Assembly: GCA_947503935.1 (NCBI GenBank)
Contig: CANNFR010000012.1
Span: forward strand, 1 to 64,000
DNA from: an uncultured Paracoccaceae bacterium
Lineage (GTDB): Bacteria; Pseudomonadota; Alphaproteobacteria; Rhodobacterales; Rhodobacteraceae
Reading direction: 5' to 3'
Length of the DNA stretch: 64,000 nucleotides
The translations under genes were made by a program, and so were the position numbers. Shown here one piece after another: positions 1 through 64,000 of the stretch. The first letter of the stretch is position 1; each line of letters begins with the position of its first letter. Below the pieces are notes generated by a model. It was given only the letters and a program-made list of their open reading frames with translations. It had not been told where the DNA came from and did not search any database.

Positions 1-217
1 CTGATTGCAGCTACGCAGCGTGTTGGAACCTTGTCGCTACACTCATAGCATCAAGATGATGGTCCACAGGCCCTAGTATTCCAGAGACATATCCCGGCAA
101 GCTGATCGACACCCTTTTTCGATGGGCCGATGTCTAGCGGCCTTGATCGCTATGCTTGAGCCACCGGGGTCAAAGCTGCCGGTCCTTTCTCCGCGTCATC
201 ACAAGCCGCAAGGCGCT

Positions 218-853
218 TTATCCCAGACGTATGATCCTTCCATTGGCGGCCTCGGCATCTGCGGCATCATGGGTCACCAGAAGCGTCGGCAGCCCCCGCT
301 CGCGCGCCATCGTGAAGACAAGGCGGCGGGTCTGATCGCGCAGCGTGGCATCGAGGCGCGAGAAAGGCTCATCCAGCAGCAGCGCTTTTGGCTCGGACAA
401 CAGCATCCGCATCAGCGCCACGCGCGCCTTCTGCCCGCCCGACAAGGTGGCCGGATCACGTTGTGCATAACCTGCCAGATCGACCTCGCTCAAGGCGGCC
501 TCGACCCTGTCGCGCCGCGCGTCGCCCTTGATGCTGGCGGGTAACCCAAAGGCCAGATTGCCGCCGACCGACAAATGCGGAAACAGCAGCTCGTCCTGAA
601 ACAGGATGCCCGTGCGGCGGGCTTCGGTCGGCAGATCGGTGATATCGCGCCCGTCTAGCAGGATGCGGCCGTGCAGGGTGAAGGCGGCGTCCAGCGTGCC
701 GGTAATGGCGGCCAGGATCGTGGACTTGCCGATGCCGGAGGGGCCCATGACGGTCAGCACCTCGCCCGGGGCGATATGGGTGTCGATCTCGATCAGGCGG
801 GCAGTGCCGCGCTCGATACAGACGTTGGATAGCGTCAGGCCGGGCTCAGCCAT
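218..853 (-). CDS. ynjD: ABC importer ATP-binding protein (YnjD-like)
   Basis: ATP-hydrolysing subunit of an ABC importer; its partners are the permease and binding protein encoded immediately upstream on the same strand. Walker A GPSGIGKST sits at residues 37-45, followed by the signature LSGGQ, the Walker B run LLLDEP and the switch histidine in LLVTHD. At 211 residues it is short, which is usual for the YnjD branch. The start is taken at the ATG six bases after a GGGGG-type ribosome site; an in-frame TTG two codons earlier is possible. It overlaps the permease stop by 8 bases, implying translational coupling. The substrate cannot be read from sequence: YnjBCD systems are often called thiamine- or iron-like importers by homology only. 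Confidence 0.85.
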   Translation of the reverse strand: MAEPGLTLSNVCIERGTARLIEIDTHIAPGEVLTVMGPSGIGKSTILAAITGTLDAAFTLHGRILLDGRDITDLPTEARRTGILFQDELLFPHLSVGGNLAFGLPASIKGDARRDRVEAALSEVDLAGYAQRDPATLSGGQKARVALMRMLLSEPKALLLDEPFSRLDATLRDQTRRLVFTMARERGLPTLLVTHDAADAEAANGRIIRLG

Positions 854-2570
854 GGACAACCCCCTTGCGTTTGCGGAACACGATGCGCGGCAGCGCGAGC
901 GCCAGGATGAACGGCCCGATCACCGCGGCGGTCTGGGCCAGCGCGGTCAGCCCTATCAGACGGCGGTCGCCGCCCGAGGCCAAGGCCACAGCCTCGGTCG
1001 TCAGCGTCTGCACGCGGCCGCCCCCCACCAGCAGCGTCGGAAGGTACTGCCCGACCGACACGGCGAAGCCGACGGCCGAGGCGGTCAGAATGGGGCGCAG
1101 CAACATCGGCAGGCGGATGGTCAGAAGCGTGCGGGTAGGCGAGGCGCCCAAGGCGCGGGCCACGACGGCATGGCGAACGTCCCAGGCGCGCCAGGTGTCG
1201 GCCAGTGCCAGGAACGTGTAGGGCAGCACGAAGACCAGATGCGCCGCGATCACCGGCAGGCGGGCGCCGTCAATGCCCAGACCGATTGCCAGCGTCTGAA
1301 GGCCCAGAAGAAACGCCACTTGCGGCACAAGAAGCGGCAGGTAAAGCAGCCAAAGGCTGCGCGCGCCGGGGCTGAGGCCATGGCGATGCTCGGCCTCAAG
1401 GCAGGTGATCGTCAGGATCAATGCCGCCAATGTAGCGGCGGCCGCGATCGTCATCGTCTCCCAGAATGGCGCGCCCAGCGACGGCGCATGCCGCATCCAG
1501 GTGCGGGTGGTCAGCGCATCAGGCCAGGCATCGGGAAAGCTCCAGAATCCCGCGACAGACCAAAGTGCGAGGCTCGCCAGACCCGCGATGATCGCCAGAG
1601 CCGAGACGGCGGCAAGCGTGACACCCAGCGCGCGGGCGCCTGCCTCGCTGGCGCGATGGCCCCGGCCGCCGGACATCGCCCAACGTCGGCCGAGTCGCGC
1701 AAAGACGCTCTCGCCCAGCCGCCAGACCGCCAGCGCGCCCACCACCAAACCCAATTGCAACACCGCTCCGGCAGCGGCCTGAAACCGCATGGATAGATCG
1801 GGATCGTTCATCCAGCGGACCGTCTGCACCGCCAGGGTCGAGGGCGTCGACGGCCCGAGGATCAGCGCCACATCGACAACTGACATCGAAAACGCCAGCA
1901 CGGCGTAAACCGGCAAACGGATCTGAGCGTAGACCGCCGGCAGCACGGTTTTGATCCACCCCGTCACCCGGCCATAGCCCAGCGATCGCGCAATGGTCAG
2001 CCGTTGTGCCGCCCGTGCCTGCGGCAAGGCCGCCAGCGCCATCAGCAGCAGAAATGGCATCTCCTTGGCGACCAGCCCCAAGGTCAGTCCGATGCCCCAA
2101 GGGTCCTGCACGATCAAAAGGTCAGGCGGGCGCTCCCATCCTGTCGCCCAAGGCGACAGCGCACGCGCAATCCAGCCCGACGGCGCGATCAGAAACGCGA
2201 TGCCGAAGGCGGCCGCCGCATGGGGTACCGACAAAAGCGGCGACAAGGCCCGTTCGATCACGCCGAACGCCCTCGTGCCCTGCCATCCCGCCAGGATCAG
2301 GATCACCAGCGCCAGCGAAATCGCGGTCGAGGCCAGCCCCGTGGTCAGCGACACCCGTACGGCTTGCCAGATGCCGGGCCAGTCGAACAGCATCCGAAAA
2401 GCCTCAAATCCGAAGTCTGTGCCTCCAAGCGCAGGCAGATAGCCAAAGGCCGGCCCAAGGGTGAACGCCAGACCCGCCCCCACCGGCGCCAGCATCAGGG
2501 TCAGCGTCATCACCGGCGCCAGCGGCAAAAGCCGCCGGCCCTGCGCGCGTGCGGTCGACGTCTGGCCCAT
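846..2570 (-). CDS. ynjC: Two-domain ABC importer permease (YnjC-like)
   Basis: Membrane-spanning subunit of the same importer. The 574 residues hold two homologous binding-protein-dependent permease halves fused in one chain, each with about six hydrophobic helices. EAA-type loops for docking the ATPase are visible in each half, near AQRLTIARSLGYGRVTGW in the first and VARALGASPTRTL in the second. The fused layout matches YnjC and the ferric/thiamine permease families, whose length is about 510-575 residues. It begins 3 bases after the binding-protein gene stops and overlaps the ATPase gene, so the three genes form one operon transcribed leftward. Substrate unknown. Confidence 0.85.
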   Translation of the reverse strand: MGQTSTARAQGRRLLPLAPVMTLTLMLAPVGAGLAFTLGPAFGYLPALGGTDFGFEAFRMLFDWPGIWQAVRVSLTTGLASTAISLALVILILAGWQGTRAFGVIERALSPLLSVPHAAAAFGIAFLIAPSGWIARALSPWATGWERPPDLLIVQDPWGIGLTLGLVAKEMPFLLLMALAALPQARAAQRLTIARSLGYGRVTGWIKTVLPAVYAQIRLPVYAVLAFSMSVVDVALILGPSTPSTLAVQTVRWMNDPDLSMRFQAAAGAVLQLGLVVGALAVWRLGESVFARLGRRWAMSGGRGHRASEAGARALGVTLAAVSALAIIAGLASLALWSVAGFWSFPDAWPDALTTRTWMRHAPSLGAPFWETMTIAAAATLAALILTITCLEAEHRHGLSPGARSLWLLYLPLLVPQVAFLLGLQTLAIGLGIDGARLPVIAAHLVFVLPYTFLALADTWRAWDVRHAVVARALGASPTRTLLTIRLPMLLRPILTASAVGFAVSVGQYLPTLLVGGGRVQTLTTEAVALASGGDRRLIGLTALAQTAAVIGPFILALALPRIVFRKRKGVVHG

Positions 2571-2573
2571 ACC

Positions 2574-3785
2574 CTATTGGGCGATGCCGTAGCGCTGCGT
2601 CCAATCTTCGGCAACACGGGTCATCCACGACGGGTGCGGCTCGGGCAGGGCCGCGCCCAGCTCGGCCGGTGACAGCGTGGCCACGCCCAGATCGAGCGCG
2701 GCGAAGGCGGCGCTGTCTTCCTCTGGCAGTGCCTCCATCGACAACACCGTGCCCCATCCCAGATAATCTGGGTCCTGCATGCGCAGCTGCGCCTCGGCCG
2801 ACAGCAGGAAATTCGCCAGAACCATGGCACCGGCCTTGGCATTGGCATTGTAGGGGATCGCCACAAAGCTGGCATTGCCGATCGTGCCGCCGTCCAGCAC
2901 ATAGGTGCGCACGCTGTCCGGCAATTCGCCGTTCGCAATGGCAGCCGAGGCAGCGCCAGGCGAGAACGAGATCGCCAGATCGACCTCTCCATCGGCCATC
3001 AGCGGCTTCACCGCCTCGCCGGTTTGCGGATAGGCCCGGCCCGCGCGCCACAGATGCGGGGTCAGCGCGTCCAGAAAGGTCCAGAGCGGGGCCGTCACCT
3101 CGGCATAATTGGTGTCATCGGCCGGTGCCAGCAATGCCTCCGGATCGGGTGCCAGATCGTAAAGCGCCTGCTTCAGAAAGGTCGTCCCCAGGAAGTCAGG
3201 CGGCTGCGGATAGGTGAACCGGCCGGGATTCGCGGCCGCCCAATTGAGCAGAGCTTCCATGCTGCGCGGCGGTTCCGCGACGCGGGACGTATCGTGCCAG
3301 AAGACCACCTGCGCCATTGCCCAGGGCGCCTCCAAACCTTCGGTCGGCACGGTGAAATCGGCCGTGAGGGCCGCGTTGCTTTCTGGGTCGACAAGCGCCC
3401 AGTTCGGCAGGTCCTCGGCCCAGGGACCAAACAGCAGGCCCTGCTCTTTCATCGCCGCAAAGTTCGGCCCGTTGATCCAGATCAGGTCAACCGCGCCGCC
3501 CTCATCCCGGCCCGCGGCCTTCTCGGCGATCACCCGGCTCACGGCGTCGGCGGTGTCCGACAGTTTGACATGTTCCACGGTCACGCCGTGGTCGTCGGCA
3601 ATCCGCGCCCCGGCCCAGGCGATGAAATCATTGGCCTGAACCGACCCGCCCCAGGCGTTGAAATAGACGGTTTGCCCCCTGGCCTCCTCCAGCACTGCAT
3701 TCCAGTCGGTGGGGTCCGGGTCAGCTGAGGCGGGGCTGGCCGCAAGGGCCAGAGTGGCAGCCAAGGCGGTGAAGAGGCGGGTCAT
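2574..3785 (-). CDS. ynjB: ABC importer substrate-binding protein (YnjB-like)
   Basis: Periplasmic solute-binding protein of the importer. A Sec signal peptide of about 21 residues is clear: a charged MTR start, a hydrophobic core, and a cleavage site near ASPASADPDP. The mature part begins with VYFNAWGGSVQANDFI, typical of the type 2 binding-protein fold (spermidine/putrescine and YnjB group). Length 403 residues fits YnjB. It is the first gene of the three-gene operon, so the promoter should lie in the 342-base gap to its right. A search of that gap for a thiamine-pyrophosphate riboswitch found no match to the conserved core, so thiamine control is not supported here. Confidence 0.85.
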   Translation of the reverse strand: MTRLFTALAATLALAASPASADPDPTDWNAVLEEARGQTVYFNAWGGSVQANDFIAWAGARIADDHGVTVEHVKLSDTADAVSRVIAEKAAGRDEGGAVDLIWINGPNFAAMKEQGLLFGPWAEDLPNWALVDPESNAALTADFTVPTEGLEAPWAMAQVVFWHDTSRVAEPPRSMEALLNWAAANPGRFTYPQPPDFLGTTFLKQALYDLAPDPEALLAPADDTNYAEVTAPLWTFLDALTPHLWRAGRAYPQTGEAVKPLMADGEVDLAISFSPGAASAAIANGELPDSVRTYVLDGGTIGNASFVAIPYNANAKAGAMVLANFLLSAEAQLRMQDPDYLGWGTVLSMEALPEEDSAAFAALDLGVATLSPAELGAALPEPHPSWMTRVAEDWTQRYGIAQ

Positions 3786-4127
3786 GGATGTGTCTCCGGT
3801 CCTGATGCCGCGCAGGTGCGGCTATTGCCCCGTTCCTTGCAGGAATTCCGCGCGCAGGGAATTCATATTCCTGTCAGATATGTGTCAGTGCTTGTACCGA
3901 TCTCTTCAGCAGGACATGGCTCTAATGCTGGAACATCAAGACAGCCAGCATCGGCGGTCGTGCCTCATTCCCACCGCTCGGGACAATGAAATTGGGCAGG
4001 AGCCTCCGGCAGGGATACTTTTATCAGAAGGAAGCAGGTGGACCCGCGCCGAGCCGCAGGCGAGGCGCCGGGCCCAACCGTGAGGAGCGGATCTTTGATC
4101 CGCGACGACGGGCGGGAGGGCCCCCGG
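3786..4127. other. Intergenic region before ynjB operon
   Basis: No gene is seen. The stretch carries the promoter side of the leftward ynjB operon and the 3' side of the leftward LysR gene. Visible structure is limited to a copy of the 37-base repeat that recurs at 34802, and a perfect 7-bp hairpin at 4087-4103 (GCGGATC, loop TTT, GATCCGC) without a T-run. A pair of EcoRI-type GAATTC motifs flanks GCGCGC near 3841-3866. No riboswitch core was recognised. Confidence 0.6.
3999..4035. repeat. 37-base interspersed intergenic repeat, copy 1
   Basis: Begins GGAGCCTCCGGCAGGGAT and ends TCAGAAGGAAGC. It matches the copy at 34802-34838 at 33 of 37 positions in the same orientation. Both copies are intergenic and unrelated genes flank them. 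Function unknown; elements beginning GCCTCCGGCGGG are, from memory, frequent between genes in Rhodobacteraceae. Confidence 0.6.
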
Positions 4128-5036
4128 TCAGGCGTCATTCCGGCGGATGAGGTCAGGTTCGGCCGCCGCACGGGCGGTTTCGAACAGGGCCTCCAGAACG
4201 GGCGTGGCCGGGTCGCGGTGCGGGGCGATGAGGCCGACCAGATGGTCGGCTTCCGGCGCCCGGATCGCGACGGCCTGCAAACCGCCCGAGCCAAGGAAAA
4301 GTTCGGCCGCCTGGGTCGGCATGATGGTGGCGTAATCGCCGCTCAGCACATGGGCGATGAGGGTGACGAAGGAATTCGATTCCAAAAGCGCCTGCACCTC
4401 GACGCCTGCATCGGCCAGATGCCGATTGACGATGCGGCGGTTCTGCATATCGGGCGTCAGCAGGCAAAGCGGCACATCGGCTAGATCGGCCCAGCGGACA
4501 TGCGCGGCGCCGGCCAGCTCGGTGCCCTCTGCCACGATCAGCCGGTATCGCTCGCGATAAAGCGGCACGGTGGTGACGCGGGGCAGAGGGGCGTCCTCAA
4601 GATAGGTGAGGCCCGCATCGACCTCGAGGTTCTCGATCATCGACAGGATCTCGGCGAAATTGCGCGACAGGATCGTGAAGCGCACACCGGGGTGGCGGGT
4701 CCGGAACGGCGCGGTCAGCCGGGGCACCATGGCCAGAGCGGTCGGGATGACGGCCAGACGCAGGTTGCCCGACAGCCCGGTTTTCGCCACCCGCATCTCT
4801 TGCTTCAGCGCCCGCGCGTCCCCCACGATCTGGCGGGCCCGCTCGAGCGCCCGCGCACCTTCCGGCGTCAGCCCCTGATACCGCGAGCCGCGCCAGACCA
4901 GCATCACACCGAGTTCAGCCTCGAGGCTCTTGATCGCGGCGGACAGGGTGGGCTGGGTCACGCCGCAGGCCTCGGCCGCGCGGCCGAAATGCTCTTCAGT
5001 TACCAGGGCGATGAACATTTCCAGCTTGTCGATCAT
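4128..5036 (-). CDS. LysR-family transcriptional regulator
   Basis: DNA-binding regulator of 302 residues, the standard LysR length. The N-terminal winged helix-turn-helix is plain (AEACGVTQPTLSAAIKSLE, about residues 20-38), followed by the linker helix and a periplasmic-binding-protein-like effector domain starting near LSGNLRLAVIP. A GGAGG ribosome site precedes the ATG by 5 bases. It lies 50 bases downstream of the small membrane protein gene and on the same strand as the amidase/TRAP genes. This could mean co-transcription with them, although LysR regulators more often sit divergent from their targets. Inference: it controls the amidase/TRAP cluster in response to its substrate or product. 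Confidence 0.85.
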   Translation of the reverse strand: MIDKLEMFIALVTEEHFGRAAEACGVTQPTLSAAIKSLEAELGVMLVWRGSRYQGLTPEGARALERARQIVGDARALKQEMRVAKTGLSGNLRLAVIPTALAMVPRLTAPFRTRHPGVRFTILSRNFAEILSMIENLEVDAGLTYLEDAPLPRVTTVPLYRERYRLIVAEGTELAGAAHVRWADLADVPLCLLTPDMQNRRIVNRHLADAGVEVQALLESNSFVTLIAHVLSGDYATIMPTQAAELFLGSGGLQAVAIRAPEADHLVGLIAPHRDPATPVLEALFETARAAAEPDLIRRNDA

Positions 5037-5086
5037 GGACGCCTCCGGCGCCGATCAAACACTGAATAACCGTGCGGCGCGAGGGG

Positions 5087-5248
5087 TCAGTTCTTCTTTT
5101 CGCGCTTGATGAAGAAATCGACGAAGGCAAGGCCAAGGGTGATGGCCAGAACCACGCCAAGATCGATGCGCGGCACCCAGTAGAACAGGATCCCCAGAAA
5201 GCCCAGGAACACGGCGAAGGCGAAGACGGCCAGGATATTGTCAAGCAT
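5087..5248 (-). CDS. Small membrane protein, 53 residues
   Basis: A 53-residue protein starting MLDNILAVF, with two predicted hydrophobic helices (LAVFAFAVFLGFLGILFYWV and LGVVLAITLGLAFVDFFI) and a basic tail ending KREKKN, expected in the cytoplasm. Its ATG overlaps the amidase stop in the 8-base string ATGCTTGA, good evidence that it is translated and coupled to the amidase. Small proteins of this kind occur next to TRAP/amidase genes in Rhodobacteraceae but have no assigned role. It could be an accessory subunit of the TRAP transporter or simply an uncharacterised membrane peptide. Confidence 0.7.
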   Translation of the reverse strand: MLDNILAVFAFAVFLGFLGILFYWVPRIDLGVVLAITLGLAFVDFFIKREKKN

Positions 5249-6626
5249 GGGTCTGATCCTCCGATTGGGCGAGGTGATGGTCAAGCCAGCGCGCGGTGCG
5301 CAAAAGGCGCGCGTCGTCGCCCTTGCAGCCGACAAGCTGCACGCCCATGGGCAGGCCGCTTTCGGCCTGCAGCAGCGGCAGCGTGACAGCGGGCAGGCCC
5401 AGATAGGTCCAGAGCCCGTTAAAGATCGCGTCGCCGGTTGAGGCCAGCCCTTCCGGCGCAGGGCCCAATGCGGCGGGGCAGAGGATCGCGTCGGCGCGGG
5501 CCAGAATCTCGTCCACGCCGCTGGCCAGCACCCGCTGCCAATCGAGGGCAGCAAGATACTCTTTCGCGGTGACGGCGCGACCCTTCTCCAGCGCGGCGCG
5601 CGTTTTGTCCGAAAGGCCGCTCTCCGGCATGTCGTAGCGATGGTAGTTCTGGGCCATCTCGGCGAAATTGATCCGCTCACGCAAGGCCGCGGCATCGTTG
5701 TAGATATTGGGCAGGGGCGCCTCAAAGCATTGCTCGCCCAAGGCGCCGGTCAACTCGTGGAACGCGGCCCTGGTGTCGGGGTGGGCGCCCTCGAAGCCCG
5801 GCATCTGCACGAAAGCAAAGGTGGGGGCCACGGGCGCATCGCTGGCGGCGATTTGCAAAAGGTTGGGCGCGGGCTGCGGCGCGGTGGCCAGATCGCCGGG
5901 GTCGTGACCAAAGAGCACCTCGGCGATCAGCGCGGCATCCTCGGCGTCATGGGCGAAGACGCCCAGCGTGTCGAGGCTTTGGGATTGTTTCAGAACGCCC
6001 GTGCGGGGGATCGCGCCGAAGCTTGGTTTGAAACCGGTCACACCGCAGAACGCGGCAGGCCGGATGACCGAGCCGCCGGTTTGCGTGCCGATCGCCAGAG
6101 GCACCATGCCGGCGGCGACGGCAGCCGCCGAACCGGAGGAAGAGCCACCCGGCGTATGGGCCGGATTGACCGGGTTCGTCGTGGGGCCGGGCTGCATGAA
6201 GGCCAGTTCGGTGGTGACCGTCTTGCCCATGATCACCGCGCCCTCGGCCTTCAGCCGCGCCACGATCCAGGCATCTTGCTTGGGAATGCGGCCCTTATCC
6301 ATGGCCGCGCCGTTCTCGGTGGGGATTTTCGCGGTGTCGATGATGTCTTTCAACGCTACCGGCAGCCCGTGCAGCCGCCCGAGGGGGCGGCCCGTGCCGC
6401 GAAAGCGGTCAAGCTCGGCCGCCTGGTGGCGCACGAAATCGGGATCGTGCCAGACGAAGGCGCGCACCGTTTCTTCCCGCGCCTCGATGGCGGCGAGATA
6501 GGCCTCGGCCACCTCGGCCGCTTTCAGCGCCCCCGTCGCCATCCGCTCGCGCAGCACGCGCGCGGGCAGCGCCCGGATGCCCTGGGCCAGATCGGCCTGG
6601 CTGATCTTCATGCTAGTTTGCACCAT
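5241..6626 (-). CDS. Amidase-signature family hydrolase
   Basis: Hydrolyses a C-N amide bond using the Ser-cisSer-Lys triad of the amidase signature family. The catalytic lysine is in LPVALKDIIDT, the Gly/Ser-rich signature GGSSSGSAAAVAAG follows, and the nucleophile lies in GTQTGGSVI. Length 461 residues fits simple amidases of the GatA-like fold. No gatB or gatC is nearby, so a tRNA amidotransferase role is unlikely; a free catabolic amidase is favoured. The ATG at 6626 overlaps the dctM stop by 14 bases; an internal ATG at 6611 (MKIS) is an alternative start. The gene sits inside the TRAP operon, so it probably acts on the imported amide or a derivative of it. Confidence 0.85.
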   Translation of the reverse strand: MVQTSMKISQADLAQGIRALPARVLRERMATGALKAAEVAEAYLAAIEAREETVRAFVWHDPDFVRHQAAELDRFRGTGRPLGRLHGLPVALKDIIDTAKIPTENGAAMDKGRIPKQDAWIVARLKAEGAVIMGKTVTTELAFMQPGPTTNPVNPAHTPGGSSSGSAAAVAAGMVPLAIGTQTGGSVIRPAAFCGVTGFKPSFGAIPRTGVLKQSQSLDTLGVFAHDAEDAALIAEVLFGHDPGDLATAPQPAPNLLQIAASDAPVAPTFAFVQMPGFEGAHPDTRAAFHELTGALGEQCFEAPLPNIYNDAAALRERINFAEMAQNYHRYDMPESGLSDKTRAALEKGRAVTAKEYLAALDWQRVLASGVDEILARADAILCPAALGPAPEGLASTGDAIFNGLWTYLGLPAVTLPLLQAESGLPMGVQLVGCKGDDARLLRTARWLDHHLAQSEDQTHA

Positions 6627-8034
6627 AGAAGAGTTCCGGCAGGTAGAAGACGATGTTCGGGAAGGCGTACATCATCCCCATACACATAAAGACCATGAAG
6701 AGGAACGGCATGCATCCCTTGAAGATGTCGGTCAGCATCACCTGTGGCGGCGCGATGCCTTTGAGGTAATAGGCCGACATCGCCATTGGTGGTGTCAGGA
6801 ACGAGGTCTGCAGGTTCAGCGCCACCAGCACGCCGAAAAACAGCGGGTCGATCCCGAAGAATGGTAGCAATGGCAAGAAGATCGGCACGAAGATGATGAT
6901 GATCTCGGACCATTCCAGCGGCCAGCCCAGCAAGAAGATGATCAGCTGGGCCATGATCAGGAATTGCCACGGCTCCAGGCTGAGGCCCTGCACGAATTCG
7001 GCGATGATGTGCTCGCCACCGAGATACGAGAACACCGCCGAGAAGGTGTAGGAGCCGACGAAAAGCCAGCAGACCATCGCCGTGGTGCGCACGGTCAGGT
7101 AGACGCTTTCGCGCATCCGGTCCCATGTCATGGCGCGGTAGGCGAAGGCCAGAAGGATGCCGCCAAGCGCGCCGATGGACGCGGCCTCGGTCGGGGTAGC
7201 GAGGCCCAGAAGGATCGAGCCCAGAACCGCGAAGATCAAGAAGGCCAGCGGAAAGAACGAGGTGGCGATCATCACGAAGAGCTTGCCGAAGGGAACGTCG
7301 GGCACTTCCTCTTTCGTGGGGTTGGGTGCGATCGAGGGTTGCAGGATAGACCGGCCGATCACGTAGACCAGATAGAGACCGACCAGTGTAAAGCCCGGCA
7401 AAAGGGCCGCCGCGTAGAGCCGCACGATCGAGACACCGGACGAGGCCGCATAGACGATCAGCATGATCGAGGGCGGGATCAGGATGCCCAGCGTGCCGCC
7501 CGCACAGATGATGCCCGAGGCGAACGCATTGTCGTAGCGCGCCTTCAGCATCTGCGGTAGTGCCAAAAGACCCATCAGCGTGACCACGGCGCCCACGATG
7601 CCGGTGGCGGTCGCGAAAAGCGCGCAGGTGATCAGCGCGGCCACGCCCATTGACCCCGGCACGTTCCGCGAGGCGATGTTGAGCGTCGTGAAGAGCTTCG
7701 AGACGATGTTGGCCCGTTCGACGATATAGCCCATGAACAGGAACAGCGGCACCGCCGTCAGCACCTCGTTCGACATCACCGTGTAGGTTTGGTTGATGAA
7801 GAGATCGAATATTCGGTTGTTCAGCCACCCTTCGAACCAGAGCGAGAAGCTCTCCCAACCACCGGCCTCTTCGCCGAGGCGGTTGAAGCCGCGCCACATG
7901 CGCCCCTCGTCGTAATAGGCGTAGTAGCCGAACGCGATTCCCATCGCCATCAGGGTGAAGGCAATCGGAAAGCCCAGAAACACCATGACGATGAACAGGC
8001 CCAGCATCATCAGGGCCACTTGGGGGTCGGTCAT
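6613..8034 (-). CDS. dctM: TRAP transporter large permease DctM
   Basis: Main membrane subunit of a tripartite ATP-independent periplasmic transporter, using an ion gradient to import the ligand delivered by the binding protein. 473 residues with about 12 hydrophobic helices and characteristic DctM segments such as LGILIPPSIMLIVYA and NLQTSFLTPPMAMSAYYLK. The ATG overlaps the dctQ stop in ATGA. Helix hairpins repeat twice, as expected for the elevator-type fold. A second long reading frame covers the same DNA but is only a codon-bias shadow. Confidence 0.92.
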   Translation of the reverse strand: MTDPQVALMMLGLFIVMVFLGFPIAFTLMAMGIAFGYYAYYDEGRMWRGFNRLGEEAGGWESFSLWFEGWLNNRIFDLFINQTYTVMSNEVLTAVPLFLFMGYIVERANIVSKLFTTLNIASRNVPGSMGVAALITCALFATATGIVGAVVTLMGLLALPQMLKARYDNAFASGIICAGGTLGILIPPSIMLIVYAASSGVSIVRLYAAALLPGFTLVGLYLVYVIGRSILQPSIAPNPTKEEVPDVPFGKLFVMIATSFFPLAFLIFAVLGSILLGLATPTEAASIGALGGILLAFAYRAMTWDRMRESVYLTVRTTAMVCWLFVGSYTFSAVFSYLGGEHIIAEFVQGLSLEPWQFLIMAQLIIFLLGWPLEWSEIIIIFVPIFLPLLPFFGIDPLFFGVLVALNLQTSFLTPPMAMSAYYLKGIAPPQVMLTDIFKGCMPFLFMVFMCMGMMYAFPNIVFYLPELFYGAN

Positions 8035-8618
8035 AGGCTGTGGCCTCCGGTTTCGGCCTCATGTGCCTTCTTGATCAGGATGTCTTCGGTTTCCAGCACG
8101 TCCTCTTCTGCCTCCATCCAGCGGTTCTCGCGGATCGCGATGATGCAGCGGAAGACCTGGGCGATGCCCTGGATGAACAGAAGGATACCGGCAGCGACCA
8201 GCACGGTCTTGAACTGAAAGATCGGGATGCCCGCGGGTGAGTTCACGCTGACCTCGCCATACCCCCATGAGCGCGAGGCATACTTCCAGCCCGCGAAGAT
8301 CAGCGCCAGGATGCCGGGAAAGAAGAAGAGGAAATAGAGGACCAGATCGACCTTGGCCTGCGTCTTGGGCTGCCAGGTGCGGTAAAGGAAATCGCCCCGC
8401 ACATGCTGGCCGCGTGACAGCGTGTAGGCCCCGCCCATCATGAAAAGCGTGCCATACATGATGAACGACACATCCAGCGCCCATGGCGTGGGTTTGTTCA
8501 GCACGTAGCGCACAAAGACTTCATAGCTGGTGCCCAGCGTCATCAAGACGATGAGCCAGGCAAAGGCTTTGCCGAACCAGGCCGACAGGCTGTCGGCAAA
8601 GTTGATGTAGCGGATCAT
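8031..8618 (-). CDS. dctQ: TRAP transporter small permease DctQ
   Basis: Small membrane subunit of the TRAP transporter. 195 residues, four hydrophobic helices in the usual DctQ order: two before the GGAYTLSRGQHVRGDFLY motif, two after. The long acidic C-terminal tail (MEAEEDVLETEDILIKK) is typical of the larger DctQ type. It lies 75 bases downstream of dctP and overlaps dctM by 4 bases. Its function is to brace DctM and help dock the binding protein. Confidence 0.9.
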   Translation of the reverse strand: MIRYINFADSLSAWFGKAFAWLIVLMTLGTSYEVFVRYVLNKPTPWALDVSFIMYGTLFMMGGAYTLSRGQHVRGDFLYRTWQPKTQAKVDLVLYFLFFFPGILALIFAGWKYASRSWGYGEVSVNSPAGIPIFQFKTVLVAAGILLFIQGIAQVFRCIIAIRENRWMEAEEDVLETEDILIKKAHEAETGGHSL

Positions 8619-8693
8619 GATCTGCCCCCGGTCTGTTGGAATGACCCCGGCAGGACAGGCCCGCCGGGGTCAGGAGCGTTTACTTGGCCAAGC

Positions 8694-9833
8694 CTACATT
8701 TTCAGCTTGCCGGGGAAGTAATGCTCATACGCCAGGGCATAGTCCGGCGCGTTCATCAGCTCGTAGAAGGTGACCTGCTCAACCCATTCGCGCTGGCTGT
8801 CGAGGGTCTTCTTCATGAACGGGTCCTCCTCCAGCGTCGGGATCAGCTGGTCCCAGGCCGCGATCTGGGCGTTCAGGATGTCGGGCGAGGTGCGGTGCAC
8901 GGTGACGCCCGCCTCTTCCTGCAGCCATCTCAGGTCGGACGAATAGCGCCGCATCGCCTTGGCGGTGTTGGCGGTCGAGACGGCCTCGACGCTGTATTTC
9001 AGGATCGCCTGAAGGTCGGGGTCGAGGTCTTCCAGGAAGCCGCGGTTGAATAGGAATTCGAAGCTTTCCGAGGCCTGGTGGTAGGACGACAGGTAATAGT
9101 TCTTGGCCACGTCCTGCGCGCCGAAGTCGCGGTCGGACGAGGGGTTGTTGAACTCGAACGCGTCGATCACGCCCCGCTCCATCGCGGGCACGATCTCGCC
9201 GCCCGGAAGCTGGGCGACCGACATGCCCATCGATTGCAGAAGGTCGGCGGCCAGGCCCACGGTGCGGTACTTGAAACCGTTCAGGTCTGCGGCGGTGTTC
9301 ACCTCTTCCTTGAACCAGCCGAAAGGCTGGGCGAACATCGGAAAGCCAAGATAGCCCACGATATCGAGGCCCATGATGTCTTGCGTCAGCTCGTTGTAAA
9401 GCTCCTGCCCGCCGCCCTCATAGAACCACGACAGCATGGTGGTGGCCGAGCCGCCGAAGACCGGCCCGGTGCCGAAAAGCGAAGCCGCCTTGTTCTTGCC
9501 GTACCAGTAGACCGGCACCGAATGAGCCGCATCCAGCACGCCGTCATTGACCGCGTCGAGCACCTGGAACGCGGCGACGACAGCGCCGGCCGGCAGCACG
9601 TCAACCGTCATGCGCCCGCCTGACATTTCATTGACGCGGGTCGCGTAATCCTTAGCGAACTCGTCCCAGATATTGGACGCGCCCCAGGATGTCTGCATCT
9701 TCACCACGATCGGGGCCTGGGCCAGCACCGCGGGCGCGGCCAGCGTGGTCGCCGCTGCGGCCGAGCCCCCGATGGCGCCCTTGCGCAGGAACGAACGGCG
9801 CGACAGCGCCTTTTTATCAACCATATCCGACAT
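8694..9833 (-). CDS. dctP: TRAP transporter substrate-binding protein DctP (Tat-exported)
   Basis: Periplasmic binding protein of the TRAP system. The N-terminus carries a twin-arginine signal, SRRSFLRKG, followed by an alanine-rich hydrophobic run ending at AVLAQA, so it is exported folded. The body matches the DctP/TakP-like branch, with blocks such as WGASNIWDEFA and the helix near GGEIVPAMERGVIDAFEF. The conserved arginine that usually contacts the ligand carboxylate is likely in GFKYRTVG. Start at 9833 is chosen because GGGAGGA lies 5-6 bases upstream; a longer frame runs to 9866 without a ribosome site. TakP relatives bind 2-oxo acids, and a 2-hydroxyacid dehydrogenase gene lies next door, so an organic-acid ligand is a reasonable inference. 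Confidence 0.88.
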   Translation of the reverse strand: MSDMVDKKALSRRSFLRKGAIGGSAAAATTLAAPAVLAQAPIVVKMQTSWGASNIWDEFAKDYATRVNEMSGGRMTVDVLPAGAVVAAFQVLDAVNDGVLDAAHSVPVYWYGKNKAASLFGTGPVFGGSATTMLSWFYEGGGQELYNELTQDIMGLDIVGYLGFPMFAQPFGWFKEEVNTAADLNGFKYRTVGLAADLLQSMGMSVAQLPGGEIVPAMERGVIDAFEFNNPSSDRDFGAQDVAKNYYLSSYHQASESFEFLFNRGFLEDLDPDLQAILKYSVEAVSTANTAKAMRRYSSDLRWLQEEAGVTVHRTSPDILNAQIAAWDQLIPTLEEDPFMKKTLDSQREWVEQVTFYELMNAPDYALAYEHYFPGKLKM

Positions 9834-9873
9834 TTGAGTCCTCCCTCTTTTCTTCCCCGCGCACACACCGCGG

Positions 9874-9904
9874 ATTATAGGGTGACTATGCGACGTAGCG
9901 TCAA
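9874..9904 (-). promoter_or_regulatory. Sigma-70-type promoter for the dctP operon
   Basis: On the minus strand a TTGACG -35 box (9904-9899) is followed after 19 bases by a perfect TATAAT -10 box (9879-9874), about 40 bases upstream of the dctP start. The spacer is two bases longer than ideal. The position makes it the likely start of the dctP-dctQ-dctM-amidase-small protein transcript. Confidence 0.5.
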
Positions 9905-9957
9905 TCTTGGCAAGCTGTCGTGGTCATATTTTCTTACCAAAATAGCCGTTTGCGCTA

Positions 9958-10920
9958 TCAGGCGACGCGGTCCTTCGGGGGCTGTCCGGCGAAGAAGGCA
10001 TCAAGGTTATCCAGCGCGCGGAACCCCATCGCATCGCGGGTCTGATCGGTGGCCGACCCGATATGCGGCAGAAGGAACGTGTTGGAGAGCTTGGCCAATT
10101 CTGGATTGCCGCCAGGTTCGGTCTGAAACACATCCAGCCCCGCGGCGAAGAGCTGGCCCGATTTCAGCGCGGCAATCAGGTCATCTTCATCGACCAGCGC
10201 GCCGCGCGCGGTGTTCACCAGGATCGCGCCCGCGGGCAGCAGCGCCAGAGTGCGCGCGTTGATCATGCCCGCCGATTCGGGCGTCGACGGGCAGTGCAGC
10301 GACAGCACATCCGACACGGCCAGCAGGCTTTCCAGCGTCTCGTGGAAGGTGGCGCCCTTTTCCAGATGGTCGGGCAGGCGGCGGCGATTATGATAATGCA
10401 CCTCCATCCCGAACCCCCGCGCCCGTTCGGCGGTGACCTGGCCCACCCGCCCCATGCCAACGACGCCGAACCGCTTGCCCGTCACCTGACGACCCACCAT
10501 GAAGGCGGGCGACCAGAAATCCCACGCGCCCGCGCGCACCATCGCGTCACCCTCGGCCCCCCGCCGCGCCGCGCCCAGCATGCACAGTATCGCGATCTCG
10601 GCGGTTGCGTCTGACAGCACATCGGGCGTGTTGGTCACCACGATGCCCTTGGCCTTGGCCGCCTCCAGATCGACATGATCCGTGCCGACCGAGTGGTTGG
10701 CGATGATCTTCACGCGATCCGGCAGGGCGGCGATGACCTCGGCCGAGAAATGCTCGGAATGACAGGGCAAGACCGCGTCGGCTTCCGAGGATTTGGCGAT
10801 CAGTTCATCCTTGCTGAAGACGTGATCATCCTCGTTCAGCACCACATCATAATCCCGCGCAGCCCGCGCCTGAACGGCATCTGTCAGCTTGCGGGGTATC
10901 AACAATTTCGGCTTAGCCAT
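9958..10920 (-). CDS. D-isomer-specific 2-hydroxyacid dehydrogenase
   Basis: NAD(P)H-dependent enzyme that interconverts 2-oxo acids and D-2-hydroxy acids (glyoxylate, hydroxypyruvate or similar). The Rossmann motif GVVGMGRVGQ sits near the middle, and the catalytic Arg, Glu and His are in VNTARGALVDE, VFQTEPGGNP and LLPHIGSAT. Length 320 residues is standard for the GhrB/GyaR group. It is transcribed toward the TRAP genes and ends 124 bases before the dctP start, but the promoter in that gap suggests at least partly separate expression. Substrate cannot be decided by eye. Confidence 0.88.
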   Translation of the reverse strand: MAKPKLLIPRKLTDAVQARAARDYDVVLNEDDHVFSKDELIAKSSEADAVLPCHSEHFSAEVIAALPDRVKIIANHSVGTDHVDLEAAKAKGIVVTNTPDVLSDATAEIAILCMLGAARRGAEGDAMVRAGAWDFWSPAFMVGRQVTGKRFGVVGMGRVGQVTAERARGFGMEVHYHNRRRLPDHLEKGATFHETLESLLAVSDVLSLHCPSTPESAGMINARTLALLPAGAILVNTARGALVDEDDLIAALKSGQLFAAGLDVFQTEPGGNPELAKLSNTFLLPHIGSATDQTRDAMGFRALDNLDAFFAGQPPKDRVA

Positions 10921-11154
10921 GATCCTCTCCCTCTTTGTGGAAGATCATAAGTGGTCTGGTGAAAATGGCCATTGGGGTTGGCCGGCGGCGGATCCTGTCA
11001 ATGGTGTGTGTGCCGAACTGCCGCGTTCTGTCCGTCGGGCAGAGCTTTGAAGACTGCAATGTCACATTTCATTCGCAGATAATCGGCCATAGATGAACGG
11101 GGCTAAGCCTCAAGCATTGTGGCAGCAATCTCAACAGGTTTTGGAGGAATGAAC

Positions 11155-11991
11155 ATGATAAGCAGACGGACATTCGCAATGCTTGCGGCGGCGGGTGCTT
11201 TGGGACCGGTCGCCGCGCGCCAGGCGGCTGCGCAACTGGCATTGCCCGAAGGGTCGGCGCGGGCGAACCTGACAGAGCCGCTACATGACATGTCGCATTG
11301 GCCTGCCGAATGGACCGGATCAGAGCAAATTGTCATGCTGGCCTATCCCGGGCTGACGGCCCTCGATCTTGTGGGGCCGCAATACATGTTTGGCAGCCTT
11401 TGGGGGGCAACAGTCAAGGTTGTTGCGAAAACACTGGATCCCATCGTGAGCGATACCCGCCTGACAATCGTGCCGGACACGACCTTTGATGGGGCACACG
11501 AAACCCCCGATATTCTGTTTGTGCCGGGGGGGATATCGGGCACATTGAACGCGATGGAAGACCGCGACACGGTCGATTTTTTAAGCTCGCGCGGGGCAGA
11601 GGCGCGTTACGTTACATCGGTATGCACCGGGGCCATGTTGCTTGGCCAGGCCGGACTTCTCGACGGCTACCGCGCGGCCACCCATTGGCTGGCCATGAAG
11701 TCTCTTGACGCATTCGGCGCTGAAGCCGTCGAGGCGCGCGTGGTCAGGGACCGCAATCGCATCACAGGTGGTGGTGTTACCGCCGGTCTTGATTTCGGTC
11801 TGGCAATTATTGAGGAATTGCGCGGAACGGAATACGCACAATCCATCCAACTTCTCGCAGAATATGCGCCAGAGCCCCCCTTGACCGTTGGCACACTTGC
11901 GACAGCACCCGCCGAAGTGCGCGACAGGATGGTGGCGATGTTCCCTGGATTTGATGCGCATGTCCGGGCCATTGCATCGGCCAGGCTGTAG
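11155..11991 (+). CDS. Exported DJ-1/PfpI-family protein, isonitrile hydratase-like
   Basis: A class I glutamine-amidotransferase-like protein with the DJ-1/PfpI nucleophile elbow: the reactive cysteine lies in TSVCTGAMLLGQAG, followed by ATHWLAMKSL, as in isonitrile hydratases and GlxA-type regulators. It lacks the AraC helix-turn-helix of GlxA. The N-terminus SRRTFAMLAAAG is a twin-arginine signal followed by RQAAAQ, a plausible cleavage region, so the protein is probably periplasmic. Start at 11155 is chosen because GGAGG lies 7 bases upstream; an ATG at 11149 sits too close to it. It stands alone, divergent from the hydroxyacid dehydrogenase. The reaction is not known; isonitrile hydration is only a family guess. 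Confidence 0.75.
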   Translation: MISRRTFAMLAAAGALGPVAARQAAAQLALPEGSARANLTEPLHDMSHWPAEWTGSEQIVMLAYPGLTALDLVGPQYMFGSLWGATVKVVAKTLDPIVSDTRLTIVPDTTFDGAHETPDILFVPGGISGTLNAMEDRDTVDFLSSRGAEARYVTSVCTGAMLLGQAGLLDGYRAATHWLAMKSLDAFGAEAVEARVVRDRNRITGGGVTAGLDFGLAIIEELRGTEYAQSIQLLAEYAPEPPLTVGTLATAPAEVRDRMVAMFPGFDAHVRAIASARL

Positions 11992-12085
11992 CGGCCCAGG
12001 GACACGCGAAGGGGGCTGGCGGAATTAGGTCTTGAAGCAGCAGCCAGCCCTGTAAGCCATTGGGCAGCCGCGTTCGTTTCTTTAG

Positions 12086-13822
<1,737 letters not shown>

Positions 13823-13824
13823 GG

Positions 13825-15039
13825 TTATGCCGCGACCCTCAGGCCAAGCGTGTCGATCAGTGTCGGGATCTTCTCCTTGAAGCGGAAAAAGCCGTGGGTG
13901 GCGTGGGGCCAGGCGGCCGCGTCATAGGGTCTGAGGGTGCGGTACAGCGCGACGCCCTCATCAGCCAGCAGACGCGCGGCCTCTGTGGCCTGCGTCGCGG
14001 CGGGGCCGACCGGTGCGTAGGGCATCACCACCTGGGTGAGGCCGGCCTCCTTCGCCCAGGCCACGATTTCGGCCGCGTTGGTGGCGGGCTCTGACAATGC
14101 GCCCAGCCTGTCGCCCAAACGCCGGCCCATATCGGCGGCGGCTCCCAGGGTGAAAGCCTCAACCATCGGAGCGATCTTCAGAGGCGATCGGCCAGTGTGG
14201 CCAAGAAGCGCGGCCGTTGCCTGTGGCTGCACTCCGGCCTCCAGCAGGAAATCGGGGGAAAGATCGTCCTCAGTAATCAAGAGGCCCGTGGCAGGGCTGG
14301 TCTGCCAGCTGTCCGAGCTTGGCGGTGCCAGGCGCGGCGGTGTCGGCCCCGCCGGTAGGGGCGGCGCGGTTTCCGCCAGACCCGTGGGCTGCACCCGACC
14401 TTCGGTATACCGCGCGATATTGTCGGGGCGGGCAAGATAGGTTTTGCCAACCGTTTGCAGACCCCCAACCCAGCGCCAGCCCAGCGTGTTTGAGGCCGGA
14501 TCACCATCCAGCAGATGGCGCAGGAAGAAATCGGCGCCCAGTTCCCAAGGCAATTCCAGCGTGAAAATCCAGATCGAAGCGAACCACATCCGCGCGTGAT
14601 TGTGCAGATATCCGGTCTCGATCAATTCATGTGCCCAGCCGTCGAACCCCTCGATGCCGGTCTCGCCGCGGCAGGCGGCCTCCCACCCGCGGCGAAGGCC
14701 GGATTCGGTCTGGACCCGGTTCAGGACGCCGTTCAGATCCCTCAGATAGTCGGACCAGACCGAGGGCCGCATCTCAAGCCAGCCCTTCCAGTAGGTCCGC
14801 CAGAACACTTCTTGCACGAATTTCTCGGCCTCACGCAGAGGTGTTCGGCCCAGAACGGCGGCCAGAACCTCGGCTTCGGTGATCAGACGGTGCCGGAGAT
14901 AGGGCGACAGGCCCGAGACGTGGGGGTGCCCGGGAAGGTCGAAATTGCGCAATCGGGCATAGTTTTGCCCAGCTTTCGGCAGAAAGGCATGCAATTTGCG
15001 CAGGGCGGTATCGCGGGATGGCGGGGGAATCGTTTGCAT
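13825..15039 (-). CDS. Photolyase/cryptochrome-like FAD protein with swapped domain order
   Basis: The N-terminal 215 residues carry the helical FAD domain of the photolyase/cryptochrome family: SGLSPYLR (about 42-49), HNHARMWFAS (146-155), DGDPASN (178-184) and GWRWVGG. There is no photolyase alpha/beta domain in front of it; only about 40 residues precede the motif. Instead, after a Pro-rich linker (about 217-250), a C-terminal alpha/beta region starts LLITEDDLSP and ends HATHGFFRFKEKIP, resembling the start and end of the usual N-terminal domain. The DAAPYFRIFNP-type segment normal in photolyases is replaced by GLQTVGKTYLARPDN. Function (repair, light sensing or redox) is unknown. The start is the ATG at 15039; an in-frame TTG lies three codons upstream. 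Confidence 0.75.
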   Translation of the reverse strand: MQTIPPPSRDTALRKLHAFLPKAGQNYARLRNFDLPGHPHVSGLSPYLRHRLITEAEVLAAVLGRTPLREAEKFVQEVFWRTYWKGWLEMRPSVWSDYLRDLNGVLNRVQTESGLRRGWEAACRGETGIEGFDGWAHELIETGYLHNHARMWFASIWIFTLELPWELGADFFLRHLLDGDPASNTLGWRWVGGLQTVGKTYLARPDNIARYTEGRVQPTGLAETAPPLPAGPTPPRLAPPSSDSWQTSPATGLLITEDDLSPDFLLEAGVQPQATAALLGHTGRSPLKIAPMVEAFTLGAAADMGRRLGDRLGALSEPATNAAEIVAWAKEAGLTQVVMPYAPVGPAATQATEAARLLADEGVALYRTLRPYDAAAWPHATHGFFRFKEKIPTLIDTLGLRVAA

Positions 15040-15186
15040 GTTCGGCAATTATGGCGTGTGGGTCTTGCGTCAATATGGCCGGTCGGCTTCTTTTTCTCCC
15101 TCCCTTGCAGCCCCGGAAGCGCGACACTAAGACTTACGCAAGGTTTAGCGGTTTAGACATACCCCGAACGGTTTGAGGCAGCGGAC

Positions 15187-15819
15187 ATGAGAGACCCAAT
15201 CGACACCTACATGAACACGCTTGTCCCCATGGTGGTTGAGCAAACGTCGCGTGGCGAACGCGCATATGACATCTTTTCGCGCCTTCTGAAGGAGCGGATC
15301 ATCTTTCTATCGGGCCCTGTGCATGATGGCATGTCCAGCCTGATCGTGGCGCAACTTCTGTTCCTCGAATCGGAAAACCCGACCAAGGAAATCTCGATGT
15401 ATATCAACAGCCCAGGCGGCGTCGTGACGTCGGGCCTGTCGATCTACGACACGATGCAATACATCAAGCCCAAGATTTCGACCCTTGTGGTGGGCCAGGC
15501 GGCCTCGATGGGCTCGCTTTTGCTGACGGCGGGTGAAAAGGGTATGCGCCTGTCGCTGCCCAATGCCCGGATCATGGTCCACCAGCCCTCGGGCGGATAT
15601 CAGGGCCAGGCGACCGACATCATGATCCATGCGCGCGAGACGGAAAACCTCAAGCGGCGTTTGAACGAGATCTATGTGAAGCATACCGGCCAAAAGCTGG
15701 AAAAGGTGGAAGAGGCGCTGGAGCGTGATAACTTCATGACCGCCGAGATGGCGAAAGATTGGGGTTTGATCGACGAAATCGTCGAAAGCCGCCCGAAAGG
15801 CGCTGAGGATGACAAGTAA
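15187..15819 (+). CDS. clpP: ATP-dependent Clp protease proteolytic subunit
   Basis: Serine peptidase that forms the 14-mer chamber of ClpXP and ClpAP. The catalytic serine is in [10 protein letters not shown], the histidine in IMVHQPSGG, and the aspartate lies further on near the region [18 protein letters not shown]. Length 210 residues fits alphaproteobacterial ClpP, including a short N-terminal propeptide. It lies 106 bases upstream of clpX on the same strand, the usual order, so the two are probably co-expressed for regulated proteolysis such as cell-cycle control. Confidence 0.96.
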
Positions 15820-15925
15820 CGCCGCGTATGATGTGGCATTTTTGACGTTGTGCAGGGCGGGGGGCTGGCCTAGACTTGTCCCCCAGCGGGCCCATGCAGG
15901 CGCGGGCAACCGCAGAGGGTAGGCG

Positions 15926-17191
15926 ATGGCGAACAATTCCAGCAACGACAGCAAAAACACACTCTACTGCTCGTTCTGTGGCAAAAGCCAACACGAGGTG
16001 CGCAAGCTGATCGCGGGCCCGACCGTGTTCATCTGCGACGAATGCGTCGAGCTGTGTATGGACATCATCCGCGAGGAGACGAAGGCCTCGGGGCTGAAAT
16101 CCGCCGATGGCGTGCCGACGCCGCAGGACATCTGCAAGGTGCTGGACGATTACGTGATCGGCCAGATGCATGCAAAGCGCGTCCTGTCCGTTGCGGTGCA
16201 CAACCATTACAAGCGCCTGAACCATGCCGGGAAGTCGTCGGATATAGAGCTGGCGAAATCGAACATCCTGCTGATCGGTCCGACGGGCTGCGGCAAGACG
16301 TTGCTGGCGCAGACGCTGGCGCGCATTCTGGACGTGCCGTTTACCATGGCCGATGCGACCACGCTGACCGAGGCGGGTTATGTGGGCGAGGATGTCGAGA
16401 ACATCATCCTGAAGCTGCTGCAAGCCTCTGAATACAACGTCGAACGCGCGCAGCGCGGCATCGTCTATATCGATGAGGTCGACAAGATCACGCGCAAATC
16501 CGACAACCCGTCGATCACACGGGACGTGTCGGGCGAGGGCGTGCAACAGGCGCTTTTGAAGATCATGGAGGGCACCGTCGCCTCCGTTCCGCCCCAGGGT
16601 GGCCGCAAGCATCCGCAGCAGGAATTCCTGCAGGTGGACACGACGAACATTCTTTTCATCTGCGGTGGGGCCTTTGCGGGCCTCGAAAAGATCATCTCGC
16701 AGCGCGGCAAGGGCAGCGCGATGGGCTTTGGCGCCGATGTGAAGGACAGCGAAGCACAAGGCGTGGGCGAGGCGTTCAAGACGCTTGAACCCGAAGATCT
16801 GCTGAAATTCGGCCTGATCCCGGAATTCGTCGGCCGCCTGCCGGTGATCGCAACACTGGAAGACCTCGACGAAGACGCGCTTGTGACGATTTTGAGCGAA
16901 CCGAAGAACGCCCTGGTCAAGCAATACCAGCGCCTGTTCGAGATCGAAGGCGTGGACCTGACATTCACCGATGACGCGCTGAAGTCGATCGCACGCCGCG
17001 CGATTGAGCGGAAAACCGGGGCCCGTGGCCTCCGCTCGATCATGGAAGATATCCTGCTGGACACCATGTTCGAGTTGCCCGGCCTGCGCAGTGTCGAAGA
17101 GGTCGTGGTGAACGAAGAGGCCGTGACAGCCAATGCCAAGCCGCTTCTGATCTACGCCGAAGGCAAGAAAGAGCCGGCAAGCGCGGGCTGA
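15926..17191 (+). CDS. clpX: ATP-dependent Clp protease unfoldase ClpX
   Basis: AAA+ unfoldase that feeds substrates to ClpP. The N-terminal zinc finger is complete, with cysteines in [10 protein letters not shown] and CDECVELC. Walker A is GPTGCGKT, the pore loop is GYVGEDVEN, Walker B is [10 protein letters not shown], and the ClpP-docking IGF-type loop is represented by [10 protein letters not shown] and nearby residues. Length 421 residues is normal. It follows clpP and is followed after 3 bases by the RidA-like gene, which has a TTG start. Antisense reading frames over this gene are shadows. Confidence 0.96.
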
Positions 17192-17194
17192 CCC

Positions 17195-17581
17195 TTGGTC
17201 GTCCGCCGTATCTCCTCCGGTTCGACCTATGAGCCGAAAATCGGTTATTGCCGCGCCGTTGTTGCTGACGGCTGGGTGTTTGTCTCGGGGACAACCGGCA
17301 CGGATCATGAGACGATGACCGTTCCTGAGGGCGTTGTCGACCAATGCCGTCTGGCGCTTGAGATTATCGGACGCGCCCTGACCGAGGCGGGGTCTAGTTT
17401 CGCCGATGTGGTTCGTGTTACATACATTCTTCCTGATCGCGCTGACTTTCCGGCGTGCTGGCCAGTTCTTGCGGATGTTTTCGGCGCAAACCCTCCCGCG
17501 GCGACAATGATTGAGGCGGGCCTGATCGACCCCGCGATGAAGATCGAGATCGAGGTCACGGCGCGGGCACCCGCCACGTGA
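17195..17581 (+). CDS. RidA-like (YjgF/YER057c/UK114) family protein
   Basis: Small trimeric-fold protein of 128 residues beginning at a TTG three bases after clpX. The family pattern is visible: [17 protein letters not shown], then [10 protein letters not shown], and the C-terminal KIEIEVTA strand. In active RidA imine deaminases the arginine of VARLPKD contacts the substrate carboxylate; here the aligned segment reads EAGLIDPAM, without arginine. It is therefore probably one of the Rid subgroups without classical 2-aminoacrylate deaminase activity. The tight spacing with clpX and the NDUFA12 gene suggests read-through transcription. Specific role unknown. Confidence 0.8.
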
Positions 17582-17645
17582 GGTGGCCCTAGACCTTCTG
17601 GTCGGCATGCGGCATATGTGTGAAGACCAAGACGGAGAGAACATT

Positions 17646-18029
17646 TTGGGCATCCTGACCCCGATCCTGCGCGCTGTGACCTGGTGGAACGGCCAGACGC
17701 TGAACACCCAACTGTGGAGCTGGCGTAAAGGCGTGAAGGTGGGCGAAGACGCGCAAGGCAACCGCTATTTCGAGACGCGCGACGGCAAGCGGCGCTGGGT
17801 TCTGTTCAACGGCGAGGCCGAGGCGAGCCGCGTCAGCCCGGAATGGCATGGCTGGTTGCATCACACCTGGGACAAGCCGCCGACCGAGGCGCCTTTGCCC
17901 AAGAAAGTGTGGGAAAAGCCTCATATCGAGAACCTGACGGGGACGCCTGCGGCCTATGCGCCGGACGGGTCGCTCCGTCGGCCCCAGCCGGCCGAGCGGC
18001 GCGATTATGAGCCTTGGGTGCCTGAATAA
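17646..18029 (+). CDS. NADH:ubiquinone oxidoreductase accessory subunit NDUFA12 family
   Basis: Homologue of the mitochondrial complex I accessory subunit NDUFA12 (B17.2), retained in alphaproteobacteria. The diagnostic block [18 protein letters not shown] is followed by [18 protein letters not shown] and [12 protein letters not shown]. The start is put at the TTG at 17646 (reading MGILTP), because GGAGAG lies six bases upstream and homologues begin just before TWWNGQ; the open frame extends to 17583 without support. Length 127 residues. Ends one base before the DUF2155 gene. It is expected to sit on the matrix-equivalent (cytoplasmic) arm of complex I. Confidence 0.88.
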
Positions 18030-18030
18030 C

Positions 18031-18423
18031 ATGATCCGATCGTTCATGCTTGGCGCCTTGATGGCCGTGGCGCTTGGTGCGGCGGCGTCGGCACAGGACA
18101 CCGCCCCATCGGGGCCTGAGGTGACAAGGGCCACGGGTGGCATCGTGCGGGGTCTGGACACCGTCACCGGCCAGACGCGCGACTTCGATCTGCAATCAGG
18201 GGAAAGTGCGCGGCTTGGGCGGTTGACCATCACTCTGGGCGAATGCCGCTATCCGACCGAAGATCCGGCATCGAACGCCTATGGATGGCTGACCGTGTTG
18301 GATGATGTGGCCGCCGAGCCTGTCTTTCAGGGGTGGATGATCGCGGCGGCACCGGCGCTGAGCGCGCTGGATCACCCGCGCTACGACGTCTGGCTCATCC
18401 GCTGCAACATCTCCGACGGCTGA
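18031..18423 (+). CDS. DUF2155 domain-containing secreted protein
   Basis: Exported protein of 130 residues of unknown function. A Sec signal peptide (MIRSFMLGALMAVALG, cleavage near ASA-QD) precedes a small beta-rich domain with TGGIVRGLDTVTGQTRDF, the two cysteines in LGECRYP and LIRCNI, and VFQGWMIAAAPALSALDHP, all characteristic of DUF2155. The two cysteines could form a disulfide in the periplasm. The gene follows the NDUFA12 gene after one base, the order commonly kept in alphaproteobacteria. Its last 43 bases overlap the 3' end of the convergent aat gene. Confidence 0.85.
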   Translation: MIRSFMLGALMAVALGAAASAQDTAPSGPEVTRATGGIVRGLDTVTGQTRDFDLQSGESARLGRLTITLGECRYPTEDPASNAYGWLTVLDDVAAEPVFQGWMIAAAPALSALDHPRYDVWLIRCNISDG

Positions 18424-19025
18424 GGGATCGGACCCGCGCCTGCGAAGTCGGCTTTGCCGCCAAGCGCCTCTGACAGACGGCGGTGATAGTCGGCCCGCGT
18501 GATCTCAATCGCGCCGAGCGAAGCGAGGTGGTCGGTCAGAAACTGCGTGTCGAAGAGGGTGAATCCGCCCTGCCGCAAGCGGTCGACCAGGTAGGCCAAC
18601 GCCACTTTCGAGGCATCAGTGCGGCGCGAGAACATGCTTTCGCCGAAAAAGGCCGTGCCAAGCGTCACACCGTAAACGCCGCCGACAAGCTCGTCCGCCT
18701 CCCAGACTTCCAGCGAATGCGCGAACCCGGCCTCATAGAGGTCATTGTAGGCGCGAAAGATCGGTGGGCTGATCCAAGTGTCTTCGCGATCGGCACATCC
18801 GACAACGACTTGCCGGAATGCGGTATTTGTTCGAATTATGTAATCCGAGCGCAGAATCCGACGTTTCAATGACCGGGAAATGTGGAATCCGTCCAAGGGA
18901 AAGATCCCGCGGCGACGTGGATCGACCCAAAAAACCTCACGCGCGCCATGGCTGTCGGCCATCGGGAAGATGCCGGAGGCGTAGGCGTTAAGAAGGATCT
19001 CCGGGGTCAGGGGGACTTCGGTCAC
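18381..19025 (-). CDS. aat: Leucyl/phenylalanyl-tRNA-protein transferase
   Basis: N-end rule enzyme: it adds Leu or Phe from aminoacyl-tRNA to proteins with N-terminal Arg or Lys, marking them for ClpAPS degradation. Family blocks are clear: GIFPMADSHGAREVFWVDP near the N-terminus, then WISPPIFRAYNDLYEAGFAHS, and LVGGVYGVTLGTAFFGESMFS with LAYLVDRLRQGGFTLFDTQF. Length 214 residues is typical. The start is GTG. It is the last gene of the leftward accB-accC-aat operon, 6 bases after accC. The 3' end overlaps the DUF2155 gene by 43 bases. Confidence 0.93.
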   Translation of the reverse strand: MTEVPLTPEILLNAYASGIFPMADSHGAREVFWVDPRRRGIFPLDGFHISRSLKRRILRSDYIIRTNTAFRQVVVGCADREDTWISPPIFRAYNDLYEAGFAHSLEVWEADELVGGVYGVTLGTAFFGESMFSRRTDASKVALAYLVDRLRQGGFTLFDTQFLTDHLASLGAIEITRADYHRRLSEALGGKADFAGAGPIPQPSEMLQRMSQTS

Positions 19026-19031
19026 AGCCCC

Positions 19032-20378
19032 TTAGCCGAGGTTTTCGGCCAGCCACTTTTCCAGCCAGTGAATGGTGTAATCGCCGGTCAGCACGTCCTC
19101 TTCCTCCAGCAACGCGCGGAACAGCGGGATCGTCGTATCGACACCATCGACGATAATCTCGCCCAAGGCGCGCCTCAGGCGGGCCAGCGCCTCGGGCCGG
19201 TCGCGGCCATGGACGATCAGCTTGCCGATCAGGCTGTCGTAATAGGGCGGAATGCGATAGCCGTCGTAGAGGGCGGAATCCATCCGAACGCCAAGCCCGC
19301 CCGGCGCATGATATTGCGAGATGCGCCCCGGAGAGGGTGAGAAATTCGGCAGCTTTTCAGCGTTGATCCGCACCTCGATCGAATGGCCGTTCGGTACCAG
19401 ATCGTCTTGCTGAAACTCCATCGGCAGACCAGCGGCCACGCGGATCTGTTCACGCACCAGATCGACGCCGTAGACGGCCTCGGTCACCGGGTGTTCGACC
19501 TGCAGGCGGGTGTTCATCTCGATGAAATAAAACTCACCGTTTTCAAACAGATATTCGATGGTGCCGGCGCCGGAATAGCCGATCTTGGCCACGGCCTCGG
19601 CCGAGGTGCGCCCGATTTCGGCGCGCATCTCGGGCGTGATGGCGGGGCCTGGCGCCTCCTCCAGCACTTTTTGGTGCCGTCGCTGAAGCGAGCAGTCGCG
19701 TTCACCCAGATGCACGGCGCGGCCCTTGCCGTCGCCGAAGACCTGGATTTCGATGTGGCGCGGCTTGCCGAGATATTTCTCGATATAGACCTCATCATTG
19801 CCGAAGGCGGCCTTGGCTTCGGACCGTGCGGTGCGGAAGGCGTTTTCCAGCTCATCCTCGGATTTCGCCAGCTTCATGCCGCGCCCGCCGCCGCCGGCCG
19901 TGGCCTTGATGATGACGGGATAGCCGATTTCAGCGCCGACCTGCTTGGCCTCGGCCACGTCGGCCACGCCGCCCGCTGACCCGGGCACGCAAGGCACACC
20001 CAGCGCCTTGACCGTGTCCTTCGCGGTGATCTTGTCGCCCATAATGCGGATATGTTCGGCGGTGGGCCCGATGAAGGTCAGCCCGTGATCCTCGACGATC
20101 TGCACAAAATTCGCGTTCTCGGATAGAAACCCATAGCCCGGATGGATCGCCTCGGCACCCGTGATCTCGCAGGCCGAGATGATGGCCGGCACCGAGAGGT
20201 AGCTGTCGGGCGAGGGCGGTGGGCCGATGCACACGCTTTCATCTGCCATGCGCACATGCATCGCATCGGCGTCAGCGGTAGAGTGCACGGCGACCGACCC
20301 GATGCCCATCTCGCGGCAGGCGCGGATCACGCGGAGGGCGATCTCGCCCCGGTTCGCGATGAGGATCTTCTGGAACAT
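19032..20378 (-). CDS. accC: Acetyl-CoA carboxylase biotin carboxylase subunit
   Basis: Carboxylates the biotin of AccB using ATP and bicarbonate in the first step of fatty acid synthesis. ATP-grasp features are intact: the glycine-rich loop [12 protein letters not shown], the active-site lysine in KVLEEAPGP, the metal-binding and catalytic block [17 protein letters not shown], and the C-terminal RINAE. Length 448 residues is standard. It begins 4 bases after accB, giving a tightly coupled operon. Confidence 0.96.
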
Positions 20379-20382
20379 GCGA

Positions 20383-20880
20383 TCACTCGATGATCATCAG
20401 GGGGGCGCCGTATTCCACCGGTGCACCGTCGGACACCAGGATGCGCTTGACCGTCCCGGCCTTTGGCGCGGGGATCTGGTTCATCGTTTTCATCGCCTCG
20501 ACGATCAGGATCGTCTGGCCCTCGCTAACGGTTGATCCGACGCTGACAAACGCATCGGCGCCTGGTTCGGGCTGCAGATAGACGGTGCCCACCATGGGTG
20601 AGGTCACCGCGCCGGGGTGATCGACCGGATCGTCCGAGGCGGGGGCCGGCGCCGGGGCGCCTGCGGCGGGCGCGGCCTGCGGTGCCGGGGCCGGTGCGGC
20701 GGCGGCCGGCGCGGCCGGGATCTGCACCATCTGCGGCGCGGCCTTCGAGACGCGCACATTCAGGCTGTCATCCTCGCCATATTCGCGCATGACCTCCAAC
20801 TCGGTCAGCTCATTTTCCTTCAGAAGCCGTGCAAGCGCTTCGATGAAGGCCACATCGGCCTCGTGATTGTGTTTGGTCAT
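20383..20880 (-). CDS. accB: Acetyl-CoA carboxylase biotin carboxyl carrier protein
   Basis: Carries biotin between AccC and the carboxyltransferase. The C-terminal biotinyl domain holds the modified lysine in EAMKTMNQ (EAMKMMN in many species) and the thumb-like region GAPVEYG. The N-terminal dimerising helix is followed by an Ala/Pro-rich flexible linker of about 45 residues ([18 protein letters not shown]-type). Length 165 residues. First gene of the accB-accC-aat operon; the promoter should lie in the 251-base gap shared with the divergent preT gene. Confidence 0.95.
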
Positions 20881-21131
20881 GCCGTCCTCGGGTCCGATCT
20901 GCCTTGCCCATCTGGTGTGGGTCCTCGCGTTCGGCCGCTTATACGGCAGAGGGCGCGGGGTGAAAAGCGCGAGTTTTGTAGCCGTGTGACGGGCGATACC
21001 CCGCCTTGTGCTGCATTGTTGGGCAAAGGGGTCCGCTCAGGGCCGGCGGAAAAATTTACCGTTTGATAAAAAAATCACTCTGTGGCAGCGTTTTCCTTGA
21101 AGATCAGCGCGCCATGGGGAGGCTAGCCAAC

Positions 21132-22466
21132 ATGACTGACCGCCATCTGACACCGGGTGTGGTTGCAAATCGTCTGGCACCCGAGGCCTATGACCGGAAT
21201 TTCGCCGACCTCTATCCGCCCTATGACAAGCATGAGGCCGCCGTCGCCGCCGATCGGTGCTATTTTTGCCACGATGCGCCGTGCATCACGGCCTGCCCGA
21301 CGGGCATCGATATCCCGCTCTTCATCCGCCAGATCCAGACTGGCATGCCCGAGGGCGCGGCCAAGACCATCCTTGACGCCAATATTCTGGGGGGCATGTG
21401 CGCCCGCGTCTGCCCGACCGAGACGCTTTGCGAAGAGGCCTGCGTGCGTGAGGCGGCCGAGGGGCAGCCGGTTGAGATCGGGCGCTTGCAGCGCTTTGCC
21501 ACCGACACGCTGATGGTAGAAGGGGTGCATCCGTTTACACGGGGCCAGGCTACTGGCAAGCGAGTGGCGGTGGTGGGCGCGGGGCCTGCCGGGCTGGCCT
21601 GCGCGCACCGTCTGGCGATGCATGGCCATGACGTGGTGATGTTCGATGCGCGCGAGAAGGCGGGCGGTCTGAACGAATACGGCATTGCGGCTTACAAAAC
21701 CGCAGGCGGGTTTGCGCAGGCCGAGGTGGAATGGCTGCTGCAGATCGGTGGGATCATGGTGGAAACCGGTAAGGCGCTGGGCCGTGACGTGACGCTTGAG
21801 GGGCTGAGGGCCGAGTACGACGCGGTGTTTCTGGGCATCGGTCTGGCCGGGGTGAATGCACTTCGCACCGAAGGCGAGGACCGCGCGCATGTGCATGACG
21901 CGGTCGATTTCATTGCTGAATTGCGGCAATCGCGCGATCTGTCAAAGCTGCCCGTGGGCCGCGATGTGGTGGTGATCGGCGGTGGGATGACGGCGGTCGA
22001 TGCGGCGGTGCAATCCAAGCTGCTGGGCGCCGAGAACGTGACGATGGTCTATCGCCGTGGCCGCGAGGCAATGGGCGCCAGCGGTTATGAGCAGGATCAT
22101 GCGGCCTCGAAAGGCGTGCGCATCATCACCGGCGCGGCGCCTGTGCGGATCATCGGCAACGGGGCTGCGGAGGCAGTGGAATTCGCCTATACTGAGGAAG
22201 GGGTCGAGGGCCTGACGCTGAGTGACAAGATCTTCCGGTTAAAGGCCGATCAGGTGTTCAAGGCCATCGGCCAGACCCTGGAGGGCCTGCCTGAAGGGCT
22301 GCAATTGTCCGGCCGCAAGATCGCCGTGACGGGCGCGGGCCGCACCAATCTGGACGGCGTCTGGGCCGGTGGCGACTGCGCGATCGGGGGCGATGATCTG
22401 ACGGTGACGGCGGTGGCCGAGGGGCGCGACGCAGCGATGGATATTCATGCGACACTGACCGCCTAG
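21132..22466 (+). CDS. preT: NAD-dependent dihydropyrimidine dehydrogenase, FAD subunit PreT
   Basis: Electron-input subunit of the bacterial uracil/thymine reductase. It has the N-terminal Fe-S cysteine cluster (CYFCHDAPCITACPTG and MCARVCPTETLCEEAC), an FAD Rossmann motif VAVVGAGPAGLACAH and an NAD(P) motif VVVIGGGMTAVDAA. 444 residues, like PreT and the N-terminal part of mammalian DPYD. Start ATG 21132 is chosen because homologues begin just before the MTDRHLTPG-like region; no strong ribosome site favours the longer frame. It precedes preA by 101 bases. No RutR-type operator was seen in front of it. Confidence 0.93.
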   Translation: MTDRHLTPGVVANRLAPEAYDRNFADLYPPYDKHEAAVAADRCYFCHDAPCITACPTGIDIPLFIRQIQTGMPEGAAKTILDANILGGMCARVCPTETLCEEACVREAAEGQPVEIGRLQRFATDTLMVEGVHPFTRGQATGKRVAVVGAGPAGLACAHRLAMHGHDVVMFDAREKAGGLNEYGIAAYKTAGGFAQAEVEWLLQIGGIMVETGKALGRDVTLEGLRAEYDAVFLGIGLAGVNALRTEGEDRAHVHDAVDFIAELRQSRDLSKLPVGRDVVVIGGGMTAVDAAVQSKLLGAENVTMVYRRGREAMGASGYEQDHAASKGVRIITGAAPVRIIGNGAAEAVEFAYTEEGVEGLTLSDKIFRLKADQVFKAIGQTLEGLPEGLQLSGRKIAVTGAGRTNLDGVWAGGDCAIGGDDLTVTAVAEGRDAAMDIHATLTA

Positions 22467-22475
22467 TGCCGCGGC

Positions 22476-22496
22476 GCCCCGGACCTGATCCGGGGC
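22476..22496. repeat. REP-like palindrome in preT-preA gap
   Basis: Perfect 8-bp arms GCCCCGGA / TCCGGGGC around the loop CCTGA. A second palindrome of the mirrored type (CCGGG, TCAAG, CCCGG) follows at 22525-22539. A related element with the same CCTGA loop lies at 48411-48431. The pair in inverted order may form a larger stem between the two genes and affect mRNA stability or translation of preA. Confidence 0.6.
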
Positions 22497-22524
22497 CTCA
22501 TGGGAAGGCGAACAGGTCGAGGCC

Positions 22525-22539
22525 CCGGGTCAAGCCCGG
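22525..22539. repeat. Second REP-like palindrome in preT-preA gap
   Basis: Arms CCGGG and CCCGG around TCAAG, 28 bases after the first palindrome. The loop and arms resemble the reverse orientation of the CCTGA-loop element, so the two make an inverted pair ending about 28 bases before the preA start. Confidence 0.5.
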
Positions 22540-22567
22540 TGCAGCTTGGGAAAAGGAGAGAGCCGAC

Positions 22568-23872
22568 ATGGCCAACCTCGCAACCGATTTCGTAGGGATC
22601 AAATCCCCGAACCCGTTCTGGCTGGCCTCGGCGCCGCCGACGGACAAGGAATACAACGTCGTCCGCGCTTTCAAGGCGGGCTGGGGCGGTGTGGTCTGGA
22701 AGACACTGGGCGAGGCCGGGCCGCCCGTGGTGAACGTCAACGGCCCGCGCTATGGCGCGATCTGGGGCGCGGATCGCCGCCTTCTGGGGCTGAACAATAT
22801 CGAGCTCATCACCGACCGCCCGCTTGAGGTGAACCTGCGCGAGATCAAACAGGTCAAGCGCGACTGGCCCGACCGCGCCATGATCGTCAGCCTCATGGTG
22901 CCGTGTGAGGAGGCCGCCTGGAAAGCCATCCTCCCCCATGTCGAAGAGACCGGCGCCGACGGGATCGAGCTGAACTTCGGTTGTCCCCATGGGATGAGCG
23001 AGCGCGGCATGGGCAGCGCTGTTGGCCAGGTGCCGGAATATGTCGAAATGGTCGCGCGCTGGTGCAAGCAGAACACCCGGATGCCGGTGATCGTGAAACT
23101 GACGCCGAACATCACCGATGTACGCCAATCGGCCCGCGCGGCGGTGCGCGGCGGGGCCGATGCCGTATCGCTGATCAACACAATCAACTCGATCACGGGC
23201 GTTGATCTCGACACGATGTCGCCCGAGCCCTCGATCGACGGCAAGGGCAGCCATGGCGGCTATTGCGGCCCGGCGGTCAAGCCGATTGCCCTGCATATGG
23301 TGGCCGATATCGCGCGCGATCCTGAATGCAAGAACATTCCGATTTCGGGCATCGGCGGGATCACCACCTGGCGCGATGCGGCCGAATTCCTCAGCCTCGG
23401 GGCCGGCAATGTGCAGGTCTGCACGGCGGCGATGACCTATGGCTTCAAGGTCGTGCAGGAGATGATTGCAGGCCTGTCCGACTGGATGGACGACAAGGGC
23501 TATGCCTCCGTCGCCGAGGTCTCGGGCCGCGCGGTGCCGAATGTGACTGACTGGCAGTATCTGAACCTGAATTACGTCACCAAGGCGCGCATCGATCAGG
23601 ATCTCTGCATCAAATGCGGGCGCTGCTATGCGGCCTGCGAGGATACCTCACACCAGGCCATCGCGATGTCGGATGACCGGGTGTTCACGGTGATCGACGA
23701 GGAATGCGTGGCCTGCAACCTTTGTGTCGATGTCTGCCCCGTCGAGGAGTGCATCACCATGGAACGGCTGGAGGCAGGCACGACCGACCCGCGCACCGGC
23801 AAGGTGGTGTCGGACGAGTATGCCAACTGGACGACGCATCCGAACAATCCGTCGGTCCAGGCGGCGGAGTAA
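22568..23872 (+). CDS. preA: NAD-dependent dihydropyrimidine dehydrogenase, catalytic subunit PreA
   Basis: FMN and Fe-S subunit that reduces uracil and thymine to the 5,6-dihydro forms. A dihydroorotate-dehydrogenase-like TIM barrel carries the NFGCPHGMSERGMGSAVGQ block with the catalytic-loop cysteine and VIVKLTPNITD. The C-terminus holds two [4Fe-4S] ferredoxin motifs, CIKCGRCYAAC and CVACNLCVDVCPVEEC. Length 434 residues fits PreA. An AAAAGGAGAG ribosome site precedes ATG 22568. Works as a heterotetramer with PreT. First step of the pathway completed by the genes at 25.2-31.1 kb. Confidence 0.95.
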   Translation: MANLATDFVGIKSPNPFWLASAPPTDKEYNVVRAFKAGWGGVVWKTLGEAGPPVVNVNGPRYGAIWGADRRLLGLNNIELITDRPLEVNLREIKQVKRDWPDRAMIVSLMVPCEEAAWKAILPHVEETGADGIELNFGCPHGMSERGMGSAVGQVPEYVEMVARWCKQNTRMPVIVKLTPNITDVRQSARAAVRGGADAVSLINTINSITGVDLDTMSPEPSIDGKGSHGGYCGPAVKPIALHMVADIARDPECKNIPISGIGGITTWRDAAEFLSLGAGNVQVCTAAMTYGFKVVQEMIAGLSDWMDDKGYASVAEVSGRAVPNVTDWQYLNLNYVTKARIDQDLCIKCGRCYAACEDTSHQAIAMSDDRVFTVIDEECVACNLCVDVCPVEECITMERLEAGTTDPRTGKVVSDEYANWTTHPNNPSVQAAE

Positions 23873-23908
23873 CCTCGGAGGCATCTCCTTAGCATAAAGG
23901 CCCCTGAC

Positions 23909-24328
23909 CTAACTCAGCTTGTCCAGTTCGGGCTTTCCGCCGGTTTCCAACTGACGGAGGGCTTCCACCGAACTGCGCGTCTGGCCGGCCAGAAGAACCG
24001 GTTGCGGATCTTTGTCGGTCTGGTCCTTGTCGTCACCCTCATCCGGCGCCGTCTCGACCGTGCGATCAAGCGCGCGGGCGCGTTCGGCTTCAAGCACGTT
24101 GGCGGCGAAGGTGGGCGGTGGCCCGACCGGTTCGGCCGGATCATAGCGCCGCGCCTTGACGTCGCGCGCGATGCGCTCGGCCTCCTGACCACGGTCGCGC
24201 ATCATGTCGTTGCGCGCACGATCGCCCGCCTCGGCGCCACGAATGGCCGTTGGCGTCTCTGCGGTCTTCGGTGCCCTGACGGGCTCAAGGCCCGACACGG
24301 CGATTTGAACGGGTTGTACTGTCAACAT
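23909..24328 (-). CDS. Hypothetical protein, low-complexity charged
   Basis: A 139-residue protein starting MLTVQPVQIAVSG. It has no signal peptide and no membrane helix. The centre is rich in Arg, Glu and Ala (AGDRARNDMMRDRGQEAERI) and likely helical, followed by YDPAEPVGPPPTFAANVLEAE and an acidic stretch DEGDDKDQTDKDP. The family is not recognised. Codon use and the GGAG ribosome site 8 bases before the ATG support a real gene. It lies downstream of rutR on the same strand, so it may be in a RutR-controlled transcript, but no functional link is visible. Confidence 0.6.
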   Translation of the reverse strand: MLTVQPVQIAVSGLEPVRAPKTAETPTAIRGAEAGDRARNDMMRDRGQEAERIARDVKARRYDPAEPVGPPPTFAANVLEAERARALDRTVETAPDEGDDKDQTDKDPQPVLLAGQTRSSVEALRQLETGGKPELDKLS

Positions 24329-24403
24329 CCCCTTGGCTCCACATCGGAACCCCCACCGATTCGGTAGCTTATCCACAATCCCTTACCGGCGCGTTAAGCC
24401 CGG

Positions 24404-25024
24404 TTAAGGCGACAGAAGCTTTGTGAACAGGGTGTCAATGAAGAGGGAGGCCTCAGGGTAGGGGTCAGTGCCCTCATCCCCCAGAACGGCGCGCACCTGC
24501 ACATCGAAATCGGCATAATGCTGGGTCAGCGCCCAGATCGAGAAGATCAGGTGCACCGGGTGCAGCCGCGCGATGCGCCCCTCGTCCATCCAGGCCCGCA
24601 GCACCACGGTTTTCTCATCGACCAGCGCCTTCAGCCCGGTGCCCAGAAGCGGGCCCAGATGCGGCGCGCCCTGCAGCACTTCGTTGGCGAAAAGCCGGCT
24701 CTCGCGCGGCATCTCGCGGCTCATCTCAAGCTTGCGGTGAACATAGCGCAGCAGTTCCGCCTTGGGGTCGCCCGCGGGATCGAGCGCGCGCAAGGGGTCG
24801 AGCCAGGTATCCAGAAGACCCGACAAAAGTTCGGTGTGGATCGCCTCTTTCGACGGGAAATAGTAGAGGAGGTTGGGTTTCGACAATCCCGCCTTCTCGG
24901 CGATCTGATCCAGCGTCGTGCCCCGGAACCCGTGGGTTGAGAACGCGTCCAGCGCCGCGTCCAGAATGGCGCGGCGGTTTTCCTGCTGGATGCGGCTGGG
25001 TGGTTTTGTCTGAAGTCCCGGCAT
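24404..25024 (-). CDS. rutR: TetR-family regulator RutR, pyrimidine-responsive
   Basis: Repressor/activator that in E. coli senses uracil and thymine and binds TTGACCAnnTGGTCAA. The N-terminal helix-turn-helix reads TTLDQIAEKAGLSKPNLLYYF, followed by PSKEAIHTELL, both very close to RutR. The C-terminal all-helical ligand domain contains HLIFSIWALTQHYADF, the pyrimidine-binding region in RutR. Length 206 residues fits. The gene is divergent from the aminotransferase; a near-consensus operator lies between them. Inference: it controls the reductive pyrimidine genes here in place of the oxidative Rut operon. Confidence 0.9.
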   Translation of the reverse strand: MPGLQTKPPSRIQQENRRAILDAALDAFSTHGFRGTTLDQIAEKAGLSKPNLLYYFPSKEAIHTELLSGLLDTWLDPLRALDPAGDPKAELLRYVHRKLEMSREMPRESRLFANEVLQGAPHLGPLLGTGLKALVDEKTVVLRAWMDEGRIARLHPVHLIFSIWALTQHYADFDVQVRAVLGDEGTDPYPEASLFIDTLFTKLLSP

Positions 25025-25159
25025 TGGCGCCCTGTCTTGCTATCGGGCGCCAATCGCCCTGAGCCAGATGAAATAGCGCCCGTTTCCCGGTTGCAAGACG
25101 GCTTTGCTGCAAATGCCGAACACTTCTTGACGCATGCGATGGCGTTACCTAGCGTGATC

Positions 25160-25175
25160 CTGACCAATCGGTCAA
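25160..25175. promoter_or_regulatory. Predicted RutR operator
   Basis: The sequence CTGACCAATCGGTCAA matches the RutR consensus TTGACCAnnTGGTCAA at 12 of 14 defined positions, with both TGACC/GGTCA half-sites perfect. It sits between divergent rutR (start 25024) and the aminotransferase gene (start 25238), so it can serve both autoregulation and pathway control. Confidence 0.75.
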
Positions 25176-25237
25176 AAGATAAACGACGCCGCCCCTTTTC
25201 GGCCCCTGGCCGCGGGGGCTTTCCCCTGGGGGCTACC

Positions 25238-26560
25238 ATGGCGCTTGACCGCAAACCTGCACCGAACGACCTGAACGCCTTCTGGATGCCGTTTACGGCC
25301 AATCGGCAGTTCAAGAAGGCGCCCCGCATGCTGGTGGCGGCGCAGGACATGCATTTCACCAATTCCCAGGGCCGCCAGATTCTGGATGGCACGGCCGGCC
25401 TCTGGTGCTGCAATGCGGGCCATTGCCGCCCGAAGATCACGGAAGCGATCCAGGTTCAGGCGGCCGAACTGGATTATGCGCCCGCCTTCCAGATGGGCCA
25501 CCCCAAGGCGTTCGAGCTGGCCAACGCACTGGTCGGCATGGCGCCTGAGGGCATGGACCACGCGTTTTTCTGCAATTCGGGCAGCGAGGCGGTGGAAACC
25601 GCGCTGAAGATCGCGCTGGCCTATCACCGGGTCCGAGGCGAGGGGGCGCGCACCCGTCTGATCGGGCGCGAGAGGGGCTATCACGGGGTGAATTTCGGCG
25701 GCATCTCGGTGGGCGGGATCGTCAACAACCGCAAGTTCTTCGGTACTCTCTTGGCAGGGGTCGACCATCTGCCGCACACGCATCTGCCGCAGAACCAATG
25801 GGTCAAGGGCCAGCCCGAACACGGCGCCGAACTGGCCGATGAGTTGGAGCGCATCGTGGCCCTTCACGGCCCCGAGACCATCGCGGCTGTGATCGTTGAA
25901 CCCGTCGCAGGCTCGACCGGGGTGATCTTGCCGCCAAAGGGCTATCTTCAGCGGCTGCGCGCGATCACGCAAAAGCACGGCATCTTGCTGATCTTCGATG
26001 AGGTGATCACCGGGTTCGGGCGCCTCGGCGCGCCGTTCGCGGCGGATTATTTCGGCGTCATGCCTGACATGATCACCTGCGCCAAAGGTCTGACCAACGG
26101 TGTGATCCCGATGGGCGCCGTGCTGACCTCGGGCGCGATCCACGATGCCTTCATGACCGGGCCCGAACATGTGATCGAGCTCTTCCACGGCTATACCTAT
26201 TCGGGATCACCCATCGCCGCCGCCGCCGGGCTGGCAACGCTTGAGACCTATCGCGAAGAGGGGCTGTTTGAGCGCGCAGCCGACATCGCGCCCTACTGGC
26301 AAGAGGCACTGCATTCGCTGCGGGACCTGCCGCATGTCATCGACATCCGCAATATGGGCCTGATCGGTGCGGTCGAACTGGACCCCATCGCGGGCGAGCC
26401 CACCAAACGCGCGTTCGAGGCGTTTCTGGCGGCCTATGACAAGGGCATCCTGATCCGTACGACCGGGGACATCATCGCGATGAGCCCGCCGCTGATCATC
26501 GAGAAGACCCATATAGACGAGCTGATCGGGACTTTGCGCGACGTGCTGAAAGCGGCCTGA
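25238..26560 (+). CDS. Omega-amino acid:pyruvate aminotransferase (beta-alanine type)
   Basis: PLP-dependent class III aminotransferase, here probably converting beta-alanine (and 3-aminoisobutyrate) from pyrimidine breakdown to malonate semialdehyde. The N-terminus NDLNAFWMPFTANRQFKKAP matches omega-amino acid:pyruvate transaminases. SGSEAVETALKIALAYHR, the cofactor-binding DEVITGFGRLG and the Schiff-base lysine in TCAKGLTNG are intact. 440 residues. Start ATG 25238 is set by homology; the longer open frame is upstream DNA containing the RutR site. The gene context (RutR operator, dihydropyrimidinase, amidohydrolase) supports the beta-alanine assignment over taurine or other amines. Confidence 0.88.
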   Translation: MALDRKPAPNDLNAFWMPFTANRQFKKAPRMLVAAQDMHFTNSQGRQILDGTAGLWCCNAGHCRPKITEAIQVQAAELDYAPAFQMGHPKAFELANALVGMAPEGMDHAFFCNSGSEAVETALKIALAYHRVRGEGARTRLIGRERGYHGVNFGGISVGGIVNNRKFFGTLLAGVDHLPHTHLPQNQWVKGQPEHGAELADELERIVALHGPETIAAVIVEPVAGSTGVILPPKGYLQRLRAITQKHGILLIFDEVITGFGRLGAPFAADYFGVMPDMITCAKGLTNGVIPMGAVLTSGAIHDAFMTGPEHVIELFHGYTYSGSPIAAAAGLATLETYREEGLFERAADIAPYWQEALHSLRDLPHVIDIRNMGLIGAVELDPIAGEPTKRAFEAFLAAYDKGILIRTTGDIIAMSPPLIIEKTHIDELIGTLRDVLKAA

Positions 26561-26736
26561 AGGCAGGCTGGCCTTTCGGTCACGTTCTCCAAAAATGCAG
26601 TGTCACGCTGGCATCTCGGCGATCTGATGCCAAAAGGATGGGCGTCTTTCCTCCGTTGAATCGCCGATGGGTGGCGCGGCCCGAGTTTTCCGTTGACGCC
26701 GCCATCTGCCTGTGATCGCGTCGATCGGACTGAAAG

Positions 26737-27066
26737 ATGAGCATTTCGGGGACAATGGAATTGATGGCGCGTGCGCAAGCGGTGGCAACACTGTTGATTG
26801 ACGATGGGCGGGTGCGGACCACCCGGTTTGATTTCGCCCCTGGTGCCGAAACGGGATGGCATCTGCACGCCCATGATTATGTCATTGTCGCCCTGACCGA
26901 TTGTCTGATGCGCCTGGACGAGCCCGGCGGCACCAGCCGCGATGTGACGGTGCCCGTGGGCAATGCTTATCGCCGCGATGCGGGCGTCGAACACAACGTC
27001 ATAAATGCCGGCACCACAGCCATGGCCTTTATAGAAGTGGAACTGAAGGAAAGCCCTGTCGCATGA
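26737..27066 (+). CDS. Cupin-domain protein
   Basis: Single-domain cupin of 109 residues. The first metal motif is recognisable as ETGWHLHAHDYVIVAL, with histidines HLHAHD, and the second half has GNAYRRDAGVEHNVIN with a histidine and asparagine. The metal-binding site therefore looks usable. The stop overlaps the start of the next gene in ATGA. Such small cupins can be isomerases, dioxygenase-like enzymes or sensors; nothing decides between these. It sits inside the pyrimidine block, 176 bases after the aminotransferase, so a role on a pathway intermediate is possible. Confidence 0.75.
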   Translation: MSISGTMELMARAQAVATLLIDDGRVRTTRFDFAPGAETGWHLHAHDYVIVALTDCLMRLDEPGGTSRDVTVPVGNAYRRDAGVEHNVINAGTTAMAFIEVELKESPVA

Positions 27067-27971
27067 CACTGGACACCGCAAATGCCCCGCTTGTTCTGAC
27101 CGAGACCCTGACAAGCGCGCCCTTCAACTTCATCGTCGCGATCCGTCACCCCGAGACGGTGATCAGCCTGCATGAGCAACAGACCGCTCTGGCCGATCTG
27201 TTCCGCTCGATCGACGCCCAGACCGACCGGCGTTTCGCCGTCTATGTGGCGTGCAACCCCGAACAGATCCTGCCCGAACACGGGCCTTACGTGCACCGCG
27301 TGAATGTCGACATTCCGCCCAACACGCAGATGGCCAAGGCCAAGACGCTGGAGGAACTGTACGAGCTTTTCCGCAATGACAAGGGAAGCCGTGTGGCCGC
27401 CGCCTTGGATGTGATCGACCGCGATGCCTATGTGATGATCGTCGATGACGACGATTTCGTCAGTTCTCGGATCGTGGAATTCGTGCTGTCGCAGCAGGGA
27501 GAGCGGACTGGTTGGCTGGTGGATAAGGGCTATTCCTGGACCACCGGCTCGGGTGCTCTCTACGAGGTTGACGGGTTTCACAGGCTCTGCGGTACCAGTG
27601 TGGTCGCGCCTGCGCGCTACTACAAATACGTGCGTAAACAGGGCAGTACCCGCGATGGCATTCAGGAATTGGGCGGCCACCGAGCCGTGGTCGACAATGC
27701 CCGCCGCAACAAGCTGACCTTTCAGCCCCTGCCATTCCGTGGCGCCATCTACCGGCTGGGCCACAGCAATGCCTCGCAGGCCGATGTGCAGCGCCTGACG
27801 GCCAATGGCAAAGGCCCGAAGAAACCCACCCTTGTGGAACGCGGCATCGGCAAGGTCAGCCGGGCGCTTACGGGTGCGACGGTTGAAGAGGGGCCGAAGA
27901 TCAGGATCGATCACCCCATTGAAATCGAGACCGATTTGATGCGAGAGTTTTTCGGACGAAAGGCCACATAG
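27063..27971 (+). CDS. GT-A-like glycosyltransferase family protein
   Basis: 302-residue cytosolic protein with the outline of a GT-A nucleotide-sugar transferase: FNFIVAIRHPETVIS at the N-terminus, a first strand-helix FAVYVACNPEQ, and the metal-binding-type acidic motif YVMIVDDDDFVSS near residue 125. It resembles the putative rhamnosyltransferase-type proteins of Rhodobacteraceae, but that link is weak by eye. Starts in an ATGA overlap with the cupin gene and ends 18 bases before the amidohydrolase gene, so it lies within the same transcript. Why a glycosyltransferase should be among pyrimidine genes is unclear. Confidence 0.6.
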   Translation: MTLDTANAPLVLTETLTSAPFNFIVAIRHPETVISLHEQQTALADLFRSIDAQTDRRFAVYVACNPEQILPEHGPYVHRVNVDIPPNTQMAKAKTLEELYELFRNDKGSRVAAALDVIDRDAYVMIVDDDDFVSSRIVEFVLSQQGERTGWLVDKGYSWTTGSGALYEVDGFHRLCGTSVVAPARYYKYVRKQGSTRDGIQELGGHRAVVDNARRNKLTFQPLPFRGAIYRLGHSNASQADVQRLTANGKGPKKPTLVERGIGKVSRALTGATVEEGPKIRIDHPIEIETDLMREFFGRKAT

Positions 27972-27989
27972 CACCCAGAAGGAGCCCCC

Positions 27990-29240
27990 ATGGCAGCGCC
28001 CGGCGAGAACCTCAAGATCAACGGCCAGCGGTTATGGGACAGTCTGATGGAAATGGCCAAGATCGGCCCGGGCGTCGCGGGCGGCAACAATCGTCAGACC
28101 CTGACCGATGCCGATGCCGAGGGGCGCGCGCTGTTCCAGACATGGTGCGAGGAAGCCGGCTGCACCATGGGCGTCGACCAGATGGGCACCATGTTCGCCC
28201 GGCGCGAGGGCACTGACCCCGACGCGCTGCCGGTCTACGTGGGCAGCCACCTCGACACGCAACCCACCGGCGGCAAGTATGACGGCGTGCTGGGGGTGCT
28301 TGGGGGGCTCGAGATCCTCCGCACGCTGAATGACCTCGACATCAAGACGAAGCATCCCATCGTCGTGGTCAACTGGACCAATGAAGAGGGCACCCGCTTT
28401 GCCCCCGCCATGCTGGCCTCGGGCGTCTTCGCCGGGCGGCATGATTTGCAATGGGCCTATGACCGCAAGGATGCCGAGGGCAAGACCTTCGGCGATGAGC
28501 TCAAGCGCATCGGCTGGGTCGGGGACGAAAAGGTCGGCGACCGCAAGATGCACGCTTTCTTCGAGCTCCACATCGAACAGGGCCCGATTTTGGAGGCCGA
28601 GGGCAAGGATATCGGCGTCGTCACGCACGGCCAGGGCCTCCGCTGGATCGAATGCACCGTGACGGGGAAGGAGAGCCACACTGGTTCAACGCCCATGCAC
28701 ATGCGCAAGAATGCAGGCCGTGGGCTGGCACTGGTCACCGAGCTGGTCCACGAGATCGCGATGAAGAACCAGCCGAACGCCGTCGGCGCCATCGGCCATA
28801 TCGACGTCTACCCCAACAGCCGCAACATCATCCCCGGCCGCGTCGTCTTCACCATCGACATGCGCACCCATATTCTGCCCAAGCTGAACGCGATGGTGGA
28901 CGAATTGATGGAGCGTGCGCCCAAGCTCTGCGACGATATCGGCGTGGGTTTCGAGGCCCAGATCGTCGGCCAGTTCGACCCGCCCGCCTTCGACGAGGGC
29001 TGCGTGAAAGCCGTCCGCGACGCCGCCGAGCGGCTGGGCTATTCTCACATCGACATCGTCTCAGGCGCCGGCCACGACGCCTGCTGGATCAACGACGTCG
29101 CCCCCACCGCCATGGTCATGTGCCCCTGCGTCGACGGGTTGAGCCACAACGAGGCCGAGGAGATATCGCCGGAATGGGCTGCGGCCGGGGCGAACGTGCT
29201 GTTCCACGCGGTGGTGGAGACGGCGGAGGTGGTGGGGTGA
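27990..29240 (+). CDS. Zn-dependent amidohydrolase, N-carbamoyl-beta-alanine/ureidopropionase type
   Basis: M20-family metal hydrolase that removes the carbamoyl group of N-carbamoyl-beta-alanine (third step of reductive pyrimidine breakdown), yielding beta-alanine, CO2 and ammonia. Metal-site segments are present: VGSHLDTQPTGGKYDG, the acidic pair in NWTNEEGTRFAPAM, the histidine in FFELHIEQGP and the C-terminal SGAGHDACWI. 416 residues, the usual length of the amidase/hydantoinase-carbamoylase family. A GGAG ribosome site precedes the ATG. Substrate is inferred from the neighbouring dihydropyrimidinase; an allantoate or N-carbamoyl-amino-acid substrate cannot be excluded from sequence alone. 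Confidence 0.9.
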   Translation: MAAPGENLKINGQRLWDSLMEMAKIGPGVAGGNNRQTLTDADAEGRALFQTWCEEAGCTMGVDQMGTMFARREGTDPDALPVYVGSHLDTQPTGGKYDGVLGVLGGLEILRTLNDLDIKTKHPIVVVNWTNEEGTRFAPAMLASGVFAGRHDLQWAYDRKDAEGKTFGDELKRIGWVGDEKVGDRKMHAFFELHIEQGPILEAEGKDIGVVTHGQGLRWIECTVTGKESHTGSTPMHMRKNAGRGLALVTELVHEIAMKNQPNAVGAIGHIDVYPNSRNIIPGRVVFTIDMRTHILPKLNAMVDELMERAPKLCDDIGVGFEAQIVGQFDPPAFDEGCVKAVRDAAERLGYSHIDIVSGAGHDACWINDVAPTAMVMCPCVDGLSHNEAEEISPEWAAAGANVLFHAVVETAEVVG

Positions 29241-29608
29241 GGGTCATACTCCTAGCGAGTGTATACATTGGATTTTTAGGGCCTGCGTTAAGCAGTGACG
29301 CGGAGGCACAAGAACCTCTCAAGGGGATTGGGGTGGCAGAATGTCAGACCGTGCTAGACCTCCGCGAGAACGCTACTTTGCACCAGGCTCTATCTAGTTG
29401 GGTTTATGGATTTTTCAGCGCGCTGAATTTCCAGAGCATGAACCAAAACTACACGATGCGGGACCTCTCAGGAGCATCTATGGAGCCTGACGCACTCGCA
29501 GAACGGATTGTTGGAAGATGCTATGACGATCCAAAAAGGACGGTTCTGGCGGTCGCCTTTGACGTATTTGATCAGCTACCGCTTGTTGACGTCTCCAACA
29601 ATCGCTAG
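29237..29608 (+). CDS. Small secreted protein, HdeA/Rap1a-like layout
   Basis: Starts at a GTG overlapping the amidohydrolase stop (GTGA). The first 22 residues form a signal peptide (VRVILLASVYIGFLGPALS, cleavage near AEA-QE). The mature 100 residues hold two cysteines, in GVAECQTVLD and VGRCYDDP, around WVYGFFSALNFQ, the general spacing of HdeA/Rap1a-type small periplasmic proteins with one disulfide. The family is not firmly recognised. Base composition is clearly lower in GC than the flanking enzymes, suggesting separate acquisition. Role in the pyrimidine block unknown. Confidence 0.6.
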   Translation: MRVILLASVYIGFLGPALSSDAEAQEPLKGIGVAECQTVLDLRENATLHQALSSWVYGFFSALNFQSMNQNYTMRDLSGASMEPDALAERIVGRCYDDPKRTVLAVAFDVFDQLPLVDVSNNR

Positions 29609-29629
29609 CTCCGAGGATAGGAAGCGCAC

Positions 29630-31081
29630 ATGACAACACTCATCAAAAACGGCACCATCGTCACCGCCGATCTGACCTACAACGCGGATGTCCTAATCGA
29701 GGGCGGCAAGATCACTCAGATCGGCCCGAACCTCAAAGGCGACGAGACGCTCGACGCCACCGGCTGCTACGTCATGCCGGGGGGGATTGACCCGCATACC
29801 CACCTCGAGATGCCGTTCATGGGCACCTATTCCTCGGACGACTTCGAAAGCGGCACCCGTGCCGCCCTCAGCGGCGGCACCACGATGGTGGTCGACTTCG
29901 CGCTGCCCTCGCCCGATCAGGGCCTGCTCGACGCGCTTCAGATGTGGGACAACAAGTCGGGGCGCGCCAATTGCGACTATTCCTACCACATGGCGATCAC
30001 CTGGTGGGGCGAGAAGGTCTTTGATGACATGAAGGATGTGGTGGGCCGGGGCATCACCACGTTCAAGCATTTCATGGCCTACAAGGGCGCGCTGATGGTG
30101 AACGATGATGAGATGTTCGCCAGTTTCCAGCGCTGTGGTGAGCTTGGCGCGATCCCGCTGGTCCATGCCGAGAACGGCGATATCGTGGCCGATTTGCAGG
30201 CCAAGCTTCTGGCCGAAGGCAATAATGGCCCCGAGGCACATGCCTATTCCCGGCCCCCCCAGGTCGAGGGAGAGGCCACGAACCGCGCCATCATGATCGC
30301 CGATATGGCGGGCGTGCCGCTTTATGTGGTCCACACCTCGTGCGAAGAGGCGCACGAAGCGATCCGGCGGGCCCGGATGCAAGGCAAGCGGGTCTGGGGC
30401 GAGCCCCTGATCCAGCACCTGACGCTGGACGAAAGCGAATACGCCCATCCCGATTGGGACCATGCCGCCCGCCGGGTGATGAGCCCACCCTTCCGCAACA
30501 AGCAGCATCAGGACAGCTTATGGGCCGGGCTGCAATCGGGCTCGCTCTCGGTGGTGGCGACCGACCATTGCGCCTTCACGACCGAGCAGAAGCGGTATGG
30601 TGTGGGCGATTTCACCAAGATCCCGAACGGGACCGGGGGTCTCGAAGACCGGATGCCGATGCTCTGGACCTACGGCGTGGGCACCGGGCGCCTGACGCCG
30701 AATGAGTTTGTGGCGGTCACCAGTACCAACATCGCCAAGATCCTGAATTGCTACCCGAAGAAGGGCGCGGTTCTGGTGGGAGCGGACGCCGACCTCGTTG
30801 TCTGGGACCCTGAGAAGGAGAAGACGATTCAAGCCAAGACCCAGCAATCGGCCATCGATTACAACGTCTTCGAGGGCAAGAAGGTGAAAGGCCTGCCGCG
30901 CTTCACCCTGACCCGTGGCCATGTCGCCATCCATGACGGCGAGGTGCGCACGAAGGAGGGCCACGGCGAATTCGTGGCGCGCGAGCCGATGGGCGCGACG
31001 AACAAGGCGCTCTCGACCTGGAAGGAGTTGACCGCACCGCGTAAGGTGGAACGGTCGGGGATACCGGCGAGCGGTGTTTGA
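29630..31081 (+). CDS. hydA: Dihydropyrimidinase (D-hydantoinase family)
   Basis: Opens the ring of dihydrouracil or dihydrothymine to the N-carbamoyl-beta-amino acid, second step of reductive pyrimidine breakdown. Binuclear metal site: GGIDPHTHLEMPFMG, the carbamylated lysine in TTFKHFMAYKGALM, the histidines of LVHAENGD and VVHTSCEEA, and the aspartate in VVATDHCAF. 483 residues, standard. Lies 21 bases after the small secreted protein gene. The final codons (ERSGIPASGV) are copied further downstream as part of a tandem duplication. Confidence 0.94.
   Translation: MTTLIKNGTIVTADLTYNADVLIEGGKITQIGPNLKGDETLDATGCYVMPGGIDPHTHLEMPFMGTYSSDDFESGTRAALSGGTTMVVDFALPSPDQGLLDALQMWDNKSGRANCDYSYHMAITWWGEKVFDDMKDVVGRGITTFKHFMAYKGALMVNDDEMFASFQRCGELGAIPLVHAENGDIVADLQAKLLAEGNNGPEAHAYSRPPQVEGEATNRAIMIADMAGVPLYVVHTSCEEAHEAIRRARMQGKRVWGEPLIQHLTLDESEYAHPDWDHAARRVMSPPFRNKQHQDSLWAGLQSGSLSVVATDHCAFTTEQKRYGVGDFTKIPNGTGGLEDRMPMLWTYGVGTGRLTPNEFVAVTSTNIAKILNCYPKKGAVLVGADADLVVWDPEKEKTIQAKTQQSAIDYNVFEGKKVKGLPRFTLTRGHVAIHDGEVRTKEGHGEFVAREPMGATNKALSTWKELTAPRKVERSGIPASGV
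31043..31081 (+). repeat. Direct repeat a1: 3' end of dihydropyrimidinase gene
   Basis: 39 bases, beginning AAGGTGGAACGG and ending GGTGTTTGA, that match 31853-31891 at 32 of 39 positions, in the same frame. It marks the left edge of the first duplicated unit. Confidence 0.8.
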
Positions 31082-31475
31082 TGCGGTGAAGCTCTCCATT
31101 GTGGCCGCGACCTATACATTGGTCGCCTCACTCGCGACTTTTGCGGCCTCGGCGGTGCTGCTGATCCAGAAAACTTACATCGGCGCGCCATGGCCCAGTC
31201 TTTCACGCATACTCGACGTCTCGCTGCCTCTGGTGCTTGTTGGTGTGATGGCGGCCGCGCCGGTCTTCGTTTTGGTCCGAATGCTGCTGCATCTTGCAAA
31301 GATCCGCAATTACAGCGCCTTCGCGGCTGGCGGCGCCCTTATCGGGTTTGTCGTGCCGACCGTCCTTTGGGGCTTCTCCATAAGCGATCAGTTGATATTG
31401 GCATCTATCGGTGCCATTGCCGGATATCTTTATGCCATTCTCGAACGCCGTCTACTAAGGGCCGCTGCCGCGTGA
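31074..31475 (+). CDS. Four-helix membrane protein, paralogue A
   Basis: 133 residues with four predicted membrane helices: ATYTLVASLATFAASAVLLI, VSLPLVLVGVMAAAPVFVLV, SAFAAGGALIGFVVPTVL and LILASIGAIAGYLYAIL, ending in a basic tail ERRLLR. The GTG start overlaps the dihydropyrimidinase stop by 8 bases; a GTG four codons later is an alternative. It is a clear paralogue of the protein at 31893: both keep LL.Q..Y, AAP.F.LVR and the C-terminal LLR. The family is not recognised. Position between pyrimidine enzymes and an ABC importer suggests, but does not prove, a role in uptake. Confidence 0.65.
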   Translation: MFDAVKLSIVAATYTLVASLATFAASAVLLIQKTYIGAPWPSLSRILDVSLPLVLVGVMAAAPVFVLVRMLLHLAKIRNYSAFAAGGALIGFVVPTVLWGFSISDQLILASIGAIAGYLYAILERRLLRAAAA

Positions 31476-31635
31476 CGGAGTGACGTGACTGTGGCCCTGC
31501 GATTGGCGACCGGACGCCCCTGTTGCTCTGAGCGCCGCAGAGCCAGGCGATGCGGGAAGTGTTCGCACTCAGTTCTAGCACAATGACTGCGCAAAACTTG
31601 CGCGAATGCGGCTATATCGCGCGCTGCGGGTGATT

Positions 31636-31720
31636 GAGGCGTTGTCAGCGCACAGGACTCTGCGGCAGAAAGGCAAAAGGGCTTGCAACAAGGGATGCTA
31701 TGGATCTGCACATCACGATA
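31636..31720 (+). repeat. Direct repeat b1 (85 bases)
   Basis: Starts GAGGCGTTGTCAGCGCA, contains CTGCGGCAGAAAGGCAAA, and aligns without gaps to 32455-32539 with about 15 differences. It marks the right part of the first duplicated unit. Weaker similarity continues for about 50 bases to the left in both copies. Confidence 0.75.
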
Positions 31721-31852
31721 GCTGCCCGCGGCCTTTTGCCTGAGCGCGCCCCGTTCTTGGATGGGCCGGGCATGCAACAAGCAGCTACCTATGTGCTGGC
31801 GCGTTCGCGGATCAGTGCGGTATTCCCTCGAACGGGGCAACCTATGTCCTGC

Positions 31853-31891
31853 AAGGCGGGACGGTTGGCAATACCGGCGAGCGGGGTCTGA
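31853..31891 (+). repeat. Direct repeat a2: relic of dihydropyrimidinase 3' end
   Basis: Reads in frame as RLAIPASGV-stop, against RSGIPASGV-stop at the true gene end. Because it has no coding context upstream, it is best explained as a leftover carried along when the downstream membrane-protein gene was duplicated. Confidence 0.8.
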
Positions 31892-31892
31892 C

Positions 31893-32309
31893 ATGCGGGT
31901 CGTGGTCGCAACCGTAATAGCCTATGCGCTGGCATGTGTTGCGGCAGGCCTGGTCCTTGTAACCATGGCGCTTCTCACGCAGAACCTCTACTCGGGACCA
32001 GGGCATCCGATGGGTGAGGTGGTGGGTGATCTGATTGACCTGATCTATTTGATTGGGGTCTTTGCGGCGCCCGGATTCTTGTTGGTCCGCGGCGTTTTCT
32101 TCCTCCTCCGTCTTCAGCATTGGACAATTGCCGCGATAGCTGGCGTGGCTGCGGTGTACTTGCCCGCACTCCTCATCATCCAGGAAATGCCCTCGCAAGA
32201 GTTGGTGATCGCAGGCGGGAGCGCGGGCGTCGTCTATCGCCTGGTCGAGGCCGCACTTTTGCGCAGCCTAAAGCGGGGGGCGGCGGTGCTGGAGACGGGA
32301 GATGCCTGA
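31893..32309 (+). CDS. Four-helix membrane protein, paralogue B
   Basis: 138 residues with four predicted helices: ATVIAYALACVAAGLVLVTM, LIDLIYLIGVFAAPGFLLV, TIAAIAGVAAVYLPALLII and LVIAGGSAGVVYRLVEAAL. It aligns along its whole length with the protein at 31074, including LLTQNLYSGP against LLIQKTYIGA and APGFLLVR against APVFVLVR. The ATG lies one base after the relic stop codon. The loop with GHPMGEVVGDLIDL and the tail KRGAAVLETGDA differ from paralogue A, so the copies have diverged for some time. Function unknown. Confidence 0.65.
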   Translation: MRVVVATVIAYALACVAAGLVLVTMALLTQNLYSGPGHPMGEVVGDLIDLIYLIGVFAAPGFLLVRGVFFLLRLQHWTIAAIAGVAAVYLPALLIIQEMPSQELVIAGGSAGVVYRLVEAALLRSLKRGAAVLETGDA

Positions 32310-32454
32310 TCCACGCCGCCGTTTTATCGACGGGGCCGTCTGGGTGCGGCGGCGTCCGGAAGCAGGGTCGTAGAGGGGGCATCTCGGTTCAGATGGCCGG
32401 TCTTTCTGCGCAAGATCTGTGCAGATGCGCATCTATGTTGCGTAAGCGGCAGCA

Positions 32455-32539
32455 GAGGCGTTGTCAGCGCATGTGAGTCTGCGGCAGAAAGGCAAAGGGG
32501 TTTGCGGCAGGGGATTCTATGCATCTGAAAATCGCGAGA
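32455..32539 (+). repeat. Direct repeat b2 (85 bases)
   Basis: Second copy of the repeat at 31636-31720, offset by 819 bases; the a1/a2 repeats are offset by 810 bases. It ends 41 bases before the ABC ATPase start. Confidence 0.75.
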
Positions 32540-32580
32540 CTTGTTTTTGGCCCTTCGTCCGGCCTGTGCATGGGGATTGC

Positions 32581-33363
32581 ATGAGCACATCGGTGATTAT
32601 GGCCCAAGGCCTCGACCTGACATTCCAAACGGCGGATGGGCCGGTGCATGCCTTGAAGGACGTCAACCTGTCCGTCGATCGGGGCGAGTTTGTTTCGTTC
32701 ATCGGACCCTCGGGCTGTGGCAAGACGACCTTTCTGCGCTGTGTGGCCGCCTTGGAGACGCTGACTGAGGGCTCGCTGACCGTCAACGGTATGTCCCCCG
32801 ATGAGGCGCGGAGGGCGCGGGCTTATGGGTATGTGTTCCAGGCGGCGGGGCTGTATCCTTGGCGGACCATTGCGGGAAATGTGAAGCTTCCGCTTGAGAT
32901 CATGGGCTATTCCAAGGCTGAGCAGGCCGAGAGGGTTCGAAAAGTGCTGGAGCTGGTCGAGCTTGGGGCGTTTGGCCAGAAATTTCCCTGGCAGCTTTCC
33001 GGGGGCATGCAGCAGCGCGCCTCGATCGCCCGCGCGCTGAGCTTCGACGCCGACATCCTGCTGATGGACGAGCCTTTCGGCGCGCTGGACGAGATCGTCC
33101 GCGACCGTCTGAATGAGGAGTTGTTGAAGCTCTGGGCGGCGACGGGCAAGACGACGCTGTTTGTCACGCACTCGATCCCCGAGGCGGTGTACCTCTCGAC
33201 GAAGATCGTGGTGATGAGCCCGCGGCCGGGGCGGATCACCGACGTCATTGACAGCCCCCTGCCGAAAGAACGGCCGCTGGATATCCGCGATAGCGCGGAG
33301 TTTCTGGAGGTCGCCCACCGGGTCCGCGAGGGGTTGAGGGCGGGGCATGCCTATGAGGATTGA
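32581..33363 (+). CDS. ABC importer ATP-binding protein, NitT/TauT type
   Basis: ATPase of the importer completed by the permeases at 33878 and 34842 and the binding protein at 35736. Walker A GPSGCGKTT, the Q-loop in YGYVFQAAGLYPW, the signature LSGGMQQRASIARAL, Walker B ILLMDEP and the switch histidine in LFVTHS are intact. 260 residues, standard for the nitrate/taurine/thiamine-precursor group. Start ATG 32581 excludes the repeat DNA upstream. Its place at the end of the pyrimidine block suggests uptake of uracil, thymine, a nucleoside or a dihydropyrimidine, but this is inference. Confidence 0.9.
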   Translation: MSTSVIMAQGLDLTFQTADGPVHALKDVNLSVDRGEFVSFIGPSGCGKTTFLRCVAALETLTEGSLTVNGMSPDEARRARAYGYVFQAAGLYPWRTIAGNVKLPLEIMGYSKAEQAERVRKVLELVELGAFGQKFPWQLSGGMQQRASIARALSFDADILLMDEPFGALDEIVRDRLNEELLKLWAATGKTTLFVTHSIPEAVYLSTKIVVMSPRPGRITDVIDSPLPKERPLDIRDSAEFLEVAHRVREGLRAGHAYED

Positions 33364-33428
33364 GGCCCTGCACAATGTGTGCACCGGATGTGCACCGAAC
33401 GTGCACTGGTTGGTGCGGCGGAGGTCCG

Positions 33429-33881
33429 ATGATTGACACCGCAACCGCAGACGTCCGACGCGCCGAACCCGCCGACATTCTTGACTGCGCGGCGATAAAG
33501 AATGCCTGGATCGACGCAACTGAGTGGATGCCGCGGGTGCATTCGGCGGAGGACGTGACGCGTTACTATCGCGAGACAGTTTTTCCCAGCCGCGAGGTCT
33601 TCGTTGCCGGAACCGCCGGGGTTGAGGGCTATCTTGCGCTCGACGGCGAGGAAGTGACGGCGTTGTTCGTGGCCGAGGCCCGTCGGGGCGGGGGCGTCGG
33701 CGCCGCACCGTTGGCCCGCGCAAAGGCGGCGCGGGGGCGGTTGGAACTCTGGACGTTCGTCGCGAACGAAAGGGCGCGGCGGTTCTACGCGCGGGAAGGG
33801 TTCGTCGAGTTGCGGCAGACCAAGGGCGAGAACGAAGAGGGGCTGCCGGACGTTCTGCGTGGATGGGAGCGGGACGGATGA
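33429..33881 (+). CDS. GNAT-family N-acetyltransferase
   Basis: 150-residue acyl-CoA-dependent N-acetyltransferase. The fold is visible from VRRAEPADILDCAAI at the N-terminus, through the strand EEVTALFVAEARRGGGVGAAPL with an Arg/Gly-rich acetyl-CoA loop (RRGGGVG), to the motif NERARRFYAREGFVEL that closes the domain. The acceptor is unknown. The stop overlaps the first permease start in ATGA, so it belongs to the ABC operon despite having no obvious transport role. Confidence 0.82.
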   Translation: MIDTATADVRRAEPADILDCAAIKNAWIDATEWMPRVHSAEDVTRYYRETVFPSREVFVAGTAGVEGYLALDGEEVTALFVAEARRGGGVGAAPLARAKAARGRLELWTFVANERARRFYAREGFVELRQTKGENEEGLPDVLRGWERDG

Positions 33882-34774
33882 GGAACCTCCTTCCAGTCCT
33901 GACGGTCGTCGCCGTCCTTATGGTGCTCTGGTACGCTGGCGCGGTCTGGCTGAACGCGCAATGGACGCGGGATCAGGCGGCGCGGGCGGGGGTGGAGGTG
34001 TCGTTCTCGGAGGTGGTTGCGGCGAGCTTTACTCAGGAGCGGCCGGTGATGCCCGCGCCGCATCAGGTGGCGGTGGAACTCTACGAATCGACCATCGAGG
34101 AGGAGCTTTTCGGGCGGCGCGGCATCGTCCGCTCGGGCACGCTGTCGAACCGGTCGCTGATCTATCACGGTTGGGTCACGATCTCGGCCACGCTTTTGGG
34201 ATTTGCCATCGGCACTTTGGCGGGCATCCTTTTGGCCGTGGGCATCGTGCATAACCGCGCGATGGATATGAGCGTGATGCCCTGGGCGATTGCCAGCCAG
34301 ACGATCCCGATCCTGGCCATTGCGCCGATGATCATCGTGGTGCTGAACTCGGTGGGGCTGTCGGGGCTGATCCCGAAGGCGATCATCTCGGCTTATCTGT
34401 CGTTCTTTCCGGTGGTTGTCGGCATGGTCAAGGGGCTGCGCAGCCCCGATGCAATGCAGTTGGATTTGTTGCGCACTTACGGGGCAGGGCAGGCCGCGAC
34501 GTTCTGGAAGCTGCGTCTGCCGGCCTCGATGCCCTATCTCTTCGCCTCGCTGAAGGTGGGGGTGGCGGCCAGCCTAGTGGGGGCGATTGTGGGTGAATTG
34601 CCGACGGGCGCGGTGGCGGGCTTGGGCGCGCGGTTGCTGTCGGGGTCGTATTACGGGCAGACGGTGCAGATCTGGGCCGCGCTTTTTGCGGCGGCGATCG
34701 TGGCGGCGTCCCTGGTGGGGATCATCGGTTGGCTTGAGCGGCGGACCTTGCGGGGTATGGGGATGGCGCGATGA
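33878..34774 (+). CDS. ABC importer permease 1, NitT/TauT type
   Basis: 298-residue membrane subunit with an N-terminal anchor helix, a periplasmic insert of about 80 residues (QWTRDQAARAGVEVSFSE onward) and the core of about six helices. The EAA loop that docks the ATPase is in RTYGAGQAATFWKLRLPAS. It pairs with the second permease at 34842 as a heterodimer. The start ATG lies in an ATGA overlap with the GNAT gene. Confidence 0.9.
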   Translation: MRNLLPVLTVVAVLMVLWYAGAVWLNAQWTRDQAARAGVEVSFSEVVAASFTQERPVMPAPHQVAVELYESTIEEELFGRRGIVRSGTLSNRSLIYHGWVTISATLLGFAIGTLAGILLAVGIVHNRAMDMSVMPWAIASQTIPILAIAPMIIVVLNSVGLSGLIPKAIISAYLSFFPVVVGMVKGLRSPDAMQLDLLRTYGAGQAATFWKLRLPASMPYLFASLKVGVAASLVGAIVGELPTGAVAGLGARLLSGSYYGQTVQIWAALFAAAIVAASLVGIIGWLERRTLRGMGMAR

Positions 34775-34801
34775 GCATTCGGCGGGCCTGTTGCGGCTGT
34801 G

Positions 34802-34838
34802 GGAGCCTCCGGCGGGGATATTTTTGTCAGAAGGAAGG
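34802..34838. repeat. 37-base interspersed intergenic repeat, copy 2
   Basis: Begins GGAGCCTCCGGCGGGGAT and lies between the two permease genes, ending four bases before the second permease start; its GAAGGAAGG end may double as the ribosome site. Differs from the copy at 3999 at four positions. Confidence 0.6.
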
Positions 34839-34841
34839 CGC

Positions 34842-35687
34842 ATGAGCTGGGTTTTGGGCGTGACCCTGTTCTGGCTGGCGGCCTGGTGGGCCAATACGCG
34901 GATTGCGGCGTCGCGCTTTGCCGCGACACGGGCCGGCAAGCTGGCCGTGCCGGCCCTGTTCGGCATCACGCTGTTGGTCTTGTGGGAGGGAATGGTGCGC
35001 GGCCTGAACGTGCCCGGCGTGATCCTGCCCGCGCCCACGGCCATTGCGGCGAAATTCGCGGCCTCGACCGATATCCTCTGGGTGGATTTCGTGCAGACCT
35101 TCGTGAAGGGCGCTTTGTCGGGCTATGCGATCGGCTGCGGGGCGGCCTTCGTGACCGCCATTTTGATCGACAGGTCGCCGTTTCTGACGCGCGGGCTGCT
35201 GCCGGTGGGCAATTTCATCGCCGCCCTGCCCATCATTGGGATCGCGCCGATCATGGTGATGTGGTTCGGGTTTGACTGGCAGTCGAAAGCCGCCGTGGTT
35301 GTGGCGATGGTGTTCTTTCCGGTTCTGGTCAACACCGTTGCAGGTCTGACCGCGACCGAGCCGATGCAGCGCGATCTGATGCGCACCTATGGCGCGGGCT
35401 ATTGGCAGACGTTGTTCAAGCTGCGCCTGCCGGCCGCGATGCCGTTCGTCTTCAACGGGCTTAAAATTTCAACAACTCTGGCGCTGATCGGTGCTATCGT
35501 GGCCGAGTTCTTCGGCTCGCCCATCAAGGGGATGGGATTTCGCATTTCGACCGAGGTGGGGCGGCTTGGTCTGGATATGGTCTGGGCCGAGATCACGGTC
35601 GCGGCCCTGGCCGGATCGGCGTTCTACGGGCTGGTGGCGCTGATCGAGAAGCGGGTGACGTTCTGGCACCCCTCGCAGCGCGGATAG
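34842..35687 (+). CDS. ABC importer permease 2, NitT/TauT type
   Basis: 281-residue membrane subunit homologous to the upstream permease. Helices are evident in LGVTLFWLAAWWAN, LFGITLLVLWEGMV, LIGAIVAEFFGS and others; the EAA loop is in RTYGAGYWQTLFKLRLPAAM, nearly the same as in permease 1. An AAGGAAGG ribosome site, formed by the 37-base repeat, precedes ATG 34842. Downstream, the binding-protein gene follows after 48 bases. Confidence 0.9.
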   Translation: MSWVLGVTLFWLAAWWANTRIAASRFAATRAGKLAVPALFGITLLVLWEGMVRGLNVPGVILPAPTAIAAKFAASTDILWVDFVQTFVKGALSGYAIGCGAAFVTAILIDRSPFLTRGLLPVGNFIAALPIIGIAPIMVMWFGFDWQSKAAVVVAMVFFPVLVNTVAGLTATEPMQRDLMRTYGAGYWQTLFKLRLPAAMPFVFNGLKISTTLALIGAIVAEFFGSPIKGMGFRISTEVGRLGLDMVWAEITVAALAGSAFYGLVALIEKRVTFWHPSQRG

Positions 35688-35735
35688 ATTTCAAGAAGGC
35701 CCTGAAAACAGGGGTCGCAACACGGAGGTAATGGA

Positions 35736-36716
35736 ATGAGAAACGCAATGACCGGGGCGATCGCGGCCAGTTTTCTGGCAAGCGGCGCGTGGGCGGCGGA
35801 TGATGTGACGCTGCAGCTGAAATGGGTGACGCAGGCGCAGTTCGCGGGCTATTACGTGGCGCTGGAGAATGGGTTTTACGAAGAGGCGGATCTGAACGTC
35901 ACGATCAAGCCGGGCGGGCCCGACATCGCGCCGCCGCAGGTGATTGCCGGTGGCGGGGCCGATGTGATCGTGGAATGGATGCCGGCGGCTCTGGCCGCGC
36001 GTGAGGCGGGGCTGCCGCTGGTCAATATCGCGCAGCCCTTCAAGTCGTCGGGCATGATGCTGACCTGCCTGAAGGAGACGGGCATCGAGAGCCCCGAGGA
36101 TTTTCCGGGCCGCACCTTGGGGGTTTGGTTTTTCGGCAATGAATACCCGTTTCTCAGCTGGATGAGCAGTCTTGGGATCAGCACCGAGGGGGGTAATGGG
36201 GTGACCGTGCTGAAGCAGGGGTTCAATGTCGATCCGTTGCTGCAAAAGCAGGCCGATTGCATCAGCACGATGACCTATAACGAGTATTGGCAGGTCATTG
36301 ATGCGGGGATCACCGAGGACCAGTTGATCACCTTCAAATACGAGGATCAGGGCGTTGCGACGCTGGAAGACGGCCTTTACGTGCTGGAGGACAGCCTTGA
36401 AGATCCGGCCTTTGTCGACAAGATGGCGCGGTTCGTCGCGGCCTCGATGCGCGGCTGGAAATATGCCGAGGAGAACCCAGACGAGGCGGCGATGATCGTT
36501 CTGGATTACGACGATACAGGTGCCCAGACCGAGAGCCATCAGAAGCGGATGATGGGCGAGGTGGCCAAGCTGACTGCGGGGTCGAATGGCGCTCTGGACC
36601 CGGCTGATTACGCGCGGACGGTGGCCACGCTGATGGGCGGCGGGTCGGACCCGGTGATCACGGCTGAGCCTGAAGGCGCGTGGACCAGCGTGATCACGGA
36701 TCAGGCGCTGAACTGA
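35736..36716 (+). CDS. ABC importer substrate-binding protein, NMT1/THI5-like
   Basis: Periplasmic binding protein of 326 residues with a signal peptide (MRNAMTGAIAASFLASGAWA). The mature part opens LQLKWVTQAQFAGYYVALENG, the hallmark of the NMT1/THI5-like family that binds pyrimidine-like rings (thiamine precursors) and riboflavin. GGADVIVEWMPAAL and GVWFFGNEYPFLSWM line the expected ligand cleft. Because that family prefers heteroaromatic ligands and the operon holds the pyrimidine pathway, a pyrimidine base or derivative is the leading ligand candidate. A terminator follows. Confidence 0.88.
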   Translation: MRNAMTGAIAASFLASGAWAADDVTLQLKWVTQAQFAGYYVALENGFYEEADLNVTIKPGGPDIAPPQVIAGGGADVIVEWMPAALAAREAGLPLVNIAQPFKSSGMMLTCLKETGIESPEDFPGRTLGVWFFGNEYPFLSWMSSLGISTEGGNGVTVLKQGFNVDPLLQKQADCISTMTYNEYWQVIDAGITEDQLITFKYEDQGVATLEDGLYVLEDSLEDPAFVDKMARFVAASMRGWKYAEENPDEAAMIVLDYDDTGAQTESHQKRMMGEVAKLTAGSNGALDPADYARTVATLMGGGSDPVITAEPEGAWTSVITDQALN

Positions 36717-36738
36717 TCCATTCTGTCGACACGTTAAG

Positions 36739-36768
36739 AAAACGCGCCTTTCGGGGCGCGTTTTTCTT
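36739..36768 (+). terminator. Rho-independent terminator after the pyrimidine/ABC block
   Basis: Stem AACGCGCC / GGCGCGTT (36741-36748 and 36755-36762), loop of six bases, followed by TTTTTCTTT. It is 24 bases after the binding-protein stop. Confidence 0.85.
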
Positions 36769-36857
36769 TGCGCGCCTTGAAAACCGGTGGTGAGAGGTTT
36801 GCTTGGAAACGGTTTTTCTGTGAAGTTGACGTCTGAGCAATTGTCAACGGAGCTGCC

Positions 36858-38135
36858 ATGCCGCGCTCAACCCTCACCGGAAGCCGTATCCGCGACAGGC
36901 GGTTGGCGGCGGGGATCCGGCAGGCCGATCTGGCGCGGGATGTGGGCATCTCGGCCTCGTATCTCAACCTGATCGAGCACAATCGGCGCAAGATCGGCGG
37001 CAAGGTTCTGAACGATATCGCGCGGGGGTTGGGCTGTGAGGTCACCGCTCTGACCGAGGGGGCCGAGGCCGCCCTTTTGGCGGGCCTGCGCGAGGCCGCG
37101 GCAGAGGCGCCCGGGGCCGAGACGGACCGGGCTGAGGAATTCGCGGGACGCTTTCCCGGCTGGGCGGCCTTGCTGGCGGGGCGGCACGACCGGGTCGGCC
37201 AGCTTGAGCGCGAGGTGGCAACGTTGTCGGACCGGCTGGCCCATGACCCGCATCTGTCGGCCTCGCTGCACGAGGTGCTGACGGCGGTCACGGCGATCCG
37301 GTCGACAACGTCAATTCTGGCCGGAACCGATGACCTCGACCCAGCCTGGGCGGCGCGGTTTCTGACCAACCTCGACGCCGATGGGCGCCGGCTGGCCGAG
37401 GGGGCCGAGGCCCTGGTGCGTTATCTGGATGGTCCGGGCGCGGTGGATGCGGTGGCCAGTACTCCGCAGGAGGAGGTCGAGGCCTTTTTCGCGGCGCATG
37501 GCTGGCATCTGGAGGCGCTTGAGGTGGCCGGGGCCGGGCCGGATGTGATCGACAAGGCGCTTGATGGGGCGCCGGAGATTGCCGGCGCGGCGGGGCGGGC
37601 CTTGGCGCGGGCGGCGTTGGCCCGGTATCTGGCGGATGCGCGGGCCTTGCCGCTGGAAGGGGTTTGCGAGATGGCCGACCAGCCCGTCGGCGCAATCGCG
37701 GCCCGTTTCAATGTGGCGCCGGATGTTGTGTTGCGGCGCCTGGCCTTTTTGCCGCGGCGCGAGGCGGGCCTTGTGATCGTCGATAGTGCGGGGGCGATCA
37801 TCTTCCGCCGCCCGCTGGCTGGTTTCGCCCTGCCGCGCCATGGGGCGGCTTGCCCGCTCTGGCCCGTTTTCCAGGCGCTGAACGTGCCGTCCTTGCCGGT
37901 GGTCGACCATCTGGAAATGCCGGGGCCGAATGCCCGTTCGGTCCGGGCTGAGGCGATTGCCCTGCCGAAGGGCCCGGTCGATTTCGGGGTGCCGCCGGTC
38001 TTTGAGGCGACGATGCTGCTGACCCCCGATGCGGCGCCGGGCCGGGCGCGGGCCGTGGGCACGACCTGTCGCATTTGCCCGCGCGACAACTGCCGGGCGC
38101 GGCGCGAGCTGTCGATCCTGAGCGGCGGGTTTTGA
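36858..38135 (+). CDS. XRE-type short-chain fatty acyl regulator (PccR/ScfR-like)
   Basis: 425-residue regulator. Residues 8-65 form an XRE helix-turn-helix (RDRRLAAGIRQADLARDVGISASYLNLIEHNRRKIGG). A middle region of about 230 residues has the degenerate IrrE-type layout, and the C-terminal DUF2083 domain ends in the cysteine motif CRICPRDNCRAR. This layout is known from PccR-type regulators of propionyl-CoA carboxylase and from acyl-CoA responsive proteins. The target genes are not adjacent here, so the regulon cannot be inferred from context. Lies just beyond the terminator with its own promoter region. Confidence 0.85.
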   Translation: MPRSTLTGSRIRDRRLAAGIRQADLARDVGISASYLNLIEHNRRKIGGKVLNDIARGLGCEVTALTEGAEAALLAGLREAAAEAPGAETDRAEEFAGRFPGWAALLAGRHDRVGQLEREVATLSDRLAHDPHLSASLHEVLTAVTAIRSTTSILAGTDDLDPAWAARFLTNLDADGRRLAEGAEALVRYLDGPGAVDAVASTPQEEVEAFFAAHGWHLEALEVAGAGPDVIDKALDGAPEIAGAAGRALARAALARYLADARALPLEGVCEMADQPVGAIAARFNVAPDVVLRRLAFLPRREAGLVIVDSAGAIIFRRPLAGFALPRHGAACPLWPVFQALNVPSLPVVDHLEMPGPNARSVRAEAIALPKGPVDFGVPPVFEATMLLTPDAAPGRARAVGTTCRICPRDNCRARRELSILSGGF

Positions 38136-38207
38136 CACCAGCCGGTAAACCGGCAATAGTTTTCCGCATAACAACAAGAAGCGTGTGGAGGGGAGAGGCC
38201 AGGCCGG

Positions 38208-38579
38208 ATGGACAAGCGCGTCCTTCTGATTGAGGATGAGCCCAGCATCATCGAGGCGATCCGGTTCATCCTGACGCGCGATGGCTGGACGGTGCAGACC
38301 CATTCCGACGGGGTCAGCGCGCTGGCCCGTATCCATGAGGCAAAGCCCGATGTGGTGATTTTGGATGTGATGCTGCCGGGGCGGTCAGGGTTTGACATTC
38401 TGGAAGACCTCCGCGCCGATCCCGCGACCGCGACACTGCCGGTTTTGGTGCTGACGGCAAAGGGCCAGGCGGCGGATCGCGCCCGGGCCGAGCGGGCGGG
38501 TGCCAGCCTTTACATGACCAAGCCCTTCTCGAATGCCGAGGTTCTGGCCTCGGTCAGGGCATTGGCCGGCGCGACATGA
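38208..38579 (+). CDS. Single-domain response regulator
   Basis: 123-residue receiver domain with no output domain. Acidic pocket LLIEDEPS, phosphorylated Asp53 in VVILDVMLPG, the conserved Thr in VLTAKG and the Lys in YMTKPF are all intact. Its stop overlaps the start of the small membrane protein gene (ATGA), which in turn overlaps the symporter-kinase gene, so it is the likely phosphorylation partner of that kinase. Without an output domain it must act by protein contact or pass phosphate on. Confidence 0.9.
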   Translation: MDKRVLLIEDEPSIIEAIRFILTRDGWTVQTHSDGVSALARIHEAKPDVVILDVMLPGRSGFDILEDLRADPATATLPVLVLTAKGQAADRARAERAGASLYMTKPFSNAEVLASVRALAGAT

Positions 38580-38851
38580 AGCGGCCCAGCCCGCATATCT
38601 TTGTAGGGCGCGATGTCTATCGTCGCCGCCGTCTGATGGATGCGGCGCGGCTTTTGCCGGTTCTGGGGGTGCTGTTGTTTCTGGTGCCGGTGCTCTGGGC
38701 GCCGCAGACGACGCCCGAGGCCGATACCGCGCGGGGTGGGCTTTACGTCTTCGTCGTCTGGGCCGGACTGATCGGGGCCGCGTATCTTCTGTCGCGCCGT
38801 CTGGGCCGGTCGCAGGAGGATGGGGCGGGCAAAGGTGGGGAGGGCGGCTGA
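38576..38851 (+). CDS. Small two-helix membrane protein
   Basis: 91 residues with two hydrophobic helices (LLPVLGVLLFLVPVLWA and GLYVFVVWAGLIGAAYLL) separated by a short loop containing PQTTPEADT, with basic N-terminus (VYRRRRLMD) and a Gly-rich tail. Overlaps by 4 bases with the response regulator and by 1 base with the symporter-kinase gene, so the three are a translationally coupled unit. Family not recognised; possibly an accessory of the sensor. Confidence 0.65.
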   Translation: MKRPSPHIFVGRDVYRRRRLMDAARLLPVLGVLLFLVPVLWAPQTTPEADTARGGLYVFVVWAGLIGAAYLLSRRLGRSQEDGAGKGGEGG

Positions 38852-41538
38852 TGCTGCCGCTGAACGCGCTTGTCGTCGCGTGCCTCGCCTATGTGACGTT
38901 TCTGTTTTTGCTGGCCTCGATGGCCGAGCGGCTTGCGGCGCGCGGGCAGGGGGAATGGCTGCGCTCACCCTGGATATACACCTTGTCGCTGTCGGTTTAC
39001 TGCACCGCCTGGACGTTTTACGGCGCGGTCGGCTATGCGGCGCGGTCGGGTCTGGAATTCGTGACGATCTATCTGGGCCCGACGCTGATGATGGTGGGCT
39101 GGTGGCTTTTGTTGCGCAAGCTGGTCCGGATCGGCAAGGCGCAGCGCATCACCTCGGTCGCCGACCTGATTTCGGCGCGCTACGGCAAATCGGTGTCGAT
39201 TGGCGCCATCGTGACGCTGATCGCGGTGGTGGGCACCACGCCCTACATCGCGCTCCAGCTGCAATCGGTGACGCTGGCCTTTGCGGCCTTTGCCGAGGGC
39301 ACGCCGGGCGGGCCGGGCTGGACGGCCGAGCAGACGGCCCTAGCCGTGGCGGCGGGGCTGGCGCTGTTCGCGATCATCTTCGGCACCCGTCATCTGGATG
39401 CGGATGAGCGGCATAACGGCGTGGTTCTGGCCATCGCGGCCGAGGCGGTGGTCAAGCTGGCCGCGCTGATCGCGGTGGGGGTCTTCGTGGTGTGGGGCGT
39501 GGCCGGGGGGCCTGCCGACATGCTGGCGCGGATCGAAGCCTCGCCCATCGCTGAGTGGCAGTTGGAGCCCGGGCGCTGGGTGTCGCTGACCTTCCTGTCG
39601 GCGGCGGCGCTTTTGTGTCTGCCGCGGATGTTTCAGGTGCTGGTGGTCGAGAATGTCGATGAAAGGCAATTGGCCACCGCCTCATGGGCCTTCCCGCTCT
39701 ATCTGTTTCTGATCAGCCTTTTCGTGGTGCCGATCGCTGTGGCGGGGCTCGACCGGTTCGGCGCGGGCGCCAACCCCGACCTTTTCGTGCTGACGCTGCC
39801 CCTGGCCAGCGGGCGCGAGGGGTTGGCGATGCTGGCCTTCTTGGGCGGATTTTCGGCGGCGACATCGATGGTGATCGTCGCGGCGATTGCCCTGGCGACG
39901 ATGGTGTCGAACCACCTTTTTCTGCCGATCTGGCTGTCGTTCCGGGCGCAGGGCGCGCGCTTGTCCGAGGATGTGCGCCGCATCGTGCTGAGGGTCAGGC
40001 GGGTGTCGATTGCGGTGATCCTGGGGCTAGGCTGGTACTATTACAGCCTGTCGGGCGGCGGCGCGGCGCTGGCGGCCATCGGGTTGATCAGCTTTGCGGG
40101 CGTGGCACAGTTTCTGCCCGCGATGGTCGGCGGCATGTTCTGGCGGGGCGCGACGCGGGCCGGCGCGGCGGCGGGGCTGATCACGGGGTTCGTTGTCTGG
40201 GCCTATACGCTGTTTTTGCCGTCCTTCGGCGACACCACCACGCTTTGGGCCGAGGTGCAGGCCATCGGGCCCTACGGCATCGGCTGGCTGCGGCCGCAGG
40301 CGCTATTCGGGATCGAGGGGATCGATCCGCTGGTCCATGCGGTCTTCTGGTCGATGCTTCTGAACACCGGGATTTTCGTGGCCGTTTCGCTCTTGTCGTT
40401 TCCGGGGCCGATGGAGCGGTTGCAAGGCGTTGAGTTCGTCGGTGTTTTTGAGCGCGACGGCGCGGCGCCGCGCGGCTGGCGCGGCGGCGGGGCCAGCGCG
40501 GAAGAGCTTTTGGCGATGACGCAGCGCATCCTGGGCGCGGGCGCGGCGCAGCGATTGTTCCAGCGCGCGGCGGCCGATCAGGGCACGGGCGGGTTTCTGC
40601 CCGAGGTGACGCCTGATTTTCTGGAGTTGCTTGAGCGGCGTCTGGCCGGTGCCGTCGGATCGGCCACGGCGCATGCGATGATCGCGCAGGCCGGCGGCGG
40701 CACCAGCGTCTCGGTGGATGATCTGATGGCAGTGGCGGGCGAGGCGCAGCAAATTCTGGAATATTCCCAGCGGCTTGAGGCGCAATCTGACGAGCTGTCG
40801 CGCACCGCCCGGCAACTCAGGGCCGCCAATGAAAAGCTGACCGAGCTGTCGGTGCAAAAGGACGCCTTTCTCAGCCAGATCAGCCACGAGTTGCGCACGC
40901 CCATGACCTCGATCCGGGCATTTTCAGAGATACTGGGCGAAGGGGGCTTGAGCGATGACGAACGCGCGCGCTATGCCGGGGTGATCCATGACGAGACGCG
41001 GCGATTGACGCGGCTTCTGGACGACCTTCTGGATATCAGCGTGCTGGAAAGCGGCTCGGTGCAACTGGCGCTGGCCGAGGCCAATCTGGGCGAGATTATC
41101 GACCGCGCGGTCGCCACCGCCAGCGCCGCCCCCGGCGCACGCCCGTTTCGCATTCTGCGCAATCGTGAGGCCGAGGATCTGGTGCTGCAGACCGATCCCG
41201 ATAGATTGGCGCAGGTCTTCATCAATCTGGTGACCAATGCGCGGAAGTATTGCGATGCGGCCGAGCAGGAGATCCGGATCGAGGTCAGCCGCCGGGGCGA
41301 TCAGGTGCAGATCGACGTGATCGACAATGGCAGCGGGATCGACCGCGACAGCCAGCAGATCATCTTTGAGAAATTCGCCCGTCTGGGCGATGAGGCGCGC
41401 GCGGGTGGCGCGGGTCTGGGCCTGGCGATCTGCCGCGAGATCATGGAAAAGCTGGGCGGGTCAATCGCTTATCTGCCGGGCCAGGGAGGTGCTGCCTTCC
41501 GCCTGACCTTGCCCATCCGGTTGGCGGCCGCTGCCTGA
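38851..41538 (+). CDS. Hybrid sodium:solute symporter/histidine kinase (CbrA-like)
   Basis: 895-residue membrane sensor. About residues 1-530 form a sodium:solute symporter domain with some 13 helices (LSVYCTAWTFYGAVGYAAR and GTTPYIALQLQSVTLAF are typical). A linker and coiled coil (about 620-670, LEAQSDELSRTARQLRAANE) follow. The kinase core has phospho-acceptor His679 in SHELRTP, the N-box NLVTNARKYCD, the G1 box DNGSGID and the G2 box GAGLGLAI. This is the CbrA architecture, in which transport and signalling are combined in one chain. With the upstream receiver gene it forms a two-component system; the solute is unknown. Confidence 0.9.
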   Translation: MLPLNALVVACLAYVTFLFLLASMAERLAARGQGEWLRSPWIYTLSLSVYCTAWTFYGAVGYAARSGLEFVTIYLGPTLMMVGWWLLLRKLVRIGKAQRITSVADLISARYGKSVSIGAIVTLIAVVGTTPYIALQLQSVTLAFAAFAEGTPGGPGWTAEQTALAVAAGLALFAIIFGTRHLDADERHNGVVLAIAAEAVVKLAALIAVGVFVVWGVAGGPADMLARIEASPIAEWQLEPGRWVSLTFLSAAALLCLPRMFQVLVVENVDERQLATASWAFPLYLFLISLFVVPIAVAGLDRFGAGANPDLFVLTLPLASGREGLAMLAFLGGFSAATSMVIVAAIALATMVSNHLFLPIWLSFRAQGARLSEDVRRIVLRVRRVSIAVILGLGWYYYSLSGGGAALAAIGLISFAGVAQFLPAMVGGMFWRGATRAGAAAGLITGFVVWAYTLFLPSFGDTTTLWAEVQAIGPYGIGWLRPQALFGIEGIDPLVHAVFWSMLLNTGIFVAVSLLSFPGPMERLQGVEFVGVFERDGAAPRGWRGGGASAEELLAMTQRILGAGAAQRLFQRAAADQGTGGFLPEVTPDFLELLERRLAGAVGSATAHAMIAQAGGGTSVSVDDLMAVAGEAQQILEYSQRLEAQSDELSRTARQLRAANEKLTELSVQKDAFLSQISHELRTPMTSIRAFSEILGEGGLSDDERARYAGVIHDETRRLTRLLDDLLDISVLESGSVQLALAEANLGEIIDRAVATASAAPGARPFRILRNREAEDLVLQTDPDRLAQVFINLVTNARKYCDAAEQEIRIEVSRRGDQVQIDVIDNGSGIDRDSQQIIFEKFARLGDEARAGGAGLGLAICREIMEKLGGSIAYLPGQGGAAFRLTLPIRLAAAA

Positions 41539-41596
41539 TCTGGCCCCTTGCTAACGATTCCTCAACCTTGATCGGGCATTCCCTGTCCGTCGAAGG

Positions 41597-42754
41597 ATGG
41601 CGGAGGCCATGGCGGAAAACGGAACAGCATCGGTACTCAGGCGCAAGGTCGATCAGGGCCGCGCCGGCGCGGCAGAGCTGAAAGGCGTGGCCGAGCCGGG
41701 CAAGGCTTTGGCCGATGCATTTCGCCGTGCGGCCGAGGAAGAGCTTGAGCTGGCCGTCATCGTCTCGCAGCCGAAGGAGACGCGCGCGACGCCCGCCGAG
41801 CTGCTGGAAAGCCTGCCCGAGCAGTCTTTCCTGGGCGTCCTGATTGGGCCCGAGGACGGCGCGGGCCTCTTTTGCCTCGACCCCGGCGCGTTGTCGGCGA
41901 TCATCGAGATGCGCACGATGGGGCGTGTCAGCTCGAACCCGCCGCAGCCCCGCAGGCCCACGCGCACCGATGCCGCGATGGTCGCGGACGTGATCGACCG
42001 GGTCCTGGCGGAATTCGAAGCGCCACTTCTTGAGCTTGACGCGGCGCGCTGGGCGTCGGGCTGGCGCTATCAGCTTTATCTGCCTGACCCGCGTCCGCTT
42101 TCGGTGGTTCTGGAAGAGGCGCAGCACAGGGTTTTGGAGGTTGAGATCCTGTTCGGCGCCGCAGCCAAGCCCGGCCGGGCGTTCATCGTGTTGCCATCAA
42201 CCGGGCGCGCCCGGCCCCGCCCGCCGACCCCGCCGCCCGACGACAGCGTCGAGGCGGCCGAGGCGGCCGCGTGGCAGGACGCGATGAGCGAGGCGGTCGG
42301 CACGGCCGAGGCCTCGCTTGACGCCGTTCTGGGCCGGGTCAGGCTGCCGCTGGCTGATTTGTCGGGGCTCGCGCCGGGCGACCGGATCGCTCTGCCGCTG
42401 ACGGCCCTGGGCGGCGTCCGGCTGGTGGCGCCCGGCGGCCAGGTCATGGCCGAGGGCAGGCTGGGCCAGGCCGGCGGCGCACGTGCGGTGCGCCTGGTCG
42501 AGCCGGGCGAAGACAGCCCGCCCCATGCGCCCGACGGCACGATCATTCCCGCCGGTACGCTGCAATCGCGGCCCGCCCCGCCTGCGCCACCGCCGATGGA
42601 TATGTCGGATTTTCAACCCGCGGCCCCCTCGATGCCGCCGATGGCACCGGATGAGCCCGACCTGGGCAGCGTGCCGTTCGACACGCAAAGCCCGCTGGAC
42701 CCCGGCGACTTCCCCAGCATCAACGCCTTGGACGACATGCCCGCATTGGATTGA
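41597..42754 (+). CDS. FliM/FliN-family C-ring-like protein
   Basis: 385 residues. The N-terminal part (AELLESLPEQSFLGVLI, LDPGALSAIIEMRTMGRV, AMVADVIDRVLAEFE) resembles the FliM middle domain. A SpoA/FliN domain follows near residue 240-300 (ASLDAVLGRVRLPLADLSG and LAPGDRIALPL). The tail from residue 315 is long, Pro-rich and of low complexity. No other flagellar gene is in the window, so it is an orphan copy here. Start either ATG 41597 or 41609. The gene ends just before the transposase remnant, so its last residues could have been altered by that insertion. Confidence 0.7.
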   Translation: MAEAMAENGTASVLRRKVDQGRAGAAELKGVAEPGKALADAFRRAAEEELELAVIVSQPKETRATPAELLESLPEQSFLGVLIGPEDGAGLFCLDPGALSAIIEMRTMGRVSSNPPQPRRPTRTDAAMVADVIDRVLAEFEAPLLELDAARWASGWRYQLYLPDPRPLSVVLEEAQHRVLEVEILFGAAAKPGRAFIVLPSTGRARPRPPTPPPDDSVEAAEAAAWQDAMSEAVGTAEASLDAVLGRVRLPLADLSGLAPGDRIALPLTALGGVRLVAPGGQVMAEGRLGQAGGARAVRLVEPGEDSPPHAPDGTIIPAGTLQSRPAPPAPPPMDMSDFQPAAPSMPPMAPDEPDLGSVPFDTQSPLDPGDFPSINALDDMPALD

Positions 42755-42757
42755 CAC

Positions 42758-43086
42758 GACAACGGCCCAGGGCTCGTCGCCCAGGCTGTTCAAGACTGGA
42801 TTGTCATGGTCGGTGCCAAAACGGCCGGCATCGAGCCGGGAGCACCTTGGGAAAACCGATACTGCAAGAGCTTCAACGCCAGGTTCCGAGACGAACTGCT
42901 CAACGGCGAAATCTTCTATGGGCTCCGCGAGGCACAGATCCCGATCGAAAAATGGCTGAGACGCTAAACACCAGGAGACCCCACAATGCTCTGCATTATC
43001 GCCGCCAGCCCCTGAAACCATCGTCACGATGGACCAAAAGCTGGTCATGCACCAACCATCAAACCGGACCACTCAGTTGGGGCTGA
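42758..43086 (+). pseudogene. IS3-family transposase (OrfB) C-terminal remnant
   Basis: Only the end of an IS3-type DDE integrase remains: DNGPGLVAQAVQDWIV around the second catalytic Asp, GIEPGAPWENRYCKSFNARF with the catalytic Glu, and DELLNGEIFYGLREAQ. A stop at 42965-42967 results from loss of one base; the next frame continues LNTRRPHNALHYRRQPL, the usual end of these proteins. The N-terminal two-thirds and OrfA are absent. The fragment starts directly after the FliM-like stop codon. Confidence 0.85.
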
Positions 43087-43090
43087 TCAG

Positions 43091-43150
43091 CGCTTCGACC
43101 CTTCCCGCTATGACGCCATGGTGACCAGCATGTTGGGGCAATCTAAATGA
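43091..43150 (+). pseudogene. C-terminal scrap of an unidentified gene
   Basis: A 19-residue tail (RFDPSRYDAMVTSMLGQSK) ends in a TGA that overlaps the methyltransferase ATG in ATGA. The coupling suggests the last codons of the gene that originally preceded the methyltransferase, perhaps a helicase or partner of a restriction-modification system. Too short to identify. Confidence 0.3.
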
Positions 43151-43548
43151 ACGCGGTGGAGATCGAACAGGCCATCAGTGAACTGGCCGACCAACCCTAT
43201 GATGCAACGGAGTTCCCCTTCGCTTTCCTTGAATGCTTCGACAATTTCCCAGCCCGGTCCAAGAAGCTCCGCAAGGGTACGTCGAACAAATCCGACATGG
43301 GCGGTGTCCTGCAAGCAGGCTCGATCCACATCAAGACCTGCGAGGCGGGCCAAGTCCCCGAAACCCTGACCGCCCTCAAGGACAGCAAGGCGACCTAGAC
43401 CAAACGCAACAAGGTCCGCTTCGTCATGGCCACCGATGGCCTGCAGATCGAGGCGGAGGACCTGCGCACAGAGGATGTAATTGCCTGCACGTAGACCGAC
43501 CTGCCCAACCACTTCATCTTCTTCTGGCCCATTGCGGGGGCTCTCCAA
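43147..43548 (+). pseudogene. Type IIL/YeeA-like DNA methyltransferase, N-terminal fragment
   Basis: The reading MNAVEIEQAISELADQP then FPFAFLECFDN, LRKGTSNKSDMGGVLQ and FFWPIAGALQ matches, from memory, the start of large MmeI-type/YeeA-like restriction-modification methyltransferases (normally about 900 residues or more). In-frame TAG stops occur at 43396 and 43492, both replacing sense codons of an otherwise continuous reading. Coding similarity stops near 43548, where it runs in the same frame into an integrase fragment. Non-functional. Confidence 0.7.
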
Positions 43549-43551
43549 GAC

Positions 43552-43998
43552 CAAGCAACTGGCCGACGCCAAAGAAAGCGATATCTTTGGCAGCACTCTT
43601 CGGGGCGCTGGTACGTTCGCAAGTGCGTCAACGGCAAGATCATCTATTTGGACCGTAACACGGCTGCAACCGGGACGGCTGACTTCGACCACCACTACTG
43701 AGAGTTCGTGAGCAAGAAGTCTTCTGCCTCAAAGACATCTTGGTCATTGCTTATCGAAGAGATGATGCAGACCGATAAATGGGCCAACTATTCCCCTCGG
43801 TATCAGGCCGATCTAGAAGAAGTCTTCGAGGACCTCGTTGAAAAGATTGCCAAGGCGGATGTCGCGCGCCTCACCCAGACGGACATCTATGACGCAATGG
43901 ACAAGAACCGCCACCGGGTGCGTTTTGCAAACTACATCCCCACTGCGATTAGCATGTTGTCGAAGCTGACCGGGCATGGCCAACGATGCACTGGATGA
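43552..43998 (+). pseudogene. Tyrosine integrase 1, N-terminal fragment
   Basis: Arm-binding and core-binding parts of a phage-type integrase: YLWQHSSGRWYVRKCVNGK, then WSLLIEEMMQTDKWANYSPR and MDKNRHRVRFANYIPTAI. A TGA at 43699 lies where relatives have Trp (HHY-stop-EFV), so it is a nonsense mutation; a GTG at 43708 would restart downstream. The catalytic domain is missing. The fragment ends where it meets the second, convergent integrase. Confidence 0.7.
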
Positions 43999-45468
43999 TC
44001 GGTTCTGCAAAACTTGCTTGGCCCAGCCGCGTCACGACTGTGTGCCGTAAGCTGTGAAACACCAGTCCCGGTTGCTTGATGCCCAGCTTTGGCAAGAAGC
44101 TCTCATTGCACCAGCGCCCTAAGTTGCGGCCATAGCCTCCATTTGCGCTGTAGCTGTAATCTGGGAACAAGCGTGTGCTGGCCTTGCGACTCGCTACAAA
44201 GTCGAGAAAGCCAAGCCGGATCAACTCAGAATGCAAAGGTACCTTGCGCCTCCCTGCCTGTGACTTCACGCTCTTGTCGTCGTCGCCTTCGTCAGCGATG
44301 TTGAGGAACCAAGTTTCGCCGTCTTGCTGCACATCTGCAATGTCGAGTTGGCAAATTTCATTCAAACGCGCCCCGGTGAACATGCCCAAGAGCATCCCCC
44401 ACTTGTGGCTGTCTTTGAGTACCAGCCCGGACGCATTGTCGGTCAACTCTGCAAAGATCAAACGGGCTTGTTCAGGCGTGAAGGGCTTGCGTTCTGTGTC
44501 GCTATTTTTCGCCTTAGCGACCTTCACCTTGTCAAACAATGTGTGGGGCGCGTAGCCATGCCGCTCTGCCCAGTCAAAGAAGCTCTTGAACATCTGAATA
44601 TGACTGTTGATCGTCTTGGGCGCGATCTTGCGGTGTCCCGGCTCGTTGATGACTTCCATCAACGGCATGGCCTTCAACTTTGGCTTTGTGTTTCGGCTTG
44701 CTGGCAATGCTTGGAAGACCTTCTTGACCTTGTTGGCATCCTGTTTGGTGATGGTGCCAAGAAGCCTGTCTGGTCCAAAGCATTCAATGAGAACGTTGAG
44801 ATAAGCTCGGTTCTGATCGATGGTCTTGGCCGCCCATTGCCTTGAGTGTTCCGCGATGAAGTCATCCACAGCCACGCCCAAGGGCGAAGACGCTGGCAGG
44901 GCGGGCAGAGTAGGGGCGGGTGCTATCGGCGGGGTGTCGCGGCGTAGGAATAATGCTCAAGCCGCTCAGCGGCTTCCAGAACGCGCCTGAGCATGTCGTG
45001 GCGGCCCCTCCTTAGCTCAATCGTGGCGCGGGGCTGGCTTGCGTCCCAATCGGTATCGGAAATGTCCATTTTTCGCTTGAAAAGAGCCACGGGAAGCCAT
45101 TGTGGGTGTGCCGTTTCCATGTCCACATAAGTTTCATGGTCCAGCATTTCTTCTCGAACATCTACTAATGCGTTCTGTGACAGGCCGCGCCGATCTAGCC
45201 AGTCAAGGTATTGATCCTGTTGTGCCTTGAAGTAAGTCTGCACTTTTTCGCGTATTTCGTCCTGTCGTAGTCCAGCCAAAGTCTTGTTTTCCTGTATCAA
45301 TCGCCCACAGGATGCAAGATGGCGGGCTAAATCGCCAGCCCGATCTGGGCAGCGCGTCCGCAAAGACAGTCTAACCGTTCTTCTTGGTTGGCCTTCCAAG
45401 GCGAGGAGTGGCCAGCGAAAGTAGAAAACCCCGTGTCTTGAAGGGGATAGATAGGATGACAGCATCAT
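43949..45468 (-). pseudogene. Tyrosine integrase 2, frameshifted and 3'-truncated
   Basis: Leftward integrase whose start (MMLSSYLSPSRHGVFYFRW) lies 67 bases from the tRNA-Cys 3' end. The first frame stops at 44923; the next frame, entered by a one-base shift near 44940, continues smoothly through a Pro/Ala linker (TPPIAPAPTLPALPASSP) into GVAVDDFIAEHSRQWA. The core-binding domain is followed by catalytic Arg in FTGARLNEICQL, the HxxR of FHSLRHTVVTRL and the His of IVGHA. The chain then stops (RSASTTC) before the catalytic Tyr. Two defects make it inactive unless the frameshift is a sequencing error. Confidence 0.8.
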
Positions 45469-45535
45469 AGGGTGTGTGTCCCACTTTGTGCCACACTCGA
45501 TCGTTCAGCCGCTAACCCTATGATTTAGAATGAAA

Positions 45536-45609
45536 TGGAGGCGAGTACCGGAATCGAACCGGTGTACACGGATTTGCAATCCGCTGCGTAACCACTCCGC
45601 CAACTCGCC
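45536..45609 (-). tRNA. tRNA-Cys (anticodon GCA)
   Basis: A 74-base cloverleaf with encoded CCA. Acceptor arms GGCGAGT/ACTCGCC pair fully, the anticodon loop is TTGCAAA (anticodon GCA), and the T arm is ACCGG-TTCGATT-CCGGT. Its 3' end faces the decayed integrase gene, so it is the likely attachment site of the island. Confidence 0.97.
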
Positions 45610-45737
45610 GAAGTCCAAGGGTCAGATAACCGATGCATAATCGTCGCGCAAGGCGGTCTCTTGCCGAGCTTGCTTGTCGGGCCGCAGGTTCTGTGGCAAG
45701 AGGGATTTCAGTGAAACTAGACCGAAGAGTTTAGTCT

Positions 45738-46391
45738 ATGAGCGATTTTGCCGAGCGGCGTATCATGATGGTCGACACGCAGGTCAGGCCGGCCGATGTG
45801 ACCAAGTTTCCTGTCATTGCAGCCATGCTTGAGGTGCCGCGTGAGCTTTTCGTGCCTGATCGTCAGCGCGAGGCGGCTTATGTGGGCGAGAACCTCGATC
45901 TGGGGGGTGGCAGGGTGATGCTTGAGCCGCGCACATTGGCCAAGATGCTGGACGCCCTGGATATCCAGCCGGGTGAGATGGTGTTGGATCTGGCCCCGGG
46001 CTACGGATATTCCACGGCCGTCATCGCCAGGATGGCGGAAGCCGTCGTGGCTGTGGAAGAGGATGAGGTGCTGGCCTCCGAGGCCGAGGCGGCTCTGTCG
46101 GCGGGGGATGTGGACAACGCCGTCGTGGTCGCAGCGCCTCTGACCGAGGGCGCGCCACAGCACGGGCCCTATGATGTCATCACGATCCAGGGGGCGGTCG
46201 AAATCCTGCCCGATCCTCTGTTGGCGCAGTTGCGCGAAGGTGGCCGGATCGGCTGCCTCTTCATGGATGGTGCGCTTGGTATTTGTCGGATTGGTTACAA
46301 GATCGATGGTGCCATCACTTGGCGCTTTGCCTTCAACGCCGCAGCACCCGTCCTTGCGGGTTTTGCGGCCAAGCCGGAGTTTGTTTTGTGA
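45738..46391 (+). CDS. pcm: Protein-L-isoaspartate O-methyltransferase family protein
   Basis: 217-residue class I SAM-dependent methyltransferase of the PCMT group, which repairs isoaspartyl residues in aged proteins. The opening [20 protein letters not shown] and RELFVPDR are characteristic of the alphaproteobacterial version. The SAM motif [18 protein letters not shown] and the acidic second strand VVAVEEDE follow. The usual GG-T/S motif at the N-terminal side of the active site is replaced by [19 protein letters not shown], a variation common in this branch. Its stop overlaps the TolC-like gene start (GTGA), so the two are coupled. Confidence 0.85.
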
Positions 46392-47743
46392 AGATGCTTC
46401 ATTGGCGCAAAGCACTGGCGGCAGGGTTTGTCGCATTCAGCCTTGCCGGCGTGGCGCAGGCCGAAACCTTGGCCGATACCTTGGCCGACGCCTATCGAAA
46501 CTCGAATCTGCTTGAGCAGAACCGCGCCTTGCTGCGGGCAACCGACGAGGATGTCGCCCAGGCCGTGGCGACGCTGCGCCCGGTGATCACTTTCGTCGCA
46601 AACTCGACCTATACGGACCCGAGCTTTGGCGATGAGCTGACCAGTTCGCTGGCGCTGACGGCCGATATCACGATATTCGATTTCGGCGCGAATCGTCTTG
46701 GGGTCGACGCGGCCCGCGAAACCGTTCTGGCGACGAGGCAGGCGCTTTTGAATGTCGAGCAAAGTGTGCTGCTGGCCGCTGTGAGCGCGTATACCGATCT
46801 GGTCAGTGCCAATGAGTTTCTGCGGTTGCGGCAGGCCAATATCCGCCTGATCAGCGAAGAGCTGCGGGCCGCGCAGGACCGCTTCGAAGTGGGCGAAGTG
46901 ACGCGGACCGATGTCTCGATTGCCGAGGCGCGTCTGGCCGGTGCGCGCGCCAGCTTTGCCGCGGCACAGGGTGATGTCGAGGTGGCGCTTGCCTCATTCA
47001 AGGCCGTGGTGGGTCGTGAGCCCGGCGCATTGGCCGGGCCGGGGCGTGCCCCGCGCACAGCGAACAGTCTGGACGAGGCGCGCAATGTGGCCGTGCGGAC
47101 CCATCCGTCAATCATGCAGGCGCAACACGAGGTGTCGGTGGCCGAGCTGAATGCGCAGCGCGCCAAGCTGGGCACCCGTGGCCGTCTTTCGGCCGATGCC
47201 CGTATCGCTGTGGATCAGGACGGCAATGACAGTTCCAGCGTTGGCCTGACCTTCCGTCAGCCGATTTACCAGGGCGGCAATCTCAGTGCGCTCTATCGCC
47301 AGGCGCTTGCCCGGCGCGATGCGTCCCGGGCCAATCTTCTGGAAAGCCGGCTTCTGGTCGAGCGTGACGTTGCCAATGCCTGGGCCCGGATCGAGGTTGC
47401 TCAGGCGCAGATCGTGGCGAGTGACCGCCAGATCCGCGCGGCACAGATCGCCTTTGAAGGCGTTCAGGAGGAGGCGACCCTTGGTGCCCGCACCACGCTG
47501 GACGTCCTTGATGCCGAGCAGGAGCTTCTGGATGCCAGAACAGGCCGGATCGAAGCCAGCGCCAATCAGGTGGTCGCGGTCTATGCGCTTTTGCAGGCGA
47601 TGGGCCTTCTGACGGTTGAACATCTGCAATTGGGCGTGCCGATCTATGACCCGTCAGCCTATTACAACGCCGTCCGCACAGCACCGGCCACCTCGACCCA
47701 GGGGCAACGGTTGGACCGGGTGCTGGATCGCCTCGATCGCTGA
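46388..47743 (+). CDS. TolC-family outer-membrane efflux protein
   Basis: 451-residue outer-membrane channel for type I secretion or multidrug efflux. A signal peptide ([16 protein letters not shown]) precedes two repeats of the TolC helical-barrel layout, with [21 protein letters not shown] early and [21 protein letters not shown] late in the chain; the latter is the best-conserved TolC block. The GTG start overlaps the pcm stop. No inner-membrane partner lies beside it. The pcm-tolC order is common in Rhodobacteraceae. Confidence 0.9.
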
Positions 47744-47831
47744 GGCCACCGACGCCGACCGCATAACGCAAAGTGTTGTGTGCCCGCAGAACAGCGGCTA
47801 GCATTCCGTGGTACCAGGTGTGAGGACGATG

Positions 47832-48380
47832 ATGTCGGACCACATGACAACCGGAGAGATTGAGGATGTGCTGTCGTCAATCCGCCGTCTCGTTTCGGAG
47901 GATGAGCCCGTGACGTCTGAGAAAGACGATAATGCAGATCGACTGGTCCTGGGGCCGGCCCTCAGGGTTGAAGGCGACACCGCCGATGCGTCCGGCGCCA
48001 AAGGGGACAAACTTGAAGCGGAACTGGCCGAGCTTGAGGCTTCGGTTTCGAAAAAGGCAGACCAATGGGGCGATGATGACGAATGGGAGCCAGTGGATCC
48101 CGACACCGTTCGCGGCCCGGAAGCGGCCCCGGCCCAAACGATTGATGCGGATGTTGTGACATTCCGTCCCAGCGCTCGCGAGGGCGCATCGCCCGATGCC
48201 GAGAATGTCGGCAGCCCCGATCTTGATGCCTTGCTGGATGAGAATGAGCTGCGCGAATTGGTCGCTGAGGTTCTACGGGAAGAGCTGAAGGGCCCTTTGG
48301 GTGAGCGGATCACCCGTAACGTGCGCAAGCTTGTGCGCCGAGAAATCGCCCAGGCCCTGTCCAGCCTCGACGTCGATTAG
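47832..48380 (+). CDS. PopZ-like (DUF2497-type) pole-organising protein
   Basis: 182 residues with the three-part PopZ layout: a short N-terminal helix (EIEDVLSSIRRLVSED), a long acidic disordered spacer rich in Asp, Glu, Pro and Ala, and a C-terminal helical oligomerisation region (LDENELRELVAEVLREELKG onward to VRKLVRREIAQAL). PopZ forms polar condensates that anchor the chromosome and cell-cycle kinases in alphaproteobacteria. Similarity is by layout and end motifs, not close sequence, so a generic DUF2497 protein is an alternative. Start ATG 47832 has GAGG 6 bases upstream. Confidence 0.65.
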   Translation: MSDHMTTGEIEDVLSSIRRLVSEDEPVTSEKDDNADRLVLGPALRVEGDTADASGAKGDKLEAELAELEASVSKKADQWGDDDEWEPVDPDTVRGPEAAPAQTIDADVVTFRPSAREGASPDAENVGSPDLDALLDENELRELVAEVLREELKGPLGERITRNVRKLVRREIAQALSSLDVD

Positions 48381-48410
48381 AGCCTTCCTGTCTGTATCCA
48401 GAGCAAAGCT

Positions 48411-48431
48411 GTCCCGGGCCTGACCCGGGAC
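48411..48431. repeat. REP-like palindrome, loop CCTGA
   Basis: GTCCCGGG and CCCGGGAC arms around CCTGA, 30 bases after the PopZ-like gene. Same loop and similar arms as the element at 22476. Confidence 0.55.
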
Positions 48432-48601
48432 CTTCTGCAGCGCGTCCCAGACGGTCCGAAGCCGAAGTGCTCCGCAAACACCCGATCTCCTCGGACAATC
48501 AATGTCTAAAGTGGCGTCCGAAAAATCTGCCTCAGATTTTCTGGATTTCGCTTCAGGTCAAAGCTGTTGAGTTGATCCGCGCGTTTCTCACACCAAACAC
48601 A

Positions 48602-48630
48602 AAAAAGCCGCGCTGCAAGAGCGCGGCTTT
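48602..48630 (-). terminator. Rho-independent terminator for the DUF6280 gene
   Basis: Stem AAAAGCCGCGCT / AGCGCGGCTTTT with a five-base loop. The T-run on the minus strand fits the leftward DUF6280 gene that ends 24 bases away; the symmetrical A/T flanks may let it also stop rightward transcription from the PopZ-like gene. Confidence 0.8.
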
Positions 48631-48654
48631 TCCATGTTACTCAGAAAGTGACAA

Positions 48655-48975
48655 TCAGGCGGCTTCGGCCTGCTCCGCCGCATTGCGACGTTCGCTTTCC
48701 TCGCGCGACAAGGCAACCGATGTGCGAACGCCCTTGCCGACGAATTCCATAAGCCCCGACACGACCCGTTCATTCGGGTCGATCCCGGCGCAGGACAACA
48801 CTTCGCGCCCATCGCGTGAGCGGGCCCAGCGGGCAATCTGCTCAGGGCCGTTGCCATACTTCTTGTCGTCGGCAATCGCGTCGTCGAGGGCAGCCAGAAC
48901 GACGGCGGCAAAAAGTTTCCGCGCCCGTTGACCCTGTTCGAAGTTGAATGCCGTACCGTCGATGAAATCGGCCAT
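48655..48975 (-). CDS. DUF6280 family protein
   Basis: 106-residue soluble protein, mostly helical: MADFIDGTAFNFEQGQRARK, LFAAVVLAALDDAIADDKKY, PEQIARWARSRDGREVLSC and SGLMEFVGKGVRTSVALSRE. From memory this is a highly conserved small protein of Rhodobacterales without known function. No signal peptide or membrane helix. It stands alone with its own terminator and is divergent from efp. Confidence 0.8.
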   Translation of the reverse strand: MADFIDGTAFNFEQGQRARKLFAAVVLAALDDAIADDKKYGNGPEQIARWARSRDGREVLSCAGIDPNERVVSGLMEFVGKGVRTSVALSREESERRNAAEQAEAA

Positions 48976-49118
48976 GGGAAGGTCCTTATTCTTGTTCTTG
49001 CATTTCTGATCTCGCGCAGACTATGGCGGGTTTCCGTCGATTCGGCGTGCACGTTTATGCATGGCACCTATGCGCTGCATGCATAACTCATTCAGAATTC
49101 ACACCGTATTTAGTCACC

Positions 49119-49145
49119 TTGCCAGTTCGTCTAGGGGCATATATA
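49119..49145 (+). promoter_or_regulatory. Possible promoter for efp
   Basis: TTGCCA (49119-49124) and TATATA (49140-49145) with a 15-base spacer, 44 bases before the efp start. The spacer is shorter than the ideal 17, so this is a weak call. Confidence 0.3.
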
Positions 49146-49189
49146 GGGGCTGCCATACTCCTATCAACCTTCCGTCAAGGTTTTGTCTT

Positions 49190-49753
49190 ATGCCTAAAAT
49201 CAACGGCAATGAAATCCGCCCAGGCAATGTTCTGGACCATGAAGGCGGTCTGTGGTCGGCCGTCAAAGTCAATCACGTCAAGCCCGGCAAGGGCGGGGCC
49301 TTTGCACAGGTGGAGCTGAAAAATCTCCGCGATGGCCGCAAACTGAATGAGCGGTTTCGGTCGGAAGACAAGGTTGAACAGGTGCGCCTGGACCAGAAAG
49401 ACCAGCAATTTCTCTATGAGAATGACGGAATGCTCGTCTTCATGGATAACGAGACCTTCGAACAGATTGAGCTTTCCGCCGATCTCCTCGGCGATCGCCG
49501 CCCTTTTCTGCAAGATGGCATGATCGCAACGATCGAGTATTTCGGCGATGAACCGCTTTCAATGCAGATCCCGCAGAAGGTCACCTGTACCGTTGTCGAG
49601 ACCGAGCCGGTGGTAAAGGGTCAGACGGCCGCCAACAGCTACAAACCCGCCATTCTGGACAACGGGGTACGGGTGATGGTGCCTCCCTTTGTCGGGACCG
49701 ACGAGGCGATTGTCGTCAACACCGAACTTTTTGAATATGTTGAGCGGGCCTGA
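49190..49753 (+). CDS. efp: Translation elongation factor P
   Basis: 187-residue three-domain beta-barrel protein that relieves ribosomes stalled at polyproline stretches. The domain I loop carries KPGKGGAF with lysine 34, the position that is modified in E. coli-type EF-P. No epmA/epmB or earP gene lies nearby. Domain III ends [20 protein letters not shown]. The longer upstream open frame lacks coding character; ATG 49190 matches the known start [10 protein letters not shown]. Confidence 0.95.
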
Positions 49754-49775
49754 ATTTTCGCAGAAAAATCGTGTC

Positions 49776-50531
49776 CTATCCGCGATAGCAGAGTGTCGCA
49801 TCGCCCGCCTGCATGTCTGGCCCCGCCCGGTCAAAGCGCAGATAGGCCAAACCCTGACCCTCGGCTTGCGTGTAAAGCGTGCCCGCCGCTTTACCACCTG
49901 CGACGATCTCGGTCCCAACCGGTGCCGCGCCGTCGACCTCGACTTGGGCCAGCCCTTTGCGCAGTTCGGTCTTGTGTTTCATGCGCGCCGTCACCTCCTG
50001 ACCGACATAGCAGCCCTTGTGGAAATCGACGCCATTTAGGCGTTCAAAGCCCATCTCAAGAATATAGCTCTGGTCGGGGATCAGCTCGATCCCCGTTTCG
50101 GGGATGCAGGCCGCCACGCGCAAGGCGTCCCAATGAACCGAAGGCGGGCCACCGGCCTCGGCCGAATACAGCCGCCACCCAAGGGACGGATGGCGCGGGT
50201 CGGCCAGCGCGCCCTCGGGGGCAGGCCCGATCCCGCGCGACACATTCAGCGCGCTCCGCTCAAGTCCCACTTTCGCGCGCAGCTTGTACATGCTCAACCT
50301 GCGCAGAAAGGCGTCACTTAGATCGGTTTTCACATCGATCAGGATCGCATCATCCTGCGCCAGAAGAAAAAAGTCGGCCAGATACTTGCCCTGTGGGCTG
50401 AGGAAAGCGGCGTAGACCAGCCCGTCCCGGGCCTGCGCGACATCATTGGTCACCAGACCTTGCAAAAAATCGAACCGCTCCTCACCGGTCACCGCAATCA
50501 CGGTTCGGTCCGTCGCGCTTTCGCCCGGCAT
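49776..50531 (-). CDS. ygfZ: YgfZ/GcvT-domain folate-binding protein
   Basis: 251-residue tetrahydrofolate-binding protein that helps Fe-S cluster assembly and repair. The family signature K-G-C-Y-x-G-Q-E is present as FHKGCYVGQEVTARM, and the N-terminus has FLQGLVTNDV as in GcvT-like folds. Start ATG 50531 is supported by homology; the open frame extends 19 codons further into the gap. It lies 19 bases downstream of the ABC exporter gene, suggesting one transcript, and is convergent with efp (22-base gap). Confidence 0.9.
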   Translation of the reverse strand: MPGESATDRTVIAVTGEERFDFLQGLVTNDVAQARDGLVYAAFLSPQGKYLADFFLLAQDDAILIDVKTDLSDAFLRRLSMYKLRAKVGLERSALNVSRGIGPAPEGALADPRHPSLGWRLYSAEAGGPPSVHWDALRVAACIPETGIELIPDQSYILEMGFERLNGVDFHKGCYVGQEVTARMKHKTELRKGLAQVEVDGAAPVGTEIVAGGKAAGTLYTQAEGQGLAYLRFDRAGPDMQAGDATLCYRG

Positions 50532-50550
50532 GGCGTCTTTCCTTTCGGTT

Positions 50551-52308
50551 TTATGTGTCGCTGAATTGCAGGCGGCAAAGATCCGCATAGAGCCCGCCGC
50601 TTGCCATCAAGTCCTCGTGGCGGCCCTCATCCACGACGCGGCCCTGGTCCATCACGATGATCTTGTCCGCGCTGCGGATCGTCGCCAGGCGATGCGCGAT
50701 CACAAGGGTCGTACGGCCTTTTGACAGCCGCTCAAGCGCTTGCTGCACCACTGCCTCGCTGGCCGCATCCAAGGCCGATGTCGCCTCATCCAACAGCAGG
50801 ATCGGCGTGTCGCGCAGCACGGCCCGGGCAATCGCCACACGCTGCCGCTGACCGCCTGACAAAGCCGATCCGCGGGGGCCCGCCGGGCTTTCCAACCCAC
50901 CCGGCAATTGATCCACGAAATCGGCCACATGGGCGTCCCGCATTGCTTGATTAAGGTGATCGGGGGCGACATCCTCACGGCCAAGAAGGATATTGTCGCG
51001 GATCGTCTCATCAAACAGCAAAGCATCTTGCGTGACGACCGAATAGAGCCCGCGCAACTCCTCAAGCTGCAAGGCGCGAATGTCCTGCCCCCCCAAGGTC
51101 ACCTGGCCCTCCTGCGGATCGATAAGCCGGGTGAGTACGTTGAAAAGCGTGCTCTTGCCGGCCCCCGATGCCCCGACCAGGGCCGTGGTCTGACCCGCCT
51201 CGGCCACGAAGCTCACATCGCGCAGAACAGGCAGATCCCCGTAAGCGAGCGAGACATTCTGAACCCGGATCGTCATGTCCGACGGAACCGGGGCCGGCGT
51301 TGCAGGCGAGGTGATCGTGGGGGCGATGTCGAACACGTGGTAGAGCCGCTCAAGGCTGGCGGCAGCCACCTGCCAGATGCCGGTGATGGCACTCAGCCGG
51401 CGGAGCGGCTGAAAGGTCAGCGCCATCGCGGTGAAAAACGCCATGAACTCACCCACCGTCTTTTCGCCGTTGATGATGTCCTGCCCGCCGATGACCAGCA
51501 CCAAGAGGAACCCAAGGCCCGTGACGATATCGACCAGTGCCGGGATCAGCGACCGCGAGGCCTGGATCTTGATCTCGGCGCGCACGATGGCATTGACCAC
51601 TCGCTTGAAGCGGCTGACTTGATAGGGCTGCATCGTGTTCAGTTTCACCGGAACGATGCCATGATATACCTCGTCCAGATAGGTGGTGCGATGGCCCGAA
51701 ATCTCGCGCGTCTGTGCGGTTTTCTTGCGGATGTATTGCTGTGCGATGGCGACAGGCGCAATCATCAGCGGCGCCCCCACAAGGGCCAGCAGAACCCACA
51801 TCGGATCGATCAGCAACGCAACGACGGCCAGCGAAATCAGCGAGATCGCATCGCGCCCAACGCCCGTGATCAGGACCGACCAGACGCCCTGAACCGCCTT
51901 GGTGTCGCCCAAGAGCCGCTCCAACAATGCGCCGGGCGGGTTGTTCTGGAAAAACGACATGTCCAGCGTCAAGGTATGACGCAAGAGATCGGTCTGCATT
52001 GCGGTGGAACTCTTCTGCGCCACACGGGTCATGATGGTCTTGTAGGCCACCGAGGTGATCGCCCGGATCACGAAGAGGCCAAAGATCGCGCCGCCGACCC
52101 ACCAGATCACGCCAACCTCGCCCTCCACAAAGACCCGGTCGAAAAGCGGCTTCAGCATCCACGACAAAAAGCCCAGCGTCGCGCCTTCGATCATCATCAG
52201 CACGAAGGCCAGCGCCATCCAGCCCTTGTGCTGGGTCAGATATCCACGCCACAGCCGGCCGAAAAGACGGCGCGAATTGTAGGGGTTTGTGCTGGAACTC
52301 TCGGTCAA
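50551..52308 (-). CDS. ABC exporter, fused permease-ATPase (MsbA-like)
   Basis: 585-residue half-transporter: six membrane helices in the first 320 residues, then an ATPase with Walker A GASGAGKST, the Q-loop region SVVTQDALLFDETIRDN, the signature LSGGQRQRVAIARA, Walker B ILLLDEATSALD and the switch histidine in LVIAHR. It would act as a homodimer in the inner membrane. The MsbA lipid A-core flippase is the nearest general type, but multidrug or lipid exporters share this layout. Start is TTG; AAAGG lies 9 bases upstream. Confidence 0.88.
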   Translation of the reverse strand: MTESSSTNPYNSRRLFGRLWRGYLTQHKGWMALAFVLMMIEGATLGFLSWMLKPLFDRVFVEGEVGVIWWVGGAIFGLFVIRAITSVAYKTIMTRVAQKSSTAMQTDLLRHTLTLDMSFFQNNPPGALLERLLGDTKAVQGVWSVLITGVGRDAISLISLAVVALLIDPMWVLLALVGAPLMIAPVAIAQQYIRKKTAQTREISGHRTTYLDEVYHGIVPVKLNTMQPYQVSRFKRVVNAIVRAEIKIQASRSLIPALVDIVTGLGFLLVLVIGGQDIINGEKTVGEFMAFFTAMALTFQPLRRLSAITGIWQVAAASLERLYHVFDIAPTITSPATPAPVPSDMTIRVQNVSLAYGDLPVLRDVSFVAEAGQTTALVGASGAGKSTLFNVLTRLIDPQEGQVTLGGQDIRALQLEELRGLYSVVTQDALLFDETIRDNILLGREDVAPDHLNQAMRDAHVADFVDQLPGGLESPAGPRGSALSGGQRQRVAIARAVLRDTPILLLDEATSALDAASEAVVQQALERLSKGRTTLVIAHRLATIRSADKIIVMDQGRVVDEGRHEDLMASGGLYADLCRLQFSDT

Positions 52309-52446
52309 GTCAGGACCTTTGGCCTGTCATCGGGGCTGCAAGCGGCATAGCCGCTCGGCCCGGCAGTGGCAAGCCAAACAGGGCCCCGTTGACGGCAGAG
52401 GTGCCGCGCCCTACCCATGGCGGGTCTGATTGCGGGAGAGATGCAG

Positions 52447-53646
52447 ATGACCCTTGGCCACGGCCGCCACACCCTTGCCATCCCAGGGCCCTCGGTCATT
52501 CCCGACCGTGTGCTGGCCGCCATGCATCGCCCTGCGCCCAATATCTATTCCGGTGAATTGGTCGAGATGACCCATTCGCTGATCCCCGATCTGAAAGCGG
52601 TCGCCCGCACAACGCACGCCGTTGCGATCTATATAGGCAATGGCCACGCGGTTTGGGAGGCGGCCTTGGCCAACGTGCTATCGCGTGGCGATCATGTGCT
52701 GGTGCCTGCCACCGGCCGCTTCGGGTTCGGCTGGGGCGAGATGGCCACGCGGCTGGGCGCCGAGGTTGAGGTGATGGATTTCGGCAAGCGCGCGCCCGTC
52801 GATCTGGCCCGGCTGGAGGAGCGGCTTGTGGCCGACAAAGCCCACAAAATCAAAGCGATCCTGGCTGTGCAGACCGACACCTCCACCTCGATCCGCAGCG
52901 ATATTGCCGGCATGCGCGCCGCGCTCGACAGGGCCGGGCACCCCGCGCTTTTGATGGCTGACTGCATCGCCTGTCTGGCATGTGACGTCTTCCACATGGA
53001 CGATTGGGGCGTCGATATCACGATCTCGGGCAGCCAGAAGGGGTTGATGACGCCGCCGGGCCTTGGCTTCATCTGGTTCAATGACCGCGCCGATGCTGCG
53101 CGCGAGACGGCCAATTGCGTGACCCATTACTGGGACTGGCGCCCGCGCGCCGCGCCCGATGATTACTACCAGTATTTCGCGGGCACATCCCCCACCCATC
53201 ATCTCTACGGCCTCCGCGAGGCCCTGACGATGCTGCTGCACGAAGAGGGGCTTGAGGCCGCCTGGGCGCGGCACGAAAAGCTGGCGCGCGCCGTCTGGGC
53301 CGCGTTCGAGGCCTGGGGGCAAGAGGGCCCGGTTGAGTTGAACGTGGCCGACCCCGCCCATCGCAGCCATGCGGTCACGTCCGTGCGCATCGGATCGCCC
53401 CATGGCACGGCTTTGCGCGACTGGCTCAGCGAAAAGGCGGGGGTGACGTTGGGCATCGGCCTTGGCATGGCGCCACCGGGCGATCCGGCCTGGCACGGGT
53501 TCTTTCGGGTGGGCCATATGGGCCATGTGAATGCGCACATGATCATGGGCACACTCGGCGCAATCGACGCGGGCCTGAAGGCGCTGGGCCTGCCCCATGG
53601 AAAAGGCGCGCTTGAGGCGGCATCGCAGGTGATTTCCGAGGCGTGA
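52447..53646 (+). CDS. Class V PLP-dependent aminotransferase (alanine/serine-glyoxylate type)
   Basis: 399-residue enzyme of the alanine-glyoxylate/serine-glyoxylate aminotransferase group. It opens TLAIPGPSVIPDRVLAAM, carries the PLP Asp in LLMADCIACLAC and the Schiff-base lysine in TISGSQKGLMTPPGLGF, and ends with FFRVGHMGHVN, the substrate-carboxylate Arg block. Its substrate pair may be aspartate, alanine or serine with glyoxylate; the sequence alone does not decide. ATG 52447 is chosen because GGGAGAG ends six bases upstream. No neighbour suggests the pathway. Confidence 0.85.
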   Translation: MTLGHGRHTLAIPGPSVIPDRVLAAMHRPAPNIYSGELVEMTHSLIPDLKAVARTTHAVAIYIGNGHAVWEAALANVLSRGDHVLVPATGRFGFGWGEMATRLGAEVEVMDFGKRAPVDLARLEERLVADKAHKIKAILAVQTDTSTSIRSDIAGMRAALDRAGHPALLMADCIACLACDVFHMDDWGVDITISGSQKGLMTPPGLGFIWFNDRADAARETANCVTHYWDWRPRAAPDDYYQYFAGTSPTHHLYGLREALTMLLHEEGLEAAWARHEKLARAVWAAFEAWGQEGPVELNVADPAHRSHAVTSVRIGSPHGTALRDWLSEKAGVTLGIGLGMAPPGDPAWHGFFRVGHMGHVNAHMIMGTLGAIDAGLKALGLPHGKGALEAASQVISEA

Positions 53647-53952
53647 GATCTGCCAAGATCGGCGCCTCCTCGCACGTGCAGGTCCACTCCTCGGGCGTTT
53701 TGCAGGTCCAGAACCCCATGGCTTTGTAGGAGCCAAGCTGTGGAACGTCAGATGACCTTGGTCTTGATAAGACGGCTCCGACTGAAAATTGAGCAAAGCG
53801 GACCGTGGCGCTAGACGCGATGGAGGTCGGCTTTGAGCCCTTCTTGCAAAATTTTTGCATCGCGGCGAAGGTCGGTCGTGATCACCCAACGAAGCCGGAT
53901 TGGTTCAAGGCTAATTGCAATGCTCAGACCGGATAGACCTAAAGGCTAGGAT
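53647..53952. other. Intergenic region without recognised content
   Basis: 306 bases between the aminotransferase and the AT-richer membrane protein gene. No terminator, repeat or RNA was recognised. Base composition falls from the left to the right side, fitting an insertion edge. Confidence 0.5.
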
Positions 53953-54696
53953 ATGGCTATCTCTGAAAGAGTTCTAAATCCCTCGGATCGCGAGATTCTT
54001 AGACCATACTCGACGGCAGACGCGAAACGACGCAACTACCTGAGTTTTTCTGTGATATCTTTCATGCTGTTTGCGGCGCTGTTCGTCACAGTGGGATTGC
54101 TCTGGGAGCTCTTTTCGTGGCTCTTTTCGTGGCTTTTTTCATGGCCCGATTTTGAAGAGGCGGAATGGTGGTTGTTTGCCGCATCCGCTCTTGCAAGTTT
54201 CGGAGTCTCTGGAAGGTGGGCTTTTGCAGAGCACAAGCTCATAACATCCACCAAAGGCGTAGCGGCATTGGTAGATGAAGACTTAAAGAACGGAGTCGCA
54301 ATCATTGAACACCTTGAAGTTGTTGCGGTTTCTGAGGTCGAAGAGGTGGACGATGAAGGGGCCGGTTTCTTGCTGGAGCTGAAGGACGGTCGTGTTCTAT
54401 TTCTCATTGGCCAGCACTTGTACCCATTTTCCTTAAGCGTTGATCCCGAAGAAAAAGCGGAAGCTGAAGGCAATGTTTTCCCGAGCGACAAGCTGGATTT
54501 TAGTTATGCCCCAAAAAGTGGTGTGGTTTTGGACGCAGTAGGAAAAGGAAGCTATTTGAAGCCAAGATCATGGGCTCGCTGGCAAGGTGATGGACCACGA
54601 TCCAAACACTACAAAGGTCCGACTCCAGACAGCTTTAACGAAGGTCCACTTGACGAATTGATTGAGCGATGCGGGTTTCTTGAAGTGCCAGTGTAG
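53953..54696 (+). CDS. Hypothetical membrane protein with a tandem LFSW repeat
   Basis: 247 residues, not recognised. Two adjacent hydrophobic helices (LSFSVISFMLFAALFVTVGL and WWLFAASALASFGVSG) flank the unusual run ELFSWLFSWLFSWP, coded by three 12-base repeats. The cytosolic part has the acidic stretch VSEVEEVDDEGAGFLLELKD followed by GRVLFLIGQHLYPFSLS, a small beta-rich domain. The gene is visibly AT-richer than its neighbours and has no operon partner, which suggests recent acquisition. ATG is preceded by AGG but no strong ribosome site. Confidence 0.6.
   Translation: MAISERVLNPSDREILRPYSTADAKRRNYLSFSVISFMLFAALFVTVGLLWELFSWLFSWLFSWPDFEEAEWWLFAASALASFGVSGRWAFAEHKLITSTKGVAALVDEDLKNGVAIIEHLEVVAVSEVEEVDDEGAGFLLELKDGRVLFLIGQHLYPFSLSVDPEEKAEAEGNVFPSDKLDFSYAPKSGVVLDAVGKGSYLKPRSWARWQGDGPRSKHYKGPTPDSFNEGPLDELIERCGFLEVPV
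54109..54144 (+). repeat. 12-base tandem repeat, three copies
   Basis: CTCTTTTCGTGG twice exactly, then CTTTTTTCATGG. Each unit encodes LFSW inside a predicted membrane segment. Confidence 0.85.
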
Positions 54697-54920
54697 AGTT
54701 CCGTTTCTGCGGGTGTTTAGAGAACTTAATGTCTGGAACAGACATTGTTGCCGTAAAATCGAACGGCGGCAATGTCCGCATTGCGCACTCACCGGTGCGA
54801 GTCCGGTGTCTGATCTAGGTCAGAATCTGTTGAGTTTGGTTTAAATTCTCGTGGCGGGTGTGGGCAACTTGGTTTGGGAAATTATCGTTCCGGGTCAGAG
54901 ACACGAGGCGGGTGAGCTGC

Positions 54921-55385
54921 CTAAACCGACACCTCATAGCCTTTGCAGATCAGGCCCTCGGGCATTCTGTAGGTGCGAAATCCCATCGCCTCGTAATAGG
55001 CGAGGCCTTCGGGGTTGGTATCGGCGATGCTTGCGTCGATGCTTTGCAACCCGGCCTTTGCTGCGATCTGACGTGTCGCTGTGAACAGTGCCCGGCCAAC
55101 CCCGCGGCGGGCGGCTTCGGGCCTGATATGGGTGCCGATGATGCCCCAGCCGACCTCGACGCCGTAGATGTTATCCGCCGTGGCGCGTTTCAGCGATTGG
55201 AACCCCAGGATCGTTCCGTCCTCATCCTCGGCGGCCAGGCATTCGATCCGGGCTGGGTCTTGAATGTAGTTTTGCAAAACGAAGGCCGCATCGCTGCGGC
55301 TGGTGCGTTTTCCCAAAGCGGCGAGTTGCTGCAAGAAGGCGCTCATCTGGGCCACGTCATCCTCGGTTGCGGGTCTGACCTTCAT
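54921..55385 (-). CDS. GNAT-family N-acetyltransferase
   Basis: 154-residue acetyltransferase. MKVRPATEDDVAQMSAFL opens the domain, the acetyl-CoA loop is RRGVGRALF, and NPEGLAYYEAMGFRTY closes it. The segment GVEVGWGIIGTHIRPEAARR is the usual central strand pair. Acceptor unknown. It begins 10 bases after hisC and is the last gene of the leftward valS-SGNH-hisC-GNAT run. Confidence 0.85.
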   Translation of the reverse strand: MKVRPATEDDVAQMSAFLQQLAALGKRTSRSDAAFVLQNYIQDPARIECLAAEDEDGTILGFQSLKRATADNIYGVEVGWGIIGTHIRPEAARRGVGRALFTATRQIAAKAGLQSIDASIADTNPEGLAYYEAMGFRTYRMPEGLICKGYEVSV

Positions 55386-55395
55386 GCGCGCGCCC

Positions 55396-56514
55396 TCATC
55401 CGCCGACCGAGCGCCGGGCTTCGGCCAGTGCCTCGGGCAGGGCCTGGGCGAAGGCGTCAAGATCGTCCTTGCGGCCTGCGCTGACGCGGATGCAGCGGTC
55501 ATGCGGCGGCACGAAGGGCATGCGCACGAACACGCCGCGCTGGCCGAGGGCGGCCACAACGGCGCGCGCGAAATCGCCATCCGCGCCGCAATCGATCGTC
55601 ACGAAATTGGTGGCGGTCGGCAGGGGCGACAGGTCGTTTTCGCGCGCGATCGAGGCGATGCGGTCATTGGCGGCGGCCACCTCCTGGCGGACATGGGTCA
55701 GCCAGCCGCGATCCTTCAGCGCCTCCAGCGCGCCTGCCTGCGCGATGCGGCTCATGCCGAAATGGTTGCGCACCTTGTCGAAGCCCGCGATCAGGTCGGC
55801 CGCGCCCAGCCCGTAGCCCACCCGCGCCCCCGCCAGGCCGTAGGCTTTCGAGAATGTGTGCATCCGGATCACGCGGGGGTCTTCCACATCGATGCGCAGG
55901 GCCGTGCCGCGGGGGGCGAGGTCGATATAGGCCTCGTCCAGCACCAAAAGCGCGCCTTCGGGCACTGCCTCAACCGCCTCCTGCAGCGTCGCGTTGTCGT
56001 GCCACGAGCCCATCGGGTTGTCGGGATTGGCCATGTAGATCAGCTTGGCCCCCACCTCGCCCGCCTTGGCCATCAGGGCGGTCGGGTCCTCCTGACTGCC
56101 GGAATAGGGTACCTTGTGCAGCACACCGCCATAGCCCGCGACATGGTAGTTGAAGGTGGGGTAGGCGCCGTCCGAGGTCACCACCGCATCGCCGGGTGCG
56201 ACCAACATGCGCACCAGATAGCCCAGAAGCCCGTCGATCCCTTCGCCGACCACGATGTTTTGCGGTGTCACCCCGTGGAAAACCGCCAGGGCAGCCCGCA
56301 GATCGTGGCTTTCGGGGTCGGCATACATCCAGACGTCGCGGGTGGCCCGCTCCATCGCCTCGATCACCTTGGGCGAGGGGCCGAACACGCTTTCATTGGC
56401 CCCCAACCGGGCCTCAAAGGCACGGCCCATCTGCCGCTCCTGCGCCTCGGGGCCGACAAAGGGCACTGTGGCGGGCAGTGAGGCGACGAGGGGGGTGAAA
56501 CGTGGGCCGGTCAT
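55396..56514 (-). CDS. hisC: Histidinol-phosphate aminotransferase family protein
   Basis: 372-residue PLP enzyme of aminotransferase class I/II. RLGANESVFGPSPKVIEAM is the typical HisC entry, VVGEGIDGLLGYL and YMANPDNPMGS line the cofactor site, and the Schiff-base lysine is in MHTFSKAYGLAGARVGYG. It could act on histidinol phosphate or on an aromatic amino acid. The window has no other his gene, so the pathway role is inferred. Start ATG 56514; the longer frame overlaps the next gene upstream without support. Confidence 0.8.
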   Translation of the reverse strand: MTGPRFTPLVASLPATVPFVGPEAQERQMGRAFEARLGANESVFGPSPKVIEAMERATRDVWMYADPESHDLRAALAVFHGVTPQNIVVGEGIDGLLGYLVRMLVAPGDAVVTSDGAYPTFNYHVAGYGGVLHKVPYSGSQEDPTALMAKAGEVGAKLIYMANPDNPMGSWHDNATLQEAVEAVPEGALLVLDEAYIDLAPRGTALRIDVEDPRVIRMHTFSKAYGLAGARVGYGLGAADLIAGFDKVRNHFGMSRIAQAGALEALKDRGWLTHVRQEVAAANDRIASIARENDLSPLPTATNFVTIDCGADGDFARAVVAALGQRGVFVRMPFVPPHDRCIRVSAGRKDDLDAFAQALPEALAEARRSVGG

Positions 56515-56588
56515 GAAAAATCCTGCAAAGACATGGGTGCCCGCGCAGCAATAGCCGCCCCTGCCGGGTGCTACAATGGCCGAGCGGA

Positions 56589-57296
56589 TTATCCGGCCTC
56601 GGCGGCGATCATCCGGGCCAGCAGCGCGCTCCATTCGCGATAGACATCAGGCCCGGGGTGGAACCCGTCCTCGGCCATCGCTGAGGCATCAAGCGACAGG
56701 CTGAGCTGCACGTAAGCGCAGCCCGGGCGGGCAGAGGCGGCCTGTCGCAGAGCCTGATCATAGCGCGCGGCCTGCCGCCCCAGAACCCAGCGGAGCGGGT
56801 GCGGCAGAAGCGGAAAATCCTTCATTGGCGGCAGGCCCGAGACATAGATCCGCCGCGCGCCGAACCGGCCCGTCAGCAGGTCCCAGAGCTGGCCTTGCTG
56901 CCCGATCCATCGCCGCAACGGCACACCGCGGGTGATGTCGTTCACGCCAAGGGCCACGACCACGGCATCGTATTGCCCCAGCGCCGCACCTTGCAGCTTT
57001 TGCAGGGTTGAGGCGGTGGTGGCGCCGGTCCGCGCGATCAGACGCCAGTCGACGCGGAAGTCGGGCGACAGGGCCTGCACCAGCTGGCCGCTCAGCGCCT
57101 GGCCCTGGCTGGCCGCGCCGACGCCGGCGGCCGAGGAATCGCCCACGATCAGCAACCGCAGATCAGGGCCCTTGCCGGACGTGCCCTCGCGCGGTCCAGG
57201 GGGTTCGGGCAGGATCAGCGCGGTCTTGCGCACCCGCAGGCCTTGCGCGATCAGAAGTGGCGCCAGCAGAACCTTGGCTGCGGCGTCCAGCGCCAT
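56589..57296 (-). CDS. SGNH/GDSL-family hydrolase
   Basis: 235-residue lipase/esterase-type hydrolase. Catalytic blocks are visible: block I LLIVGDSSAAGVGAASQG with the nucleophilic Ser, block III VALGVNDIT with Asn, and block V DGFHPGPDVY with Asp and His. The N-terminal [20 protein letters not shown] is hydrophobic and could be a signal anchor. The start ATG overlaps the valS stop (TGATG); a GTG just upstream is also possible. Substrate unknown. Confidence 0.85.
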   Translation of the reverse strand: MALDAAAKVLLAPLLIAQGLRVRKTALILPEPPGPREGTSGKGPDLRLLIVGDSSAAGVGAASQGQALSGQLVQALSPDFRVDWRLIARTGATTASTLQKLQGAALGQYDAVVVALGVNDITRGVPLRRWIGQQGQLWDLLTGRFGARRIYVSGLPPMKDFPLLPHPLRWVLGRQAARYDQALRQAASARPGCAYVQLSLSLDASAMAEDGFHPGPDVYREWSALLARMIAAEAG

Positions 57297-60200
57297 CACC
57301 CCATCTCGGCCAGGCGGGCCAGCGCGGCGCGCAGTTTGGCGGCCTCGTCCTCGCGCGCGGCCAGGTTTTCGCGGGTCTCTTCCACCACGTCCTCTGGCGC
57401 GCTTTCGACGAATTTGGGATTGCTCAGCCGCCCTTTCAGGCCGCCCAATTCCTTACCCAGCTTGTCCAGCGTCTTTTGCAGCCGCGCCTTTTCCTCGGCC
57501 ACGTCGATGATGCCCTCCAGCGGCAGCGCAAAGGCGCCCCCCGGCACGGGGATGCTGACCGAGCCTTTGGGGGCCTGATCTGCCTCGGTCACGCTGTCGA
57601 TGCGCGCCAGTTTGGTGATCAGCGCCTCATTGGCGGCCAGCGCCGCCTTCGCCTTGGCGCTGAGCTCCAACTGCACCAGCGGCACTTTCAGGCCGGCGGG
57701 CACATGCATCTCGCCCCGGGCAGAGCGGACGGCCTCAATCAACCCGATCGCCCAGTTCAGCTCGGCATCGGCATCCGCATCGACCATCTGATCGGCTTTG
57801 TAGGTCGGCCAATCGCCATGGACCAGCATTTTTGGGCGCGGCTTCTGGCCCCAAAGCTCTTCGGTGATGAAGGGCATGATCGGGTGCAGAAGGATCAGGC
57901 ATTGGTCCAGCGCCCAGGCATAGGTGGCGCGCGTCTCGGCGATGGCGTCCGCATCGTCGCCATCGAAGATCGGCTTGGTAAACTCCAGATACCAGTCGCA
58001 GAACTTGCCCCAGACGAAGGCATAAAGCGTATTGGCCGCGTCGTTGAACCGGTAGGCCCCAAGGGCTGCATCGACCGCCTCGCGCACCTTGGCAATCTCG
58101 CCCATGATCCAGCGGTTCAGCGGCAGCTTCGCCTCAGGCGGGGCATCGGCATGGGGCACGTCGAACGCGCCCTGCATCGCGCCGTAAGAGGCCGCATTCC
58201 AAAGCTTCGTGCCGAAATTGCGATAGCCCGCAATGCGTTGCGAGCTGAGCTTGAGGTCACGGCCCATCGCGGCCATCGAGGTCAGCGTGAAGCGCACCGC
58301 ATCGGCGCCGTATTCGTCGATCAGCTCCAGCGGATCGAGCACGTTGCCCAGGCTTTTCGACATCTTCTTGCCCTTCTCGTCGCGGACGAGGGCATGGACA
58401 TAGACATTGTGGAACGGCACCTCTTTGACGATTTCAAGCTGCATCATCATCATCCGGGCGACCCAGAAAAAGATGATGTCGAACCCGGTGATCAGGACCG
58501 AGGTCGGGAAGTACTTTTGCAACTCGGGCGTATCCTCGGGCCAGCCCAGCGTGCCGATGGGCCAGAGGCCGGAGGAGAACCAGGTGTCGAGGACGTCTGG
58601 GTCGCGCCAAAGAACAACAAAGTCAGTTTCACCCAGGTTATGTTTCAACTCGGCGTGTGTGTTATAGGCGTCTGTCCAGTCAGGTTCGCAGACTTTCTGA
58701 ACCCCATAATATGCTTTTGCCTTTTCTAGCACTTCCTGCTGACTTGCGGCGCAGAATGTCACCAAGTTGGGGCTGTCATAGTCGAAGCCATCGAAAATAG
58801 ATCCTTCCACATCCTTTTCCGGCCCATACCAAACCGGAATCTGATGCCCCCACCAGAGCTGGCGCGAGATGCACCAGGGCTCGATGTTTTCCAGCCAATT
58901 GAAATACACCTTCTTGTGCTGCTCGGGCAGAATCTCGGTGCGGCCGTCGCGGACGGCCTCCAGCGCGGGCTTGACAATCTTTGCCGTATCCACGAACCAC
59001 TGGTCGGTCAGCATCGGCTCGATGACGACCTTCGAGCGATCTCCGAAGGGCTGCATGATCGGCTTGGCGTCAACCAGCGGAATGAACGGCGCCGCGCCTT
59101 CCTCGTCGCCCTCGGGGTTGGGCACCATAACGGCCAGGCCCTCGGCCGTGATCTGGTCAACCACCTTCTTGCGGGCGTCAAACCGGTCGAGCCCACGCAG
59201 ATCGTCGGGCACCAGGTTGATGGCATCCGCCTCGGCCTCGGTCAACTCGCGCTTGCCCTTGGCGACCGCCATCGCAACCTCTGCGGCCTCGGCATAGGGC
59301 GCGCCGTCGTCCCGCATAGCGCCCTTGGTGTCCATCAGCCGGTACATCGGAATGCCGCCGCGCTTGGCGACCTCGTAATCGTTGAAATCATGCGCCCCGG
59401 TGATCTTCACCGCGCCCGAGCCGAAGGCGGGGTCGGGGTATTCATCGGTGATGATCGGGATCAGGCGGCGATGCTCTTTGGGCCCGACCGGAATCTCGCA
59501 AAGTTTCCCGACGATGGGCGCGTACCGCTCATCCGACGGGTGAACCGCCACGGCCCCATCGCCCAGCATCGTCTCGGGCCGCGTCGTGGCGATTGAGATA
59601 TAGTCGCGCACCTCGCGCAGAGTGACGTTGCCGTCGGCGTCTTTCTCGACATATTCATAGGTCTCGCCGCCCGCCAGAGGGTATTTGAAATGCCACATAT
59701 GGCCGGGCACCTCGATATTCTCGACCTCAAGATCACTGATCGCGGTCTCGAAATGCGGGTCCCAATTGACCAGCCGCTTGCCGCGATAGATCAGGCCCTT
59801 GTTGTAGAAATCGACAAAGACCTTGATGACGGCATCGTGGAAATCGGGGCTGTTTTCATGCCCCACCTTGGTGTCGCCCGGCGCCCCCGCCATGGTGAAG
59901 GCGTTGCGCGACCAGTCGCAGGAGGCACCCAGGCGCTTGAGCTGATTGATGATCGTGCCGCCTGAGATCTTCTTTTGATGCCAGACCAGATCGACGAATT
60001 CCTCCCGGCTCATGTCGGACCGGCGGCGGTTGGTCTTGGCCAGCTCCCGCTCAACCACCATCTGCGTGGCAATGCCCGCATGGTCCTGGCCCGGCTGCCA
60101 GAGCGTGTCGAACCCGCGCATCCGGTGCCAGCGCGTCAGGATGTCCTGCAGCGTGTTGTTGAAGGCATGCCCCATATGCAGCGAGCCCGTCACATTGGGC

Positions 60201-60331
60201 GGCGGGATCATGATGCAGAACGTCTCATCGCGCGAGGCATTGGCGCCCGCGCGGAAGGCGCCCGCCTCCTCCCACATCGCTGAGATGCGGGCCTCGGCCT
60301 TCGCGGCATCGAATGTCTTGTCCATCGGCAT
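57296..60331 (-). CDS. valS: Valine-tRNA ligase
   Basis: 1011-residue class Ia synthetase. The HIGH-type motif is HMGH in [16 protein letters not shown], the KMSKS motif is in [14 protein letters not shown], and the editing insert begins near the region [15 protein letters not shown] and [16 protein letters not shown]. The C-terminal coiled coil ([20 protein letters not shown]) that contacts tRNA is present. Two nearby in-frame ATG starts (60331 and 60325) are equally possible. First gene of the run leading to the SGNH hydrolase. Confidence 0.97.
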
Positions 60332-60415
60332 GCGTCATGTCCCGGAAACTGATTGGCGCGTGGTGTTTAGCGCGCAGCGATGCTAAGGGAAAGGTGATTA
60401 CGCAAGAGGCGTTTT

Positions 60416-61132
60416 ATGCATTTAAGACCACGTTCGTTTTTGTCGTTGTTCTTTGGTCTCTGGGGCGGGGTTAGCCTACTCTTTATTGCGGTCATGCTGG
60501 TCTTGCTTGTCATGTTGGTGGCCTTCTCGCAGAAGGCTAATCGTCTGGCGGCTGGAGGGGTTGAAACGATTGCTGTTGTCGTTGGCAAAGAAGTCCAAAC
60601 ATCCTTCACCAGCAATCGAAGTCGAAGCTCTTTTGTCTTGAGCCTGCGGTTCCAGACTGCATCAGGCACCACGGTGGAGGAGAATACTAGTGTCTCACAG
60701 GCGCGTTTTAGAGATGTCTCAACCGGCGATGAGCTTGCGGTGCGTTATCTGTCATCAGATCCTGCAGTTATCGAAGTTGGGTCTGGCAGCTCGGCCGAAT
60801 TCGTGAGGGTGTTGCGGATCATTCTTCCTGCTCTAGCCGCGATTGCCGCGTTTACATTTTGGAAAGCATGGTCGCGAGCGCGTCGCCTGGTGCGTCTGCG
60901 AGATCGCGGGCTTCGGCGGAAAGTGGTTGTTTTGGAACATCTTGATACCGGGATTGATACGGGCAAGAAGCGATTGTACCGGGCAGCATGGCAAGAGGCC
61001 GGTGACCGTATCGGAGCTACCGGGCCCATGTTGCAATCTGAGTTGCCACCATTGGGCAGTGAGATCGTTGTTTTCACTGATCCCGACGGGAAGGGCCCAA
61101 GCATTTGGGAAGGCGATCTGACCCGGGCCTAA
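60416..61132 (+). CDS. DUF3592-type membrane protein
   Basis: 238 residues. One hydrophobic helix near the N-terminus (SLLFIAVMLVLLVMLVAF), a beta-rich outside domain with SRSSFVLSLRFQTASGTTVEE and GDELAVRYLSSDPAVIEVG (the typical DUF3592 pattern), and a second helix (VLRIILPALAAIAAFTFW). After that a cytosolic tail. Function unknown. Its 3' end overlaps the Lrp gene by 4 bases on the opposite strand. Confidence 0.75.
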   Translation: MHLRPRSFLSLFFGLWGGVSLLFIAVMLVLLVMLVAFSQKANRLAAGGVETIAVVVGKEVQTSFTSNRSRSSFVLSLRFQTASGTTVEENTSVSQARFRDVSTGDELAVRYLSSDPAVIEVGSGSSAEFVRVLRIILPALAAIAAFTFWKAWSRARRLVRLRDRGLRRKVVVLEHLDTGIDTGKKRLYRAAWQEAGDRIGATGPMLQSELPPLGSEIVVFTDPDGKGPSIWEGDLTRA

Positions 61133-61560
61133 ACCGCGCGGTCGATCTTGGTGGACAGCTGGATCAGGCTTTCGGTCGCCTTCACGCCGGGAATGGCGCC
61201 GATCTTGTCCAGCGTCTCGTCCAGGCTTTGCGTGGTCTCGGCCGCCACTTGCAGGATCAGATCGAAGCGCCCGGTGGTGGTGTGCGCCTGCTCGACCTCG
61301 GGCGTGGCTTTCAGGCGCTGCAGGATCTGCGCGCTCGACCGCGCCTCGATCTGCACCAGAACGGTGGCCCGGATAAGACGCAGTGTGATCGCCTGGCCCA
61401 GCTTGACGGTGTAGCCTGCGATCACGCCGGTCCGCTCCAGCCGCTCGATCCGGGCCTGCACGGTGGACCGCGCCACCTTGAACCGGCGCGCCAGACGCGA
61501 GGTCGAGGTGCTGGAATCCGCGGCCAACGCGGCGAGAAGTTTCTGATCAAGCTCGTCCAT
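61129..61560 (-). CDS. Lrp/AsnC-family transcriptional regulator
   Basis: 143-residue feast/famine regulator: N-terminal helix-turn-helix (STSTSRLARRFKVARSTVQARIERLE) and a C-terminal RAM ligand domain (TLRLIRATVLVQIEARSSAQ and QAHTTTGRFDLILQVAAET). Divergent from the ornithine-decarboxylase-type gene across 213 bases that contain an imperfect inverted repeat. Inference: it responds to an amino acid, possibly ornithine or arginine, and controls the divergent gene and itself. Confidence 0.9.
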   Translation of the reverse strand: MDELDQKLLAALAADSSTSTSRLARRFKVARSTVQARIERLERTGVIAGYTVKLGQAITLRLIRATVLVQIEARSSAQILQRLKATPEVEQAHTTTGRFDLILQVAAETTQSLDETLDKIGAIPGVKATESLIQLSTKIDRAV

Positions 61561-61600
61561 GGCATCCTGACCGATGTTTTCGTCATTCTGCCGATGATTT

Positions 61601-61637
61601 CGGACAATTCAACCCTTTTCATCGGTGAATTCGTCCG
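61601..61637. promoter_or_regulatory. Candidate Lrp-type operator (imperfect inverted repeat)
   Basis: Arms CGGACAATTCA (61601-61611) and TGAATTCGTCCG (61626-61637) differ by one inserted base; the spacer is 14 bases. It lies 41 bases upstream of the Lrp start, in the gap shared with the decarboxylase gene. Confidence 0.4.
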
Positions 61638-61773
61638 CCATATGCAGCCTACTCGTTTTCAGGAAAAGGGCGGCTCATACGCACCTGGCCTGGTTGGTTT
61701 GACTAAGCGTCTCCCAACCCGTTTTGGCCGGGGCAAGAGCTATCCGCATGACATTGGCAAAAAGGGCAGGCTA

Positions 61774-62919
61774 ATGGGACTTTCGAAAACGATCTGGTCG
61801 AAGCCGACCGAACTTCTGCGCACGCAACAGCCTGAGAATCCGGTGCTTTTCTTTGCGCCCGCCATTCTGCAGGGCATGGCGCGGCGCTTTATCCAGGGCT
61901 TTCCGGGTCTGGTGACCTATGCGGTCAAGTCGAACCCGGACGAGGCGGTGATCCAGAACCTCGATGCCGCCGGTATCCGCGGCTATGATGTGGCCTCGAT
62001 CTACGAGATCGAGCTGATCCGCCGCGTCGCCCCCGGTGCGGCCATGCATTACCACAATCCCGTGCGCTCGCGCAGTGAAATTGCCCGCGCGGTTGAGCTG
62101 GGCGTGACGTCCTACTCCGTCGACAGCCGGACCGAGCTTGCCAAGCTGGCCGAGGCCGTCCCCGCCGAGGGCGCCGAGATTTCGGTGCGTTTCAAGCTGC
62201 CGGTCGAAGGGGCCGCCTACAATTTCGGCGCCAAGTTCGGCGCAACGGCCGAAAAGGCCGTAGAATTGCTGACCGAGGTCGCGCGCCTTGGCTATACGCC
62301 GTCGCTGACCTTCCACCCCGGCACCCAATGCACCGACCCGATGGCCTGGGACAGCTATCTGCGCGCGGCGGCAGACATCACACGCGATGCTGGCGTGAAG
62401 ATCGCGCGTCTGAATGTGGGCGGGGGCTTCCCCTCGCACCGTCTGGCCGACGTGACCCCGGCACTTGAGCCGATTTTCGAGTTGATCGACCGCGTGACCA
62501 CCGAGGCCTTCGGCGATGACCGGCCTGCATTGGTGTGTGAGCCGGGCCGCGCGATGGTGGCCGAAAGCTTTTCGCTGGCCACCCGTGTGCGCGCCGTGCG
62601 CGACCGGGGCCATGTGTTCCTGAACGATGGTGTCTATGGCGGGCTGGCCGAATTGCCGATCATCGGCATCATCGACAGGGTCGAGGTGGTGGATGCCGAT
62701 GGCGCCATTCGCAAAGGCGCGCCCGAGCCGCGCATCGTCTTCGGCCCCACCTGCGACAGCGTTGACCGCCTGCCGGGCGAGTTGAACCTGCCGTCGGACA
62801 TTGCCGAGGAGGATTACGTCATCTTCCACGGCATGGGCGCCTATTCCACCGTCACCAATACGCGCTTCAACGGGTTCGGCGAGATGGAAATTGCCACGGC
62901 CATGTCGCTGCGCGACTGA
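61774..62919 (+). CDS. Type III PLP decarboxylase, ornithine decarboxylase-like
   Basis: 381-residue fold III PLP enzyme of the eukaryotic-type ornithine/lysine decarboxylase family. The PLP lysine is in LVTYAVKSNPDEAV, the phosphate-binding glycine loop in LNVGGGFPSH, the Arg of CEPGRAMVAES follows, and the conserved cysteine lies in FGPTCDSVDRLP. This would make putrescine for polyamine synthesis. ATG 61774 follows AAAGGGCAGG; the open frame upstream is not coding-like. The divergent Lrp-type gene may regulate it. A strong terminator follows. Confidence 0.87.
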   Translation: MGLSKTIWSKPTELLRTQQPENPVLFFAPAILQGMARRFIQGFPGLVTYAVKSNPDEAVIQNLDAAGIRGYDVASIYEIELIRRVAPGAAMHYHNPVRSRSEIARAVELGVTSYSVDSRTELAKLAEAVPAEGAEISVRFKLPVEGAAYNFGAKFGATAEKAVELLTEVARLGYTPSLTFHPGTQCTDPMAWDSYLRAAADITRDAGVKIARLNVGGGFPSHRLADVTPALEPIFELIDRVTTEAFGDDRPALVCEPGRAMVAESFSLATRVRAVRDRGHVFLNDGVYGGLAELPIIGIIDRVEVVDADGAIRKGAPEPRIVFGPTCDSVDRLPGELNLPSDIAEEDYVIFHGMGAYSTVTNTRFNGFGEMEIATAMSLRD

Positions 62920-62943
62920 GCTAACGCGGCATATCCCGAAACC

Positions 62944-62979
62944 GCGAAAACCGAGGCAGATGCTTCGGTTTTCGCTTTT
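62944..62979 (+). terminator. Rho-independent terminator after the decarboxylase gene
   Basis: Stem GCGAAAACCGAGGC / GCTTCGGTTTTCGC (one G-U pair) with a four-base loop, followed by TTTT. Lies 24 bases after the stop codon. Confidence 0.85.
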
Positions 62980-63163
62980 GTCGGCCGGCCTGCGGCGTTT
63001 CGTTTGCCTAGGTTTACTCGGTCTCACGATCAATCGTGTACCGGGTCCGGCGCCCCTCTGACCTATTTTGGTTTGTACGCGCGAACGGTCCGACCATCGG
63101 TGGCGCTGGGTCGTGCGCGCTTTTTTGAAGCCAGGGCCAAGGTTGGCGGCGGGGCAGGCCGGA

Positions 63164-63179
63164 GTATGGAACTCCATAC
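63164..63179. promoter_or_regulatory. Perfect palindrome, possible operator
   Basis: GTATGGA and TCCATAC around AC, 141 bases before the next gene. Short compact inverted repeats of this size are typical of dimeric repressor sites, but no regulator can be assigned. Confidence 0.25.
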
Positions 63180-63319
63180 CTGTGCGCTTTCTCGCATGGG
63201 TGTAGGCTGAACGACGAAATAGGTTCTGCGAGTATTCTTTCAAGTACGCGGGGCGATAGTAGAGAGTACTATTTTTCTGAGTAAGGATTGATGCGATTGT
63301 CGACAAAAAGCGAGAAGAA

Positions 63320-63799
63320 ATGGTCTGCTCAAGAAAAGACTTTGTGGTCAATTGCTCCAAAACATTGTGTTTTATTTTTGCCTCTGCATTTACACTTTTG
63401 TTATCAAGCCCCGCATTCTCTCAGCAGGCCGTTGATCTTGGCTGTGATCCAATCTTTACGGGTGAATTTGCAGAAATATCTGACCAGATCTCTAAAGGGG
63501 GAGATTGGCATTTGCACGTGGAAAAATACGGAAGTGGCTTAAGATATCTTTATGGAAAGAATTGCGATCCTCAAATCTTTACGGAGCTCATGGAGCGTGC
63601 AGGTTGGGTTCTTATTCCTGAAAGACTACCACGCGCAACGGAAGAGAATCCTCAATATACTCTACAAATAATTTTCGACTTCCCTCATAGAAATTGGTTA
63701 GCTAAGCTTTGGCACAGTAGAGCTCGTGCGCGAGCAATAGTGCGGTTTCAGGAAGATGAGCTGGTCTTGGTCGTCATCGGGCCTTACGATTGGTTTTAA
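63320..63799 (+). CDS. Hypothetical secreted protein, AT-rich
   Basis: 159 residues with a signal peptide: TLCFIFASAFTLLLSSPAFS-QQ. The mature part has two cysteines (LGCDPIFTGE and GKNCDPQIF) that could pair, then PQYTLQIIFDFPHRNWLAKL and an end rich in beta strands (IVRFQEDELVLVVIGP). Family not recognised. Base composition is much lower in GC than the housekeeping genes, as in the gene at 53953. The start ATG follows GAGAAG. No partner gene. Confidence 0.6.
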   Translation: MVCSRKDFVVNCSKTLCFIFASAFTLLLSSPAFSQQAVDLGCDPIFTGEFAEISDQISKGGDWHLHVEKYGSGLRYLYGKNCDPQIFTELMERAGWVLIPERLPRATEENPQYTLQIIFDFPHRNWLAKLWHSRARARAIVRFQEDELVLVVIGPYDWF

Positions 63800-64000
63800 A
63801 AATGCATTCCTCATTTATTTGAGGTAAGACAGAATGCGAACGTATACTGAAGCACGAAACACTGATGGTATAGGCGGGCTAACTTGTGATCATATGTATT
63901 CAGCGTCAGGACTTATAGCCAGAAAATGATGGCGGCAGCAGGCGGATAGAAGAAACTTTGGGTGCCTGCCGATGCGCACCGCATTGTCTGTCTTTGTTAC

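Follow-up and report, generated by a model that had tools for sequence, protein, structure and literature searches.

The gene examined here raises the question of how a protein with the motifs of a photolyase FAD domain came to carry its domains in reverse order, and what it does in the cell. It lies in a 64,000-nucleotide stretch of DNA from an uncultured Paracoccaceae bacterium (contig CANNFR010000012.1), hereafter the window. The reversed arrangement has already been described as the NewPHL family, of which the window gene is a typical representative. NewPHL (Phr7) proteins are presented, in the passages of PMC13274461, PMC8948257, PMC12083526 and PMC9426592 that cite the original work (Emmerich et al. 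2020, NAR gkaa1147), as FAD-first photolyases with a C-terminal 'Z-domain' and as single-strand-specific CPD photolyases. We assign a probability of about 0.9 to the reading that the window ORF encodes such a protein, with the FAD domain first and a shortened antenna-type Z-domain last, most likely serving the light-dependent repair of CPDs in single-stranded DNA. Since this class is already published, the gene alone changes little; the by-product of its analysis is evidence on how the domain order of photolyases was reversed.

The features of the gene are given in Table 1; an alternative TTG start at 15048 extends this minus-strand ORF to 13825-15048 (407 aa). In 404-aa numbering, the motifs named in the original prediction are found at residues 45-49 (SPYLR), 146-151 (HNHARM), 178-184 (DGDPASN), 187-190 (GWRW) and 379-392 (HATHGFFRFKEKIP), so its observation that the FAD motifs come first, with about 40 residues ahead of them, holds. 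The Pfam scan placed PF03441 at residues 77-202 of the 407-aa form (E 2.5e-20) and found no other family in the protein up to E 10. With PF00875 absent from the Pfam results and so short a stretch before the FAD motifs, the protein lacks the N-terminal antenna domain of class I/III photolyases. Photolyase and cryptochrome models of NCBIfam matched only far under their cut-offs and were confined to residues 9-210; the score with the cryptochrome DASH model TIGR02765, 61.2 bits, falls short of its cut-off of 317.05. A sequence search of the PDB up to E 1 gave photolyase and cryptochrome matches confined to residues 7-223, and none up to that value that spanned the whole protein.

Table 1. Features of the inverted photolyase gene in the window, and one interrupted photolyase locus from another genome (last line, with its own numbering)
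Feature	Position	Strand	Basis
Probable NewPHL-type inverted photolyase gene	13825..15039	minus	404 aa from ATG
N-terminal FAD-binding catalytic domain, residues 1-229	14353..15039	minus	PF03441 and VIA match to 1iqr
Linker, residues 230-250	14290..14352	minus	No helix or strand in the model
C-terminal Z-domain, residues 251-397, alpha/beta, probably of photolyase-antenna type	13849..14289	minus	Fold, VIA and Foldseek matches, bridge profiles
E77-W80, active-site residues	14800..14811	minus	Aligned with class I/III photolyases
HNHARM, residues 146-151 (class I/III counterpart HNRxRM)	14587..14604	minus	Alignment
DGDPASNTLGWRW, residues 178-190, containing N184, W188 and W190	14470..14508	minus	Alignment
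HATHGFFRFKEKIP, residues 379-392, final part of the Z-domain	13864..13905	minus	Alignment, fold, VIA
L189 (G296), interrupted ordinary-order photolyase	1649-2899 of reverse complement	minus	One in-frame stop between antenna and FAD halves

The predicted fold agrees with a two-domain protein. In the full-length AlphaFold model (mean pLDDT 94.3, pTM 0.91, 21 sequences), residues 9-211 are all-helical, and residues 251-397 form strands and helices, which matches the C-terminal alpha/beta region of about 150 residues expected from the sequence. Residues 1-229 were matched by VIA to 1iqr (Z 16.3, rmsd 2.5, 210 residues aligned), with model residues 1-226 placed on chain residues 171-411; Foldseek likewise matched the first 229 residues to photolyase FAD domains. 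When the C-terminal 162 residues were folded alone (pLDDT 95.5, pTM 0.88, 45 sequences), the first chains to be matched were those of photolyases and cryptochromes, as would be expected of an antenna domain moved to the C-terminus. The best VIA match was 8ijy (Z 10.4, rmsd 4.2, 145 residues aligned, chain residues 2-163), followed by 1np7 (Z 10.2) and 6kii (Z 10.1). The segment HATHGFFRFKEKIP had been likened to the end of the canonical N-terminal domain, and the placement of the last helix agrees with this in part: 10 of the 34 photolyase/cryptochrome rows put the whole model on chain residues up to about 207, but 21 end at chain residues 263-307, past the N-terminal domain, and 3 stop at model residues 127-135.

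The FAD-first order is beyond chance and widespread in bacteria. We aligned 99 rows, comprising the window protein, 20 whole-genome homologues and 78 of 80 genome-contig homologues (L061 and L070 were excluded for an in-frame stop); the rows include near-duplicates, and L006 and L049 are probably one record. In all 99, over 100 aligned residues lie C-terminal to the FAD domain, and at least 98 rows agree at each of E77, W80, N147, H148, M151, W165, D178, N184, W188 and W190. Among 101 genomes (its own and relatives), 20 hold 21 homologues that span nearly the whole query; the number of genomes rises to 22 when G068, with a shorter match to a 385-aa protein whose C-terminal region is alignable, and G030, with a C-terminal piece at a contig end, are counted. 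The genome-contig scan gave at least 597 pattern matches, and 592 of those listed were relatives; the best 80 of these at least 592 relatives were kept, and by their record titles they span Alphaproteobacteria, Gammaproteobacteria and Actinobacteria (e.g., Curtobacterium and Frigoribacterium). Seven plasmid records match at least 80% of the query, six of them annotated as 'FAD-binding domain-containing protein' and one with no feature there; in viral contigs, 17 pattern matches included no relative.

Two further kinds of FAD-first relatives were identified. Fused photolyases with an intermediate C-terminal domain are encoded on plasmids of Deinococcus (L152, L187, L225) and Persicobacter (L188, L226); the three Deinococcus proteins carry C-terminal Fe-S-type cysteines. 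Split FAD-first gene pairs occur in Deinococcus sp. QL22 (L186) and in ten alphaproteobacterial genomes (L195-L204, of which L202, L195 and L200 also bear the handles L022, L024 and L025). Such a split pair, phr4/phr5, is already known in marine Synechococcus (PMC9426592; PMC3441193), and PMC3441193 suggests a heterodimer. As given in PMC9426592, Phr4/Phr5 and Phr6 of marine Synechococcus and Cyanobium resemble the window protein in the reversed order of their FAD and photolyase domains and are nearest to Phr7 in the tree; they differ in having four Fe-S cysteines and a recognised photolyase domain, in being encoded by two genes in most strains, and in the authors' prediction of a (6-4) photolyase.

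The catalytic residues were compared among 31 NewPHL rows (the window and 30 chosen loci). E77, W80, N147, M151 and N184 are present in all 31 and W190 in 30, and they are common to class I/III photolyases; E77 and W80 presumably correspond to E274 and W277 of E. coli numbering. The replacement of the PYFRxFNP segment had been taken as a hint that the chemistry may differ, a suggestion that finds no support given this conservation and the replacement of the same segment in relatives of the short photolyase (SPL) and fused types. HNH stands in all 31 NewPHL and all 16 split or fused rows, and HNR in all 18 class I/III rows. Class I/III CPD photolyases thus share the FAD fold (1iqr, Z 16.3) and active-site residues with the window protein and differ in their N-terminal antenna, distal Trp, HNRxRM motif and PYFRxFNP segment. 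W165 and W188 are kept in 31/31 NewPHL rows; at N107 and A122 of the window protein, where class I has Trp, NewPHL has other residues, and the distal Trp is absent, in agreement with the 'mere Trp dyad' that PMC8948257 mentions for the NewPHL of D. shibae. The window protein has a single cysteine, C123, and none at the Fe-S columns, hence no four-cysteine Fe-S site. One of the four Fe-S columns is Cys in 19 of the 31 NewPHL rows and the remaining columns in fewer than a quarter; four Fe-S-type cysteines are present in 7 of the 16 split or fused rows. PMC13274461 lists NewPHLs for four species, and the characterised members are A8LJA9 of D. shibae and M7YZC8 of M. mesophilicum. As compared by published descriptions, the window protein shares with NewPHL an N-terminal FAD and a C-terminal alpha/beta domain in one chain, occurrence in Alphaproteobacteria, the Trp dyad, the conserved Asn near FAD and the lack of an Fe-S site, and no difference was found.

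In the proposed mechanism, reduced FAD would absorb blue or near-UV light, pass an electron to the flipped-out dimer and recover it after the ring splits; the FAD itself would be reduced through a two-Trp chain of W188 and W165. The Z-domain would probably cap the FAD site rather than harvest light, as has reportedly been proposed for the family. For the window protein, the CPD substrate, the single-strand preference and the role of the Z-domain are all presumed by analogy with the characterised members.

A join of two gene fragments by sequencing or assembly error, raised by the original prediction as a way in which it could be wrong, has practically no probability, because the 99 aligned rows all share this order and 20 of the 101 genomes contain full-length homologues that share it too. 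A signalling cryptochrome, with the same fold and light chemistry, would report blue light and repair no DNA; both cryptochromes and photolyases use Trp electron donors in a FAD domain, and the window genome already holds a canonical photolyase and one of the PF04244 (Fe-S) type. We regard this function as highly improbable: the CPD-photolyase active-site residues that were checked are kept in 30-31 of the 31 NewPHL rows, few residues lie beyond the Z-domain of the window protein, and two relatives are published repair enzymes.

A better-placed but still unlikely alternative concerns the Z-domain, which might be an unrelated HUP-fold domain, e.g., of the universal stress protein (USP) type, fused independently behind a FAD-only photolyase, in which case no domain has moved. 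The best USP for the domain folded alone, 2pfs, reached Z 9.5 (rmsd 4.1, 111 residues aligned), within 1 of the best photolyase, and VIA rows within 1 Z unit count as tied, so the fold alone does not tell these families apart. Photolyases and cryptochromes nevertheless make up 34 of the 50 VIA rows listed, 31 with 145-157 aligned residues and 3 with 112-118, against 106-131 in the USP rows, and this longer aligned stretch in the predicted model favours an antenna domain over a USP. The same trend is seen in Foldseek, where rows 1-8 are all photolyases or cryptochromes (E 5.4e-4 to 1.2e-3) and row 9 is Cam1 (E 1.5e-3), which we take to be a CARF-type protein. By sequence, a direct hhalign comparison of the Z-domain profile (98 of the 99 rows) with 34 canonical N-terminal domains fails (probability 3.9, score 21.5), as an unrelated domain would predict, so that homology of the Z-domain and the antenna by sequence needs the split and fused proteins as a bridge. 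Against an unrelated domain, the 16 split and fused C-terminal domains match both the canonical N-terminal domains (probability 95-96, score 53; best of 60 column shuffles 23.0, reversed 15.4) and the Z-domains (probability 92, score 45; best of 60 shuffles 15.6, reversed 12.6), with co-linear alignments of about 129 columns. These C-terminal domains also match PF00875 below its cut-off: L152 at 7.2e-4 and L187 at 1e-3 (the two of the five fused proteins that the scan covered), and the L186 partner at 2.3e-4. Among the seven other split partners (8 of 11 were scanned in all), three match PF00875 at 0.013, 0.10 and 0.15, another family ranking higher in the partner at 0.10, and four of the eight scanned have no match up to E 1, which favours the unrelated domain. 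From both sequence and fold, we infer that the Z-domain is a diverged antenna domain. A Pfam scan of 45 Z-domains (of 92 candidate rows) gave scattered weak matches, including one to PF00875 (0.057) and one to BLH_phosphatase (7.3e-5), and the Z-domain profile gave nothing below 0.03 against PDB sequences.

The split pairs bear on the SPLs, which are described as lacking an alpha/beta domain (Xu et al. 2021, MBE msab191, as reported in passages of PMC9178010, PMC9649867 and PMC9498864) and which some authors place at the root of the whole cryptochrome/photolyase family as single-domain ancestors. The window protein, with its C-terminal alpha/beta domain, is no SPL; its FAD domain is related, and the SPL-like and fused rows carry HNHxRM (16/16) and the Y201 position (16/16), as NewPHL does. 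An SPL-like query matched 41 of 385 alphaproteobacterial genomes at E 1e-22 or better, with FAD-only matches weaker than that outside the count. Ten matches are FAD-only genes from six families (three from one genus and two from another), assigned to the published SPL class by architecture; the other 31 are open frames of at least 381 aa. Downstream of every one of the ten lies an antenna-like ORF of 131-155 aa; its start codon begins 1 or 5 bases ahead of the stop codon of the FAD gene in nine cases and 17 bases after it in one. The Deinococcus QL22 pair (offset -1) brings the FAD-only genes with a downstream antenna ORF to 11 of 11, ten of them overlapping, a count that leaves out the short FAD frames of G095 (two stretches, running to contig ends) and G022. 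The annotation of QL22 calls its antenna-domain ORF a hypothetical protein. Upstream of L195 and L197 there are long open frames, which by eye do not resemble an antenna domain. As a control, ORFs of at least 100 aa start at the partner position behind 15 of 79 NewPHL and 9 of 33 canonical genes. The partner profile was built with the 11 partners, so that their own scores on it are no test; among the control ORFs it matched only those of L096 (2e-7) and L093 (2e-6), both behind NewPHL. These were rejected as partners, being 511 and 512 aa long and beginning like ordinary photolyases (NIVWFKRD). Also rejected was G296 (L189) as a partnerless SPL: its 260-aa FAD frame (29% identity) directly follows a 156-aa antenna-like frame in the same reading frame, one stop between them, and belongs to an ordinary-order photolyase that has been interrupted.

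The 11 of 11 downstream antenna genes, from six alphaproteobacterial families and one Deinococcus plasmid, together with the profile bridge, suggest that an SPL is half of a two-gene enzyme and not a single-domain ancestor. In the scenario to which we lean slightly, the SPL supplies the FAD subunit of a reversed-order photolyase, and the overlapping or abutting downstream gene supplies the antenna subunit; the order was reversed once, and the Phr6, Deinococcus and Persicobacter proteins arose by fusion, as did NewPHL, in its case with Fe-S loss and antenna decay. If so, the SPL enzyme would consist of two domains made as separate chains, and the single-domain-ancestor model would be weakened; should the partner rule hold more widely, trees rooted on the SPL as a one-domain ancestor would need re-examination, and any purification and assay of the SPL ought to include its partner. 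We found no report tying SPLs in general to a partner gene in a limited literature search that did not include the original SPL paper.

The FAD-domain tree of 76 rows included 18 of 21 named canonical loci and 11 of 13 PF04244 rows (L245 and L246 being without the motif). The 31 NewPHL rows, including the window, form one clade of the same architecture (support 100/99). The free tree pairs NewPHL with class I (82/85, not starred) and not with the split and fused types, which speaks against the preferred reading. When NewPHL, split and fused types were constrained together, a tree 16.7 log units better was obtained, one that had escaped the free search (p-AU 0.73); a single origin of the three is thus allowed by these sequences, not proved; the very long branches of the class I and PF04244 rows (2.7 and 4.1) limit this tree. 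The circular permutation or domain swap of the original prediction is right in that the domain order is reversed; as regards a strict circular permutation, the split intermediates point instead to gene fission and fusion. Sequence and fold together suggest that the reversed order arose via a split or fused FAD-first gene pair.

Beside the window gene lie divergent clpP and clpX (15187-17191). Near NewPHL genes, clpP was found in at least 27 and clpX in at least 28 of 81 loci, both counts being lower bounds from crude ORF picking that recovered the NewPHL gene itself in 71 of 81; this suggests conserved synteny, not function. NewPHL reportedly replaces DASH; among the 101 relatives, the DASH cut-off was reached in none, whether NewPHL was present or absent, and it was reached in 1 of 14 control genomes. 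Close to NewPHL, 8 of the 81 loci (L064, L068, L079, L085, L093, L096, L105 and L108) contain an ORF of about 520 aa that resembles a canonical photolyase; in L093 and L096 its start codon begins one base ahead of the NewPHL stop codon. The canonical and PF04244 photolyases of the window genome (G000) are located at C5:85821-87068 and C11:25258-25914. In G007, a PF04244 photolyase, a NewPHL gene and a fragment matching PF00875 share 5 kb of contig C41 (about 25958-30614).
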